DNA of 57,294 nt from Thermohalobacter berrensis. Lineage in GTDB: Bacteria > Bacillota > Clostridia > Tissierellales > Thermohalobacteraceae. The stretch lies in the NCBI RefSeq assembly GCF_003609645.1, contig NZ_MCIB01000013.1, forward strand, positions 1 to 57,294, read 5' to 3'. Below the pieces are notes generated by a model. The model did not search any database. It saw nothing but the letters and a program-made list of their open reading frames with translations, and was not told the origin of the DNA. How positions within the stretch are numbered: position 1 is the stretch's first letter; each line of letters starts with the position of its first letter. Of this stretch, positions 1 to 57,294 are shown piece by piece. Made by a program: the position numbers and the translations under genes.

Positions 1-215
1 TTGAGAATTGACAATTTAAAAAACTGGAAAAGACTTCATAAAACGGGGGACAGATCTATCGTTGAACAGAGTGAAACAGAAGACCTGTCCCCAAGTTTCA
101 CGGATGGAAGAGTACAACCAGTTAGCAGTTAGTAGTATGTAGTTAGTAAAAGAAATAGTTATTAGTGGCTAGGGAAAACAATTTACAATTGAAAATTGAG
201 AATGGAAGATTGAAA
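1..215. other. AT-rich non-coding left end with inverted repeat
   Basis: No credible gene is seen. The stretch contains an inverted repeat, GGGGACAG at 46-53 and CTGTCCCC at 85-92, able to form a hairpin with a roughly 30-nt loop. It also holds low-complexity tracts of the 'acaatttacaattgaaaattgag' style, shortened variants of which recur at 27825 and 34440-34530. These look like decayed dispersed repeats common in Clostridia genomes. Confidence 0.5.
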
Positions 216-253
216 ATTTTAAAAAGACCACGAAGCGTAAACATCTTTGGTCT
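216..253 (-). terminator. Rho-independent terminator on the minus strand
   Basis: Read on the minus strand, GACCA (252-248) pairs with TGGTC (230-226), with additional AAG/CTT pairing inside, followed at once by a run of five T (225-221). It is placed to end a minus-strand transcript coming from the structured RNA at about 370-800. Confidence 0.5.
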
Positions 254-328
254 AAGTAACGGACGTCGAAGTCTGGCTTCATTGGTTAAGTAACGGACAT
301 CCTAGACTCTCTTCTTAGGATAAGTAAC
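253..328. repeat. 34-bp-periodic TAAGTAAC repeat array
   Basis: TAAGTAAC occurs at 253, 287 and 321, exactly 34 bp apart. The first two copies extend to TAAGTAACGGAC. The 22-26 nt between the cores differ in sequence, yet each can fold (TCCTA/TAGGA, GAAG/CTTC). On the minus strand the units read GTCCGTTACTTA followed by a hairpin, and the last hairpin is the terminator-like stem at 226-252. One solo copy of the 12-mer lies at 14716-14727. No cas genes or constant spacers are present. Confidence 0.6.
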
Positions 329-369
329 AATCCTCATAGACAATTAGAAAAGATTAAAACACAAAAAAA

Positions 370-800
370 TAAAAGCCGAGAACATAGTGATCTACCTTAC
401 ACCACCATACATAGCTTATTACCAAGCCATGATCTTTCGACCATGACCAAGCAGGTCACTACCTATGATAGTGGTCTGTTCAACCCTGCATGATATCTTA
501 ACAGCCCTATACAACCTCTCGGCTGTATAGAACCATTAGTAGAATTAAAAAATTCTACATCGACATCATACAGGATCTTAGCTCGACCTTATACGATAGG
601 TTGGGACCCTATTGCAATCAAAATAATCGACTACAATAGAACCTTTCCCAACCATATAAGATCTTCCCTCCGACTGCATGTGAGCCTTTCGACCCACATG
701 CAATCTTCGGCCGACCCATATATACCCCAAAATAGGAGCATATATGAGTCTGGGCTCAACCACAATGTTCCCGACACTAATATTATGTGTAGCTATATAA
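370..800 (-). ncRNA. Large structured RNA candidate (family unresolved)
   Basis: The minus strand folds into an elaborate set of helices. A 15-bp stem at 672-705 is closed by a GAAA tetraloop. A 10-bp stem at 507-530 has a GAGA tetraloop, and a stem at 428-445 has a GAAA tetraloop. There are also a 12-bp hairpin at 717-746, a 55-nt domain at 599-653 extended by 588-594/654-660, and an 8-bp hairpin at 539-558. The 10-bp closing stem 485-494/565-574 makes a three-way junction around two of these. All the G-U wobbles and GNRA loops make sense only on the minus strand, which fixes the orientation. I see no RNase P, tmRNA, SRP, T-box or group II domain V signature. The transcript could run to the terminator near 216, about 585 nt in all. 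The exact ends are uncertain. Confidence 0.68.
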
Positions 801-852
801 ATAATATACAAAAATTTTTGAAAAATAAAATTGAAGGTTTATAGGTTATGAA

Positions 853-902
853 ACTAGCCCTTTTAATCATAAAGATAATTAAGCAATTAAAAGGAGGCTA
901 GT
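853..902 (+). promoter_or_regulatory. Hairpin sequestering the ribosome binding site of the YkvI-like gene
   Basis: ACTAGCCCTTTTAAT (853-867) is complementary to 886-902, which contains the AAAAGGAGG Shine-Dalgarno, with only a 2-nt bulge. The stem would bury the ribosome binding site just ahead of the ATG at 905, suggesting translational control. No known riboswitch aptamer was recognised upstream. Confidence 0.45.
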
Positions 903-904
903 AT

Positions 905-1969
905 ATGAAGAATAAAAATTGGCTCAAGCTTGCTAGCATATATATAGGTACAGTAATTGGTGCAGGATTTGCTTCAGGTCAAGAAATAATGCAGTTTTTT
1001 ATTGTATTTGGATATAAAGGTCTTTTTGGAATAATATTAGCAACTTTTTTATTTTCTATTTTAGGTTCGTCTGTTTTACTTAATGTATACAGGAATAAAA
1101 TTGATGGATATGAAAAATTTTTAACACCTATCTTCGGTAAATCCTTAGGAAAGATTACAGAAATAATTATAATTATCTTTTTGTTAGCAGGATATTGTGT
1201 TATGCTTGCTGGAAGTGGAGCCATATTTAAGGAGCAATTTAATATATCTTACAATATAGGTATTTATTTAATGGCACTTGTTACATTAATTACTTTTTTA
1301 TTTAATATTAAAGGATTGTCTACGGTAAATACTATATTAGTTCCGATTTTACTTTTAGGAGTAATATTAACGGGAGGAATAAGCATATTGAAAAATGGAT
1401 TCCAAATTAGCAACTTTAGTGGAGGAGAAATTGCAAAAACAAGCCATTGGATTATATCCTCAATATTGTATGTAAGTTATAATAGCATTACAACCGTTGT
1501 TATTATGAGCTCTCTATTACCAATAATTTCAGATAAGAAAACTGCATTAAAGGGTGGAATTTTTGGAGGGTTAGGATTAGGTGTACTTGCATTATTTATT
1601 GGAGTTCCACTATTAGGTTACACTACAGATATAAATGGTTTAGAAGTACCTATGCTAAAGATTGCTGAAAACTTAGGGAATAATGGTAGTTTACTATATG
1701 GTATTATACTATGGGGAGCTATGTTTACTACTGCATTATCAAATGGTTTTGGCTTTATAAAAAGAATTTCTTCCTTATTAAAAGTAAACCAACCTATTTT
1801 TTCTATTATTTTTTGTATTTCAGCTATTCCAATAGCTAGAATAGGTTTTACTAAATTAATTATAACAATATATCCATTATTTGGATATTTGGGCTTTATT
1901 ATTTTCGTTTTTATAGTAGGAAGATTTTTCATTAAAGAGTTTAAAAACTATATAAAAAAAATTAAATAA
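905..1969 (+). CDS. YkvI-type inner membrane transporter-like protein
   Basis: This 354-residue polytopic membrane protein has about ten hydrophobic segments. Its first segment contains IGTVIGAGFASGQEIMQFF, the signature of the YkvI family (COG3949), a branch of the APC/LeuT-fold transporters. The helix-breaking GAGFASGQ element is where substrate and ions bind in relatives. The substrate is unknown; an amino acid or similar small solute is the family-level guess. The ATG start has a strong AAGGAGG eight bases upstream, which sits in a hairpin (853-902) that may control translation. The gene stands alone: a terminator follows at 1977, and the upstream DNA belongs to a minus-strand RNA. Family assignment is good; function is inferred. 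Confidence 0.8.
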   Translation: MKNKNWLKLASIYIGTVIGAGFASGQEIMQFFIVFGYKGLFGIILATFLFSILGSSVLLNVYRNKIDGYEKFLTPIFGKSLGKITEIIIIIFLLAGYCVMLAGSGAIFKEQFNISYNIGIYLMALVTLITFLFNIKGLSTVNTILVPILLLGVILTGGISILKNGFQISNFSGGEIAKTSHWIISSILYVSYNSITTVVIMSSLLPIISDKKTALKGGIFGGLGLGVLALFIGVPLLGYTTDINGLEVPMLKIAENLGNNGSLLYGIILWGAMFTTALSNGFGFIKRISSLLKVNQPIFSIIFCISAIPIARIGFTKLIITIYPLFGYLGFIIFVFIVGRFFIKEFKNYIKKIK

Positions 1970-1976
1970 TTTATTT

Positions 1977-2013
1977 AAGGTTCTTCCTAACTTTTAAGGA
2001 AGGATTTTTTTTT
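1977..2013 (+). terminator. Terminator after the YkvI-like gene
   Basis: CTTCCT (1983-1988) and AGGAAG (1997-2002) form a stem followed by GA and nine T. Confidence 0.8.
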
Positions 2014-2056
2014 GTAAGGAAGAACTTATAAATATATAGGGAGGGGAAAAATTTTT

Positions 2057-3175
2057 ATGACTCGTAAGAACAATGATAATAAAAATAAGATAAAAGTAGG
2101 AAGATTTATATTACTCTTTATAATGCTTATTCTTCTATTTTCCAATGATATTTTTAAAGAAAAGATACATGGTATATTTGAGACTGAGAAAACAACTTTA
2201 AAGGTTAATAGTAAAAAAAACATATCATTAGAAAATAATAGTAAAGTTAAAATATATGGCGATAGATTTATAATATATAGAAAAAACAAACTTATATGTT
2301 ATGATATGAAAGGTATTAAAATGTGGGACAAGACTATTAAATATAATAATCCCCTTATATATTTTGGTGAAAAAAGATTGTATATTGCAGATTCTACTAT
2401 GGGAAATGTTTTAGCTCTTAATAGTAACGGAAAAGAACTATGGAACTATAGTTTTAAATTAACGGTAGAGCAAATATTAGAGAAAAAAGGATTTTTGTTG
2501 GCGTTTACAAAAGCTGGGGAAGAACTAGATGGCATAAATGTTTTAAATAGTGATGGGAAACTTGTAAGTAATATCATTATAGAAAAGGGGAAAATACTTT
2601 ATGGTAATATAAACGATAATAAAAAAAATATTGCTATAACTACTCTAAGTACCGAAGAAGGACAATTAGAAAGTTATTTAATGCTTTATTCTTTTATTGG
2701 AAAAGAAATCTGGGAGAAGAAGTTTGAAAATCAAATATTACAAAATGTAGAATTTATTGACGAAGATACTATAGTTTTAGTTTCAGATGAGGAAGTGGCC
2801 TGTGTAAAAGAAAAAAAGCTACTTTGGGCTAGAGACTTAGAAGGCACCTTATTAGATATAGTTATAGATAAAAAGGATAAAAGAATTATGTTCTTATGGG
2901 AAGAAGATGGAAAATATTTCGAAACTGTATCATTTAAAGGGAGGACACTTGAGAAAAAGAGAGTAGATAAGGAATATGAATATTTATATTATAACAATGG
3001 AGAAACTTTTTTAATTGGAGAGAAAAAGATAAAGGGTATTAAAAAAGGAAAAGCTTTTTTGAACTTTAATAGTGATGAAGAAATAAAATATTTTGGCTTT
3101 ATAGAAGATAAAGCTGTTATCTTTACTCAGAATAATGTTAAGATAATGGATATAGTATCTATAAAAAGCCAGTGA
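2057..3175 (+). CDS. Membrane-anchored PQQ-like beta-propeller protein (DUF5711-like)
   Basis: This 372-residue protein has a basic N-terminus and one membrane segment (about residues 16-32). A long extracytoplasmic region of repeated strands follows, with motifs of the kind 'GKELWNYSF', 'GKEIWEKKF' and 'KKLLWARDL'. These recurring G/K-x-L-W units are characteristic of PQQ/WD40-like beta-propeller blades. It resembles the DUF5711 family, which in Clostridia often sits next to CvpA, as here (the CvpA gene starts 14 bases downstream). It probably acts on the outer membrane face as a binding or scaffold protein; no catalytic residues are evident. The start is ATG with GGGAGGGG 11 bases upstream. 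The family name is from memory and the fold inference is stronger than the DUF number. Confidence 0.7.
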   Translation: MTRKNNDNKNKIKVGRFILLFIMLILLFSNDIFKEKIHGIFETEKTTLKVNSKKNISLENNSKVKIYGDRFIIYRKNKLICYDMKGIKMWDKTIKYNNPLIYFGEKRLYIADSTMGNVLALNSNGKELWNYSFKLTVEQILEKKGFLLAFTKAGEELDGINVLNSDGKLVSNIIIEKGKILYGNINDNKKNIAITTLSTEEGQLESYLMLYSFIGKEIWEKKFENQILQNVEFIDEDTIVLVSDEEVACVKEKKLLWARDLEGTLLDIVIDKKDKRIMFLWEEDGKYFETVSFKGRTLEKKRVDKEYEYLYYNNGETFLIGEKKIKGIKKGKAFLNFNSDEEIKYFGFIEDKAVIFTQNNVKIMDIVSIKSQ

Positions 3176-3189
3176 AAGCAGGTGTTGAA

Positions 3190-3777
3190 ATGAATTGGAT
3201 GGACTATATAATTATCTTAATTTTACTATTTAACAGTTTAGGTGGTTTTAGGAATGGTTTTATTATTTCTGCTTTTAACTTAGTAGGGTTTATACTATCT
3301 ATATATATTGCAAAGCTATATTATCCAATATTATCTGAATATATAAAAGCTAATCCAGCTTTCTTTGATAAGGTTAAAGGTTTTGTTGAAAAGTTTTCAC
3401 AAAATATTCCCCTATATAATGATATTTATTCAGGGGAAATGTTAATTAATATGTTAACGGAAAGAGCTATTGATATTATAAGTATTGTCTTAGTCTTTTT
3501 TATAGCTAAAATATTAATATATTTAGCTATTACAATATTAGATAATATAGCACAACTACCTATTTTAAAACAGGTAAACCATATAAGTGGATTGGTATTT
3601 GGATTAGCTAAAGGTATTTTAATTTTATATGTTTTATTTGCATTACTAACTCCTGTAATTAAAGTTTTCCCAGATAGTTTTATTGCTAAAGGAACGCTAA
3701 ATTCTACATTTGGTTATTATTTGTACAATTATAATATAATTATTAGCTATTTAAAGATGATAGGTTTTTTAAGCTAA
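3190..3777 (+). CDS. CvpA family membrane protein
   Basis: This protein of 195 residues opens with MNWMDYIIILILLFNSLGGF, typical of CvpA/colicin V production proteins, and has four hydrophobic segments (about residues 3-35, 80-108 and 125-150, plus a weaker C-terminal one). CvpA proteins are inner-membrane proteins linked to envelope stress tolerance; their molecular role is unsettled. An in-frame GTG at 3172 overlaps the upstream stop, but the ATG at 3190 matches the family N-terminus and is preceded by CAGGTG, so I start there. It is likely co-transcribed with the beta-propeller gene. An inverted repeat follows immediately at 3781. Confidence 0.8.
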   Translation: MNWMDYIIILILLFNSLGGFRNGFIISAFNLVGFILSIYIAKLYYPILSEYIKANPAFFDKVKGFVEKFSQNIPLYNDIYSGEMLINMLTERAIDIISIVLVFFIAKILIYLAITILDNIAQLPILKQVNHISGLVFGLAKGILILYVLFALLTPVIKVFPDSFIAKGTLNSTFGYYLYNYNIIISYLKMIGFLS

Positions 3778-3780
3778 AAA

Positions 3781-3810
3781 GAATAAGCATGGACTTAACC
3801 ATGCTTATTC
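3781..3810. terminator. Hairpin between convergent genes
   Basis: GAATAAGCATGG and CCATGCTTATTC form a perfect 12-bp stem between the cvpA stop and the stop of the minus-strand SHOCT-like gene. There is no clear T-run on either side, so termination efficiency is uncertain. Confidence 0.55.
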
Positions 3811-4188
3811 AACGAATACTTCAACCCTCTCACCATTCTTTTCGCTTACTATATCAACAATTTTCCCTTCAGCCCCATTTTTAACAGCTTCAACTATTTC
3901 CTTTAAGTCAATTTCTTGAAAACTTGAATCTTTAAGTTCTGGAGAAAACTTTGTAGCAAATTTTAGCCCTATATCCACTAGAGCTATTGGAATATTTACG
4001 TTAACCTTTGTTTTATCTTCAGGGTCGAATACTCTTACCTTAAGCCATTTTGCATTTGTATTGTAATTAGATGTTGTTGATTTTTCTTCTAATGCATTTA
4101 GTAGTTCAACACCTTCTTCTGAAGTAATTTTCCCTTCTTCAACCATTTTAAGAATTTGCATTTTTTCTTCCTTTAAATTATTTGACAC
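3805..4188 (-). CDS. SHOCT-like domain protein (YvlB/LiaX N-terminal type)
   Basis: This soluble protein of 127 residues carries ILKMVEEGKITSEEGVELL near residues 12-30. That segment is the SHOCT-like helical hairpin found at the N-terminus of YvlB/LiaX-type envelope-stress proteins. The rest (about 45-127) is a beta-rich segment shared with the paralogue encoded at 4611-5015 (compare NVNIPIALVDIGLKFATKFS with NIPAIPLSIAKLLVNIALKF). It is the last gene of a three-gene minus operon and follows the DUF2089 gene by 47 bases. Its role is unknown; a small regulatory or scaffold protein acting with DUF2089 is inferred from context. Confidence 0.7.
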   Translation of the reverse strand: MSNNLKEEKMQILKMVEEGKITSEEGVELLNALEEKSTTSNYNTNAKWLKVRVFDPEDKTKVNVNIPIALVDIGLKFATKFSPELKDSSFQEIDLKEIVEAVKNGAEGKIVDIVSEKNGERVEVFVE

Positions 4189-4235
4189 TAAAAACTCCCC
4201 CTCTTTTATATAATTTAGGATTAATTATCCCAATA

Positions 4236-4598
4236 TTAATCTTTTAACAACTTAACTGCTTCCTCAGCGGTAATTTCACCTGAGCTCAATTTGGCTAAAA
4301 TTTCTTTTTTGTCAACTTTAGGTGTATACTTAGCATCATATCCTAATGCCTTTATCACATTTTCTAACTTGTTTCTAACAGTCGGATAAGATATTCCAAG
4401 TTCTTTTTCAATTTCCTTAATATTTCCTCTATTTTTTATAAATACTTCAATGAAATGCTTTTGTTCATTATCAAGCTTACAGAACTTACAAAGGTTAAAG
4501 TGTCCTTTTATAGTTGTATCACAGTAATGACAGTGTAATTCTGTTATTTCTAAATCATTATTACATACAGGACATTTACCTATTGCTTCTCTATTCAT
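4236..4598 (-). CDS. DUF2089 family zinc-ribbon/HTH regulator
   Basis: The product has 120 residues. The N-terminus holds a zinc ribbon with CPVC and CHYC pairs plus a CKFC (about residues 9-40). A sigma-70 region 4-like helix-turn-helix follows (about 55-80, EIEKELGISYPTVRNKL), and a C-terminal LSSGEITAEEAVKLL segment resembles the SHOCT-like motif of its two neighbours. This architecture is the DUF2089 family, predicted DNA-binding regulators. It lies 12 bases after the SHOCT-like gene at 4611 and is probably translated from the same message; AAGGAGGTT lies ahead of its ATG. Targets are unknown; autoregulation of this operon is the obvious guess. Confidence 0.8.
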   Translation of the reverse strand: MNREAIGKCPVCNNDLEITELHCHYCDTTIKGHFNLCKFCKLDNEQKHFIEVFIKNRGNIKEIEKELGISYPTVRNKLENVIKALGYDAKYTPKVDKKEILAKLSSGEITAEEAVKLLKD

Positions 4599-4610
4599 TT
4601 TTAAACCTCC

Positions 4611-5015
4611 TTATAGTATAGTAATCTTAACTTTTGTTTTCCCATCATTTTGAGAAATATCTACAAAATCAAAAGGTTCGCAGGATCTTAATATATCTAC
4701 TAATTCTTTTAAGTTTATCTCATTTAATACATTTCTAATATGTTTTTCCCATTCTTCATTTACATTTTTACTATGTTTAATACCAATTTTGCTAAACTTT
4801 AACGCTATATTAACTAAAAGCTTAGCTATAGATAAGGGGATAGCAGGAATATTAATTTTCTTTCCATCATCTTTTATGACTATTTTTATTTTGGAGGCCT
4901 TTTTTTGGTAGGATATATTTCTAGTTCTTAACTCTTTAACAATCTTTATTGCATCTTTCCCACTTATTTCCCCCTTATCTAGTTGACCTAATATTTTTTT
5001 TATCTCTTTATTCAA
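4611..5015 (-). CDS. SHOCT-like domain protein, paralogue of the gene at 3805
   Basis: This 134-residue protein begins with a short helical hairpin motif (ILGQLDKGEISGKDAIKIV, about residues 8-26), followed by a region paralogous to the 3805-4188 product. The start is TTG at 5015, with a GGGGGG tract about 9 bases upstream and no better alternative. It is the first gene of the minus operon that continues with DUF2089 and the second SHOCT-like gene. The three products share the L-x-x-G-E/K-I-x-x-x-x-A/G-x-x-L signature, suggesting they interact through it. No enzymatic motifs are seen. Confidence 0.65.
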   Translation of the reverse strand: MNKEIKKILGQLDKGEISGKDAIKIVKELRTRNISYQKKASKIKIVIKDDGKKINIPAIPLSIAKLLVNIALKFSKIGIKHSKNVNEEWEKHIRNVLNEINLKELVDILRSCEPFDFVDISQNDGKTKVKITIL

Positions 5016-5404
5016 TGTTAAGCCCCCCTTAAAATGTAATAGTAAATTTTAAATATAATATGAAACATATTAATATTTATGAAATAAAATATTAAAATAT
5101 TTAATTCTTATTTATATAATATTACTAATATTTAAAAATGCCAATAAATAAGTTAAAAAAATAAAAAATAAAATATGAAATTATATATTTTTATAAAAAT
5201 AGAATTAAAAAAATAAAAACACCAACTTTTGAATTTTAAAATTCATATTTAACAATATTACCTATATAATTATGATACCCATATCTAATATTTTTCTAAT
5301 AGTTTTCACTTTTAAATCTGATAAATGTTATTTAAAATACATTATAGATAAAATCTATATTTAACAGTAGCACTATAGATTATATCTATATAATATTTGA
5401 TAGC
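5016..5404. other. Divergent AT-rich intergenic region
   Basis: About 390 bases, very AT-rich, lie between the minus-strand DUF2089 operon and the + strand yedF promoter. No small open reading frame with a ribosome binding site and no strong hairpin is visible. It presumably contains the promoter of the minus operon, but no convincing -35/-10 pair stands out from the A/T background. Confidence 0.4.
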
Positions 5405-5434
5405 TTGAATAATAAGGTTGAGTGAACCTATAAT
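5405..5434 (+). promoter_or_regulatory. Sigma-A promoter of yedF
   Basis: TTGAAT (5405-5410), an 18-base spacer and TATAAT (5429-5434), ending about 30 bases ahead of the start codon. Confidence 0.6.
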
Positions 5435-5467
5435 ATATTTAGTAGAATTTGTAAGGGGGTTGAAATA

Positions 5468-6061
5468 TTGAAAAAGGAAGTGGATGCTAGAGGGTTTGCC
5501 TGCCCAAAACCTGTTATCATGACTAAAAAGGCCCTAGATGAGATTGAAACAGGAGTAATTACAACTATTGTCGATAATGAAGTTGCCATGAAAAATGTAT
5601 CAAAGCTTGCTAAGAGTTCAAATTGTGAATACGATACTGAAAAAGTTTCTGAAGATGAATTTCGAATCTATATAACAAAGGGAGATGCTAAAGAAATAGA
5701 AGATAATGATGATAATAATAAACTTAAGGATATGACTATAGTATTTGGAAGTGATAAATTAGGAAAAGGGTCAGATGAATTAGGGAAAATACTAATGAAA
5801 GGTTATATATACACACTTACTGAAGCAGAACCATATCCTTCAAAACTTCTATTTTTGAATAGTGGAGTTAAATTAACTACTGAAGGTTCAGAAGTTATTG
5901 ATGATTTGAAGAAATTAGAAAATTCAGGAGTTGAAATACTTTCATGTGGAACTTGTTTAGACTTTTATAACATAAAAGATAAACTTAAAGTTGGCGAAGT
6001 AACAAATATGTATACTATAGTAGAGAATATGAAAAATGCAGAAAATACAATAGTTCTATAA
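5468..6061 (+). CDS. yedF: YedF family sulfurtransferase-like selenium metabolism protein
   Basis: The product has 197 residues. The N-terminal TusA/SirA domain (about 1-75) carries the CPKP motif with Cys12, the persulfide-carrying cysteine in TusA. A C-terminal DsrE/F-like domain (about 90-197) has a CGTC pair. This fusion is the YedF family linked to selenium metabolism in anaerobes. The start is TTG at 5468, with AAGGGGGT seven bases upstream; no in-frame ATG fits the TusA N-terminus. The following DUF3343 gene is 11 bases downstream, a common pairing. A role in delivering sulfur or selenium is family-based inference; no selD or selA lies in the window to confirm selenium use. Confidence 0.88.
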   Translation: MKKEVDARGFACPKPVIMTKKALDEIETGVITTIVDNEVAMKNVSKLAKSSNCEYDTEKVSEDEFRIYITKGDAKEIEDNDDNNKLKDMTIVFGSDKLGKGSDELGKILMKGYIYTLTEAEPYPSKLLFLNSGVKLTTEGSEVIDDLKKLENSGVEILSCGTCLDFYNIKDKLKVGEVTNMYTIVENMKNAENTIVL

Positions 6062-6072
6062 GGGATGATTAT

Positions 6073-6342
6073 ATGAATAAAGAAATATATTATGTAATTG
6101 CCTTTGATTCTACACATCATGCTATAAAAGCAGAAAAAAAGTTAAAAGAAAGGAAAGTTGATATAAAAACTATACCTACACCTAGAGAGATAACTGCAAG
6201 TTGTGGTTTATCTATTAGATTTAGTGGTAACTTTCTAGATAATGTAAAAGATGTTTTAAGTAGTGATACTTTTAATATTAAAGGATTGTATAGATTTTTA
6301 AAAACTAAAGATAAAAAAATAGTAGAAAAAGTAAAGTTATAA
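6073..6342 (+). CDS. DUF3343 domain protein (putative Se/S carrier)
   Basis: This compact alpha/beta protein of 89 residues starts MNKEIYYVIAFDSTHHAIKA and contains PTPREITASCGLSIRF, where a conserved cysteine follows the PxPRxI/L motif of DUF3343. The family is found beside yedF and selenium-utilisation genes and is thought to act as a putative Se/S carrier. The ATG start has AAGGGATG upstream. It forms a two-gene operon with yedF, ended by the terminator at 6401. Confidence 0.82.
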   Translation: MNKEIYYVIAFDSTHHAIKAEKKLKERKVDIKTIPTPREITASCGLSIRFSGNFLDNVKDVLSSDTFNIKGLYRFLKTKDKKIVEKVKL

Positions 6343-6400
6343 CGTATAGTTTCCTGTACTAATTATTTGGCTTTGGGGGCTTAGTAATTCTTTTATAGAA

Positions 6401-6426
6401 GCAGATGGATTATCCATCTGCTTTAT
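6401..6426 (+). terminator. Terminator after the yedF-DUF3343 operon
   Basis: GCAGATGGA and TCCATCTGC form a 9-bp stem with a tight TTA loop, then TTTAT. Confidence 0.65.
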
Positions 6427-6520
6427 CAACATAAGCAAATATTATTTTATTGTTACTTAAAAGTATTTTTGATAATGAAATCATTAACTTTTTTATACTT
6501 TATTAGTATACATATATATG

Positions 6521-6549
6521 TTGGTAAAAATAAAATAATATTATATAAT
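6521..6549 (+). promoter_or_regulatory. Sigma-A promoter of the DUF951 gene
   Basis: TTGGTA (6521-6526), 17 bases, TATAAT (6544-6549). The leader that follows contains a GCTTCTT/AGAGAAGC hairpin (about 6563-6587) before the AGGAGG. Confidence 0.55.
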
Positions 6550-6620
6550 TATAATATAGAGGTGCTTCTTATTAAAAAAGAGAAGCTTTACACTATTAAA
6601 AATAATAGGAGGAATATACA

Positions 6621-6827
6621 ATGCCTATGAAGTTAAAAGTTGGTGATATAGTACAATTGAAAAAGAAGCATCCTTGTGGTGAAGATAAATGGGAGATTAT
6701 GAGAACAGGTATTGACTTTAGAATAAAGTGTTTAGGCTGTGAAAGACAGGTGTGGTTGCCAAGAAAAAAATTAGAGAGAAGAATAAAAAAAGTAATAAGC
6801 AGTGAAAACTCAGAAATTGGCCAATAA
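6621..6827 (+). CDS. DUF951 family small protein
   Basis: This basic protein of 68 residues has the family pattern KVGDIVQLKKKHPCG and IMRTGIDFRIKCLGC, with cysteines in HPCG and CLGC. The N-terminal beta-strand pattern looks like a small SH3-like or OB-like barrel. DUF951 proteins often sit next to translation or chromosome-partition genes in Firmicutes; function is unknown. The ATG start has a strong AGGAGG ten bases upstream. A monocistronic unit with its own promoter is inferred. Confidence 0.85.
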   Translation: MPMKLKVGDIVQLKKKHPCGEDKWEIMRTGIDFRIKCLGCERQVWLPRKKLERRIKKVISSENSEIGQ

Positions 6828-6995
6828 ATAACCATATCTTATAATGTTTAATTTGTCTATATGAGGAATTTTAACTTATTTTGTGTCAAAAATGTAATTA
6901 ATTTCAATAGACAAAACCAAATATTTGTAGTAAACTAAAAACTAGGAAAACGTTTTATTGGCTGTTTTTTTAATAATTTTTTTGGAGGTGTATTC

Positions 6996-8177
6996 ATGGC
7001 TTATAAATTTGCAAAGAGAATGAACAACATAAAGGCGTCTGAAATTCGTGAATTGTTAAAACTTACTCAAAGACCAGAGGTAATATCTTTTGCTGGAGGA
7101 TTACCAGCTCCAGAATTATTTCCAGTACAAGAGGTTAAAGAAGTAGCAGCAGAAGTTATTGAAGAGCAGGGAACAAATGCATTACAGTATGCACCAACTG
7201 AAGGATATGATCCACTTAGAGAAAAAATAGCAAAGAGAATGGAGAAATTCGGAGTAAATGTTACCAAAAACAATATTCTTATGCTTAGTGGTGGACAGCA
7301 AGGATTAGACTTTTCAGGGAAAATTTTCTTAGATAAGGGAGACGTAGTTTTATGCGAAAGTCCTACTTACTTAGGTGCAATAAATGCTTTTAAAGCATAT
7401 GAACCTAATTTTGTAGAAATACCAACTGATGATAATGGAATGATAATAGAAGAATTAGAGAAAATAATTGAAACTACAGATAAAGTGAAATTAATATATG
7501 TTATACCTGATTTCCAAAATCCATCAGGTAGAACTTGGTCTGTAGAAAGAAGAAAGAAATTAGTAGAAGTTGCAAATAAGCATGACATTGTTATAGTTGA
7601 AGATAATCCTTATGGAGAACTTAGATTTGAAGGAGAGTTACCTCCTGCAATTAAACACTTTGATACTGAAGGTAGAGTTGTATACTTAGGTTCCTTCTCT
7701 AAGACATTCTGTCCAGGATTTAGATTAGGTTGGGCATGTGCAGATGAAAAACTTCTTAATAAATATATTTTAGTAAAACAAGGAGCAGATTTACAAACTA
7801 ATACTACTGCCCAAATGATACTAAACAAATTCTTAGATAAATATGACCTAGATGAGCATATAGAAAAAATAAAAGAAGTATATAAAAAGAGAAGGGATTT
7901 AATGATTAATACTATGAAGGAAGCTTTCCCTAAAGAGGTTAAGTTTACTTATCCTGAGGGAGGATTATTTACTTGGGCAATATTACCAGAGCATATAAAT
8001 GCAAGAAAATTAGCAGAAAAGGCTATTGAAAACAATGTTGCCTTTGTACCTGGTGGTTCATTCTTCCCTAATGGTGGAAATGAAAATACTATGAGATTAA
8101 ACTATTCAAATATGACTGAGGATAGAATAGTTGAAGGTATAAAGAGATTAGGAAAAGCTATAAAAGAAATGATGTAA
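6996..8177 (+). CDS. PLP-dependent class I/II aminotransferase (LysN/MocR-like)
   Basis: This fold-type I aminotransferase has 393 residues. FAGGLPAPELFPV lies near residue 35, GGQQGLDF near 102, and the aspartate that contacts the pyridine ring is in the PDFQNPSGR/IVEDNPYG region (about 170-205). The Schiff-base lysine is in GSFSKTFCPGFRLGW (about residue 236). The sequence matches the 2-aminoadipate/aromatic aminotransferase subgroup related to LysN and MocR catalytic domains, but lacks an N-terminal GntR domain. Substrate specificity cannot be read from sequence; 2-oxoglutarate as amino acceptor is likely. The ATG start is preceded by GGAGGTG. The gene stands alone, closed by a strong terminator at 8181. 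Confidence 0.88.
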   Translation: MAYKFAKRMNNIKASEIRELLKLTQRPEVISFAGGLPAPELFPVQEVKEVAAEVIEEQGTNALQYAPTEGYDPLREKIAKRMEKFGVNVTKNNILMLSGGQQGLDFSGKIFLDKGDVVLCESPTYLGAINAFKAYEPNFVEIPTDDNGMIIEELEKIIETTDKVKLIYVIPDFQNPSGRTWSVERRKKLVEVANKHDIVIVEDNPYGELRFEGELPPAIKHFDTEGRVVYLGSFSKTFCPGFRLGWACADEKLLNKYILVKQGADLQTNTTAQMILNKFLDKYDLDEHIEKIKEVYKKRRDLMINTMKEAFPKEVKFTYPEGGLFTWAILPEHINARKLAEKAIENNVAFVPGGSFFPNGGNENTMRLNYSNMTEDRIVEGIKRLGKAIKEMM

Positions 8178-8180
8178 TAA

Positions 8181-8212
8181 AAAACCCTTTGGATTAATCC
8201 AAAGGGTTTTTT
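8181..8212 (+). terminator. Terminator after the aminotransferase
   Basis: AAAACCCTTTGGATT paired with AATCCAAAGGGTTTT, continuing into TT. The stem is symmetric and could work in both directions. Confidence 0.85.
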
Positions 8213-8230
8213 AAAAAGTTATAATTTTCG

Positions 8231-8325
8231 TTGAAAACTGCAAAAATAAATGATATAATTAATCATTGTGGTATACCTTGCTCTATATTATTAGAGCCGT
8301 AAAGTCCAAAAGGGAGGTGAAAACA
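8231..8325 (+). promoter_or_regulatory. rpsF promoter and leader, possible S6:S18 autoregulatory element
   Basis: TTGAAA (8231-8236), 17 bases, TATAAT (8254-8259) is a consensus sigma-A promoter. The short leader holds a hairpin GCTCTA/TAGAGC (8280-8297) followed at once by CCGT. S6:S18 leader motifs present a CCG in a hairpin context to the S6-S18 heterodimer. The match here is suggestive, not proven. Confidence 0.5.
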
Positions 8326-8613
8326 GTGAATAAGTATGAAGCATCATTTGTTCTTGTTCCTAACTTGGAAGATGAAAAAAGAAATGGTGTTATTGAAAGA
8401 TTTAAGGAGTTAGTGGAAAAAGGTAAAGGTAATATTGAGAAAGTTGATGAGTGGGGCTTAAGAAAGCTTGCTTATACTGTGAAGAATTTTACTGAAGGTT
8501 ATTACGTATTTATCAACTTTCAAGGGGAAGCAGGAATAGTAGATGAAATTAACAGAATTGCAAAGATAACTGATGAGGTTCTTAGACATATGGTAATTAA
8601 AGAAAATGAATAG
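8326..8613 (+). CDS. rpsF: 30S ribosomal protein S6
   Basis: This protein of 95 residues has the S6 ferredoxin-like fold pattern: NKYEASFVLVP at the start, the KVDEWGLRKLAY strand and the ITDEVLRHMVIK end. S6 pairs with S18 on the 30S platform. The frame is open back to 8266, but the GTG at 8326 is chosen because AGGGAGGTGA lies seven bases upstream and it gives the canonical S6 N-terminus. It is first in the classic rpsF-ssb-rpsR operon, with ssb 21 bases downstream. Confidence 0.95.
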   Translation: MNKYEASFVLVPNLEDEKRNGVIERFKELVEKGKGNIEKVDEWGLRKLAYTVKNFTEGYYVFINFQGEAGIVDEINRIAKITDEVLRHMVIKENE

Positions 8614-8634
8614 ATTTAAAATGGTGGTGTTTTG

Positions 8635-9051
8635 ATGAATATTGTTGTATTAATAGGTAGATTAACAAGGGACCCAGAGTTAAGGTTCCTACCCGATAGT
8701 GGGAGACCAGTTACCACCTTCAATATTGCAGTAGATAGACCTTTTACAAACAAACAAGGACAAAGAGAAACAGATTTTTTTAAGATTGTAGTATGGGGTA
8801 GGCAAGCAGAAAACTGTGCTAATTACTTAGCTAAAGGTAGACTTGTTGGAGTACATGGAAGAATTCAAAATAGATCATATGAAACTCCTCAAGGTGAAAG
8901 GAGATATGTTACTGAAATAGTGGCAGATAGAGTACAATTCCTTGAATGGGGAGATAAGAGACAAGATACTAGCAATACAGACATGCCAGTAGATGACTTT
9001 AATCCAACTGATGGTTTTCAACCAGTAGATGATGACGAGATTCCATTCTAA
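8635..9051 (+). CDS. ssb: Single-stranded DNA-binding protein
   Basis: This protein has 138 residues. The N-terminal OB fold (about 1-108) includes [18 protein letters not shown] and [18 protein letters not shown], and the acidic C-terminal tail ends DDDEIPF, the tip that recruits replication and repair partners. The ATG at 8635 is used; a TTG directly before it is in frame but spacing to GGTGGTG favours the ATG. It lies between rpsF and rpsR, as in most Firmicutes, so it is expressed with ribosomal proteins. Confidence 0.96.
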
Positions 9052-9067
9052 AGGAGGGAAGAAGTAA

Positions 9068-9289
9068 GTGGCTAGAAGAAGAAGAAAAAGAAGAGTATGT
9101 AGTTTCTGTAAAGATAAAGTTGAATCTATAGATTATAAAGATGTAGATAAACTAAAAAAATATATGACTGAAAGAGCTAAGATACTTCCAAGAAGAATCA
9201 CAGGAAACTGTGCAAGACATCAAAGACAATTAACTAAAGCTATAAAGAGAGCTAGAAATATTGCTCTTTTACCATACACTTTAGACTAA
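9068..9289 (+). CDS. rpsR: 30S ribosomal protein S18
   Basis: This very basic protein of 73 residues has the S18 landmarks: CSFCKDK near the N-terminus, [20 protein letters not shown], and [23 protein letters not shown]. The start is GTG at 9068, with AAAGGAGGGAA upstream. It keeps CSFC and one further cysteine (NCARHQ), so it may be a zinc-binding (C+) form. It is the last gene of the operon; the terminator follows at once. Confidence 0.96.
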
Positions 9290-9290
9290 T

Positions 9291-9318
9291 AAAAGAGGGG
9301 TTTATCCCCTCTTTTTAT
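9291..9318. terminator. Terminator after rpsR (bidirectional)
   Basis: AAAAGAGGGG and CCCCTCTTTTT form a stem with loop TTTAT. It separates rpsR from the convergent lipoprotein gene. Confidence 0.85.
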
Positions 9319-9759
9319 TTATATATCGATTTTTGAGAAAGTATTTCCTGTGGTATTACTAACTTGTATTTTACCTTCTATATTTTCATCAAATTTTACC
9401 AATACAAAAGGATATGTAATAACTTGTGCAACCATTTCACCTTTCTTTGGTTCTACCTCTTCTATTATAACGCTTATCTTATCATTTTCTACTTTTATTG
9501 TTTCTAATTTTATATTGTATCCAGCTGTAGGCTTTTCACCTAAACTTATAAAAAGAATATCTTTATCATTTTCACTTTGTAAAACTGTAAAACCTTTTTG
9601 TGTTTTTATAGTTTCAATTGTCCCTTCTAAATATTCAGGCATACTATCTTGTAAAATCTCATAACTAATACTATTTGATGTGTTTTCATGGCTATTACAA
9701 CCTACTGATAGGATACTTAAGCTTAATATTATTAAATAAATAGATAGTTTTCTTTTCAT
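9319..9759 (-). CDS. PrcB C-terminal-domain lipoprotein (protease-complex-like)
   Basis: The product has 146 residues. The N-terminus is a lipoprotein signal (hydrophobic segment about 6-18, lipobox LSVGC with Cys21). The mature part contains GEKPTAGYNIKLETIKV and an ITYPFVLVKF ending, characteristic of the PrcB C-terminal domain, named after the PrtP-associated PrcB protein of Treponema. It is likely an extracytoplasmic membrane-tethered beta-sandwich. No partner protease lies adjacent. The ATG start has GGAGGGAT upstream. The gene is isolated, convergent with rpsR and divergent from the hydrogenase operon. Confidence 0.75.
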   Translation of the reverse strand: MKRKLSIYLIILSLSILSVGCNSHENTSNSISYEILQDSMPEYLEGTIETIKTQKGFTVLQSENDKDILFISLGEKPTAGYNIKLETIKVENDKISVIIEEVEPKKGEMVAQVITYPFVLVKFDENIEGKIQVSNTTGNTFSKIDI

Positions 9760-9847
9760 TTTATCCCTCCTTTATATTTTCTAATTATTTAGACGAATAT
9801 AAGTCTTTTTTGTTGCTTATTTTAAGAAGAGAAATACAAAAAGAAGA

Positions 9848-9876
9848 TTGACAAAAAAATAACAGAGCAATATAAT
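9848..9876 (+). promoter_or_regulatory. Sigma-A promoter of the hydrogenase operon
   Basis: TTGACA (9848-9853), exactly 17 bases, TATAAT (9871-9876), a near-perfect promoter. The 124-base leader contains an inverted repeat TTTATTAA (9930-9937)/TTAATAAA (9945-9952) that could bind a regulator; it is not a clear Rex site. Confidence 0.8.
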
Positions 9877-10000
9877 TTACTTGGATATCATTAAACATTC
9901 TAAGGAAATACAAAATTTTGGAAAATGGTTTTATTAAGGTGTATTTAATAAACATTTTATAGACTATGAAAACAAAAGATTATGTAAAGGAGTGTAAAAA

Positions 10001-10243
10001 ATGAAAGTTATAAACGTATGTGTTGGAAGTGCATGTCATTTAAAAGGAGCTTATAATGTAATAAATAAGTTGCAAGATTTAATAAAAGAAAGAAATTTAG
10101 AGGATAAAGTAGAAGTTAAAGCAGCCTTTTGTTTAGGGGAATGTACTAAAGCAGTTGCGGTAAAGGTAGATAATGGTGAAATAATTTCAGTTCAAGAGGA
10201 TAATGTTGAACAATTTTTTAACAACCATATTATTGGGGGGTAA
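10001..10243 (+). CDS. Thioredoxin-like [2Fe-2S] ferredoxin, hydrogenase-associated (NuoE-like)
   Basis: This protein of 80 residues has the four-cysteine pattern of thioredoxin-like [2Fe-2S] proteins: CVGSACHLKG at the N-terminus (Cys7 and Cys12) and AFCLGECTKA in the middle. It corresponds to the C-terminal half of NuoE/HydC-type subunits without the helical N-terminus. It is first in the hydrogenase operon, five bases before the next gene, and probably shuttles electrons to or between the two hydrogenase-like proteins encoded downstream. The ATG start has AAGGAGTG upstream. Confidence 0.85.
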   Translation: MKVINVCVGSACHLKGAYNVINKLQDLIKERNLEDKVEVKAAFCLGECTKAVAVKVDNGEIISVQEDNVEQFFNNHIIGG

Positions 10244-10248
10244 AAAAC

Positions 10249-11982
10249 TTGAAGTTCCTTAATTTTTCAGAAGCTAACTGCAAAAATTGCTATAAATGTT
10301 TAAGACATTGTCCTGTTAAGGCAATAAAAATTAAAAATGGACAGGCTAAGATTGTTGAAGACAGGTGTATTGGATGTGGACAATGTCTAGTTGTATGTCC
10401 TCAAGATGCTAGGAATATAAAAAGTGATTTAAAGGAAGTAAAAAATGCTATAAAAGAAGGAAAAAAAGTCATAGCTAGTATTGCCCCTTCATTTGCTGGA
10501 GCCTTTGATATAAATGATGGGGGACAAATAGTAACAGCATTAAAGAAATTGGGCTTTAGTGCTGTAGAAGAGACTGCCATTGGGGCTGAAATAGTAGCTA
10601 AATTATATAAAGAATATATTGAAGAAAAGGAATATGAAAATATAATTACTACTAGTTGCCCTTCAGCTAATTATTTAATTGAAAAATACTATCCATCTTT
10701 AGTAAAATATATGATGCCAGTAGTTTCACCAATGGTTGCCCATGGGAAAGTAATTAAGTATAATTATGGAATGGATAGCTATGTTGTATTTATTGGACCA
10801 TGTACAGCAAAAAAGATAGAAGCTGCTAATTTTCAGCATAAAGATATTGTAAATGCAGTTCTAACCTTTGAAGAATTGTCAGAATGGTTTAAAGAGGAAA
10901 ATTTAAAAATAAATGAGCTTAAACCACAATCCTTTGATGCAGAAGCACAAAAAAGGGGTAAAGAATTCCCTATAGGTGGGGGAGTATTAAATAGCTTTTT
11001 AGATAAAGAAATTAATAAAAAGTACCATTTTATTTCAGTAGATGGTATAAAAGAATCTATGGAGATATTTGAATCTTTAAGTTCAGGTAACTTAAAAAAA
11101 GTATGTTTAGAAGTTAATGTATGTACAGGAAGCTGTATAGGTGGGCCTGTTATGCCAAATGGTGAATTAGACTTTTTTAGGAGGCTTATAAAGGTTAAGG
11201 AATATGTAAAAGGAAAAGATAATTATACTGAAATTGAAAATGAATATAAAAATCAAATACATAGATTAAACTTTACCAAAAGATTTTTTGATAAAAGCCT
11301 AAATAAAAATAAAGCTAATGAGGATGAAATTAAAAAAATATTAAGAGAGATGGGAAAATACGAAAAATCAGACGAATTAAACTGCGGTGCATGTGGTTAT
11401 AACACTTGTAGAGAGAAGGCACAGGCTGTTTATGAAGGTATGGCAGAAATGGAAATGTGTTTACCACATATGAGAAGTAAAGCTGAAAGCTTAAATCATG
11501 TTATAGTTGAAAATAGTCCTAATATAATAATTTTAGTGGATAGGGAATTAAAAATTAAAGAGTTTAATCCTACTGCTGAAAGGATATTTAATGTAAAGGC
11601 AGATAATATAATAGGTAAACCGATATCTATATTAATAGATGACACTAAATTTAATGAGGTAAAGAAAAATAAAAAAAGTATTTTAAAGGAGAAAGTTAGC
11701 TACTCTTTATATGGGGTAGTATTAATGCAAAATATAATATACTTAGAAAAACAAGGTGTAATATTAGCTATTATGGTAGATATAACAGCAGAAGAAGCTA
11801 ATAAAAAAGAATTAATAAAAGTTAAAGAAAATACATTAGATGCCGCACAAAGTGTTATAGAAAAGCAAATGAGAGTAGCCCAAGAAATAGCCAGTTTACT
11901 TGGTGAAACAACTGCAGAAACAAAAATGATTTTAACTAAGCTAAAAAAATTAACTATGGGTGAGACAGGTGATATAAAGTGA
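10249..11982 (+). CDS. PAS-domain [FeFe] hydrogenase, sensory group C (HydS/HfsB-like)
   Basis: The product has 577 residues. In order: two [4Fe-4S] motifs ([12 protein letters not shown] and [12 protein letters not shown], residues about 11-52), an H-cluster domain, a CGACGYNTC iron-sulfur motif (about 380) and a C-terminal PAS domain (about 415-520). The four H-cluster cysteines are Cys137, Cys185, Cys292 and Cys296. In the first motif the proton-relay cysteine before Cys137 is Ser136 (TTSCPS rather than TSCCP), and the methionine before Cys185 is Gly. These changes fit sensory rather than catalytic hydrogenases. The start is TTG with GGGGGG upstream. It is translationally coupled to the phosphatase gene (4-base overlap). 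The inference is a redox or hydrogen sensor controlling the phosphatase, as proposed for similar hfs-type clusters in thermophilic Clostridia. Confidence 0.88.
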
Positions 11983-13151
11983 GTTGCTTTATAGATATTG
12001 CCTATGATAATATAAATAAATATGGAGAAGAGTTATGTGGTGATAATGTAGAGATTATTAAAAATGATAATAATGCTATTATTGTTCTAGCTGATGGACT
12101 AGGTAGTGGAGTAAAGGCCAATATTTTGGCAACTCTAACTTCAAAAATAGCTGCAACAATGTTAAAAGAGGGGGCTAGCATTCAAGAAACAGTAGATACT
12201 ATAGTACACACTCTTCCTGTATGCAGTATACGAAACATTGCATATTCAACATTTACAATAATAAAAGTTGAAAATAATGGGGAAGTATATGTTGCAGAAT
12301 ATGATAATCCTCCCTTTTTTCTAATTAAGGATAATAAAATAGTTCAAATTAAAAAGAGAGAAACTGTTATAAATGGGAAAGTTGTCAAAGAAAGCAATTT
12401 TAGGTTAAATGAAGGGGATGTATTAACCATTGTAAGTGATGGAGTAATACATGCAGGAGTAGGTGCAATATTAAATTTAGGATGGAAATGGGAAAATGTA
12501 GCAGAATACTTAGAAAAAATATCTATTAAAATGAAGTGTGCTAAAAACATAACAAAAAGTGTAATTAATGTATGTAAAAATTTTTATGCAAACAAACCAG
12601 GTGATGATACAACAGTTGTTACAGTAAAATTAAGAAAACCTGAAATTATTGATTTGTTTACTGGTCCTCCTGAGGATAGCAGCAAAGATGGTTGGGTTGT
12701 AAAAAAACTTATGGAAGGAGAAGGCAAAAAAATTGTATGTGGTGGTACTGCAGCTAATATAGTAGCAAGGGAGCTTGGTGAAAAAATTGAAGTTAATATG
12801 GACTATCTCAGTGATAAGGTACCACCGATAGCTTCAATAAATGGTATTGATTTAGTAACAGAAGGAGTACTTACTTTAAATAAAGCAGTTGAAAAAATTA
12901 AAAAATACAATGATAATTTACTAAAAGATGATGCAATTTATGAGTTGGATGGTAAAGATGGAGCTTCATTATTAGCTAAAACTTTAATTGAAGATTGTAC
13001 CCATCTAAACCTTTGGGTGGGAAAAGCTATAAACCCAGCCCATCAAAATCCTGATATGCCTGTTGATTTAAGTATTAAGTTTAAGGTAGTAAGTGAGTTA
13101 GCAAAGTTAATGGTTAAATTAGGTAAAAAAATTAAATTAACATATATTTAA
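11979..13151 (+). CDS. SpoIIE/PP2C-type protein phosphatase of the hydrogenase operon
   Basis: The product has 390 residues. The N-terminal two thirds match the PPM/SpoIIE phosphatase fold: [10 protein letters not shown] (metal-binding Asp, about 37), [21 protein letters not shown] and [11 protein letters not shown] (last metal Asp, about 210). A C-terminal domain of about 165 residues has no family I recognise (it includes a [12 protein letters not shown] segment). The GTG start overlaps the hydrogenase stop as GTGA, so translation is coupled. Its placement beside a PAS-containing sensory hydrogenase suggests hydrogen- or redox-dependent dephosphorylation of an unknown partner; no anti-sigma kinase is seen nearby. 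It is cytosolic, with no membrane segment. Confidence 0.85.
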
Positions 13152-13166
13152 TGTGAGGTGGCTTCT

Positions 13167-14642
13167 ATGAGAAAATTTGAAACTCATGTACAATTAATAA
13201 AATACAAAGTATTAAAAGAGGTAGCTAAACATGCAATGGAAGGTACTTTAATGGATGAAATTTTTAATATTCCTAAAAAAATAATTCCCGGCCCTGATCC
13301 TGTAACTAGATGTTGTGTCTATAAAGAAAGGGCCATAATCCAGGAAAGAATAAAGCTAGCTACAGGTGGAGACAAAAATAACAACAATATAATAGAAGTT
13401 ATTGATATAGCATGTGATGAATGCCCAATTAATCGTTTTACTGTTACTGAGGCATGTAGAGGATGCCTTGCCCATAGGTGTTCTGAAGTGTGTCCAGTAG
13501 GTGCTATTTTTCATGAGGGGCAAAGGGCTCATATAGACCAAGATAAATGTATTGAGTGTGGTAAGTGTAAAGAGGTTTGTTCATATAATGCTATTGCAGA
13601 TGTTATGAGACCTTGCAGGAAAGCTTGTAATGCTAACGCACTTTCAATTGATAGAAATAAAAAAGCAGTTATTGATAATGAAAAGTGTATACAATGTGGT
13701 GCATGCGTATACCAATGCCCTTTTGGAGCAATAATGGACAAGTCATTTATAGTTGATGTTGTTAATTTATTAAAAGAGGCAAAGGAAAATAAAGATATAC
13801 ATGTATATGCAATAGTAGCTCCTGCAATTTCAAGCCAATTTACAGATGTAAAGATTAGACAAGTTATTACAGGTATAAGAAAGCTAGGATTCCATGATGT
13901 AGTAGAAGTTGCCCTTGGAGCTGATATAGTATCATTACATGAGGCTAAAGAATTTACAGAAAGTGTAACTGAAAAGGGAGTAGTTACTTCATCCTGTTGC
14001 CCAGCTTTTGTATCTTATATTGAGAAAAATTATCCAGGATTAAAAGATAATATCTCAAATACAGTATCACCAATGATTGCAATATCAAGATTAATTAAGC
14101 ATCTAGATGAAAAAGCGAAGATTGTATTTATTGGTCCTTGTACTGCTAAAAAAATGGAAATTCAAAGAGAAGAGCTTAAAGATGATACTGATTTTGTTAT
14201 TACATTTGAAGAATTAACTGCTCTACTTGATGCAGCTGGAATTAAATTAGAAGAATGTGAAGAAGGTGTACTTAATAATGCTTCTTTCTTTGGCAGGATT
14301 TTTGCTCGTTCCGGAGGAGTGTCAGAGGCTATAAAACATGTAATAGAAGAAGAAAAGCTAGATGTTGAATTTAAACCGATTAGCTGTGATGGAATTAGTG
14401 AATGCGATAAAGCCTTAAAGATAGCTAGAGTAAATAAATTAAAAGGAAACTTTATAGAAGGAATGGCATGCAAAGGTGGTTGTATTGGTGGAGCAGCCTC
14501 ATTAAATCATGGACCAAAGGATAAAAAAGAAGTAGACAAGTATGGAAAACTTGCTATTGAAACTACAGTAAGGGATTCACTTAGAGTATTTGATTTGGAT
14601 GAAATTAATTTAGACAAGAAACCGAGAAAAGACAATAATTAA
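13167..14642 (+). CDS. [FeFe] hydrogenase with N-terminal 4Fe-4S clusters (group B-like, HfsD-like)
   Basis: This protein has 491 residues. The N-terminus holds CDECP and a CRGC...CSEVCP cluster motif, then two ferredoxin-type motifs (CIECGKCKEVC and CIQCGACVYQCP, up to about residue 190). The H-domain follows: TSSCCPAF (Cys277 proton relay, Cys278 ligand), GPCTAKK, and EGMACKGGCIGG with the last two ligands. All catalytic ligands are present, so this is likely the active hydrogen-evolving or -consuming enzyme, fed by ferredoxin. The ATG at 13167 is chosen over an in-frame GTG at 13158, which lies inside the GAGGTGG ribosome binding site. It is the last gene of the operon, ended by the terminator at 14650. 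Confidence 0.9.
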   Translation: MRKFETHVQLIKYKVLKEVAKHAMEGTLMDEIFNIPKKIIPGPDPVTRCCVYKERAIIQERIKLATGGDKNNNNIIEVIDIACDECPINRFTVTEACRGCLAHRCSEVCPVGAIFHEGQRAHIDQDKCIECGKCKEVCSYNAIADVMRPCRKACNANALSIDRNKKAVIDNEKCIQCGACVYQCPFGAIMDKSFIVDVVNLLKEAKENKDIHVYAIVAPAISSQFTDVKIRQVITGIRKLGFHDVVEVALGADIVSLHEAKEFTESVTEKGVVTSSCCPAFVSYIEKNYPGLKDNISNTVSPMIAISRLIKHLDEKAKIVFIGPCTAKKMEIQREELKDDTDFVITFEELTALLDAAGIKLEECEEGVLNNASFFGRIFARSGGVSEAIKHVIEEEKLDVEFKPISCDGISECDKALKIARVNKLKGNFIEGMACKGGCIGGAASLNHGPKDKKEVDKYGKLAIETTVRDSLRVFDLDEINLDKKPRKDNN

Positions 14643-14649
14643 TAAAAAA

Positions 14650-14686
14650 TGATGGTAGCTACTAATTAATAGCTACCATTTTTTTA
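14650..14686 (+). terminator. Terminator of the hydrogenase operon
   Basis: ATGGTAGCTA and TAGCTACCAT pair around an 8-base loop, followed by seven T. Confidence 0.88.
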
Positions 14687-15120
14687 TTCCTTAAGCAAGT
14701 ATAAAGTTTCTGAACTAAGTAACGGACATTTATATTTTACTTCTTTGGTTAATACTAAAGCTATATTATTATTTACATAAAATTAACTTTTATTTTATTC
14801 CATTTTAATACGAATAAAATAGATTATAATTGTAAGCATATCTTCAAATGCATTTAAGATGGGGAATTAAAAGGCTAAACTTAATATTTATGTGGATATT
14901 GATGTAACTATTATAGATTCATACTCTTTGGATAGATCTAGCTAACAAATATAATAGAAATTCTTTAGTGCCTAGTATACAAGGGGGTTTGATTGGATTG
15001 AGATTTTAAGAGAAATCAATAAATATAAGGCTATACAGGGGAAAAAGTGGATACAAGAAATTGCCTAAAATATTGATGATTTAGGTAGTATTTAGCCTAT
15101 TAATAACAAAACATAATTTT
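14687..15120. other. Intergenic region with a solo TAAGTAACGGAC copy and decayed sequence
   Basis: The 12-mer found in the left-end array recurs at 14716-14727. Around 14998-15067 one frame reads a short lysine-rich stretch (ILREINKYKAIQGKKW) that stops after about 20 residues and has no start or ribosome binding site. It may be a gene fossil. Nothing else supportable is seen. Confidence 0.35.
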
Positions 15121-15186
15121 GAAATTTACGTATAATTTACCATATTATAATTTTACTTTGACATATTTTTAATAGTCTATTAATAG
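15121..15186 (+). promoter_or_regulatory. Alkaline phosphatase promoter with possible Pho-box repeats
   Basis: TTGACA (15158-15163), 17 bases, TAATAG (15181-15186). Upstream, ATTTAC is repeated 11 bases apart (15124 and 15135), with a looser TTTTAC further on. This resembles the TT(A/T)ACA direct repeats recognised by PhoP in Bacillus. The tandem spacing is right, but only two units are clear. Confidence 0.45.
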
Positions 15187-15232
15187 GTTATTATATTAGA
15201 AAATAATAAACTATCTTACAGGAGGTTAGACT

Positions 15233-16693
15233 ATGTTTAAAAATAAGTTATTTGCCAAGTTTTCTGTTATTTTTTTATTAATGGCACTAATACTAACTAG
15301 TGTTGTGTCAGGATTTTCAAAGATAGAAGTAAGTTATGCAGCAGGAAAAGCTCCAAAATATGTTTTCTATTTTATAGGGGATGGTTTAGGGGCATCTCAA
15401 AGACAGATAGCTGAATATTTTAAACAAGAGGTTACAGGAGAAAAAGATGCTAAATTATTAATGAATACTTTTCCAGTTGCAGGTATTAATACAACTTATT
15501 CTGCAGATTCACTTGTTACTGATTCGGCTGCAGCAGGAACAGCTTTAGCTACTGGCCATAAGACAAATAATGGATTTATTTCTCAAACACCAGATGGAGA
15601 CAATCTAAGAACTCTTATAGAGGAAGCAGAAGAAAAAGGCATGGCAACAGGTATAATAACAACTACAAGGCTAACACATGCAACTCCAGCAGTATTTGCA
15701 TCACATAATGAAAATAGAAATAATGAAAATGAAATAGCAGCAGATTACTTAGATAGTGGCGTAGATTTCATTGCAGGTGGTGGATATAGACATTTTGTAC
15801 CTAAGGATTGGAAATGGGGTAAATCTAAGAGAAAAGATGATAGAAATATATTACAAGAATTCTATGAAAAAGGATATAGAGTATTTGTAGGTGAGCATGA
15901 TACAAAGGCTTTTAGAAATTATAATCCTAAAGTAAGAGAAAAAGTTATAGCGACATTTACATATTCCCATATGCCTTATGAAATTGACAGAAAAAACAGA
16001 AACGATGTTCCAAGTCTAGTAGAAATGACAGAAAAGGGAATAGAAGTTTTATCAAAATATAAAAATGGCTTTTTTTTAATGGTTGAAGGTGGTAGAATTG
16101 ACCATGCATGTCACGCTAATGACCCTGTAGGAGCAATTCATGATACATTAGAATTTGATGAAGCGATTAAAGAAGCATATGAATTTTATAAAAAACATCC
16201 AAATGAGACATTAATAGTAGTTGTAGGAGACCATGAAACAGGTGGTATGGGATTAGGATTTGGTAAAAACTATTTCTTAAAATTAGACGAACTTACTGAT
16301 GCAAAGCTATCAACAGCTGATGTTTTAAATTATGAAAATCCGTATGAAAAGGGAGATAACAGAGCTGAATATTTTGCTTATATAGAAAAGAACTTAGGAT
16401 TAGACAATTTAACAGAAGCAGAAAGAAAAGAAATAGAAAAGGCAATGGATATAGTAGATAATGGAATAGAAGATAAAGCTGGAGAATATGGAGGATACAA
16501 TCCTGTAGCGATAGCTGTAACTCATATATTATCTGAAAGGGCTAATATTCAGTGGACTACTTATGCACACTCAGGAGTATCTATACCAATGTCAGCAATA
16601 GGAGTTGGAGCTGAAGAATTTTCTGGATACAAAGACAATACAGAAATAGCTAAAGCGATGGCTAAACTAATGGGATTTGAATTGACAAAATAA
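15233..16693 (+). CDS. Secreted alkaline phosphatase (PhoA family)
   Basis: This protein has 486 residues and a signal peptide (hydrophobic about 9-30, likely cleavage near SYAAG). The alkaline phosphatase core follows: YFIGDGLG (metal Asp), the nucleophile Ser98 in VTDSAAAGTALATGHKT, GRIDHACHAND (zinc ligands), VVGDHETGG, and a late YAHSG histidine. It hydrolyses phosphomonoesters outside the membrane to scavenge phosphate. AGGAGG lies 11 bases ahead of the ATG. It is monocistronic, with its own promoter and terminator; the upstream repeats hint at phosphate-starvation control. Confidence 0.92.
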   Translation: MFKNKLFAKFSVIFLLMALILTSVVSGFSKIEVSYAAGKAPKYVFYFIGDGLGASQRQIAEYFKQEVTGEKDAKLLMNTFPVAGINTTYSADSLVTDSAAAGTALATGHKTNNGFISQTPDGDNLRTLIEEAEEKGMATGIITTTRLTHATPAVFASHNENRNNENEIAADYLDSGVDFIAGGGYRHFVPKDWKWGKSKRKDDRNILQEFYEKGYRVFVGEHDTKAFRNYNPKVREKVIATFTYSHMPYEIDRKNRNDVPSLVEMTEKGIEVLSKYKNGFFLMVEGGRIDHACHANDPVGAIHDTLEFDEAIKEAYEFYKKHPNETLIVVVGDHETGGMGLGFGKNYFLKLDELTDAKLSTADVLNYENPYEKGDNRAEYFAYIEKNLGLDNLTEAERKEIEKAMDIVDNGIEDKAGEYGGYNPVAIAVTHILSERANIQWTTYAHSGVSIPMSAIGVGAEEFSGYKDNTEIAKAMAKLMGFELTK

Positions 16694-16707
16694 ATACTTA
16701 AACCATT

Positions 16708-16733
16708 AAGCCGGGAGAAATCCCGGCTTTTTA
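16708..16733 (+). terminator. Terminator after alkaline phosphatase
   Basis: AAGCCGGGA and TCCCGGCTT pair with a short GAAA loop region, then TTT. Confidence 0.88.
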
Positions 16734-16763
16734 GAATATTTCTCTTCTTGGGAGGCGAAAAGC

Positions 16764-17942
16764 ATGAAAAAAACTTATCGTTTTTTTTAGTAATTGGATT
16801 AATAATTACAGTTTCTTCGTTATTTTATTTAGATGGAACAGGAAAAAATTAGATAAAAATATTGAAGAAGTAAAAGCAGAAGTATTAAGGGTAGATAATA
16901 GTGAAGTAGTTAAATCTGGAATATCAAGAACTGGACATCAAAGAGTTGTTATAAAAATTTTAGAAGGTAAGTATAAAGGTAATAAAATAGAAGCAACTAG
17001 TAATCTTTTAGGAAAACTTGATATGGACACAATGTGTAAGCCTGGAGATAAGATAATTGTAGGTATACAAGTAAGGGATAGTCAAGTAAAAAATGCAATA
17101 GTATTAGAACTCTATAGACAGGACTGGGAATTAATATTATTTGGACTGTTTGTATTATGTTTAATTATATATGCACGTTTTACGGGGCTGAAAGCTTTGT
17201 TTTCTTTTATAGCAAGCCTCTATGTAATTTGGAAATTTTTAATTCCTGGATTACTTGAAGGTAAAAATCCTTTAATTCTAACTGTATCTATAATAGTTTT
17301 ACTAACTGGTATTATAGTATTTTCAGTTGCTGGCTTTACAAAAAAAGGACTTTCAGCATTTATTGGAACAATTATAGGGTTAATTGTAACTATAGGAATA
17401 ACATTATTTTTTGGAGATAAATTGGCATTAAAGGGTTATACCTCACCCTTTGCAGAAACGTTACTATTTAGTGGACATTTAAATCTTAATCTAAAGTATA
17501 TATTTTATTCTGCTATTATAATCGGTGCATCAGGTGCGGCGATGGATATAGCTATGGATGTGGCTGCATCTATGGAAGAGATAAAGTTAAAAAAACCTGA
17601 CATTTCGGCAAAAGAATTGATACAATCAGGTTTTAATGTAGGTAGGACTGTAATAGGAACAATGACTACAACCCTTTTTTAGCATATTCTGGAGGTTACC
17701 TTACACTTTTAATGCTGTTTACGACCAAAAACTCTAGTTTTATAAGGATAGTAAATTTAAAGATAGTTGCTTCTGAAATCATGAGGACAGTTGTAGGAAG
17801 TATAGGACTAGTTCTAGTTGCACCTATAACTGCAGTTTTTGCAGGGTGGATATACTCAATGGACATTAAAAGTTTTTTTGTGAAAGATAAGCTAGAAGAT
17901 ACATATATAATAGGAAAAAAGGAGACCTTATCTGGAGATTAG
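16764..17942 (+). pseudogene. YibE/F family membrane protein, broken by three homopolymer frameshifts
   Basis: Starting at ATG 16764 (GGAGG upstream), a protein of about 391 residues can be assembled if three runs each gain one base: A7 at 16767-16773, A6 at 16843-16848 and T6 at 17675-17680. As given, stops appear right after each run. The restored protein has an N-terminal membrane anchor, an extracytoplasmic domain (about 30-120) and a set of membrane helices with ASGAAMDIAMDVAASMEE, the hallmark of YibE/F-like proteins. The longest intact pieces are 17023-17682 and 17712-17942. All three lesions are single-base contractions in homopolymers while neighbouring genes are intact. Either the gene is decaying or the assembly has local run-length errors. 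Function of the family is unknown; transport is assumed. Confidence 0.82.
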
Positions 17943-17967
17943 GTTAAGATAACTAATCTCTTTTTTA
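17934..17967 (+). terminator. Terminator overlapping the end of the YibE/F pseudogene
   Basis: GAGATTA and TAATCTC pair across a loop of about 13 bases, followed by six T. Confidence 0.7.
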
Positions 17968-17985
17968 TTTACTTAGAAATATTTA

Positions 17986-18063
17986 TTGACATAATAACAG
18001 GAATAGATTATAATAAAAACAAACACAAACAATCATAAATGAAAATAAATAATCATAAAATGA
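17986..18063 (+). promoter_or_regulatory. Fructose operon promoter and direct-repeat operator candidates
   Basis: TTGACA (17986-17991), 17 bases, TATAAT (18009-18014). Just downstream, AATCATAAATGA (18031) and AATCATAAAATGA (18051) are near-identical repeats 20 bases apart, about two helical turns. They lie between the promoter and the DeoR-family gene, fitting operators for that repressor. Confidence 0.65.
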
Positions 18064-18105
18064 AGAATAATAAAAAGTGTGTGTAAAATGAGCTGAGGTG
18101 AGGAA

Positions 18106-18867
18106 ATGTTTGCTGAGGAGAGAAAAATAAAAATACTAGATAGACTTGATAAACAAGGAAAAGTTAGGGTAAAGGAGTTGTCAAAACTATACAATGTTTC
18201 TGAAGCAACTATAAGGAGAGATTTACAAGAGCTTGAAGAACGAGGAATGATAAAAAGGACACATGGTGGAGCAGTACTAACTGAACATACAAAATTTGAA
18301 CCTACTTTTTTAGAAAAAGAGGACAAATTTCATGAAGAAAAGGAAGCTATAGGCAAACTAGCTGCTTCACTTATTGAGGATGGGGATACGATAGCAATAG
18401 ATTCTGGAACAACAACATTAGAAATTGCTAAAAATATTAAGGCAAAAAACCTAACAATAGTAACTAATTCACTAGATATAGCTTATGAGATAGGGAAAAG
18501 ATCAGATATAGAGGTTGTGATAACAGGTGGGATGATGAGATGGAAAACAAGGGCAATGGTAGGACCTATTGCAGATAACACTATAAAGAATTTAAGAGTT
18601 GATAAAGTTTTTTTAGGTACAAATGGGATTTGTATAAAAAAGGGAATAACTACTCCTAATCTTATAGAAGCTCAGACGAAAAGGGCTTTATTAAAAATAG
18701 CAAGTCAGGCAATTGTTGTATGCGATCATACTAAATTTAACCAAGTATCATTTGCTAAAATAGCTGATATTAATGAAGTAGATATCATAATAACAGATAA
18801 TAAATTACCATCAAAATTATTAGATAAATATAAAGAACAAGATATAGAAATTATGATCAGTAATTAG
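18106..18867 (+). CDS. DeoR/GlpR family transcriptional repressor of the fructose operon
   Basis: This protein has 253 residues. The N-terminal winged helix (about 1-57) includes VKELSKLYNVSEATIRRDL and the HGGAV that follows it. The C-terminal DeoR sensor domain (about 75-230) has DSGTTTLEIAKNI and TNSLDIAYEI, the sugar-phosphate-binding elements. Its position directly ahead of fruK and the fructose PTS, 15 bases upstream, makes it a FruR-type repressor released by fructose 1-phosphate; the effector is inferred. The ATG start has GAGGTGAGG upstream. Confidence 0.9.
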   Translation: MFAEERKIKILDRLDKQGKVRVKELSKLYNVSEATIRRDLQELEERGMIKRTHGGAVLTEHTKFEPTFLEKEDKFHEEKEAIGKLAASLIEDGDTIAIDSGTTTLEIAKNIKAKNLTIVTNSLDIAYEIGKRSDIEVVITGGMMRWKTRAMVGPIADNTIKNLRVDKVFLGTNGICIKKGITTPNLIEAQTKRALLKIASQAIVVCDHTKFNQVSFAKIADINEVDIIITDNKLPSKLLDKYKEQDIEIMISN

Positions 18868-18882
18868 GATGGAGGCTTAAAA

Positions 18883-19812
18883 ATGGTTATAACAGTTACT
18901 TTAAATCCTGCATTAGATAAGACTATACAGATTAATAACTTTACAATTGATAGTGTAAATAGGGTAAATTCAGTGAGATTAGATGCAGGTGGTAAGGGGA
19001 TTAATGTATCAAAAGTAATTAAAGAATTGGGAGGCTATAGTATAGCTGTTGGTTTAATTGGGGGAAAAAATGGGCAGTTTATAAAGAAATATCTTGATAA
19101 TTTAGGAATTGAAAACGATTTTATAGAATTAGATAGTGAAACTAGAACCAATATAAAAATTATAGACCCAGTAAACCAGACAAATACAGATATTAATGAA
19201 AGTGGACCAGTAATTTCAGAAGATAGTTTAAAGTTAATAAAAGATACAATAATGAAATATGCCACCGAAGATAATGTAATAGTTTTTTCTGGAAGTGTTC
19301 CTAAGGGTGTAGGGAAAAATATATATAAAGATCTTATACTGGATTCTAAAAAAAGAGGGGCTAAAACTATACTTGATACAGAAGGGGAGTTGTTTCTTGA
19401 AGGTATAAAATCTGGTCCTTATTTAGTAAAGCCTAATATTCACGAACTCGAAAAAGCTTTTAAAATTACCTTAAGGGATAAAAAAGACATTGTTAATATA
19501 TCAAAAGAAATTATAAGATATGGAGTAAACTATGTTGTAGTATCATTAGGCAGTAAAGGATCTATATTTGTTAGTAAGGATATAGCAGGATATATAGATG
19601 GAATAAAAGTGAATGTGAAAAGCACAGTTGGTGCTGGTGATTCAATGGTAGCGGCATTAGCTCTTGCTCTAGATAGGAATGATCCATTTGAAGAAGGAAT
19701 GAAGCTTGCTGCCGCAACAAGCACAGCTAGTGTGATGACTGAAGGTAGTCAAACTGGACGTATTGAAGATGTTAAAAAAATCTTAAATAAAATAAGAATA
19801 AATTATATTTAG
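18883..19812 (+). CDS. fruK: 1-phosphofructokinase
   Basis: This protein has 309 residues of the PfkB ribokinase superfamily. The start is VTLNPALDKTIQINNF, the substrate-binding glycines are in DAGGKGINVSKVIKELGG (about 35), and the catalytic motif is VGAGDSMVAALA with the general-base aspartate near residue 249. It phosphorylates fructose 1-phosphate to fructose 1,6-bisphosphate. It sits in the regulator-fruK-IIA-IIBC operon, 16 bases from the next gene. The alternative tagatose-6-phosphate kinase is less likely in this context. Confidence 0.93.
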   Translation: MVITVTLNPALDKTIQINNFTIDSVNRVNSVRLDAGGKGINVSKVIKELGGYSIAVGLIGGKNGQFIKKYLDNLGIENDFIELDSETRTNIKIIDPVNQTNTDINESGPVISEDSLKLIKDTIMKYATEDNVIVFSGSVPKGVGKNIYKDLILDSKKRGAKTILDTEGELFLEGIKSGPYLVKPNIHELEKAFKITLRDKKDIVNISKEIIRYGVNYVVVSLGSKGSIFVSKDIAGYIDGIKVNVKSTVGAGDSMVAALALALDRNDPFEEGMKLAAATSTASVMTEGSQTGRIEDVKKILNKIRINYI

Positions 19813-19828
19813 AAAGGATGAACTAATT

Positions 19829-20275
19829 ATGAAAATAATAGACTTATTAACAGAAGACCAAATATGTTTAGATATTAAAGCAAATGATAAAGAAGAGGTA
19901 ATAAAGAAAATGGTAGACATACTAGATAAAAATGATAGACTACATGATAAAGAAAAAGTGCTGGAAGCTGTTTTTGAAAGGGAGAAAACTTTTTCAACTG
20001 GTATAGGAAATGGAATTGCCATTCCACATGGGAAAAGTAGTGGTGTGAAAAAGGCATCGATAGTATTTGCAAGAAGTAAAAAGGGAATTGATTTTAGTTC
20101 ATTAGATGGTGAACCTGCCTTCATGTTCTTTCTAATTGTAGTGCCAGATAAAGCAAATGATACACATCTTAAGGTTTTAAGTCAGCTTTCTAGAAAACTT
20201 ATGCATAAAGAGTTAAGAGAATCCTTAATGAAGGCAGAGACACCACATGAAATTATAGAAATATTAGACTTTTAA
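19829..20275 (+). CDS. PTS fructose-type IIA component
   Basis: This protein of 148 residues is the mannitol/fructose-class EIIA domain. The phosphorylated histidine is in GIGNGIAIPHGKS (about residue 70), and the C-terminal HKELRESLMKAETPHEIIEIL is typical. It receives phosphate from HPr and passes it to the IIB domain of the next gene. IIA is a separate gene here rather than fused to IIBC as in many fruA. The next gene starts 12 bases on. Confidence 0.92.
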   Translation: MKIIDLLTEDQICLDIKANDKEEVIKKMVDILDKNDRLHDKEKVLEAVFEREKTFSTGIGNGIAIPHGKSSGVKKASIVFARSKKGIDFSSLDGEPAFMFFLIVVPDKANDTHLKVLSQLSRKLMHKELRESLMKAETPHEIIEILDF

Positions 20276-20287
20276 GGGGGTAAAACA

Positions 20288-21691
20288 ATGAAATTTGTAG
20301 CTGTTACTTCTTGTCCTACAGGTATAGCCCATACCTATATGGCTGCAGAGGCCCTTCAGATTGCAGCTAAGGAATTGGGAGTAGAAATTAAGGTTGAGAC
20401 ACAGGGTTCAGTAGGAGCTGAAAATGAGCTAACAGAAAAAGATATAAAAGAAGCAAAAGCAGTAATAATAGCTGCAGACACAAAAGTATCAAAGGAAAGA
20501 TTTACTGGTAAACCTATTGTTGAAGTAGGTGTACAAGATGCAATTAAAAATGCTAAAGATGTTCTTGAAAAGGCAAAAAATGCAAAGGTAGATGCTCAAA
20601 ATATTACAGAACAGGTTTCAACAATAAAGGCACAAAGAAGCTCAACAAGAAAGGGACCTTATAAACATCTTATGACAGGTGTATCATATATGATACCATT
20701 CGTTGTTGCAGGTGGTATTTTAATAGCTATATCATTTGCCTTTGGAATTGAAGCTTTTAAAGAAGAGGGAACACTTGCAGCAGCTCTTATGCAAATTGGT
20801 GGAGGGTCAGCATTTGCATTAATGGTTCCAATACTTGCTGGATTTATTTCCTATTCTATTGCAGATAGACCTGGACTTGTACCTGGTATGGTTGGAGGTA
20901 TGTTGGCTGGATCAACTGGATCGGGATTTTTAGGTGGAATTATTGCAGGTTTTTTAGCTGGTTATACTGTAAGATATCTAAAGAAAAGTATAAAGCTTCC
21001 AAAGTCTATGCAAGGTTTAATGCCTGTATTAGTACTTCCATTATTATCTTCACTAATTGTTGGATTACTTATGATATATGTAATAGGTAAGCCTGTAGGA
21101 GCATTAAATAAGGGTATGACTACTTGGTTAAGCAACCTTAGTACAGGTAACGCTGTAATTTTAGGATTAATATTGGGGTTAATGATGGCTTTTGATATGG
21201 GTGGCCCAGTAAATAAAGCTGCATATACATTTGCAGTTGGTACTTTAGCAGCAGGACAGGCGTCAGAAATAATGGCTGCAGTTATGGCAGCAGGTATGAC
21301 ACCTCCTTTAGGACTAGGTTTAGCAACAAGAATAGCTAAAAATAAATTTAATACAGAGGAAAGAGAAGCAGGAAAAGCAGCTTGGGCATTAGGCATATCT
21401 TTTATTACAGAAGGTGCAATTCCCTTTGCTGCAGCAGATCCAATAAGAGTAATTCCTTCTATAATGATAGGTTCAGCTGTAACTGGAGCATTATCAATGA
21501 TGTTTAAAGTAGCTATAACAGTTCCACATGGTGGATTTTTCGTATTCTTTATACCTAATGCTGTTAGAAATCTAGGATTATATATTGTATCAATTCTTAT
21601 TGGTACTGTTGTTACAGCCTTAATAGTTTCTTTCTTAAAAAAGGATATAAAACAGGAAGAAAGGAAAAAGGCTGAAGAAACAGTTGCTTAA
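20288..21691 (+). CDS. fruA: PTS fructose transporter subunit IIBC
   Basis: This protein has 467 residues. The N-terminal IIB domain (about 1-98) starts VAVTSCPTGIAHTYMAAEAL with the phosphocysteine at about residue 9. A linker (about 100-125) precedes the IIC membrane domain with nine or so helices and GGPVNKAAYTFAVG, the substrate-site motif of fructose IIC. It imports fructose as fructose 1-phosphate. It is last in the operon, followed by a strong terminator. The ATG start has AAGGGGGT upstream. Confidence 0.94.
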   Translation: MKFVAVTSCPTGIAHTYMAAEALQIAAKELGVEIKVETQGSVGAENELTEKDIKEAKAVIIAADTKVSKERFTGKPIVEVGVQDAIKNAKDVLEKAKNAKVDAQNITEQVSTIKAQRSSTRKGPYKHLMTGVSYMIPFVVAGGILIAISFAFGIEAFKEEGTLAAALMQIGGGSAFALMVPILAGFISYSIADRPGLVPGMVGGMLAGSTGSGFLGGIIAGFLAGYTVRYLKKSIKLPKSMQGLMPVLVLPLLSSLIVGLLMIYVIGKPVGALNKGMTTWLSNLSTGNAVILGLILGLMMAFDMGGPVNKAAYTFAVGTLAAGQASEIMAAVMAAGMTPPLGLGLATRIAKNKFNTEEREAGKAAWALGISFITEGAIPFAAADPIRVIPSIMIGSAVTGALSMMFKVAITVPHGGFFVFFIPNAVRNLGLYIVSILIGTVVTALIVSFLKKDIKQEERKKAEETVA

Positions 21692-21709
21692 TTAAATAAA
21701 AAATAACTA

Positions 21710-21742
21710 GGGGACTGAAATTCTTCAGTCCCTGATTTTTTC
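21710..21742 (+). terminator. Terminator of the fructose operon
   Basis: GGGACTGA and TCAGTCCC pair around AATTCT, followed by TGATTTTTT. Confidence 0.88.
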
Positions 21743-21844
21743 TATTTATAATTTTCAATTTTAATAAAGAATTTTTATATTGTAAAAATATTACCTATAT
21801 ATATTATAATATAAATATATTAAACAGGAAGGGAGGTTTCTTAA

Positions 21845-22366
21845 ATGAAAAGAAATTCTACAGCTACATATTTAGTACGAACGGCAATTCTTTTAGCTTT
21901 AGCCCTAGTATTTCAAATAGGCTTTAGAGCTTTTGCGCAGCCATTAGTAGGACCACTTGTTAATATGGTTTTAATATTAAGTGCAGCTTTAGTTGGAACA
22001 GTATCAGGAGTTCTAGTAGGATGTTTTACACCTCTTATAGCCTTTGCTTTCGGAATAATGCCATTATTTCCTTTAGTTCCTTTTATTATGATAGGGAATT
22101 CGTTGCTAGTAATTGTATTTAATGCTATAAGAACAAGGGTATCTAATTATGGTGACTATGTTGGAATAGTAGTGGCAGCTTTTGTAAAATTTGTTTTTCT
22201 AGCATTTTCTGTTAGACAGCTATTATCATTATTTATACCTAAAGTTCCACCTAAGATTATAGCAGCTTTTTCTTTACCTCAACTATTTACGGCACTTATA
22301 GGTGGAATAGTAGCATTAATAGTAATAAAATTCTTACCTGAAGATATGTATATAAAAAATAATTAA
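21845..22366 (+). CDS. ECF transporter S component, substrate unknown
   Basis: This protein of 173 residues has about six hydrophobic helices and an N-terminal RTAILLALALVFQ segment. That segment resembles the A-x-x-x-A helix with which S components dock to the EcfT subunit. Membrane proteins of this size with this start are S components of energy-coupling-factor importers (vitamins or metals). The substrate cannot be told: no riboswitch was recognised in the leader and no EcfA or EcfT gene is adjacent, so it presumably uses a shared module. The ATG start has GGGAGG upstream. Confidence 0.8.
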   Translation: MKRNSTATYLVRTAILLALALVFQIGFRAFAQPLVGPLVNMVLILSAALVGTVSGVLVGCFTPLIAFAFGIMPLFPLVPFIMIGNSLLVIVFNAIRTRVSNYGDYVGIVVAAFVKFVFLAFSVRQLLSLFIPKVPPKIIAAFSLPQLFTALIGGIVALIVIKFLPEDMYIKNN

Positions 22367-22388
22367 TTTTAATAGGGAATACACAGTT

Positions 22389-22416
22389 AACGGCTGCAAA
22401 AGCAGCCGTTTTTTTA
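22389..22416 (+). terminator. Terminator after the ECF S component
   Basis: AACGGCTGC and GCAGCCGTT pair around AAAA, then six further T. Confidence 0.9.
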
Positions 22417-22528
22417 GACACAACACTTTTACAATATTTGGTTAACGTTTATTGCTACATTAATCAATCTTAACTATAAATTTAAAAATAAAGTACTAAA
22501 AATGTTGATTAAACGCCTATGAAACAAT

Positions 22529-22558
22529 TTGACATTAGAGTTAAAACTTATGTAGAAT
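22529..22558 (+). promoter_or_regulatory. Promoter of the mazG-like/yybS/gdpP/rplI unit
   Basis: TTGACA (22529-22534), 18 bases, TAGAAT (22553-22558) preceded by TG (extended -10). About 95 bases of leader follow. TTAATCAA and TTGATTAA near 22463 and 22505 are inverted repeats upstream of it. Confidence 0.6.
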
Positions 22559-22652
22559 TTTAATAAGGCTTTTTACTGGTTATAATTAGTAATTAGGTCA
22601 TACAGGTTTGATAATAGTTTTTATCTGTTATAATGAAATAGGAGGAATGTAC

Positions 22653-22976
22653 ATGGGATTCAATGATAAAAATGTAAATATAACAAAAAATATTAGAGTT
22701 ATAGAATGGTTAAAAAGTGAACTTCTAACTGCAGTTGCTTCTCTTTTTGAATTACTTGTTAAGGGCGTTAAAAATAGTCAAGATGCTTTGCTTGATGTAT
22801 TAGCTAATATAATACTTGTTACATATCTTTTAGGGAAACGTTTAGGGATATCATTTGATACTATAGATTCAAAAGTAGAAAGCAAAATTAAGTTAGGGGT
22901 TGTGGAAGAGCATAATATCGAAAGATGGTATGGAGATTTAAGTAAACTTTTAGACCACTTTAGAAAAAAAAGATAG
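22653..22976 (+). CDS. MazG-like family protein
   Basis: This helical protein of 107 residues has NITKNIRVIEWLKSELLTAVASLF and LDVLANIILVTYLLGKRLGI. The pattern is that of the MazG-like family found ahead of yybS in Clostridia, related to all-alpha NTP pyrophosphohydrolases. The usual EExxE metal motif is not evident, so activity is uncertain. The frame is open from 22608, but the ATG at 22653 is chosen for the GGAGGAATGT upstream. It ends two bases before the ribosome binding site of yybS, so it is clearly in one operon with yybS, gdpP and rplI. Confidence 0.75.
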   Translation: MGFNDKNVNITKNIRVIEWLKSELLTAVASLFELLVKGVKNSQDALLDVLANIILVTYLLGKRLGISFDTIDSKVESKIKLGVVEEHNIERWYGDLSKLLDHFRKKR

Positions 22977-22987
22977 AGGTGAGTATT

Positions 22988-23935
22988 TTGAATTTACAGA
23001 ATAGAACTAATAGCATAACAGAAACAGCAATAATTACCTTATTGATGACAGTATTTTTATTTGTTGGACTTCATATTGTTCCACTAGTTATTATATTATT
23101 TCCAGTACCATTTATTATTTTAGGAATTAGACATGATGTTAAACATAGCATTATATCTATAATAGCGTCAAGTTTACTTATTTCAATCCTGATAGATTTC
23201 TTCACAGGACTGTTTATATTTGTAATTTTTGGATTATTTGCTATAGGCCTAACATATATGATTAATAAGGGGTATTCATCATATAAAGTAATGATATATG
23301 GTACTGCTATATTTCTTTTAGCAACAGCAATAACTTTAGGTATTTTAGGATATGTAACAGGCATAAACTTTATAGAGGCTATAGATACTTCATTTTCTAA
23401 ATCAATTGATGAACAGGTTAAACTTTTTAAAGAGATGGATTTATCAAACTATGAAATATCTCAGATGAAAAATATAATAAAAAGAACTGTAGATTACATG
23501 ATTGCATTAATACCAGCAACGTTAATAATTACATCTATGTTTGTAACATATATAAACTTTTGGACTACATCTTCAATATCAAGGAGATTAGGATATAAAA
23601 AGATAAATATACCTAAGTTAAAGCATTTTAGACTTCCAAATAACATAATTTTAGGTTCAGCTGTAATATTTTTAGCTATTTGGATAATAAGATACTTCAA
23701 GCTATTTTATCATGAAACTATTTTTATTAATGTTATAATACTACTTATTTTCCTATTTTATATGCAAGGTCTTGGGGTAATAGTATACTTGCTAGATAAA
23801 AAAAGATTTGGTAGAGGTGTGAAAATAATTTTAATAATATTGTCGTTGCTTTATGTTCCAATAGGACTTGTAATAGCCTTTGTAGGGTTTCTAGATTCAA
23901 TTTTTAATTTTAGAAAGCTTAATAGTTTTCAGTAG
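22988..23935 (+). CDS. DUF2232/YybS family membrane protein
   Basis: This polytopic membrane protein of 315 residues has eight or so helices and is placed directly before gdpP, the conserved position of YybS (DUF2232) in Firmicutes. It ends with an aromatic and basic tail ([10 protein letters not shown]). The reading frame is open from a GTG at 22979 that lies inside the AGAGGTGAG ribosome binding site, so the TTG at 22988 is taken as the start. Function is unknown; the fold resembles ECF S-component-like bundles. The family assignment rests on length, topology and synteny. Confidence 0.8.
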
Positions 23936-23952
23936 AACTTAGGAGGGCAAAA

Positions 23953-25953
23953 ATGTCAAATAGAAGATTTTTTAAGTTTTTAATTCCTGACACAAAGATT
24001 TATCTTTGGATAATTGGTATACTGCTTTTTATAATAGCTTTTTATGAACCGATAATTTCGGCAATAGGAATTATTGTATTAATTTATCTTATATATTATC
24101 ACTGGAAAAATATCCACTTAAAAAAAGTAGAATGGACAAAGTATATTGAAGGGCTTACCAAGGAATTTGATTCGGCAACTAAGTATGCTATATTAAATTT
24201 ACCTATTCCATTTATTATGGTGGAATTAGATGGCACAATAAGTTGGTATAATGGTAAATTTATGGAAATAATTAATAAAAGGGATATACTTGAAAAGAAT
24301 ATTGAGGAAATAGTACCAACTTTTAAAATGGATAACATTGAAAAGAATAGGAAAAAAACGTCTCTTGAGGTAACTATTAAGGATAGACATTATAAAGTGT
24401 TATATAATATAGTAAAAAAGGCAGATGGCAATAATAGAGATTACTTAATAATGCTATATTGGATAGATATTACAAACTTTACTGTACTTAAAGAAAAATA
24501 TAATGATGAAAGAATAAATATTTGTCTAGTAGAAGTTGATAACTATGATGAGGTTATTAAGAACACAGATGAAGAGAATAGGCCTATTGTACTAGCAGAG
24601 ATAGATAAAAGATTAAATTTATTTGCAGCAAGAATTAATGGATTAATAAGAAAATATGAAAGTAGTAAATATATTATAGTATTTGAAAATAAGTATCTTG
24701 AAAATCTAGAAGCAAAAAAATTTGATATACTTGATGATATAAGAGAAATAAAAGAAGGGAATAAAATACCTATTACTTTAAGTTTAGGAGTTGGAGTAAA
24801 TGGGAAAAATCCTGCTCAATTATACGAATATGCAAAGGCTGCTATAGATATTGCACTAGGTAGAGGTGGAGACCAGGCAGTTGTTAAGAAGATAGATAAA
24901 CTAGAGTTTTATGGTGGAAAAAGTAAAGCTGTAGAAAAGAGAACAAAGGTTAAAGCTAGAGTAATTGCCCATGCCTTAAGACAGCTTATAGACCAATCAG
25001 ATAAGGTTTTTATTATGGGACATAGAAATGGTGATATGGATAGCTTTGGGGCATCGATAGGTATATTTAAGGCTGTTAAAAGTAGAGGAAAAGAAGGATA
25101 TATAATTCTAAATGATATAAACCCTTCAATTAAAAATATTTATGAAAGAATCAAAAATGATCATCCAGAATATTTAGAGTACATTATAACTAGTGAAGAA
25201 GCTAGGTTAATAGCAGATAAATCTTCTCTTTGTGTAGTTTTAGATATTCATAGACCAAGTTATACAGAGGCACCTGAAATATTGGATATAGTAGATAAGG
25301 TTGTACTGATTGACCACCATAGAAGGGGTGCAGAATTTATTAAAGACCCTGTATTAAAATATTTAGAACCATATGCTTCATCTACTTGTGAGCTTGTTAC
25401 TGAGATACTATCTTATATGACAGATAAAACAGATATTGGAAAATTTGAGGCAGAGGCGTTATTAGCTGGTATTACTGTAGATACAAAACACTTTACTTTT
25501 AAAACAGGGGTTAGGACATTTGAAGCTGCTTCATTTTTAAGAAGGGTAGGTGCTGATACCACTTCTGTTAAGCAGTTATTCCAAGATGATTTACATACTT
25601 TTATATCTAGAGCCAATGTTGTAAAAAATGCAACTACAGTAGAAGATAAAATAGCTATTTCTATTTTAGACATTCAATCAGATGATGCAATTTTAATTGC
25701 TGCTCAAGCAGCTGATGACTTATTAAATATTACTGGTATAACAGCATCTTTCGTTTTAGCCCTTAGTAATAATAGAGTTCATGTAAGTGGAAGGTCTCTA
25801 GGGGACATAAATGTCCAGTTGATTTTAGAAAAGCTAGGTGGTGGAGGCCACTTAACTGTTGCGGGTGCTCAGTTAGATACAACTGACCTTAAAGAGGCTA
25901 AAAAAATGTTAGAGGATGCAATAAAAGAATATTTAAAGGAAGGTGATAAGTAG
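23953..25953 (+). CDS. gdpP: Cyclic-di-AMP phosphodiesterase GdpP (YybT)
   Basis: This protein has 666 residues: two membrane helices (about 12-50), a PAS-like domain (about 75-160), a degenerate GGDEF domain (about 175-305, no GGDEF motif) and a DHH/DHHA1 phosphodiesterase module. Metal-binding motifs are [23 protein letters not shown] and VLIDHHRR. A late [12 protein letters not shown] is the DHHA1 substrate motif. It hydrolyses c-di-AMP to pApA at the membrane, setting osmotic and cell-wall homeostasis. It follows yybS and overlaps rplI by one base, the order conserved in Firmicutes. Confidence 0.95.
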
Positions 25954-26399
25954 TGAAGGTAATATTACTTAAAGATGTTAAATCATTAGGAAAAAAAGGA
26001 GATGTTGTTAAGGCAAAAGATGGTTATGCAAGGAATTTCCTTATTCCAAAAGGTTTAGCTAAAGAGGCTACTAAAGGAAATTTAAAGGTTTTAAAAGAGC
26101 AGAAAAAGGCTAAGAAGATAAGAAAACAGGAAGAATTAGAAGAAGCTAAAAAACTAGCAGAAAAAATTGAAAGTATTACAGTAAAGATTAAGGGTAAAGC
26201 TGGAGAGCATGGAAAATTATTTGGCTCTGTAACTGCTAAGGATATTGCACAGGCATTAAAAAAACAACATAAAATTAAAATTGATAAAAGAAAGATAGAA
26301 CTTGAAAATAATATTAAGACTTTAGGTGCAACTTATGTAAATATAAAAGTTTATCCTTCAGTTACAGCTAAATTAAAAGTAGAAGTTATAGAACAATAA
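25953..26399 (+). CDS. rplI: 50S ribosomal protein L9
   Basis: This protein of 148 residues has the L9 N-terminal domain ([32 protein letters not shown]), the long connecting helix rich in Lys and Glu (about 45-75), and the C-terminal domain. The GTG start shares its first base with the gdpP stop, so translation is coupled. A terminator at 26410 ends the unit. Confidence 0.96.
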
Positions 26400-26409
26400 G
26401 ACTTTTTAG

Positions 26410-26446
26410 ATCCAGCACTTTTATTATCTTAGGTGCTGGATTTTTA
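26410..26446 (+). terminator. Terminator after rplI
   Basis: ATCCAGCAC and GTGCTGGAT pair around a loop of 14 bases, followed by TTTT. Confidence 0.8.
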
Positions 26447-26468
26447 AGAATGATTTGGAGGTGGCTTG

Positions 26469-27821
26469 ATGACAGAACAGTTGCAAGTTATGGGTAAAGT
26501 ACCTCCTCATAGCTTAGAAGCAGAGCAATCGGTATTAGGGTCAATGCTACTAGATAAGGATTCAATTATTACTGCAACTGAAATGTTAAGATCTGAGGAT
26601 TTCTATAAAGAGGCCCATAATGAAATTTTCACAGCTATTATAGAACTTCATAATAGAAATGAACCTGTAGATTTAATTACTCTTTCAGAGGAATTGAAAA
26701 AAAGAGGAACTTTAGAGGCTATAGGCGGGACAACCTATCTTGCTGACTTGCCTGAAGGGATATCAACAACTGCTAATATAAAAAATTATTGTGAAATAGT
26801 CAAAGAAAAGTCTATATTAAGGAAGTTAATAAAAGCATCAAATGAAATCATATCAAAGGGATATGAGGCAGACCAAGATATAAATAATATAATCGAACTG
26901 GCAGAAAAGAAAATTTTTAATATAACTCAAAATAGAACCCATGAAGGTTTTAGTTCTATAAAAAATGTTTTAATGGATACATTTGATAAAATAGAGGAAC
27001 TATTCCAGAATAAAGGTGGACTTACTGGTGTTCCCACAGGATTTATAGACATAGATAATATGACTTCAGGTCTGCAGCCATCAGACTTAATATTGGTTGC
27101 AGCAAGACCTTCTATGGGTAAAACTGCATTTGCTCTAAACATAGCATTAAACAGTGCTTTAAAAAGTGATGCTTCAGTAGCCATATTTAGTCTTGAGATG
27201 TCTAAAGAACAGCTTGTTCAGCGTATGTTAAGTGCCGAATCCCATGTAGAAATACAAAAAATAAGAAATGGACAGTTAAGTGAAGAGGAATGGCCTAGAT
27301 TAGTAAGAGCAATGGGGCCTTTATCACAGGCTAAAATTTTTATAGATGATACACCAGGTATTTCGGTAGCGGAAATGAAAGCTAAATGTAGAAAGCTTAA
27401 GATAGAACATGGTTTAGATTTAATTCTGATAGATTATTTACAGTTAATGCAGGGAGATGGAACCACAGAGAATAGGCAACAAGAAATATCACAAATATCT
27501 AGAGGTCTAAAAGGATTAGCTAGAGAAATGGATTGCCCTGTTGTATCCCTTTCTCAGCTTTCACGTGCTCCGGAGTTAAGGTCTGACCATAGACCTATCC
27601 TTTCTGACTTAAGGGAATCAGGAGCTATAGAGCAGGATGCAGATGTTGTAATGCTTCTTTATAGGGATGAATACTATCATCCTGATACTGATAAAAAGAA
27701 TATAGGTGAAGTAATAATAGCAAAACAACGTAATGGTCCAACAGGTACTGTGGAACTAGTATGGATGGCACAATATACTAAATTCTTAAATCTTGAGAAA
27801 TATAGAACAGATGAAGGGTAG
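26469..27821 (+). CDS. dnaB: Replicative DNA helicase
   Basis: This protein has 450 residues. The DnaB N-terminal domain (about 10-115) has PPHSLEAEQSVLGSMLLD and the RecA-like domain (about 175-445) has Walker A AARPSMGKTAFALN, Walker B LILIDYLQLM and the late GAIEQDADVVMLLYRDEYY with the arginine-finger region. It unwinds DNA at the replication fork as a hexamer. The ATG at 26469 is used because GGAGGTGG precedes it; a TTG one codon earlier is in frame. The synteny with rplI and gdpP is classical. It is the probable client of the loader pair encoded at 34760-36874. Confidence 0.96.
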   Translation: MTEQLQVMGKVPPHSLEAEQSVLGSMLLDKDSIITATEMLRSEDFYKEAHNEIFTAIIELHNRNEPVDLITLSEELKKRGTLEAIGGTTYLADLPEGISTTANIKNYCEIVKEKSILRKLIKASNEIISKGYEADQDINNIIELAEKKIFNITQNRTHEGFSSIKNVLMDTFDKIEELFQNKGGLTGVPTGFIDIDNMTSGLQPSDLILVAARPSMGKTAFALNIALNSALKSDASVAIFSLEMSKEQLVQRMLSAESHVEIQKIRNGQLSEEEWPRLVRAMGPLSQAKIFIDDTPGISVAEMKAKCRKLKIEHGLDLILIDYLQLMQGDGTTENRQQEISQISRGLKGLAREMDCPVVSLSQLSRAPELRSDHRPILSDLRESGAIEQDADVVMLLYRDEYYHPDTDKKNIGEVIIAKQRNGPTGTVELVWMAQYTKFLNLEKYRTDEG

Positions 27822-27868
27822 AAACAATTTACAATTGACAGTTTATAATTAAATATATTTAAAACTAT

Positions 27869-27900
27869 AGCGCAGACTTTAGTCTGCGCTTATTTTTTAT
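27869..27900 (+). terminator. Terminator after dnaB (shared GCGCAGAC hairpin)
   Basis: AGCGCAGACTTTAGTCTGCG is the core of a perfect palindromic stem-loop, followed by TATTTTTT. The same hairpin recurs at 51823. Confidence 0.8.
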
Positions 27901-28015
27901 ATAGAAGAAGGTAAAATCAAAGGGACTGTCCTCTGGATTTATATTTTATAAATGTTTAGAGCTGGTTTTGTGGGGTAATTTATTGATAGAGATTATTGTA
28001 TTGGGGGTTAAAATT

Positions 28016-29218
28016 GTGAATAATAATCAAATTTTGGATATTAAAGAAAAGGTTAAATGGATTGGAATTCTTGATCCAGGGTTAGTTACCTTTGATGTTG
28101 TTATGGAAACAAAGTATGGTTCTACTTATAATTCATATTTTATTGATGCTGAGAAAAAGGCTATAATTGAAACTTCAAAAGAAAAGTTTAAAAAGGAATA
28201 TCTTGAAAAGGTAAAGAGTGTAGTAGCACCTGAAAAAATAGATTATATTATTTTAAACCATACTGAACCTGATCATTCTGGCAATTTAAAGTATCTTCTT
28301 AAATTAGCACCAAATGCTATTGTAATTGCTTCAAGGGCTGCAATTAACTTTTTAAAGCAAATGATTGATTTTGAGTTTGATTACAAAATAGTTAATGATG
28401 GAGATACTTTAGATTTAGGAGATAAAACCTTAAAATTTATTTCAGCTCCATTTTTACATTGGCCTGACACAATGTACACATATCTTGAAGAAGATAAGCT
28501 ATTATTTACATGTGATTCCTTTGGCTGCCACTATTGTGATAGTAAAATGTTTGATGATTTAGTAGGAAACTTTGATGATGCCTTTAAATATTATTTTGAT
28601 GTTATATTAAAACCTTTTAGTGGTTATATGTTAAAAGCAATAGACAAAATAAGAGATTTAGATATTGATATGATATGTACAGGACATGGACCAATTCTCA
28701 GGAAGAACTGGAAAAAATATGTTGATTTATCTGAAGAATGGGCTAAGAAAGCTAAAGAGAAGCCTGACAAGGAAAGGGTATTTATTCCTTATGTTTCAGC
28801 CTATGGAAATACAGCTAAGCTTGCAGAAATGATAGCAGAAGGTATAAAAGAAGCAGGGGATATAAAGGTAGAAGTATGTGATATAGAAATGATGGATGGA
28901 TTTGAACTTGAAGAAAAGGTTGAAAAAAGTACTGCTATATTAATAGGATCACCAACTATAAATCAAAATACTTTACGACCTATATATAGATTGTTTAGTG
29001 TTATAAATCCTATAACAAATAGGGGCAAATTAGCTGGAGCCTTTGGGTCATATGGATGGAGTGGTGAAGCAGTTAAAATTATAGAAGATAATCTAAAGAA
29101 CTTAAAATTAAAAGTAGAACAAAAAGGATTAAAAGTAAATTTTGTTCCCCATGAAGAGACCTGTGATAAGTGTAAAGAGTTTGGTCGAGAATTTGGTAAA
29201 AAAATTATTGAAAGATAA
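28016..29218 (+). CDS. FprA-type A flavoprotein (flavodiiron protein)
   Basis: This protein has 400 residues. The N-terminal metallo-beta-lactamase-like diiron domain (about 1-250) has the iron ligands in [11 protein letters not shown] and in later CDSFGCH and TGHGP. The C-terminal flavodoxin domain (about 255-400) has the FMN-binding [17 protein letters not shown]. Such proteins reduce O2 to water or NO to N2O, protecting anaerobes. The frame is open upstream to 27968, but the GTG at 28016 follows GGGGGT at the right distance and gives the family N-terminus. It is monocistronic. The electron donor is probably rubredoxin or a related protein, none adjacent. Confidence 0.93.
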
Positions 29219-29251
29219 TTTGTAATATATTTTTACTGAACACAATAATTG

Positions 29252-29295
29252 AGGTATTCGTGTACATTTATGTATTATGGATACCTTTTTTATTT
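29252..29295 (+). terminator. Terminator after the FprA gene
   Basis: AGGTAT (29252-29257) and ATACCT (29281-29286) pair over a 23-base loop, followed by a T-rich tract. Confidence 0.6.
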
Positions 29296-29388
29296 TGAAA
29301 AATACAAGGGAAAATATAATCAAAAGAAGAATATATAATATTATTAGTAGTAAAATATCCTATTTATAATGAATGGGAGAGAGACCAA

Positions 29389-30000
29389 ATGTATATAGCT
29401 AAAGGAAAAAGAATAGAAATTTATACATTAACAGTAGAACATGTTTATGAAATGAGAAAATGGGGAGAACATCTTGACCCTCTCTTTGAAGATTATAATT
29501 TTCCTAAATTAAGTAGGACAGAAGCAAAACAATGGTTTCATATAAAAACAGGGGAAAGAAAAAAGAAATGTTATGGAGTTTTAAACGAAAATGGAAGGGT
29601 TATAGGATACTTAACTATAAGTAATATAAAGAGAATAAAAAGAAATGCTGTTTTAGGAATAGTTCTTGATCCAAATTATTTGAATAATGGATATGGGACA
29701 GAGACTTTAAAGGCTTTCTTAGATTATTATTTTAATGAACTTAAAATGAAAAAAATGTATCTTAATGTAGCTAGGTTTAATAAAAGGGCAATAAGATGTT
29801 ATGAAAAATGTGGCTTTGAAATAGCAAAAGAATTTTCCGAAAAGTTAGAAAATCAAAATATTCCTATATTTTCTGATGAGTTTTATAAAGATATAAGGTA
29901 TGACTTTACTTTAGAAGAAGGAGAAATTTATTGTTATTACTATAAAATGCAATTAGATAAAAGTAAGTACAACCTTATTTTTAATAAAAATATGGTATAG
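29389..30000 (+). CDS. GNAT family N-acetyltransferase (RimJ/RimL type)
   Basis: This protein has 203 residues. The GNAT fold shows VIGYLTISNI, the acetyl-CoA motif VLDPNYLNNGYGTETLKAF (about 90-108) and the closing NKRAIRCYEKCGFEIAKEF. The acceptor is unknown. The C-terminal extension (about 150-203) is rich in aromatic residues and not typical. The start is ATG, with GGGAGAGAG upstream. The next gene begins 19 bases after its stop, so the two are probably co-transcribed. Confidence 0.85.
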   Translation: MYIAKGKRIEIYTLTVEHVYEMRKWGEHLDPLFEDYNFPKLSRTEAKQWFHIKTGERKKKCYGVLNENGRVIGYLTISNIKRIKRNAVLGIVLDPNYLNNGYGTETLKAFLDYYFNELKMKKMYLNVARFNKRAIRCYEKCGFEIAKEFSEKLENQNIPIFSDEFYKDIRYDFTLEEGEIYCYYYKMQLDKSKYNLIFNKNMV

Positions 30001-30019
30001 TTTGTTGGGAGTGGTATTT

Positions 30020-31216
30020 ATGATAAATGAAAATTTAAACATTAATTTAGGAGAACTCCTTTCATCCTTATCTCTATCCTTGGATATTGCAGAAAATAGA
30101 AGTTATGAACACTCAAGAAGAACAGCTTTCATTGCTTTTAATATTGCTAGGAATATGGGGTTAGACAAAAAATTGATTGACAATATATATTATGCATCAT
30201 TTATACATGATATAGGTATGACTGGACAGATGTCATCCTATAGTATTGATACAGTTCATAAGAATATAAACTTAAAAAGAGAACATTGTAGAATAGGGGG
30301 AGAGATTTCTAAAGATCTTCCACTAGACGATGAAATATCAGACTTTATCAAATATCACCATGAAGAGTGGAATGGAAGTGGTCCATATGGCCTTAAAGAA
30401 AACGAGATTCCATTAGGAGCTCAAATTATACATTTAGCAGATATGTTTGACATAAGCTATTGTTATGGATTTAATAAAGACTTTGATAAATATAAAGTAA
30501 AGAAATGGGTTAATGTAAGTAAAGGAGAATTATTTAATCCAGAAATAGCTGATGTCTTCTTAGATTTACTTGAAAAAGAAAGATTTATATTTGATTTACA
30601 CATTTATAACCTTCCAAGGGTTTTAGAAATAATTAAACCAACCCATAATAAAGTTATAAGAATACAGGAATTAAAGAAAATAGCCAAAGCATTTTCGGGG
30701 CTTATAGATAGTAAAAGTAGATTTACATATATTCATTCTAAAGGTGTAGCTAAAATAACTAGAAATATTTCCACTTACATGGGATATGATGATATTATCC
30801 TTGAAAAACTAGAAATTGCAGCTTTATTACATGATTTAGGTAAGCTTATTGTACCTAATTATATTTTAGAAAAGCCTGGGAAATTAACACAAAAAGAATT
30901 TGAAATAATAAAATCTCATCCTTACTATACTAAATTAACATTAAACCAAGTTAAGGGTTTAGAAGATATAGCAAAATGGGCTGGAAATCATCATGAAAAA
31001 CTAAATGGAGAGGGATATCCGGAGAAATTAACCTATGAGGAAATGGATTATAAAGATCAAATAATTGCTGTTTCAGATGTTTATCAAGCATTAACAGAAG
31101 ATAGACCCTATAGAAAAGGTATGAAGCCTAAAGAAGCTATTTCAATATTAGAATCTATGGTTAAGAATGGACATATAATAAATGATGTAGTCAAAGCTTT
31201 AAAAGCAGTGGTTTAG
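30020..31216 (+). CDS. Tandem HD-GYP domain phosphohydrolase
   Basis: This protein of 398 residues contains two HD-type modules. The first (about 15-170) has HSRRTAF, FIHDIG and HHEEWNGSGP. The second (about 215-390) has HSKGVAK, LLHDLGK and the full HHEKLNGEGYP signature of HD-GYP proteins. HD-GYP domains hydrolyse cyclic-di-GMP; here the second copy looks intact, while the first has a weaker GYP. No sensory or membrane domain is attached. The ATG at 30020 follows TTGGGAGTGG; a TTG at 30002 is less favoured. Cytosolic c-di-GMP or other phosphodiesterase activity is inferred. Confidence 0.85.
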   Translation: MINENLNINLGELLSSLSLSLDIAENRSYEHSRRTAFIAFNIARNMGLDKKLIDNIYYASFIHDIGMTGQMSSYSIDTVHKNINLKREHCRIGGEISKDLPLDDEISDFIKYHHEEWNGSGPYGLKENEIPLGAQIIHLADMFDISYCYGFNKDFDKYKVKKWVNVSKGELFNPEIADVFLDLLEKERFIFDLHIYNLPRVLEIIKPTHNKVIRIQELKKIAKAFSGLIDSKSRFTYIHSKGVAKITRNISTYMGYDDIILEKLEIAALLHDLGKLIVPNYILEKPGKLTQKEFEIIKSHPYYTKLTLNQVKGLEDIAKWAGNHHEKLNGEGYPEKLTYEEMDYKDQIIAVSDVYQALTEDRPYRKGMKPKEAISILESMVKNGHIINDVVKALKAVV

Positions 31217-31240
31217 TAAATAGAGATGTTGAATTAAGTC

Positions 31241-31319
31241 AATTGCGAATATTTTACTAGAACGAACAAATAATATTCGGAAATATATTGACTTATATAC
31301 ATATATTTGATACTATAAT
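31241..31319 (+). promoter_or_regulatory. PurR-type operator and promoter of the oxidoreductase-purA operon
   Basis: Two PurBox-like 13-mers in inverted orientation, AATTGCGAATATT (31241-31253, 11 of 13 to AWWWCCGAACWWT) and AATATTCGGAAAT (31272-31284, 12 of 13 to the complement), are separated by 18 bases, close to the 16-17 of Bacillus operators. The -35 TTGACT starts at 31288; TACTAT (17-base spacer) or TATAAT (31314-31319) is the -10. Confidence 0.55.
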
Positions 31320-31383
31320 AAATGGTGTTCGTTACATAGCGAAAATTATCATATAAATGATAATAAAATGAGGGTGGGAATGA

Positions 31384-32778
31384 ATGGCAAGAAATAGCTA
31401 TGATGTAATAATTATTGGGGGAGGGCCATCAGGTATTTTTACAGCCCTTGAACTATTAAACAATAATGAGAAATTAGAAATTCTTTTACTAGAAAAGGGA
31501 AGAAATATAGAGGGCAGAACTTGTCCTGTAAAGGAAAAAGGAGTTAAGTGTGTTCGATGTAAACCCTGCTCTATAGTAAACGGTTGGGGAGGAGCAGGAG
31601 CTTTTAGTGATGGAAAACTTACACTTACTTCTGAATTTGGTGGAGTACTTCATGAATATATGACAAGGAAAAGATTAGAGGAACTAATAAAATATGTAGA
31701 TAATATATATGTTAAATTTGGTGGAACTGAAAAGGTTTATGGAACAGATACTGAAAAGGTAGTAAAGCTTAAGAAAAGTGCCGCTGCAGCTGACCTTAAA
31801 TTAATACCAGCTATTGTAAAACATCTTGGTACAGAAAAATGCTTTGATATATTAAAGAGAATGCAGGAATATCTTGAAGATAGAATAACGATAAAATATA
31901 TGACACCTGTAGAGAATATACTTGTTGAAAATAATAAAGTAATAGGAGTTAAAACTAGAAAAGGAGAAACCTACTATAGTAATTATGTAGTAGCATTACC
32001 AGGTAGAGAAGGGTCAGAGTGGTTTAAAAATGAAGCAAACAGACTTAAACTAAGTACTAAAAATAATGCTGTAGATATAGGAGTAAGGGTAGAGGTACCA
32101 TCAGTAGTTTTACAGGATATAGCAGATACAGTATATGAATCAAAGTTTATATATTATACAAAATCCTTTGATGATAGAGTAAGGACATTTTGTATGAATC
32201 CAAATGGAGAAGTGGTTGTAGAAAATAATGATGGTATAAAAACAGTAAACGGCCACAGTTATGCTGATAAAAAGACAGAAAATACAAATTTTGCACTTTT
32301 AGTATCTAAAGAATTTACAGAGCCATTTGATTCACCAATAGCCTATGGAAAATATATAGCAACATTGGCTAACATGTTAGGAGATGGAGTTATAGTTCAA
32401 AGGTTAGGTGACCTATTAGATGGAAGAAGAACAACAGAAAAAAGGCTTAAAAGAAGCTTATTACAACCAACTTTAAAGGATGCTACACCTGGAGATTTAA
32501 GCTTGGTTTTACCTTATAGACATTTAACTGATATAGTGGAAATGCTTCAGGCTATGGATAAGGTAGCACCTGGTATTTTCTCAAAGCACACATTATTATA
32601 TGGTGTTGAAGTTAAATTTTATTCTTCGAGAGTTAAGCTTACTAATAATTTAGAAACAGAAATAGAAAATTTATTTGCAGCAGGAGATGGAGCAGGTATT
32701 ACTAGAGGCTTAGCTCAAGCATCTGTTGCAGGTGTTGTAGTAGCGCGAGAAATAACTAGTAGACTTAACAATAGATAA
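31384..32778 (+). CDS. NAD(P)/FAD-dependent oxidoreductase (COG2509-like)
   Basis: This protein has 464 residues. The N-terminal dinucleotide-binding fold is [18 protein letters not shown] (about 6-24). A cysteine-rich [16 protein letters not shown] segment (about 46-61) and [11 protein letters not shown] follow, and the FAD-binding end is [18 protein letters not shown] (about 426-445). This is the uncharacterised FAD-dependent dehydrogenase family of COG2509. The cysteine cluster could hold a metal or Fe-S centre. It is 13 bases upstream of purA and under the same PurR-like operator, hinting at a link to purine metabolism; substrate unknown. Confidence 0.82.
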
Positions 32779-32791
32779 AGGGGAGGATCTT

Positions 32792-34078
32792 ATGTCAACT
32801 CTAGTTATATTAGGAGCCCAATGGGGAGATGAAGGGAAAGGAAAAATAACAGATTATTTAGCAGAAAAGGCAGATATTGTTGTAAGATATCAAGGAGGAG
32901 ATAATGCAGGTCATACTGTAGAAGTTGGAGATAAACAATATAAGCTACATCTTATACCATCAGGTATAATTTATGAAGATAAATTATGTGTTATAGGTAA
33001 CGGAGTTGTAATAAATCCTAAATCATTATTAGATGAGATAAAGTACTTAAATGATAAGGGAATAAATACTGATAATCTTAGGATTAGTGATAGAGCACAT
33101 ATTATATTTCCATACCATAAGAAATTAGATGAATTGGCAGAAAAACAAAGAGGCGACAAAAAAATTGGAACAACTAAAAAAGGAATAGGCCCCTGCTATA
33201 GGGATAAGGTAGAAAGAGTAGGACTTAGAATGTGTGATATTTTCTATAAAGATTCCTTTGAGGAAAAACTTAGAAAAAATATTAGAGAAAAAAATCAAGT
33301 AATTGAGAAACTATATGGTGAAAAAGGTTTTGATGAGGATACTATTGTAGCTGAATATATGGGATATCTTGAAGAGTTAAAGAAATATGTTACAGATACC
33401 TCTGTATTATTAGATAGTTTAATAAGAGAAGGGAAAAAGGTCTTATTTGAAGGTGCCCAAGGAACACTTTTAGACCTAGACTTTGGAACTTATCCATATC
33501 TTACATCATCTCATCCAATTTCAGGTGGAGTTTCTATTGGAGCAGGAATAAGCCCTTTTAGCCTTAAGAATGCTCTGGGGGTAGTTAAGGCATATACTAC
33601 TAGAGTAGGTAAAGGTCCTTTTCCTACGGAGTTAAATAATGAGATAGGGGATATGATTAGAGAAAAAGGACATGAATATGGTACAACTACAGGAAGACCA
33701 AGAAGATGTGGATGGTTAGATATTGTAATGCTAAAGTTTGCAGCAAGAATAAATGGACTAACTTCTTTAGCAGTAACTAAACTTGATACATTAGCTGGAT
33801 TTGATAAGCTAAAAATTTGTACAGGATATAAGCTAGATGGAGAAATTATAGAAGAATTTCCTGCAAGCTTAGAGACATTAGCTAGATGTACTCCAGTATA
33901 TGAAGAAATTGATGGCTGGAAGGAAGAAGAAATTGAGGGTGTAAACTCCTTTGAAGAATTACCAGAAAACGCGAAAAAATATATAAGAAGGATAGAAGAA
34001 CTTACAGGGGTAAAAGTAGATATAATATCAATAGGACCTAGAAGAAGTGAAACCATAATAAGAGGAGAAGCTTTTTAA
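32792..34078 (+). CDS. purA: Adenylosuccinate synthetase
   Basis: This protein has 428 residues. [17 protein letters not shown] (about 8-24) holds the GTP P-loop and the catalytic Asp. [43 protein letters not shown] and the [12 protein letters not shown] loop are all present. It makes adenylosuccinate from IMP, aspartate and GTP, the first committed step to AMP. It is second in an operon with an FAD oxidoreductase; the PurR boxes at 31241 suggest purine control. The start is ATG, with GGGGAGGA upstream. Confidence 0.97.
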
Positions 34079-34126
34079 AAGTCAGAAATTACCAAGAAAA
34101 AACTAAAAAATTTTTTCAAAAAAGTG

Positions 34127-34155
34127 TTGACAAAGGGACAAGCATCTTGTAATAT
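34127..34155 (+). promoter_or_regulatory. Promoter of the tRNA cluster
   Basis: TTGACA (34127-34132), 17 bases, TAATAT (34150-34155), 31 bases ahead of the first tRNA. Confidence 0.75.
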
Positions 34156-34185
34156 ATATAACTGTGAGTTGAACAAATTGGCTGT

Positions 34186-34261
34186 GACCCATTAGCTCAG
34201 TTGGTAGAGCACCGGACTTTTAATCCGGGTGTCCTGCGTTCGAGTCGCAGATGGGTCACCA
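34186..34261 (+). tRNA. tRNA-Lys (anticodon TTT)
   Basis: Acceptor GACCCAT pairs with ATGGGTC, discriminator A and encoded CCA. The anticodon stem GGACTTTTAATCC has TTT in the loop. The T arm contains GTTCGAGTC. Confidence 0.96.
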
Positions 34262-34266
34262 CTTGT

Positions 34267-34341
34267 GGCCCTATGGTCAAGTGGTTAAGACACCGCCCTT
34301 TCACGGCGGTAACCCGGGTTCGAATCCCGGTAGGGTCACCA
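34267..34341 (+). tRNA. tRNA-Glu (anticodon TTC)
   Basis: Acceptor GGCCCTA pairs with TAGGGTC, with encoded CCA. The anticodon arm CGCCCTTTCACGGCG contains TTC. It lies 5 bases after tRNA-Lys. Confidence 0.96.
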
Positions 34342-34344
34342 TAT

Positions 34345-34420
34345 GGGCGCGTAGCTCAGCTGGGAGAGCATCTGCCTTACAAGCAGGAGGTCACAGGTTC
34401 AAGTCCTGTCGCGCCCACCA
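34345..34420 (+). tRNA. tRNA-Val (anticodon TAC)
   Basis: Acceptor GGGCGCG pairs with CGCGCCC, discriminator A and CCA encoded. The anticodon loop CTTACAA gives TAC. Confidence 0.96.
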
Positions 34421-34545
34421 TTTTCCTTGTTAAAACAACAAGGAATTAAAAATTAAAAATGGAAAATGTAAAATAGACTAATTAAAAGCCAAAGGCTTTT
34501 AATTTTTAATTTTAATTGTAAATTTTAAATTATTGCGAAGCAATA
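34421..34545. repeat. AT-rich palindromic insert inside the tRNA cluster
   Basis: A 125-base insert separates tRNA-Val from tRNA-Asp, whereas the other tRNAs are 3-5 bases apart. It contains ATTAAAAGCC/GGCTTTTAAT as a hairpin core flanked by imperfect complementary A/T tracts, then a second hairpin ATTGCGAAGCAAT (34532-34544). It looks like a small MITE-type insertion. Confidence 0.5.
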
Positions 34546-34548
34546 TGT

Positions 34549-34625
34549 GGCCCGGTAGTTCAGTTGGTTAGAATGCCAGCCTGTCACGCTGGAGGTCGAG
34601 GGTTCGAGTCCCTTCCGGGTCGCCA
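34549..34625 (+). tRNA. tRNA-Asp (anticodon GTC)
   Basis: Acceptor GGCCCGG pairs with CCGGGTC, discriminator G, CCA encoded. The anticodon loop CTGTCAC gives GTC. Confidence 0.96.
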
Positions 34626-34630
34626 TCTTT

Positions 34631-34706
34631 GCTGGCGTAGCTCAATTGGTAGAGCAGCTGACTTGTAATCAGCAGGTTATCGGTTCAAGTCCGATCGCCA
34701 GCTCCA
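34631..34706 (+). tRNA. tRNA-Thr (anticodon TGT)
   Basis: Acceptor GCTGGCG pairs with CGCCAGC, discriminator T, CCA encoded. The anticodon loop CTTGTAA gives TGT. Confidence 0.96.
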
Positions 34707-34710
34707 ACTA

Positions 34711-34752
34711 AAAAGACCTAGGACTTTTAAGGAAAGTCCTAGGTCTTTTTTA
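34711..34752. terminator. Bidirectional terminator between the tRNAs and the helicase-loader gene
   Basis: AAAAGACCTAGGACTTT and AAAGTCCTAGGTCTTTT form a long perfect stem with T on one side and A on the other, so it can serve both strands. Confidence 0.9.
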
Positions 34753-34759
34753 TTTATTT

Positions 34760-35746
34760 TTATTTATCCCATCTTAAATCAGGCCCATAGAATTTTAGAG
34801 GTGAAAACTTGCTGAATATCCTTGAGAAAATTCTATCTGTATAGGTTTCTGCAATTTCCTTTGGAGAAAGGTTAGTAGATATTATATTCTTTTTTCCTTT
34901 GATTAGTCTAGAGTTTACAATATTAAATATTTCAGTATTTGTAAATGTGTTTGTAAGCTCTGTACCTAAATCATCTATTATTAAAAGATCTGCATCAAAT
35001 AAAAGGTCATATTCTGACATATCTACACCTTCATTTGTCTTCTTTCTAAACTTATGGTTCTCAACTATTTCAAGTATTTTAAAAGCTGTCTGATATAGAA
35101 CGATTTTACCTTTATCTAATAATGCCTTAGCAATACAGTTACACATAAAGGTCTTACCAAGTCCTGTAGTTCCATAAAAAAGTAGGTTTTCTTCGTTGTC
35201 CTCATCAAAATTAATAACAAATCCCTCGCAAATGGTTAAAATCTTTTCCATATTTTGTCTAGGAGTAAATTTTTCACTACCATAGGGTTTATCAGAAAAA
35301 ATTGTTATATTAAAGCTTTGAAAATTTTCCTTATATAACACATGTTCTAAATTAGACATTTTATAAGCCCTGTTTATAAGGGCTTGTTTAAAACAACTAC
35401 ATTTTTTTCCATTATCTAGATACCCAGTATCTTTGCACTTATTACATTCATAATTAACATCAAGATATTCAAGGGGTATATTATTTTCAGTAAGTAGTAT
35501 AGCCTTTTCTCTTTTTAAGTTTTCCATTTTCTTTTTTATTTCTTCAACTTTTTCTTCATAGGAATCTGGATTTTTCAAAATAGCTTTTGAAATTAAAAGT
35601 CCCGTTTCTGAAATTCTTTCATCTATCTCTTTAATCCTAGGGACTTTAGCATAAACTTCTTCCTTTCTTAACTTTTGGTCATGTAAAGCCTTATTTCTTT
35701 TTGCTTCATATTCTCTTAATATTTCTTTTATAATTTTTTTATTCAT
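34760..35746 (-). CDS. DnaC/DnaI-like helicase loader ATPase
   Basis: This protein has 328 residues. The N-terminal part (about 1-130) holds helices and a zinc-binding CNKCKDTGYLDNGKKCSC motif, as in DnaI. The AAA+ domain (about 135-328) has Walker A FYGTTGLGKTFMCN and Walker B LLIIDDLGTE, with a late arginine-rich DRIFSRIFSKF. It loads the DnaB helicase onto DNA. It is encoded 27 bases after the DnaD-domain gene on the minus strand, a common pair in Clostridia. The start is ATG, with GGAGGAT upstream. Confidence 0.9.
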   Translation of the reverse strand: MNKKIIKEILREYEAKRNKALHDQKLRKEEVYAKVPRIKEIDERISETGLLISKAILKNPDSYEEKVEEIKKKMENLKREKAILLTENNIPLEYLDVNYECNKCKDTGYLDNGKKCSCFKQALINRAYKMSNLEHVLYKENFQSFNITIFSDKPYGSEKFTPRQNMEKILTICEGFVINFDEDNEENLLFYGTTGLGKTFMCNCIAKALLDKGKIVLYQTAFKILEIVENHKFRKKTNEGVDMSEYDLLFDADLLIIDDLGTELTNTFTNTEIFNIVNSRLIKGKKNIISTNLSPKEIAETYTDRIFSRIFSKFSPLKFYGPDLRWDK

Positions 35747-35773
35747 AAATTATCCTCCTCGATATTAGAGGTA

Positions 35774-36874
35774 TTATTCTTGTTTTTCAAAAAGGTTACC
35801 AAGACCTTTTTTTCTCATTTTTTCTTCGAAATTTTTCCTTATTTTCTCTTCCAATTCCTCTGCGGTATATTTAGATGTTGTCTGCTCAAAATTATGAAAC
35901 TTTGTTTTAACTTTTCTTTTAGTTTGTTTATTTGAGTTTTTAGAAACTGGTTTATCTTTTTCTTCTATTTCATCCACAGATTTTATTCCTTTTTTATACC
36001 AGGAATTAAGAATTCCATTAATATAATTAATACTTGGATTAGAAGTATTTTTTGTTTTTTCAAAGGCTTTAAGGACTATATCCATACTAAAATTCCACTC
36101 ATCAAACCATTTATCGATAGTAGCTTTTTCTGATTCACTTGGAGGTCTAAAACTATAACCTAAGGCCTTCATTATTCTTTGGTATCTATAGTGCTTATCA
36201 TTATTTTGTTTAAGATAACTTTCTAAAGCTTCAACATTGGTTATTTTCATGTCATACCAATTTCTTATAATACCATGGACATAGTTAACATTCTTTTTGT
36301 TCCTTTTTTCAACAGAATAATAATATGCTCTAACTATTAAATTTGGACTCATATTGTAATTATACATCCATTCTAATATTTTCTTCTTCTCATTAGGTAC
36401 TAAAGGTCTTTTTATGATTTCACTTATTGAATAAAACATTTCTTGAATACTCGGTATCCTATTTGCTTCTAATAAATCTTCCACACTACAAGTATAAAGT
36501 TTTTTCTGTTCTTCTTTGTTATCTTTAGATGTAATAGGTCTAAAGTTATTTTTAATATATAGTTGCTTCAGATTTAGAAATTCCACCATATAATCATACT
36601 CATTGCCATTTTCCTTTTTATGTTTTTTTATTATTCCCTTTTGTTCCCAAAAGTCCCATGCCTTTAAAACATCAGATAAAGGTATATTTAAATGTTTTGC
36701 AATTGTTTCATTGTTTACTTCAATATTACTATCTTTATCATTGGCATACTTATACCCCAACAAGTACACTTTTACATATGTACCATCTGCCATTGGCATA
36801 AAATCGTTTATAAATATATTTTCAATTGGAGTATCGCCTAAATCAATATCTGTAGTTTCTTTAAAAAAAGACAA
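35774..36874 (-). CDS. DnaD domain replication initiation protein
   Basis: This protein has 366 residues. A winged-helix N-terminal domain (about 1-115, with IAKHLNIPLSDVLKAWDFW) is followed by two DnaD C-terminal repeats (about 145-210 and 225-290). Both repeats end in YVHGIIRNWYD or YINGILNSWYK, the YxxxILxxW DnaD/DnaB2 motif. A basic, probably disordered tail closes it. It bridges DnaA at the origin to helicase loading together with the downstream DnaC-like protein. The frame opens at a GTG (36883) lying inside the GAAGGTGAGG ribosome binding site, so the TTG at 36874 is the likelier start. Confidence 0.87.
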   Translation of the reverse strand: MSFFKETTDIDLGDTPIENIFINDFMPMADGTYVKVYLLGYKYANDKDSNIEVNNETIAKHLNIPLSDVLKAWDFWEQKGIIKKHKKENGNEYDYMVEFLNLKQLYIKNNFRPITSKDNKEEQKKLYTCSVEDLLEANRIPSIQEMFYSISEIIKRPLVPNEKKKILEWMYNYNMSPNLIVRAYYYSVEKRNKKNVNYVHGIIRNWYDMKITNVEALESYLKQNNDKHYRYQRIMKALGYSFRPPSESEKATIDKWFDEWNFSMDIVLKAFEKTKNTSNPSINYINGILNSWYKKGIKSVDEIEEKDKPVSKNSNKQTKRKVKTKFHNFEQTTSKYTAEELEEKIRKNFEEKMRKKGLGNLFEKQE

Positions 36875-37035
36875 AATCCTCACCTTCCAAGACTTGTATT
36901 TATCAAATATTATATCATATCAGGATATATAAATTTATATCAAAGTTATAGAATTATGACAAGTTATATCTACATATATGTAACTATATAGAATAATTGG
37001 TAAAAATATATTTTTTATGATTGGAGAGGATACTT

Positions 37036-38529
37036 GTGTATTATATCCTTAAAAGACTTTTCAAAAAAGTTTTATCACTTTTAATTATTACAGTTTTGCC
37101 TATAATTATATATCTATACATACCAGAAGATATTAAATATACTTTTAATTTAGATAGAGTTAATCAAATAAACAAATATAATATAGTAGCGGATTTTAAT
37201 CCACAAAACAAAGAAATAGAAATAAATACTAAAATAACATTTGTTAATATAGCAGATAAACCATTAGATAAAATCTTTTTACACCTATATCCTAATACAT
37301 TTAGTTCAAAAGATAAAGTGCCTTACTATAACCATGAAATGGAAGAGGCATATCCTAAAGGATTTAACCCAGGATATGTAAAGGTAAAAGAGGTAAAAGT
37401 TAATAATAGCTCAGCTAACTTTAAGATAATAGGAAAAAATCAAAGTATCTTAATGATAAAATTAAAAAAACCTATTAAAAGGAATAATAAAAGGATTATA
37501 GATATAAAATGTAATGTAAAGATTCCCAACTCAAGGGGACGGTTTGGATATGGGAACTTTACATATAATATAACAAATTGGTATCCCATAGTAGCTGTTT
37601 ATGATAATGAAGGATGGAATCTAGATCCCTATCATAAAGTGGGAGATCCATTTTATAGTAATATAAGTAATTATGAAGTTGAGTTTATTACACCAAAGGA
37701 GTATTTTCCGGTTACTACAGGGAAAATAGTTAAAAAGAAAGATAAAGGAACTAAAATACATTACTTTATTAAAGCAAATATGGTGAGGGATTTTGCAGTA
37801 ATAGTTAGTGACAAATTTAAATGTAAAGAAGCCATTGTTGAAGGAATTAAAGTAAGATCCTACTATTTTAATGAAAAATATAGAGATGAAGCCTTAGAAT
37901 ATGCTGTAAATTCCTTGAAAATTTTTAACAAATTATTTGGTAAATATCCATATGATGAATACAAAGTAGTTGCTAGTGATTTTTTTGTAGGGGGAATGGA
38001 ATATCCTAACTTGGTTATGATTGATAATGAGATATATAATTATCAGTCTCCTGATATATTAGAATATATAATAGTGCATGAAACAGCCCATCAATGGTGG
38101 TATGGAGTTGTCGGAAATGATGAAGTGGATGAACCGTGGTTAGATGAAAGCATTACTGAGTATTCTACAATATTATATTATGAAGAAAAGTATGGCAAAA
38201 CTGCAGCAGATTGCATATATAATATAATGATAAAGGATCAATACAAACAATATGCAAAAGGAAAAAATTTAGAGGAAATTATTAATAAGAAAATAGATGA
38301 GTTTACTACTTCAAGAGAATATACAGCTTTAGTTTACCACAGAGGAGCTATGGCACTAGAGGAACTTAGAGAAAATATAGGGGATGAAAAGTTTTTTAAG
38401 ATACTTAGACGATATTATGAAGACTATAAATTTAAGAATGCAACTACTGTTGATTTCATAAAAACATGTAAAACTGTGTTAACAGAAAAGGATGAGGAAT
38501 CAATTAAGGAAATATTATGTTTACAATAA
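37036..38529 (+). CDS. M1 family metallopeptidase (aminopeptidase-like), membrane-anchored
   Basis: This protein has 497 residues. An N-terminal membrane helix (about 8-28) is followed by a beta-rich domain with FNPQNKEIEINTKITFVN, then the catalytic gluzincin domain. GGMEYPNLVM is the GxMEN-like substrate motif; HETAHQWWYGVVGND has the zinc-binding HExxH and is followed by the third ligand in DESITEY. It is shorter than soluble aminopeptidase N, as in the membrane-anchored Clostridia forms. It probably acts outside the membrane. The GTG at 37036 is preferred because GGAGAGGA lies five bases upstream; the frame opens at 37021. Confidence 0.87.
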   Translation: MYYILKRLFKKVLSLLIITVLPIIIYLYIPEDIKYTFNLDRVNQINKYNIVADFNPQNKEIEINTKITFVNIADKPLDKIFLHLYPNTFSSKDKVPYYNHEMEEAYPKGFNPGYVKVKEVKVNNSSANFKIIGKNQSILMIKLKKPIKRNNKRIIDIKCNVKIPNSRGRFGYGNFTYNITNWYPIVAVYDNEGWNLDPYHKVGDPFYSNISNYEVEFITPKEYFPVTTGKIVKKKDKGTKIHYFIKANMVRDFAVIVSDKFKCKEAIVEGIKVRSYYFNEKYRDEALEYAVNSLKIFNKLFGKYPYDEYKVVASDFFVGGMEYPNLVMIDNEIYNYQSPDILEYIIVHETAHQWWYGVVGNDEVDEPWLDESITEYSTILYYEEKYGKTAADCIYNIMIKDQYKQYAKGKNLEEIINKKIDEFTTSREYTALVYHRGAMALEELRENIGDEKFFKILRRYYEDYKFKNATTVDFIKTCKTVLTEKDEESIKEILCLQ

Positions 38530-38566
38530 ACATACAAAACAAATAAGAATTTTTCAAAAAATTGTT

Positions 38567-38627
38567 GCTTGACAATTTTGTTATGATATAATTTTAAAAG
38601 AGAGCTAATGTTACAATTATATTACAT
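38567..38627 (+). promoter_or_regulatory. M23 peptidase promoter with WalR-type box
   Basis: TATAAT (38585-38590) with an extended TG and a weak TTGCTT -35 marks the promoter. Downstream, on the opposite strand, TGTAAT-N5-TGTAAC (38626-38610) matches the WalR consensus TGTWAH-N5-TGTWAH exactly. A site just after the start of transcription would favour repression. Confidence 0.6.
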
Positions 38628-38668
38628 AAATATTAAAAAAGTGTTTAGACTGAGGAAGGGGCTCTAAA

Positions 38669-40096
38669 ATGAACACTTCAAGTTCAACTAAACGTAAGGA
38701 ACATTTAAATAAGTTGATTGAAAAAGCTAGAAGTTTATCATTAAAAAAGAAAATAGCAATTACATTAGTTTTAGTTCTAGCTATTGCAGGAACAGTGTTT
38801 TTAGTAAAGGATATTCAACATAAGTTGTACACAAGAGCATACAAAGTATATTGTAATGAAAAATTAATAGGAGTTGTTAGAGAAAAAAGTCTAGTTAAAG
38901 ATATAGTAAATGATATAAAAGTAGAGTCTTCAAAGGATTATGGGGTTAATGTGAATATTAGAGAAGATAAACTAAAATATGAGGAGTCCCATGCTGAAGA
39001 TAATGAACTAACATCAAAGAAGGAACTAAGACAAAATATTTTAAAGGATTTAAAGTTATACGTTAGTGCTTATGCAATAGAAGTAGACGGAAAAGAAGTC
39101 GGAATAGTAAAAACAAAGGATTTAGCCCAAAATATTTTGGATAAAGTTAAGGAACCCTATATTAAAGAATCTGAAGATATAAAAGTAGAAGATATAAAGT
39201 TTGTAGAGGATGTAAAAATAGTAAAAAAAGAAGTTCCAATATCTAAAATACAGGAAGATGAAGAGGTTTTAAAGTTTATTAAAAAGGGAACAACTGAAGA
39301 AAAAATACATATAGTAACAAAAGGTGAAAGTTTCTGGTCAATTGCACATAAGTATGGATTGACTGTTAAAGATTTAGAAAAAGCTAATCCCAATAAGGAT
39401 GCTAAACTTATACACCCAGGAGATAAGTTAAGTCTTATTGTACCTAAACCATATATAACAGTTGCAACATATGAAAATGTCAAATATGTAGAGAAGATTC
39501 CATTTGATGTAGAAGTAAAAGAGAGTTCTGCTATGTATAAAGATCAAGTTAGAATAAAAAGAAGAGGAATACCTGGAGAAAAAGAAGTTAAGGCTAAAGT
39601 AATAAAGCATAATGGTATAGAAGTTGCAAAGGAAATTTTAAAAGAAACTATATTATCACAGCCAGTAGCTCAAATAATATTAAAGGGTACTAAAGAGTTA
39701 CCACCATTAAAAGGAACAGGAAGCTTTATTACTCCTACAAGGGGAAGACTTACTTCAGGTTTTGGTTATAGATGGGGAAGAATGCATGAAGGTATAGACC
39801 TAGCAGCAAGAGTAGGTACACCAATAAAAGCAGCAGATGGTGGAGTAGTAACATATGCAGGCTGGAGAGGAAATTATGGGTACATGGTTGAAATTGACCA
39901 TGGAGGTGGATTTAAGACAAGATATGCCCATTGTAGTAAAATATATGTAAAGAAAGGACAAAAGGTTTATAAAGGAAAAACAATAGCTGCTGTAGGAAAT
40001 ACTGGTAGAAGCACAGGTCCTCACCTTCATTTTGAAGTTAGAAAACATGGTGTTCCTCAGAATCCATATAAATATCTAGGAAAAAAATATAGATAA
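38669..40096 (+). CDS. Murein endopeptidase: LysM + G5 + M23 domains
   Basis: This protein has 475 residues: an N-terminal membrane segment (about 27-45), an extracytoplasmic region of repeated alpha/beta structure (about 55-205), a LysM domain (HIVTKGESFWSIAHKYGL, about 212-258), a G5 domain (about 262-345) and a C-terminal M23 peptidase. The peptidase zinc residues are in RMHEGIDLAA, YAHCSKI and GPHLHFEV. It binds and cleaves peptidoglycan crosslinks. Its WalR-type box ties it to the WalRK system encoded 4 kb downstream, which controls wall hydrolases in Bacillus. The start is ATG, with GAGGAAGGGG upstream. Confidence 0.93.
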   Translation: MNTSSSTKRKEHLNKLIEKARSLSLKKKIAITLVLVLAIAGTVFLVKDIQHKLYTRAYKVYCNEKLIGVVREKSLVKDIVNDIKVESSKDYGVNVNIREDKLKYEESHAEDNELTSKKELRQNILKDLKLYVSAYAIEVDGKEVGIVKTKDLAQNILDKVKEPYIKESEDIKVEDIKFVEDVKIVKKEVPISKIQEDEEVLKFIKKGTTEEKIHIVTKGESFWSIAHKYGLTVKDLEKANPNKDAKLIHPGDKLSLIVPKPYITVATYENVKYVEKIPFDVEVKESSAMYKDQVRIKRRGIPGEKEVKAKVIKHNGIEVAKEILKETILSQPVAQIILKGTKELPPLKGTGSFITPTRGRLTSGFGYRWGRMHEGIDLAARVGTPIKAADGGVVTYAGWRGNYGYMVEIDHGGGFKTRYAHCSKIYVKKGQKVYKGKTIAAVGNTGRSTGPHLHFEVRKHGVPQNPYKYLGKKYR

Positions 40097-40104
40097 GAAA
40101 GTAG

Positions 40105-40134
40105 AAGGCTCAGTTAAAGACTGAGCCTTTTATA
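40105..40134. terminator. Bidirectional terminator between the M23 peptidase and subtilase genes
   Basis: AAGGCTCAGT and ACTGAGCCTT pair around TAAAG, followed by TTATATTT. Confidence 0.8.
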
Positions 40135-41401
40135 TTTCTTGATGAAATAATAATAGAAGTATTAAAAATACAGCAATGTTTTCTCCAAAGAAACTTTTAC
40201 TTGTAGGTTTTTGCATAGGCACCCTATTAATTTCCTCTTTAAATAACCTTTCAAGATTAATAATTCCTACTCCTTGGCTTTCATAGTTTTCTTTTAAATC
40301 AATACAAGATCCCATAATCATGGCCTTTGCTTGGTTTGGTGTAAGATCCTTATATTTATCATATAATAAAGCACAAGCTCCAGAAACTAAAGGTGTTGCC
40401 ATTGATGTTCCACTTAATGATAGATATTCATCAGGTTTTTTATTAGAAAGTGACATTATATCAACACCTGGGGCAACTACATCTGGTTTTTTTAATCCTT
40501 CTTTAGTTGGTCCCCTACTTGAAAATGGTGCTATAAAATCATCAGATAATTCAGGAGTTTTATTATCATCAACAGCCCCTACTGTTAAAACTGATGGACT
40601 GGTACCAGGGGAAAGGATGGTTTCTTTAGATGGTCCACTATTACCAGCAGCAGTAATTACTGTAATACCTGCATTGATTGCCTCTTCAACAGCATTAACT
40701 AATGGATCTGATTTTGAAGGATTAGTTGCTGGGGTTCCCAATGAAAGGTTAAGTATTTTTGTATTATAGACATCTTTGGTTTCAATTACCCATTCAATAG
40801 CAGCAACTATATCTGAAGTAGAGCCACTACCAGATTCATCTAATGCTTTTACTGCCAATATGTTGGCATTAGGTGCAATTCCTGCATATTTACCATTAGA
40901 AGAATAACCATTTGATGCTATAATACCTGCAACATGTGTTCCATGTCCATTGTCATCATAGGGTTTAGCTTTGTCATTAACAAAATCTTTAAAACCAACT
41001 ATCCTATTTTTAGGCTTAACTAAATCATTATGGGGTGATACCCCTGTATCTATTACTGCGATTGTTACTCCTTCACCATTATATCCTTCTTCAATAGGAA
41101 AATTTCTATTGATAGAAGCTGTTGCCACATCTAAGAGGGCAAAAACCTTTGAATCAAAAGTTATATAATCAATATCAGGATCTTTTGCAAGCTGATTTAT
41201 TGCATTTGCATCCATATCACATGCAACGCCACCTACCAAAGGAAGATTACGCTTAACCCTTCTGGACATATTAATTACATTACCTAACTTGTTAGAATCA
41301 CCATCCCGTGCTCTTATGATAACTGGAATTTCTTCTTTGGACTTAGAATTAAGTTTAGCGCTTACTATAGGGTCAACCTTATATTTTTTTCGTCTTATCA
41401 T
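40130..41401 (-). CDS. S8 family subtilisin-like serine protease
   Basis: This protein has 423 residues. The catalytic triad is clear: Asp in VIDTGVSPH, His in NGHGTHVAGI and Ser in LSGTSMATPLVSGA, with the oxyanion Asn in ITAAGNSGPS. An N-terminal propeptide-like region (about 1-95, with IPVIIRARD and VACDMDANA) is present, but no signal peptide. A hydrophobic C-terminal stretch (VFLILLLLF) could anchor it. It is therefore either intracellular or exported by an unusual route. The ATG at 41401 follows TAGGTAGGTGA; a GTG three codons earlier is inside that ribosome binding site. Confidence 0.92.
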   Translation of the reverse strand: MIRRKKYKVDPIVSAKLNSKSKEEIPVIIRARDGDSNKLGNVINMSRRVKRNLPLVGGVACDMDANAINQLAKDPDIDYITFDSKVFALLDVATASINRNFPIEEGYNGEGVTIAVIDTGVSPHNDLVKPKNRIVGFKDFVNDKAKPYDDNGHGTHVAGIIASNGYSSNGKYAGIAPNANILAVKALDESGSGSTSDIVAAIEWVIETKDVYNTKILNLSLGTPATNPSKSDPLVNAVEEAINAGITVITAAGNSGPSKETILSPGTSPSVLTVGAVDDNKTPELSDDFIAPFSSRGPTKEGLKKPDVVAPGVDIMSLSNKKPDEYLSLSGTSMATPLVSGACALLYDKYKDLTPNQAKAMIMGSCIDLKENYESQGVGIINLERLFKEEINRVPMQKPTSKSFFGENIAVFLILLLLFHQEI

Positions 41402-41410
41402 AGAATTCAC

Positions 41411-41745
41411 CTACCTATGTTTTTAATCTATGCACCATGAAACTAAAAGGTTATTAAAATTCCCAATTAAAATATAAAAACCACTTATTATACAATTATG
41501 AAAATTATCAAGTAAGCGTGCATATTCATATAATGAAGATATATAAAAAAATCGAGCAAAGCTGGATTCCCCTAGGGTAACTTAAAGTTTTTCATAATAC
41601 TTAAATACAGTATTTATCTTTATTTCAGTAATGCCTTGAAATATACCCTCTTAGATAATAAAAAATTTCCAATGAAGTTTACATAATATTATGCTATAAT
41701 AAACTTGTCCCCTCATATACATAGAAATAAGAGAGGGGGACTAAA
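41411..41745. other. Divergent intergenic region
   Basis: About 335 AT-rich bases lie between the subtilase and the peptidase MA gene. A TATAAT at about 41696 lies 49 bases before the next start, without a good -35. No small gene or strong hairpin is seen. Confidence 0.4.
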
Positions 41746-42570
41746 ATGATTTATTTATTAAATTCTACTTTTAGTAAAATACTTGCATTTACTTTAATAG
41801 TTATATTAATGTTTCTTGTGGTTTCAGATAAATTGTTTGGATTTATAAAGATTTCCCTTTATCCAATATTGAAAAACATTGAAAAATATAGGATACTAAG
41901 TAGTGTAAAAGAATATAAAAAATTAGAAACTAAACATTTCACTATAAGATATAATGATGGGAATTTTGAAACAGCTAAACTAACTGGAGAAATTGCAGAA
42001 AAATACTATGATGAAGTTTGTTCTATGTTTGACTACCATACTACTGAAAAAAGTGATATTATAATATATAATGATGGCAAAAAACTAATGGAAAATACTA
42101 GGATAAATAAAGATATACCACCTTTAGGTGTTTACTATGGTGGAGTAATAAATATACTTTCACCTGAACATTGGATAAAAGATAAAGAGAATTTTGCAAT
42201 AATATATGAAAAGAAAGGACCAGTTGTACATGAATTTGCCCATCTAATAGTAGATAAAATAACTAACGGAAATTATCCAATGTGGTTAACAGAGGGAATA
42301 GCATTATATACAGAATATAAGCTAACAGGCTTTGAGTGGAGAAGGGACTTAAAAAATAGTAGAGATATTACTATAGAACAGCTAAATAATAATTTCTATA
42401 GTATTAATCAGAGTAAAGCATATAGAAAATCCTTTGTAATTGTAAACAAGATTTCTAAAAATTGGGGATTTGATAAAATCACATTATTGCTAGATGTTTT
42501 AGGTGAAGGAAATAATATAAGACATTCTGCAAAAGCCGTATTAAAAGTAAATTTATATGATATAGATTAA
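41746..42570 (+). CDS. Peptidase MA family metallohydrolase
   Basis: This protein has 274 residues. A membrane helix (about 8-30) precedes an extracytoplasmic gluzincin domain with the zinc site VVHEFAHLIVD and third-ligand region WLTEGIALYTEY. It resembles the peptidase MA-like family, small M1-related proteins of Clostridia. The substrate is unknown. GAGAGGGGG lies ahead of the ATG. It is a single gene ended by a hairpin at 42571. Confidence 0.82.
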   Translation: MIYLLNSTFSKILAFTLIVILMFLVVSDKLFGFIKISLYPILKNIEKYRILSSVKEYKKLETKHFTIRYNDGNFETAKLTGEIAEKYYDEVCSMFDYHTTEKSDIIIYNDGKKLMENTRINKDIPPLGVYYGGVINILSPEHWIKDKENFAIIYEKKGPVVHEFAHLIVDKITNGNYPMWLTEGIALYTEYKLTGFEWRRDLKNSRDITIEQLNNNFYSINQSKAYRKSFVIVNKISKNWGFDKITLLLDVLGEGNNIRHSAKAVLKVNLYDID

Positions 42571-42604
42571 ATATTGAAGTCAACCACTTGGTTGACTTCA
42601 ATAT
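42571..42604 (+). terminator. Hairpin after the peptidase MA gene
   Basis: ATATTGAAGTCAACC and GGTTGACTTCAATAT form a 15-bp perfect stem with a four-base loop. It has no strong T-run, so it may act as a weak terminator or an RNA-stability element. Confidence 0.6.
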
Positions 42605-42697
42605 TCATTTAAACTAATGAAGGAAAGTTCTATATATATGTAGAATAATAATATAACTTTACAGAAAATTAATAACCTTTAGATGGGGTGAAGTTTT

Positions 42698-43384
42698 GTG
42701 AATAAAAAGATTTTAGTTGTAGATGATGAAAAGCCAATTGCTGATATATTAAAGTTTAATCTTGAAAAAGAAGGATTTGAGGTAACAACAGCATATGATG
42801 GAGAAAGTGCTGTAAATAAGACTTTAGAGGATCAGCCAGATTTAGTTTTATTAGATATAATGCTTCCTAAGAAGGATGGGTTTCAAGTTTTGAGGGAAAT
42901 AAGAAAGAAGCTTCAGATTCCAATTCTTATGCTTACTGCAAAAGAAGAGGAAGTTGACAAGGTTTTAGGATTAGAGCTTGGTGCAGATGATTATATAACA
43001 AAACCATTTAGTATTAGAGAGCTTATAGCGAGGGTAAAAGCTAATTTAAGAAGAGCTGAAATATCATTAGTAAATGGTAACGAACTTATAGTATCAGACA
43101 GTCTTGTAATTGATTTAAATAAATATGAAGTAAAGAAAGGTAATACTATAATAGAACTTACTTTAAGAGAATTTGAGTTACTAAAGTTTTTAGCTACAAG
43201 AGCTGGACAAGTTTTTTCCAGGGAGAAACTTTTAGAGGAAGTTTGGGGATATGAATATTATGGAGACATAAGAACTGTAGATGTTACTATAAGAAGGTTG
43301 AGAGAAAAAGTAGAAGACGATTCAAGCAACCCTAAGTATGTACTTACGAAAAGAGGGGTAGGATACTACTTCAGGAGGTCCTGA
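42698..43384 (+). CDS. walR: Essential response regulator WalR (YycF)
   Basis: This OmpR-family regulator has 228 residues. The receiver domain has phosphoacceptor Asp53 in [13 protein letters not shown], acidic Asp9 and Asp10, and the KPF lysine. The C-terminal winged helix has the recognition segment [12 protein letters not shown]. With walK it controls peptidoglycan hydrolase genes through TGTWAH-N5-TGTWAH boxes. The start is GTG, with GGGGTGAAG upstream. Its stop lies only two bases before walK. Confidence 0.95.
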
Positions 43385-43386
43385 GA

Positions 43387-45189
43387 ATGTTTAAGAGTAT
43401 TAGGTGGAAGTTTATTGTAGTATATTTTTTATTAGTGTTTATAGCAATGGTAATAGTAGGTGTTTTTATAATTGAAAAATTTGAAGAATACCATATAAAT
43501 CAGATAACTGATACTATGGAAGAAAGAGTTAAAAGTATAATTAAAATTTCATCAGCAATACAAAGTGATAGTTGGGAAGAAGTTAAAGAAGATATCCAAA
43601 ATACAATAAGACAGGTTCCACTAGGAAATACCGAAAGACTCTATATAATAATTAATACAGATATACCAAGCATAATTGCAAGCAATAATAGTAAGGCTGT
43701 GGGTGAAAATGCATATGAATTTAAAGCATTAAACTCAAAGCTTATTATTGATGCATTAAAGGGAAAAAAAGTTGATGCAATTCTTCCTAGTTTAGATAAA
43801 TTAAATGGGAAAGATAAACATCTAGCATATCCTGTCTATGATGAAGTAGGTAAAATAAAGGGTTTACTGTATATTACATCAGACTTGACTTATGTTTATG
43901 ATACAATTGATGAATCAAAATCTATATTAACTAAGGCTACACTATTAGCATTATTTATTACTGTATTTTTAGGCTTTTTCATTGCTAAAAGCATTACAGG
44001 TCCTATAAATGATGTAACAATAAAAGCTGAAAAAATGGCAAAAGGAGACTTCAACCAAAAAGTTGAAGTCAAATCAGATGATGAAATTGGTCAATTAGCA
44101 AGTATGTTCAATTATTTAACTGAAAAATTAAACAAAACACTATCAGAAGTATATCGTGAAAAAAGTAAAATGGATACTATATTTACATACATGGCAGACG
44201 GAGTTATTGCTGTAAATACACAAGGGAATATATTACATGCTAATCCTATAGCTTTAAGTATATTTAATTTAACCTATAAAGATATAGAAAGCAAAAAATT
44301 TGATGATATTTTTTCTCCTTTAAATGAAAAAATTACTTTGCAATATTTAAAAAAAGAAGGTAAATGGGAAGGAAATGAACTGGTTGAAGTAGGTTCTGAA
44401 ATATATAGAGCAAAATATGCACCTTTTAAAAATGATAAAAACCAAATAGGGGGATTTATTGTAGTTTTTCAGGATGTAACGGAACAGCAAAAGTTAGAAA
44501 ATATGAGAAAAGAGTTTGTAGCTAATGTTTCCCACGAATTAAAAACACCTATAACAACTATAAAGAGTTATGCAGAAACACTTCTTAATGGAGCTATAGA
44601 GGATAGAGATTTAGCTATTCAATTCCTTTCAGTTATTAATAGTGAATGTGATAGGATGGGTAGAATTGTGAAAGATCTTCTTCAATTATCTAACCTAGAT
44701 TTTAAGCAGACAAAATGGAAAATAAAATCTTTATCTTTAAAGAAAGTGCTAGAAGATGCATATATGAAGATGAAAATGGCAGCAGAAGAAAAGAAACAGA
44801 GCTTAAACCTATCAGTTGAAGAAAATATACCTAATATTTATGCTGATAAAGATGGTATAGAACAGGTTATACTAAACATAATAAGTAATGCTATTAAATA
44901 TACCCCAGATAAGGGGAAAATAGATATTATAGCTAGGAAAAGAGAAGATAAGGCAGTGATAACAGTAAAGGATAATGGGATAGGAATTCCTAAAGAAGAT
45001 TTAAAAAGGATATTTGAGCGATTTTATAGAGTAGATAAAGCTAGGTCTAGGGCTTTAGGAGGTACTGGATTAGGACTTTCTATAGCAAAACAAATTGCAG
45101 AAGCCCATAATGGTGATATAAAGATTAGAAGTGAATACAATAAGGGAACAGAAGTTGATATTATTTTACCTGTAGAAGATAGTGTGTAA
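43387..45189 (+). CDS. walK: Sensor histidine kinase WalK (YycG)
   Basis: This protein has 600 residues. It has membrane helices at about 8-28 and 180-198 flanking an extracytoplasmic sensor domain, then HAMP (about 200-250), PAS (about 260-370), a HisKA domain with the phosphorylated His383 in ANVSHELKTP, and HATPase_c (ISNAIKYTPDKG, DNGIGIPKEDL, GTGLGLSIAK). It senses envelope state and phosphorylates WalR. The extracytoplasmic segment is about 140 residues, like Bacillus WalK. It is followed by the secreted-protein gene, which has its own promoter. Confidence 0.95.
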   Translation: MFKSIRWKFIVVYFLLVFIAMVIVGVFIIEKFEEYHINQITDTMEERVKSIIKISSAIQSDSWEEVKEDIQNTIRQVPLGNTERLYIIINTDIPSIIASNNSKAVGENAYEFKALNSKLIIDALKGKKVDAILPSLDKLNGKDKHLAYPVYDEVGKIKGLLYITSDLTYVYDTIDESKSILTKATLLALFITVFLGFFIAKSITGPINDVTIKAEKMAKGDFNQKVEVKSDDEIGQLASMFNYLTEKLNKTLSEVYREKSKMDTIFTYMADGVIAVNTQGNILHANPIALSIFNLTYKDIESKKFDDIFSPLNEKITLQYLKKEGKWEGNELVEVGSEIYRAKYAPFKNDKNQIGGFIVVFQDVTEQQKLENMRKEFVANVSHELKTPITTIKSYAETLLNGAIEDRDLAIQFLSVINSECDRMGRIVKDLLQLSNLDFKQTKWKIKSLSLKKVLEDAYMKMKMAAEEKKQSLNLSVEENIPNIYADKDGIEQVILNIISNAIKYTPDKGKIDIIARKREDKAVITVKDNGIGIPKEDLKRIFERFYRVDKARSRALGGTGLGLSIAKQIAEAHNGDIKIRSEYNKGTEVDIILPVEDSV

Positions 45190-45206
45190 TTCAATTTTAA
45201 TTCCTC

Positions 45207-45239
45207 TGTAATATATCTGTAATAATAGTATTGTATAAT
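45207..45239 (+). promoter_or_regulatory. Perfect WalR box and promoter of the secreted-protein gene
   Basis: TGTAAT (45207-45212), five bases, TGTAAT (45218-45223) matches the WalR consensus exactly. A TATAAT -10 follows at 45234-45239, so the box overlaps the -35 region. This arrangement is typical of WalR-activated genes. Confidence 0.68.
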
Positions 45240-45278
45240 TAAACTGAAGTATTGTTTAAATTATAAGGAGGAATAGAA

Positions 45279-45851
45279 ATGTTAAAGAAAATTTTAGTGG
45301 GAACTTTAGCATTTTTGATTATAAATACTTCAGCTGCTTATGCCGATGAAGTAAAGAATAAAGATGATACTAAAGAGAATACAGTAATTGAAGAAGATGC
45401 TACAGAAAAACTGGAAGATGTAAAAATTGTTAAACCAAAAAATAATCTAATTACTGTAGATAGAAACGTGGTACTTTCAGGAAAGGGTGAAGAAGGTACA
45501 GAAATAGTAGTTGAAGTATATTCAGCTAAAAATGTTACAGAAATAGAATTTGATGTAAATACATTATTAGATACTAAGGACGAAGATGAATACGTACTAG
45601 TTTCAAGTGAAAATTTTAAAATAGGTAAGTTAGGTTATTTTGCACATGAATTAAAATTAAATCTAGGAAAAAATAAAATAACTTTATACGTTAAAGAGAA
45701 TGAAGAAGTGAAGAAAGTATTAACTAGACATGTTGTAGTAACAGAAATATCAAAGGCAAAGGAATATATTAATAATATTAATAATATGAATTTTTCAGAC
45801 AAAATTAAGGAAATGATAGGGGAATTTAAGAAGTTTAATGACGGCCAATAG
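45279..45851 (+). CDS. Secreted protein of unknown function, candidate WalR target
   Basis: This protein has 190 residues and a clear signal peptide (hydrophobic about 5-18, cleavage near SAAYADE). The mature protein starts with an acidic, lysine-rich low-complexity region, followed by a beta-rich segment (about 55-150) that resembles an Ig-like or bacterial adhesion fold (NLITVDRNVVLSGKGEEGTE). I do not recognise a family. It sits between walK and yycH, where Bacillus has no gene, and carries a perfect WalR box. Role inferred: a cell-wall-associated factor in the Wal regulon. Confidence 0.7.
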   Translation: MLKKILVGTLAFLIINTSAAYADEVKNKDDTKENTVIEEDATEKLEDVKIVKPKNNLITVDRNVVLSGKGEEGTEIVVEVYSAKNVTEIEFDVNTLLDTKDEDEYVLVSSENFKIGKLGYFAHELKLNLGKNKITLYVKENEEVKKVLTRHVVVTEISKAKEYINNINNMNFSDKIKEMIGEFKKFNDGQ

Positions 45852-45871
45852 TCCTATGGGGATGATTATAA

Positions 45872-47302
45872 ATGGGCAAAGAAAACATAAAAACTCTCTT
45901 TTTAATACTTTTAGTAGTTACAAGTATTGTTCTAACAAAACAGCTTTGGGTAGAGGTTCCCTATAGGTTATTTCCTTCTTTTATAGAGAAAAATAGTAAT
46001 GAAAATGTAAAGTATAATTATATATTAGAAGACATTATAACTCCAGAAAAATACCTGGTGAGCTTTGGAAACAATTATACTATGCTTTACTCAGGTGAAA
46101 GTGATGATTTATGGAATGAAATGAAAAAAGTTCTAAAAACTGTACTAGGAAGTTCAAATGTCCGATTAAAAAAGATATCTAGTAAAGAGTTTTTAGATTA
46201 TAAGATTAAAAGATCTGCAAGTTTTTATTTTTCTTTAAACATATCAACACATATTTTTACTAAGGTATTAGATGTTAATCCTAAAGTTCCTATTTATGAT
46301 AATCTAACCTATATTAAAAGTATTCATTTTTACTTAGATAAAGAACCATTTTTAGTACTAAGTAATGGACAAAGTTATTTTAAGCTAGATAACCTTAATA
46401 TAGATATTACAGCAATAGATAAACTACATAAAACAATAGAGGAAGAAGACTATACGAAATATTATTCACTTAAAGAAATATGGGGAATAGACAATGACAT
46501 ATATATTCCCTTAACAATAAAATATAATTTACCTGATATCTACGTAAAAAGTGAGATTAATACTAATGATGATAGTCGAGTAGAATCAATAGCAAGGCTC
46601 TTTTTTGGTGATGAATTAGATTATGCTAGAAAAATAATAGAAAGCAATGGTTCGATTATTTATCTTTACAACCAGAAAGGATTAAAAATATCTGAAGATG
46701 GAATATTAGAATACTTTGATTCTATAGATGAGCCTATTGTTGATAGAAACCTTTATTTAAGTCTTAATACTGCAGTTAATTTTATTACAAAACATATAGG
46801 TTGGCCAAAGGATGCATACTTATCTTCAATTAAAGAGATAGAGTATGATAAAAATAAAGGGTATCAATTTAGCTTTACTTATAAAATAAACGGTGTTCCT
46901 GTAGTTCCTAACAATGAAAAAATTAAAAGCTCTATAAAAATTGAGGTTTTTAATGAATATGTTAAGAGTTATGTAAGATATATAAGGGATATAGATATAC
47001 CTAGATCGGTAAGTATAAGTATTAACAAAGCTATGTCACCTAAAGATGTTATTGAAAAGAATTTAGAACTTATAAAGCAAGATTATATAATTAATAATAA
47101 TCTAGAAAATACAAAGGTTGAAAATTATGAAATACTTGCATCTATAAACGAAATATCATTGAAGTATTACGACCCTTCTAGTAAAAAATCAGGAGAAGAA
47201 TTAATTCCAGTGTGGGAGATTAATATAAATGGAGTAGAATACCTTTTTAATATATATAACGGTAATGTTGTAAATGGGGGGGGGATTTTCGGAAAAGAAT
47301 AA
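45872..47302 (+). CDS. yycH: YycH family WalK regulatory protein
   Basis: This protein has 476 residues, with one N-terminal membrane helix (about 7-25) and a large extracytoplasmic domain. In Bacillus YycH (WalH) restrains WalK. The start is ATG, preceded by TATGGGGATG. Sequence identity to Bacillus YycH is hard to see by eye, but the topology, length and position between walK and yycI are diagnostic. The stop is 18 bases before yycI. Confidence 0.85.
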   Translation: MGKENIKTLFLILLVVTSIVLTKQLWVEVPYRLFPSFIEKNSNENVKYNYILEDIITPEKYLVSFGNNYTMLYSGESDDLWNEMKKVLKTVLGSSNVRLKKISSKEFLDYKIKRSASFYFSLNISTHIFTKVLDVNPKVPIYDNLTYIKSIHFYLDKEPFLVLSNGQSYFKLDNLNIDITAIDKLHKTIEEEDYTKYYSLKEIWGIDNDIYIPLTIKYNLPDIYVKSEINTNDDSRVESIARLFFGDELDYARKIIESNGSIIYLYNQKGLKISEDGILEYFDSIDEPIVDRNLYLSLNTAVNFITKHIGWPKDAYLSSIKEIEYDKNKGYQFSFTYKINGVPVVPNNEKIKSSIKIEVFNEYVKSYVRYIRDIDIPRSVSISINKAMSPKDVIEKNLELIKQDYIINNNLENTKVENYEILASINEISLKYYDPSSKKSGEELIPVWEININGVEYLFNIYNGNVVNGGGIFGKE

Positions 47303-47320
47303 AGCGGATGGTGAACTTAT

Positions 47321-48172
47321 ATGGATTGGTCAAAGGCAAAGACTGTCTTAATTATAGCTTTTATAGTTACAAATCTACTTTTAGCATATGTTGTTTTTAT
47401 TCATAAAGGAGAAGATACATCATATCTAACTGTACAAGAAGGATTTATCGAAGATGTAAAAAAGCTTTTAGCAAAAAAAGATATACAAGTAGATTGTGAA
47501 ATCCCCAAGGATATTTCTACTATGTCTAAAATATCTATAGAATATGAGGTTTATGAACCAGAAAAAATTGCTAAAAGATTTCTAGGAAACTACAAGAAAA
47601 TTGAAAAAGATAAGGATATTTACTATCAGAATGAAAAGGAAACTTTAAGAGTAGTTAGTAATAAGAAGATAGTATATGAAAATAAAAGTAACAATCTATC
47701 TTTTTATAAATTAAATAAGGAATTAACTCAATCTATAGTTAAAGATTTTTTGAAAAATAAGGGATTTAATACTGATGATTTTAAATTAAGTAATTACAAA
47801 GAAAAAAATGGAAAATATATTTTAGAATATACAAAAGTTTATAAAGGTATATTAGTAGAAAAAAGTTATATGACCTTTCAAATAGATAAAACAGGGATTA
47901 AAAAATTTGAAAGATTTTGGATTAATGTAACAGGGGAAAATAAAGAAAACTTAAACTTAGAGACGAGACCTATAATTGAACCTGCCCCTGAAGTGCTTTT
48001 ACGACTACTATCTCAAAAGGATTTGTATGGGAAAACTATAACTGACATAAGGCTTTGCTATTACTTTCCTGAGAAACACAGTATTGGAGATTGGAAAAGT
48101 ACAGTAAAAGGGCAAACAGTTCCAGCATGGAGAATAAAATTTAAAGATGGTACAGTTGTATTTCTAGAATAA
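47321..48172 (+). CDS. yycI: YycI family WalK regulatory protein
   Basis: This protein of 283 residues opens MDWSKAKTVLIIAFIVTNLL, the characteristic YycI start with a membrane anchor (about 8-27), followed by an extracytoplasmic alpha/beta domain. YycI (WalI) works with YycH to modulate WalK across the membrane. The C-terminal GQTVPAWRIKFKDG strand matches the end of the family. A terminator at 48201 ends the unit. Confidence 0.87.
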   Translation: MDWSKAKTVLIIAFIVTNLLLAYVVFIHKGEDTSYLTVQEGFIEDVKKLLAKKDIQVDCEIPKDISTMSKISIEYEVYEPEKIAKRFLGNYKKIEKDKDIYYQNEKETLRVVSNKKIVYENKSNNLSFYKLNKELTQSIVKDFLKNKGFNTDDFKLSNYKEKNGKYILEYTKVYKGILVEKSYMTFQIDKTGIKKFERFWINVTGENKENLNLETRPIIEPAPEVLLRLLSQKDLYGKTITDIRLCYYFPEKHSIGDWKSTVKGQTVPAWRIKFKDGTVVFLE

Positions 48173-48200
48173 GAAAAATAAAGAGGATTTTAATATTATA

Positions 48201-48235
48201 AAATAGAAGAAGTATAATACTTCTTCTATTTTTTT
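48201..48235 (+). terminator. Terminator after yycI
   Basis: AAATAGAAGAAGTAT and ATACTTCTTCTATTT pair, followed by five further T. Confidence 0.88.
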
Positions 48236-48344
48236 AGTCACTAGAAAATAAAGGATACATATATTTAATTATGAAATAGTGATGTATTTAAAAATAGAGT
48301 AAAGTTTTATATAATATTGTTAGGACTTTATTATAAGTAGAAAG

Positions 48345-48381
48345 AGAGGTGAGTAAAACTGACCTGTGGTCAGTTGATTAT
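48345..48381 (+). promoter_or_regulatory. murA ribosome binding site separated from its ATG by a hairpin
   Basis: The only good Shine-Dalgarno, GAGGTGAG (48346-48353), is 28 bases before the ATG at 48382. Between them, ACTGACC (48358-48364) and GGTCAGT (48368-48374) form a 7-bp hairpin that would bring the effective distance down to about 11 bases. Confidence 0.4.
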
Positions 48382-49638
48382 ATGGGAAAAATAGTAATAG
48401 AAGGTGGGGCTAAACTTAAAGGGAAAGTAGAAATAAGTGGGTTTAAAAATGCAGCAGTGGCAATTATTCCTGCTACACTTTTGGCAGGAGATAAATGTAT
48501 AATAGAGAATGTTCCTTTAATTAAAGATGTATATATATTAAAAGAAATTATGGAAAGTCTAGGAGCTGAGGTTGAGCTTGATGATAAAGGAATTATGACA
48601 GTTGATACAAGCACTGTTAAAAAATGCTCTACTCCTTATGACCTAGCTAAAAAATTAAGAGCATCCTATTACCTTTTAGGAGCAGGATTAGGGAAATTTA
48701 AAGAAGTGGAAGTATCATATCCTGGAGGATGTGACATAGGGACAAGACCTATTGACCAGCATATAAAGGGGTTTGAAGCATTAGGAGCAAAGGTTAATAT
48801 AGAGCATGGTCTTATTGAGTGTAAAGCTGAAAAGCTTACTGGAGCTAAAATTTACCTTGATGTAGTAAGTGTTGGAGCAACAATAAATATTATGCTTGCA
48901 TCAGTTTTAGCAGAAGGTACTACAGTAATAGAAAATGCAGCTAAAGAGCCACATATAGTTGATGTAGCCAACTTTTTAAATTCAATGGGTGCCAATATAA
49001 GAGGGGCAGGAACAGATGTAATTAAAATAAAGGGAGTAAAGGAACTACATGGTTGTACATACAGTGTTATACCTGACCAGATAGAAGCAGGCACATATAT
49101 GATAGCTGCAGCTGCTACAGGAGGAGATGTTATAGTAGATAATGTAATACCTACACATTTAGAACCTGTAACAGCTAAACTAAGGGAAATAGGTGCAGAA
49201 GTGATAGAATATGGTGACTCTATAAGGGTTACTGCTAATAAAGAATTAAAAAATGCAAATATAAAGACACTTCCTTATCCAGGATTTCCAACAGATTTAC
49301 AACAGCCAATGACAGCAATGCTGTGTAAAGCTAATGGGACAAGTGTTATTACAGAAAACATTTTTGAGGGAAGATTTAAGTATGTTGATGAATTAAAAAG
49401 AATGGGAGCCAAAATAAAGGTAGAAGGTAGAACAGCTGTAGTTGAAGGTGTTAAAAATTTAAGTGGAGCTAAGATTTCTGTTACAGATTTAAGAGCAGGG
49501 GCTGCTTTTATTATTGCAGGTTTAATAGCTGAAGGTATAACAGAAATTTATAATATATATCACATAGATAGAGGCTATGAGAAAATAGAAAATAAGCTTA
49601 TGAACCTTGGAGCAAAAATTAAGAGGATAAAAGAGTAA
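48382..49638 (+). CDS. murA: UDP-N-acetylglucosamine 1-carboxyvinyltransferase
   Basis: This protein has 418 residues from the ATG at 48382, the usual MurA length; the frame extends upstream to a GTG at 48349 that lies in the ribosome binding site. MurA motifs: [16 protein letters not shown] (substrate loop), the catalytic loop [15 protein letters not shown] with the PEP-reactive cysteine, and late [13 protein letters not shown]. It performs the first committed step of peptidoglycan synthesis. It lies between yycI and yycJ, an insertion relative to Bacillus that places a wall-synthesis enzyme inside the Wal locus. A second murA copy may exist elsewhere in the genome. Confidence 0.93.
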
Positions 49639-49658
49639 TTAATATCAACTAATCATTT

Positions 49659-49685
49659 AAAAAGGCAGCATTGCTGCTTTTTTAA
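49659..49685 (+). terminator. Terminator after murA
   Basis: AAAGGCAGCA paired with TGCTGCTTT, then TTTT. Confidence 0.82.
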
Positions 49686-49739
49686 TTATGCTATAATTAT
49701 TTGTGTATAGAATAAATATAATAAATTGGAGGAAATATA

Positions 49740-50537
49740 ATGGCACTAAGATTTTGTTCTATAGCTAGTGGAAGTAGTGGTAATTGTCAATATATAGAGA
49801 CAGAAAAAATAAGAATATTAATAGATGGTGGACTTAGTGGTAAGAAAATAGAAAATGGATTAGAGTCAATAGGAGTAGAACCTAATACAATTGATTATAT
49901 ATTAGTAACCCATGAACATAAAGACCATACAAAGGGAGTAGGTGTTCTCTCAAGGAGATATAATATACCTATATATGCTAATGAAAGCACCTGGAAAGGC
50001 ATGATGAATGGTATAGGTAATATAAAGGATGAAAATATTTTAACCTTTAAAACTGATAAAGATTTTGAATTAAGGGATTTAGGGATTTTTCCCTTTAGAG
50101 TTTCTCATGATGCAAATGAACCTGTAGGATTTTGCTTTTGTTATAAAAAAGAAAAAATTAGTCTTTTAACAGACACAGGATATGTAAGTGAAAATATAAA
50201 AAAATGTATAAAAAACTCGTCATTAATAATGCTTGAATCCAATCATGATAAAGAAATGTTAAAGATGGGAAAGTATCCTTGGTTTCTTAAAAAGAGGATA
50301 TTAAGTGAAATAGGACATCTTTCCAATGAAGATGCTGGAGAAATAATTGCAGATATTGTGTCAGGAAGGGGAGAAAAAGTTCTACTTGCACATTTAAGTA
50401 AAGAAAATAATTTTCCAGAACTGGCATATCAAACAGTTGTAAATATTTTGAATGAAAAGGGTATAGATGAAAAAAAGGATATAAACTTAGATCTTACATT
50501 TAGAGATAAAAGGACAGATGTTTATACTTTTAAATAA
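49740..50537 (+). CDS. yycJ: MBL-fold hydrolase YycJ (WalJ)
   Basis: This metallo-beta-lactamase fold protein has 265 residues, with the metal site in VTHEHKDHTKG, then FRVSHDANEP, LLTDTGYVS, ESNHDKEML and LLAHLSKENN. YycJ proteins of the Wal locus are exo-nucleases acting on DNA ends, linking the wall locus with DNA repair. GGAGG precedes the ATG. It is followed by htrA after 21 bases, as in Bacillus. Confidence 0.93.
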   Translation: MALRFCSIASGSSGNCQYIETEKIRILIDGGLSGKKIENGLESIGVEPNTIDYILVTHEHKDHTKGVGVLSRRYNIPIYANESTWKGMMNGIGNIKDENILTFKTDKDFELRDLGIFPFRVSHDANEPVGFCFCYKKEKISLLTDTGYVSENIKKCIKNSSLIMLESNHDKEMLKMGKYPWFLKKRILSEIGHLSNEDAGEIIADIVSGRGEKVLLAHLSKENNFPELAYQTVVNILNEKGIDEKKDINLDLTFRDKRTDVYTFK

Positions 50538-50558
50538 ATTTGTTAAGGGGGTATATAT

Positions 50559-51788
50559 ATGGATAATGGAGACAAAAACAACTATTTTAATGAAAATAAT
50601 GAAATTAAACCTACTGATTATAATAAGACCGTTTATGTAGAGAGATATAATAGACATAGAGGGCCTAATAAAAGGAGAGGACTTTTCTCTTATTTCTTAG
50701 TGGCATTAATAGCTGCTTTAATTGGTGGATTGATTTCAGCATATATTGCCCCTACCTATTTATACGGAAACATAATACCTGTACCTGAAATATATCAAGG
50801 AAATGGAGGAAACAATCAACAAATTAACATAACAACTAAAGATGATATAACGGCTGTAACAGCAGTTGCCAAAAAAGCTATGGAGTCAGTTGTGGGAATT
50901 ACTACAGTTCAGACAGTAGACTACTTTTTCTGGGGCCCTAGAAAAGAGCAGGGGGTTGGTTCAGGAGTTATAGTAGATAGTAAAGGATATATATTAACTA
51001 ATTCACATGTTGTAGCAGATGGAGAGGCAGATAGAATAACAGTCCTATTTGCAAATGGAACCAAAAAGGAAGGAAGAGTATTATGGAATGACCCAGCACT
51101 AGATTTAGCAATTGTTAAGGTTAATGCTACAAATTTACCAGTTGCAGATTTAGGTAATTCAGATAACCTTCAAGTAGGAGAACTTGCAGTTGCAATTGGT
51201 AATCCATTAGGGTTAGAATTTCAAAGGACAGTTACTTCAGGAGTTATAAGTGGTTTAAATAGAACAATAAGGGTTGATGCTAATAATGTAATAGAGGATT
51301 TAATCCAAACAGATGCATCAATAAATCCTGGAAACAGTGGAGGACCACTTTTAAATAGTAATGGTGAAGTAATAGGAATAAATACAGCTAAAATACAATC
51401 AGCTGAAGGTTTAGGTTTTGCTATACCTATAAATACAGCTAAACCAATAATTGAACAGGTAATAGAAAAAGGAAGGTTTAAAACAGTATATATTGGTATA
51501 GCAGCAGTTGAAGTTGAGAAATATGAAAGTGCGTTAGGAATAGACTTAAAGGCAGATGAGGGTGTAATAATAATAGAAGTATCACCAAATTCACCAGCGG
51601 ATTATGCTGGAATTAGACCTGGAGATATTGTGACAAAACTTAATGGAGAAAAGGTAATATCAATGAATCATTTAAGAAGAATGCTATATGAATATAGACC
51701 AGGGGATAAGGCTACTTTAGAAATTGTAAGAAATGGAAAGACAATGGAAGTAGAGATTACCTTTAGAGAAAGTCCAGACAATTATTAA
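50559..51788 (+). CDS. HtrA/DegP-type serine protease with PDZ domain
   Basis: This protein has 409 residues. An N-terminal cytosolic tail and membrane helix (about 43-63) anchor it outside the membrane. The trypsin-like domain has His in TNSHVVADGE, Asp in DPALDLAIVKV and Ser in NPGNSGGPLLN. A single PDZ domain (about 310-400) ends it. It degrades or chaperones misfolded exported proteins. It is last of the wal block, equivalent to Bacillus HtrC (YycK). Confidence 0.93.
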   Translation: MDNGDKNNYFNENNEIKPTDYNKTVYVERYNRHRGPNKRRGLFSYFLVALIAALIGGLISAYIAPTYLYGNIIPVPEIYQGNGGNNQQINITTKDDITAVTAVAKKAMESVVGITTVQTVDYFFWGPRKEQGVGSGVIVDSKGYILTNSHVVADGEADRITVLFANGTKKEGRVLWNDPALDLAIVKVNATNLPVADLGNSDNLQVGELAVAIGNPLGLEFQRTVTSGVISGLNRTIRVDANNVIEDLIQTDASINPGNSGGPLLNSNGEVIGINTAKIQSAEGLGFAIPINTAKPIIEQVIEKGRFKTVYIGIAAVEVEKYESALGIDLKADEGVIIIEVSPNSPADYAGIRPGDIVTKLNGEKVISMNHLRRMLYEYRPGDKATLEIVRNGKTMEVEITFRESPDNY

Positions 51789-51822
51789 TAAGGAATTAAA
51801 AATTAAATACAAATTTCAAACA

Positions 51823-51848
51823 TTAGCGCAGACTTTAGTCTGCGCTAA
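51823..51848. repeat. Second copy of the GCGCAGAC hairpin
   Basis: TTAGCGCAGACTTTAGTC begins a perfect palindrome ending CTGCGCTAA. The 22 central bases are identical to the dnaB terminator stem at 27869. Here it lacks a T-run and lies 35 bases after htrA. Confidence 0.65.
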
Positions 51849-52016
51849 ATTATTAAATTGCGGCTAATGACTTATAAACCTATCAGCTATTTTGTACTAT
51901 AATAAAATTAAGAATTATTTTGTTCATAATAGGGAAAATTAAGAAAAGTATAACAAAAAGGAATATTAATTATTGTATAATAAGTAATATAAAATAAATT
52001 TATAGGAGTGGGAAAT

Positions 52017-52184
52017 ATGTACGTTGTATGTAATGAACATTTAGAAATAGCCATTGAAAAATTTATAGATGTTTATGAACAGCCACCAGATATATATGAA
52101 TTAGATAAAATATCCTTTACAGACTGGACAAGTCCACACAGATGTGATTTTTGTGATACTAAACCTAAGTATTTGGTTGTTTAA
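52017..52184 (+). CDS. CxxH/CxxC small protein (BA_5709-like family)
   Basis: This protein of 55 residues has CNEH near the N-terminus (Cys5 to His8) and CDFC near the C-terminus, giving a CxxH...CxxC zinc-binding pattern. Small proteins of this kind lie between htrA and rlmH in Bacillus and Clostridia, exactly as here. It reads MYVVCNEHLEIAIEKFID at the start and ends TKPKYLVV. The ATG has AGGAGTGGG upstream. Function is unknown; zinc binding is inferred from the motif. Confidence 0.8.
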   Translation: MYVVCNEHLEIAIEKFIDVYEQPPDIYELDKISFTDWTSPHRCDFCDTKPKYLVV

Positions 52185-52212
52185 GAATATAGAAGCTTTA
52201 AGGTGTGATTAG

Positions 52213-52638
52213 GTGAAACCACGGAATAGGGACAAGCTATATATTTATAATAGGGATAACAAAGAATGTTTTTTCTGTGGTAAAAAATTAAAATTTAAAC
52301 AGATCACATTAGATCATCTTTTACCTTTAAGTAAGGGTGGTACTAACGATATATTTAATCTAGTAACTTCATGTAAAAAGTGTAATAAAATAAAGGGAAA
52401 CTCCATACTAAAAGGTATAGATAAAATAATATTGGAGCTTTTTATGCAGGCTGTTAAAGATAATAAAATAATTGGGAAAGGATTAAATATTGATAATAAC
52501 ACCTTAAAAGAACAGCTTTTGGAAATAGATAGAATTGAAGATATAACGGATAAGTTTATATTTCAAAGCGATAATATGAGGTTTTACGTAAAAAATAATA
52601 AAGTAGTAAAGGTAGTTTATCTAGGAGGATTAAAATGA
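52213..52638 (+). CDS. HNH endonuclease family protein
   Basis: This protein has 141 residues. The HNH core has a CFFCGKKL knuckle, [15 protein letters not shown] (first catalytic His) and [14 protein letters not shown] with the final Asn/His-like position replaced by Lys-rich residues. The C-terminal half (about 70-141) is unassigned. It could be a DNA nuclease or a structural zinc domain. The GTG start has AAGGTGTGATTAG upstream. It overlaps rlmH by four bases, so the two are co-translated, a link I cannot explain functionally. Confidence 0.78.
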
Positions 52639-53114
52639 ATATAACTATAATATCAGTTGGTAAGATAAAAGAAAAATTTTTAAGAAATGGAATAAAAGAA
52701 TATTCAAAGCGACTATCAAAGTATTGTAAATTAAAATTTATTGAAGTAAATGATGAAAAGGCACCTGAAAACTTAAGTGAAGCTGAAATGGAAATAGTAA
52801 AAGATAAAGAGGGAGAAAGGATATTGAATAAATTAAAGGAAAATACCTATGCAATAGCCCTTGAGATTAAAGGAAAAGAATTAACCTCTGAAGATTTTGC
52901 AGATAAACTTGATAAACTTGCCTTAAGTGGAAGAAGTGACATAACCTTTATAATAGGAGGCTCTCTAGGACTATCTAAAGAGGTTTTAGATAAATGCAAC
53001 TTTAAACTATCCTTTTCAAAACTGACTTTTCCCCACCAATTAATGAAACTAATACTATTAGAGCAAATATATAGGTCTTTTAGAATAATTAGAAACGAAC
53101 CATATCATAAATAG
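52635..53114 (+). CDS. rlmH: 23S rRNA pseudouridine(1915)-N3 methyltransferase
   Basis: This SPOUT-class methyltransferase has 159 residues. [22 protein letters not shown] is the N-terminal signature. The SAM-binding knot follows in [15 protein letters not shown] and [24 protein letters not shown], ending NEPYHK. It methylates pseudouridine 1915 in helix 69 of 23S rRNA. The ATG start overlaps the HNH gene stop. It is the last gene of the wal-associated block. Confidence 0.96.
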
Positions 53115-53116
53115 GC

Positions 53117-53143
53117 GGAACGGTGAACCGAGTTCACCGTTCC
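53117..53143 (+). terminator. Hairpin after rlmH
   Basis: GGAACGGTGAA and TTCACCGTTCC pair in an 11-bp stem with a five-base loop. No T-run follows, only TTAAC. Confidence 0.6.
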
Positions 53144-53186
53144 TTAACAGTAAAGACTATTAGATTATATTTTCGGGGGTGGGAAA

Positions 53187-53657
53187 TTGGAAGTAATTAA
53201 AGCTCAATCAAAAGAGCACTTTCAATATATAAGAGAACTTTTTAGAGAGTATGCCAATTCCTTAGACTTCAGTTTAGGTTTTCAAAATTTTGATAAAGAA
53301 CTTAAAGAACTACCAGGTGAATATGCTCCACCAAATGGTTGTATACTTATTGCTAGATTTAATAAGAAAATAGTAGGATGTGTTGCTTTAAGAAGAATAT
53401 CAAAAGATATATGTGAAATGAAGAGGTTATATGTGAGGCCAAAGTACAGAGTAAAAGGTATAGGGAAAAAACTTGCAGAAGCAATTATTAATGAGGCTCA
53501 AAATATCGGATATAAAAAGATGAGATTAGATACAATCTCTTTTATGAAGAAAGCTATTGCCCTTTATGAATCTCTAGGATTTAAGGAGATTGAACCATAT
53601 AGATATAATCCAATAGAAGGTGCTAGATATTATGAATTAGATATTAATTATAGGTGA
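53187..53657 (+). CDS. GNAT family N-acetyltransferase
   Basis: This protein has 156 residues. GNAT motifs: CILIARFNKKIVGCVALR, the acetyl-CoA loop LYVRPKYRVKGIGKKLAEAI (the R-x-x-G-x-G element) and the terminal KKAIALYESLGFKEI. The acceptor is unknown; the N-terminal SLGFQNFDKELKELPGEY motif is common in PanM-like and other small acetyltransferases of Clostridia. The start is TTG, with GGGGGTGGG upstream. Its TGA stop lies within a REP-like palindrome (53655). Confidence 0.87.
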   Translation: MEVIKAQSKEHFQYIRELFREYANSLDFSLGFQNFDKELKELPGEYAPPNGCILIARFNKKIVGCVALRRISKDICEMKRLYVRPKYRVKGIGKKLAEAIINEAQNIGYKKMRLDTISFMKKAIALYESLGFKEIEPYRYNPIEGARYYELDINYR

Positions 53658-53676
53658 CAAGGGGACTCGCTTGTCA
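53655..53676. repeat. REP-like palindrome (variant)
   Basis: TGACAAG and CTTGTCA form a 7-bp hairpin around GGGGACTC-like loop bases. It resembles the RAYT-associated repeats at 55220 and beyond, with a compensating A-to-G/T-to-C pair in the stem. Confidence 0.5.
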
Positions 53677-53718
53677 TCTATATTCCTAGCAATAATATAT
53701 TTTAGAATTAACAATTGA

Positions 53719-53758
53719 AGCTCAAATGAATAATCATGTGCATTGAGTTCTTTTTTTA
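53719..53758 (+). terminator. Terminator between the GNAT and MATE genes
   Basis: GCTCAAATG and CATTGAGT pair with a one-base bulge, followed by eight T. It may serve the + strand GNAT gene. Confidence 0.55.
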
Positions 53759-53760
53759 TT

Positions 53761-55146
53761 TTATCTTTCTTGTACATGATAAATTTTTTGCCACTTTTTT
53801 GACTTAAATCTTTTAAATATTAATAAGGTTCTTGTACAAATATCTATTAACATACCAATCCAAAGACCTATTAAACCATATCCTAAATAATATCCAAAGA
53901 ATAAACTAGATAATAGTCTCCCAGCCCAATTACCGATTATAGTTGTAAACATAGTAAACCTAGTATCTCCTGCCCCTCTTAGAGCTCCAGCCAATACTAT
54001 ATAAACTGCAAATATTGGTTGTACTACTATTATCATTCTTACCACAGGTTTTGACAGCTCTATAACTTTAGGATTGCTAGTGTAGAGTTTGATAATAGGC
54101 TTTACCCATATGAACATAGGAATAGATATAATACTCATTAATATGATAGTTATTAAAGTAGTTTGCTTACCGTATTCAGTTGCTAAATCTTTTCTATTAG
54201 CACCTAAACTTTGACCTACTAAAGTTGTTGCAGCTAGACTAAAGCCAAAGCCAACCATCATAGGGAGAGAATTAATATTCATTGCTAGAGCATTGGCTGC
54301 AATAGTAATTGTGCCTAATCCAGAGACTAAAATAGTGTATATGATTTGACTACCTTGTCTTACTAACTGTTCAACTGATGCAGGAATTCCTATGTTTAAA
54401 ATATCTTTTACAGTTTTCCAATGAATTTTCCAATTAACATTTTTAAAGTCTATTTTGATAAGGGTATTTTTATTTAATAAAATATAAAGTCCTATTAAAA
54501 AACCAACTAGTCTTCCGAAACCGGTACCTAAGGCAGCACCTGTGACTTCTAATCTTGGCAAAAATCCTATACCAAATATTAACAAATAATTACCAACTAT
54601 ATTTACAATATTAGTAATTAACATTATATATAGAGGTGTTTTCATATCTCCTAATCCTTGTAGTATAGAGTTAAGCATCATAGTTGGTAGGGCAAAGATC
54701 ATATAAGTAAATACTATTTTTAAGTAAACACTACCTTTCTTTAATATGAAAGGATCTACTTCATCCATTAATATCATCATCATTTTCAGAATATCTTTAG
54801 AAAAAATAAAACCTAAAATAGCTATAATGCTAGATAATATAAGTCCCGATAATAAGGATTGAATTATTATATTATTAGTTTTTATATCATTTTTTGCACC
54901 TTTATATCTTGCTACTAGTGCCGTAGAGCCTATAGTTAAAGCTGACAAGACCCCTATAGTAATAAACATGAATCTATTGCTTACATCTACTGTGGCTAAG
55001 GCATGGGCACCGATTTGGCCTACCATAATAACATCTACTATTCCCACTATACTTTGTAAAAACATACGTAATGCAGCAGGCCAAGCTAACTGTAGAATAT
55101 TTTTTCTCATTTGTTTAGGGTTTAAATCCTTTGACAATTCAAACAT
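53761..55146 (-). CDS. MATE family efflux transporter
   Basis: This protein has 461 residues and twelve membrane helices in two halves. The N-terminal half starts ILQLAWPAALRMFLQSIVGIVDVIMVGQIG, the MATE signature with the VDVIMVG turn. The second half begins near VKDILNIGIPASVEQLVRQG. Members export cationic drugs or metabolites using sodium or protons. The ATG start has AAGGAGAAA upstream. It is a single gene. The substrate is not predictable. Confidence 0.92.
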   Translation of the reverse strand: MFELSKDLNPKQMRKNILQLAWPAALRMFLQSIVGIVDVIMVGQIGAHALATVDVSNRFMFITIGVLSALTIGSTALVARYKGAKNDIKTNNIIIQSLLSGLILSSIIAILGFIFSKDILKMMMILMDEVDPFILKKGSVYLKIVFTYMIFALPTMMLNSILQGLGDMKTPLYIMLITNIVNIVGNYLLIFGIGFLPRLEVTGAALGTGFGRLVGFLIGLYILLNKNTLIKIDFKNVNWKIHWKTVKDILNIGIPASVEQLVRQGSQIIYTILVSGLGTITIAANALAMNINSLPMMVGFGFSLAATTLVGQSLGANRKDLATEYGKQTTLITIILMSIISIPMFIWVKPIIKLYTSNPKVIELSKPVVRMIIVVQPIFAVYIVLAGALRGAGDTRFTMFTTIIGNWAGRLLSSLFFGYYLGYGLIGLWIGMLIDICTRTLLIFKRFKSKKWQKIYHVQER

Positions 55147-55219
55147 AAATTTCTCCTTTGCTAAGTAATTACATCGTTATATTTTATCATAAAAATAAAT
55201 ATAATATAAGCAATATGTA

Positions 55220-55244
55220 TGACAAAGGGACGTTTCGTTTGACA
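55220..55244. repeat. RAYT-type REP palindrome, solo copy 1
   Basis: TGACAAAGGGACGTTTCG followed by TTTGAC. The TGACAAA arm pairs imperfectly with TTTGACA. Same orientation as the copy at 56235. Confidence 0.75.
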
Positions 55245-55483
55245 TCAACTTTACTAATAAATATGTTTTTAATAAGAAAAGAAGCCATAAATGGATAATA
55301 GGGTCAGTCTTCACAAATTCACGATTTACAAATGATTAGGATTGAAGTTTTTGGCAAGATTTTCGAAGAATATCTGGGGAAAATAATTGAAGTTAGAGAT
55401 AATAAAGCTCATCTTTTTCTTAAACCTGAACTCAGAAAAGCAAAGGTACATACATTATCTTAATGATTAAATTAAAGATAAAT

Positions 55484-55529
55484 AGGGGCGGTTTTTTGTG
55501 TGTCTAATAAAGATTCAAAAACCGTCCCT
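55484..55529. repeat. Long hairpin repeat related to the REP family
   Basis: AGGGGCGGTTTTT and AAAAACCGTCCCT form a 13-bp stem with one mismatch around a loop of about 20 bases, followed by TTGT. The CCGTCCCTTTGT end resembles the RAYT repeats. Confidence 0.5.
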
Positions 55530-55559
55530 TTGTATTTTATACAAATAACAAGTTTATAA

Positions 55560-55941
55560 TTAAATAGTTATTTCAATTCTGTTTTTGTCAGGGTCTAAGA
55601 CTACACTTTCAAAGTATCCATCTCCAGTTTTTCTAGGCTTACCTATAACTTCATAGCCATCTTCTCTTAATTTTTCTGTTAAAGATATTACTTTGCTTTT
55701 ACTACCAACTGAAATTGCGAAATGAATTAATCCTAAGTACTGATTATAGGCATTATTTAAGTTATCAGGGATTGTTGGCATTTGCATAATCTCTAATCTA
55801 CATCTGTGGTTAAAAGATAGAAAATATGATTCAAAATTTTTAGATCTATTAATATATTTTTTTCCTGCTTTTGCACTAAAATATTCAACATAAAAATCTT
55901 TTAATATTATTTGTCCAAATTGCAACATGCTCTATTTTCAT
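55560..55941 (-). pseudogene. VOC/glyoxalase-fold protein gene, frameshifted near its start
   Basis: The ATG at 55941 with AGGGGTG upstream begins MKIEHVAIWTNNI, a normal VOC-family N-terminus, but that frame stops within 19 codons. The remaining 110 residues continue in another frame from DFYVEYFSAKAGKK, with HRCRLEIMQMP, LGLIHFAISVGS and VVLDPDKNRIEITI, the usual metal-site-containing C-terminal half. Compared with a typical member, about eight bases seem lost at 55900-55905, between short ATT repeats. The gene is therefore probably inactive, or contains a sequence error. An internal TTG start at 55928 would give 122 residues lacking the first strand. Confidence 0.75.
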
Positions 55942-56499
55942 TTTTACACACCCCTATAATATAATAATCATAACAAAATATTAATTATTAAAAATATCTT
56001 TTACATACAGAAATAAATCATTATTATTATGAGGTCAATTTCCTATAACGTTTTGTATAGATACAATAACATAGTTATTTATTCCATAAAAATACATAAA
56101 ATTTCTTTTATTTTGTACATTTTCTTATACTTAAATATTTTCACATATCAGGTTATTAAATAACTAAGATTATCAATAAAAAAGGTTGTTAATTTTCTGT
56201 AAGAGTTTGTTCTATAGATTCAACTGTAACATTCTGACAAAGGGACGTTTCATTTGTTATATTGATTTAATGATGAACCTATATAAAGTAAGTGTTATAG
56301 AAAATAAAATTATAAAAACTGATTTTGTTAATAAGACACTTTTAGCAGGAGTATTTTTTATGACTATTTACAGGAAATTAAAGGAAAAAACCACTAAAAA
56401 ATAGAATTTATTTATTAAGAAGAAATAAACAAAAGACAGAGATGTTTTGTATGAGTATTTAATTTATAAAAGAATTATACACGAAGATTGGTGATAAAA
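55942..56499. other. AT-rich region ahead of the RAYT gene
   Basis: Mostly AT-rich, with the REP palindrome at 56235 inside. A frame at 56270-56404 could encode about 44 residues (MMNLYKVSVIENKIIKTDFV and onward) but has no ribosome binding site and no recognisable family. It is reported here only as a possibility. Confidence 0.35.
56235..56259. repeat. RAYT-flanking REP palindrome, left
   Basis: TGACAAAGGGACGTTTCATT then TGTTA. One base differs from the 55220 copy in the CG/CA position, weakening the right arm. Confidence 0.75.
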
Positions 56500-57255
56500 A
56501 TGCCAAGAGGAAAAAGGAAAAGAAGTAAAACAGGTATATATCATATCATGTTAAGAGGCATAAACGGTTGTGAAATTTTTTTAGATAATGAAGATAGAGA
56601 AAAATTTATGAAAGCCCTTTTGAAAGCAAAAGAAAAAGGACAATTTTTACTTTATGGATATTGTTTAATGGATAACCATATACATTTATTATTAAAAGAG
56701 AGTGAAGAAATAGGTAGGAGTATTAAGAGAATTGCAGTAAGCTATGTTCAATGGTTTAATAATAAATATGGCAGAGAAGGACATTTATTTCAAAATCGTT
56801 TTAAAAGTGAAGTAGTAGAAAGTGAATCTTACTTATTAGTGGTTTTACGATATATACATCAAAATCCTATAAAAGCTAAAATAGTAAATACAATAAAGGA
56901 TTTTAGATGGAGCAGTTACAATCAATATATAAAAGAATACAATGGAAAAAAGGTAGAAATTGATACTAATATAATAAAGAGCTATTTCACAAATAAAGAA
57001 AGTTTTGAAAGATACATGAACGAAGTAAACAAACATAAATGCCTAGATTATAATAATAGGAAAAAATATTCAGATGTACAACTAAAAACTGAGATTGAAG
57101 TAAAATATCCTATAGAAAAAATAAAAGAAATGACAAGAAATGAAAGGAATCAGTTGATAAATAATATCAAACAAGATACTAAGTGCAGCATCAGACAGTT
57201 AAGTAGAGTATTAGGGGTGGGACGTGGAGTTATTGAAAAGGCAATAAAAAAATGA
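56500..57255 (+). CDS. REP-associated tyrosine transposase (IS200/TnpA-like, RAYT)
   Basis: This protein has 251 residues. It opens MPRGKRKRSKTGIYHIMLRG, the RAYT start, and carries the HUH metal motif DNHIHLLL (about 55-62) and the catalytic tyrosine in VSYVQWFNNKYGREGHLFQ (about residue 84). The C-terminal part (about 215-250) contains a helix-turn-helix (IRQLSRVLGVGRGVIEKAIKK). It is a single-strand nuclease that cuts and joins at REP hairpins. The ATG at 56500 follows TTGGTGAT; a TTG at 56488 is less likely. It ends inside the right REP. It lacks a partner TnpB. All key residues appear present, so it may be active. Confidence 0.9.
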   Translation: MPRGKRKRSKTGIYHIMLRGINGCEIFLDNEDREKFMKALLKAKEKGQFLLYGYCLMDNHIHLLLKESEEIGRSIKRIAVSYVQWFNNKYGREGHLFQNRFKSEVVESESYLLVVLRYIHQNPIKAKIVNTIKDFRWSSYNQYIKEYNGKKVEIDTNIIKSYFTNKESFERYMNEVNKHKCLDYNNRKKYSDVQLKTEIEVKYPIEKIKEMTRNERNQLINNIKQDTKCSIRQLSRVLGVGRGVIEKAIKK

Positions 57256-57277
57256 CAAACGAAACGTCCCTTTGTCA
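57253..57277. repeat. RAYT-flanking REP palindrome, right (inverted)
   Basis: TGACAAACGAAACGTCCC then TTTGTCA, the exact reverse complement of the TGACAAAGGGACGTTTCG unit, overlapping the transposase stop codon. Confidence 0.8.
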
Positions 57278-57294
57278 TCTTGACCGAAGCTTAT

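Follow-up and report, generated by a model that had tools for sequence, protein, structure and literature searches.

A large structured noncoding RNA with a predicted forespore-type promoter in Thermohalobacter berrensis and other Bacillota

Large structured RNAs without known function are few. OLE, ROOL and GOLLD are large, multi-arm structured RNAs which, in the part of a report drawn on here, are reported to form homo-oligomers composed of RNA only (PMC12286853). Another conserved structured RNA of Bacillota, the raiA motif or ModT, has been studied in a spore-former, as related in the portion of its account used here (PMC11706538). For sporulation itself there is Bvs196 (S357) of Bacillus, a sporulation sRNA of 294 nt encoded between hinT and ecsA, whose sigma-F/sigma-G promoter has been shown, to go by the part of the paper relied on (PMC9147052). 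Sigma-F and sigma-G consensuses overlap in Clostridioides difficile (PMC7438776, cited from part of its text).

The DNA considered here, the window, is a stretch of 57,294 nucleotides of the Thermohalobacter berrensis genome. On its minus strand, at ~775-365, it contains one copy of a structured RNA of ~410 nt. The minus strand of 200-820 has a folding energy of −248.8 kcal/mol. Dinucleotide shuffles, 20 in number, average −158.1 ± 5.0 (z −18.0) and none of them (0/20) was as low, while the plus strand of the same region is far weaker (z −6.2). The original prediction, of a large unassigned structured RNA that makes sense on the minus strand only, is borne out by these values; the promoter, the spread of the family and the tie to sporulation described below formed no part of it. 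The features are as follows.

804-809, minus strand: −35 element GTATAT of a predicted forespore-type promoter, from a motif in two blocks whose position upstream of 107 distinct homologues hardly varies.
781-787, minus strand: CATAATA, the −10 element of this promoter prediction, from the upstream motif, the matrix and the comparison of copies.
365-775, minus strand: the RNA proper, ~410 nt, with arms P2-P6 and P1 closing them, from fold and covariation; its ends are placed by reference to the promoter, the P1 helix and the U-run.
758-775, minus strand: P1, 5′ strand, pairing with 392-375, from homologue folds and covariation.
713-750, minus strand: P2 hairpin, from alignment, covariation and homologue folds.
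666-710, minus strand: P3 hairpin on a 2-bp base, with a GAAA tetraloop in the window copy, from alignment, covariation and homologue folds.
585-663, minus strand: P4, a long arm with an internal loop, from alignment, covariation and homologue folds.
482-577, minus strand: P5 arm with a three-way junction, of which P5a is variable and P5b conserved with a GNRA loop (GAGA in the window).
400-473, minus strand: P6, a long P4-like arm with an internal loop and the tip motif GUCGAAAGAU, from alignment, the R2 covariance model (see below) and homologue folds.
375-392, minus strand: P1, 3′ strand, from homologue folds.
362-374, minus strand: U-rich tract directly after P1, resembling the 3′ end of an intrinsic terminator, from the sequence.

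The seven or more helices originally claimed can be placed as P1 to P6 with their sub-helices, the three GNRA tetraloops are those of P3 (GAAA), P5b (GAGA) and P6 (GAAA) in the window, and the three-way junction falls within P5 in both subfamilies of homologues. The two subfamilies share a plan in which P1 closes the structure and is followed by P2, P3, P4 with its internal loop, P5 with its junction, and P6 with its internal loop. Minimum-energy folds contain two or three GNRA loops in 39/44 homologues, and one or none in 5/44. Some 75% of the window RNA is paired. Its conserved unpaired stretches, none longer than ~8 nt, are motifs of junctions and loops, among them GAGCC, GAGCNAA, GAACGAAC and the GNRA loops. 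In several distant homologues the model of P6 scores P4 about as highly as P6 itself (for P4 and P6 respectively, 54.9 and 56.9 bits in L157, 52.9 and 51.5 in L114, 49.8 and 53.8 in L185), and this likeness suggests that the two arms arose by internal duplication. Inspection of P4 by eye found no 11-nt tetraloop receptor.

The host genome has three near-identical copies of the RNA, each within ~1.1 kb of a contig end. A blastn search of 60 relatives gave long matches in seven, at identities down to 65% or over part of the RNA; there are tandem copies in relatives, one genome having three, spaced ~490 bp apart, and another having two. For wider searching, covariance models were made of arms P2-P4 (R1) and of P6 plus the 3′ strand (R2), with E-values that are rough owing to a short calibration. 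At E ≤ 0.001, R1 matched in 11/249 genomes of the order, 33/391 from the class and 65/398 from the phylum, the latter two draws being samples; these prevalences are lower bounds, since any search over more than 40 genomes was strictly filtered and scored no more than 6 to 11 candidates in each genome. Over the three draws there are 106 distinct R1-positive genomes, a few of them weak (G428 34.0, G707 31.7 and G695 39.9 bits). When 38 loci were scored with both models, a full R2 match lay downstream of R1 in 34, and a partial one only in four (L101, L105, L106 and L107).

In a collection of named genomes, a degenerate pattern that leaves out the promoter, P4-P6 and the 3′ end found at least 117 stretches. 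Among the loci listed, 79/80 have an R1 match at 1e-6 or better, a figure that is partly circular since the pattern was derived from the family; three of the listed loci are truncated at the locus end, and the L164 match is beside the pattern and not over it. A listed locus from Acidobacteria (L184) has no R1 match and is a chance match to the pattern. Loci from the named collection and from the genome draws overlap, some coming from the same genome. Named hosts among the matches listed include Pelotomaculum, Desulfosporosinus, Propionispora, Lucifera, Carboxydocella (C. thermautotrophica included), Tepidanaerobacter, Sporotomaculum and Desulforamulus putei. Two copies (L117, L139) come from metagenome bins that carry the labels Bacillaceae and Tepidibacillus, yet have scores like those of Clostridia-type copies; their placement may reflect transfer, deep ancestry or mis-binning.

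Covariation very strongly backs one secondary structure, and the RNA is a structured noncoding one. In a 13-sequence alignment the consensus contains 147 pairs, and for 59 of them at least one sequence has both sides changed. A larger close set (51 full-length close homologues, 44 after redundancy removal, effective number 26) was aligned without regard to structure and all its column pairs were ranked by corrected mutual information. Forty of the top 50 covarying pairs, and 57 of the top 100, are RNAalifold consensus pairs, where chance would give ~0.09 per 50 and 0.18 per 100. As the RNAalifold consensus itself draws on covariation, the count was redone against the minimum-energy fold of the window copy, a single-sequence fold in which no covariation is used, and that fold matches 38/50 and 54/100. 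The second subfamily (44 distant homologues, not thinned for redundancy) gives 45/50 and 67/100 against its own consensus, so that the covariation which the original prediction had suggested looking for in homologues is found in both sets. In the R1 alignment, which covers the 5′ half in 98 distinct rows, 96.6% of cells pair, compared with only 34-43% in controls with the partners shifted by 1-3 columns, and 56/65 pairs have changes on both sides; having been fitted to the covariance model, this alignment is biased towards it.

A search of the homologues for coding signal, also suggested originally, upholds the claim that the region has no real protein gene. No reading frame is conserved: counted from the 5′ end, none of the three sense frames has fewer than two stops in any of the 44 homologues (medians 6, 7 and 7.5). 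The longest stretch free of stops, taken over all six frames, has a median of 76.5 codons and a maximum of 137, and 134/435 internal gaps have lengths divisible by three. A protein gene, including the 77-aa ORF at 578-811 on the minus strand, is rejected on the lack of a conserved frame.

Where the RNA ends was originally placed otherwise. A transcript of 430-585 nt had been envisaged, bounded by a terminator near 216; the hairpin at that place belongs to a separate array of ~35-nt repeats, with 131 matches in the genome, and the promoter position together with the U-rich stretch after P1 points to a transcript from about 775 to 365. P1 and the U-run at 374-362 would thus be the RNA's own end. 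A T-run of at least four is present at the 3′ end of 29/44 homologues and lacking in 15/44, and over the 44 the T fraction is 0.45 after P1 versus 0.33 further downstream.

The repeat downstream is degenerate and in tandem (GTCCGTTACTTA plus a small hairpin), and occupies 210-345 on the minus strand of the window. Such arrays (e.g. L290-L292) are at many places in the genome, on at least 11 contigs, and the one array inspected to its end finishes in a T-run. An inverted repeat that starts GGGGACAG and ends CTGTCCCC is at 46-92, at the contig start, and is possibly a small mobile repeat; a similar one follows the ~35-nt array in L290.

The 115 R1 hits yielded 114 with enough upstream sequence, 107 of which are distinct. 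These upstreams contain, at a nearly fixed place, the motif G[TAC]ATA-N17/18-CATA[AC]TA (in fuller layout G[TAC]ATA[AT], 12-13 nt, NGGNCATA[AC]TA). In the window the promoter-like pair is at 809-781, just outside the span originally reported, with the −10 element ending ~6 nt before P1. A matrix trained on the upstreams themselves scores 97/107 at 12 bits or more and 10/107 below, and the window's promoter scores 14.3 bits with a model from 95 upstreams that included neither the window nor the loci drawn from its order. Unsupervised motif finding gave 16.65 bits per sequence, against 8.1-8.3 in five shuffled sets. A strict sigma-F/G pattern is present in 60/107 upstreams, while shuffles have a mean of 5.3 and a maximum of 16 in 200.

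The Bacillus sigma-G consensus is approximately GHATR-N17/18-CATNNTA, and sigma-F has GG ahead of the −10. The motif upstream of the RNA resembles this forespore sigma-F/G promoter type. A sigma-A promoter is set aside, as the frequency of a sigma-A-like pattern (13/107 upstreams versus 9.0) is near shuffle level. Sigma-E and sigma-K promoters, judged by consensus, are discounted since their −10 consensuses differ from CATA[AC]TA.

The RNA-trained matrix was also applied to protein genes. For 30 SASP genes from 14 RNA-positive genomes (68 matches, 30 with loci used), 10/30 upstreams reach 12 bits, with a median of 10.9; for 196 other genes, script-called ORFs of which some starts are approximate, 2% do so and the median is 4.8 (SASP versus others, p 1.3e-12). 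Upstreams of spoIVA, a mother-cell sigma-E gene, reach 12 bits in 1/20, with a median of 5.1. The sole spoIVA match is the host genome's own (17.0 bits, G000:C1:76040-76249, in L310), the other 19 being below. The matrix is not fully specific for forespore-type promoters, given this host spoIVA score, the 20/30 SASP upstreams under 12 bits and the 10/107 upstreams of the RNA itself that are also below. The promoter is present in each tandem or paralogous copy compared, and the sequence that compared copies share starts adjacent to the −35 or up to about a dozen nt upstream, save that the first two copies of one genome (G026) are identical over the entire stretch compared. Because the upstream motif is sigma-F/G-like and the RNA-trained matrix also finds SASP genes, transcription of the RNA in the forespore, by sigma-F and/or sigma-G, is considered quite probable.

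The distribution of the RNA follows that of sporulation in one direction. SpoIVA (TIGR02836) exceeds its cut-off in 43/43 of the genomes from the order and class draws that have the RNA, and is detected in 64/65 of those from the phylum draw, the exception (G695) being one in which the RNA match is weak. The background is 281/391 for the class genomes and 336/398 for those of the phylum, giving hypergeometric p values for co-occurrence of 1e-5 and 9e-5 respectively, which overstate independence since each draw contains related genomes. The reverse does not hold. Most genomes with SpoIVA are without an RNA hit (in the class, 33/391 are RNA-positive and 281 have SpoIVA), absences which rest on searches that give lower bounds, and the RNA is on this count not needed for sporulation in general.

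The explanation proposed is that the gene stands alone and encodes a large noncoding RNA, made in the forespore and acting as a folded scaffold; taken whole, it is put forward tentatively, as a good possibility. Computation shows the fold and its covariation, the spread of homologues, the conservation of promoter-like and end signals and the lack of a conserved frame, while forespore expression is inferred from these. RNA polymerase with sigma F and/or G would start at ~775 and transcribe leftwards, stopping at P1 and the U-run. In the folded RNA, P1 would close a set of five arms (P2-P6) whose junctions and GNRA loops are conserved. The product would then accumulate in the forespore and act in its folded form. 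Its likeliest role would be to scaffold an RNP or an RNA oligomer that stays in the spore, in preference to that of a messenger or of an antisense strand left open. Granted forespore expression, this scaffold role, the most speculative part, seems to us somewhat to be favoured. Tandem genes in some species would suit a need for high dosage. A bolder version, possible though doubtful, makes the RNA a building block of the dormant spore, a bulk forespore product, encoded by tandem genes in some species, that is packed into the spore core as a pseudo-symmetric particle with or without proteins; the pseudo-symmetry is suggested by P4 and P6 looking like copies.

Gene neighbourhood has a bearing on how such an RNA might act. 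No neighbour family occurs at more than 7/79 listed loci, the largest cluster being ABC ATPases at 7/79, and the RNA therefore probably acts in trans. Related FAD-dependent oxidoreductase genes are near the RNA in 4/79 listed loci (L060 4527-5753, L061 3630-4859, and also L154 and L159), sharing its strand at one locus and lying on the other strand at three; two of these genes have PF01266.

Chief among the rivals is a regulatory sRNA of the forespore that base-pairs with mRNAs, as Bvs196 of Bacillus velezensis does. It would share a promoter of the same kind and a similarly stand-alone gene. The extent of pairing tells against it, as do the conserved single strands, which are short junction and loop motifs with no long seed, and the long helices kept by compensatory change. 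With some three-quarters of the RNA paired, tertiary contacts or protein binding suit these features better than a long antisense seed would, and we consider the base-pairing alternative unlikely.

A scaffold made in the forespore has also to be set against a large ribozyme-like RNA, or an OLE-style RNA of a membrane RNP, whose role would lie in catalysis or stress and have no tie to the forespore. Size, complexity and a range within Bacillota are OLE-like, as far as the part of the OLE literature used here goes, and the promoter motif is not fully discriminating. No widely common neighbour gene accompanies the RNA, though, its upstreams have the sigma-A-like pattern at near shuffle level, and the Rfam search gave nothing over it. 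At gathering score the whole window has five tRNAs only, and nothing reaches that score over the RNA in the window or in the 16/80 listed loci scanned (one of them the chance locus L184), in keeping with the earlier failure to match it to known families. A permissive scan of 1-1200 gave sub-threshold matches on the RNA strand to mir-103 (22.4 bits), LOOT (21.1, cut-off 46.4), mir-3202 (19.6), ceN106 (17.3) and ARRPOF (12.8, cut-off 127.2), all taken as chance. The RNA accordingly belongs to none of the Rfam 15 families searched, a set that includes 6S, LOOT and ARRPOF and presumably OLE, ROOL, GOLLD, raiA and HEARO. An OLE-style role without the forespore is rated as quite improbable.

That the RNA is a selfish or mobile element is very improbable: its patchy occurrence (11/249 genomes of the order), three near-identical host copies near contig ends and tandem copies elsewhere would fit, but the phage and plasmid collections have no blastn match to it and the viral contigs none by exact pattern, so that an origin from phage, plasmid or virus is rejected; no mobility gene or other partner protein is widely common, structural selection extends across the phylum, and repeats, which adjoin two of the three host copies, can explain the closeness to contig ends.

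No published description of the RNA was found among the titles and abstract openings searched, a scope with bioRxiv and subscription papers outside it. With this and the lack of an Rfam match, we take it to be a new RNA family within a known kind, that of large bacterial structured RNAs, in which its forespore-type promoter and its breadth are unusual. It is widespread, its fold is strongly conserved, the alignments suffice to found an RNA family, and the promoter tells where to look for the RNA. Should the forespore reading hold, it becomes directly testable far beyond Bacillus which RNAs endospores incorporate; were the bolder version, of a building block of the dormant spore, true, this would be the first phylum-wide class of RNA dedicated to endospores, as far as our searches show.

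Of the described systems, 6S RNA shares with the window RNA the character of a stand-alone bacterial RNA, but it has its own Rfam family and there is no overlap. In Propionispora a 6S RNA (RF00013) is at L112 2198-2370, ~130 nt downstream of the RNA. The raiA motif or ModT, in the portion of its account used, is like the window RNA a conserved structured RNA of Bacillota, and the window RNA has no Rfam match to it. With OLE, ROOL and GOLLD, as represented in the part of the report drawn on, there is a likeness in large size, many arms and unclear function; homo-oligomers have been reported for those RNAs. The window RNA differs from them in having no Rfam match to them, a forespore-type promoter, and no occurrence in the phage and viral collections searched. 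Bvs196, compared here by description only and from part of its paper, is also a stand-alone structured RNA of a spore-former with a sigma-F/sigma-G promoter, shown there and predicted here. The window RNA differs in its ~410 nt, its six arms, its mostly Clostridia-type lineages and its want of fixed neighbours (where Bvs196 has its hinT-ecsA setting, the neighbours at the 79 listed loci were compared by clustering). Joining none of the families tested, the RNA resembles both Bvs196 and the large ornate RNAs.
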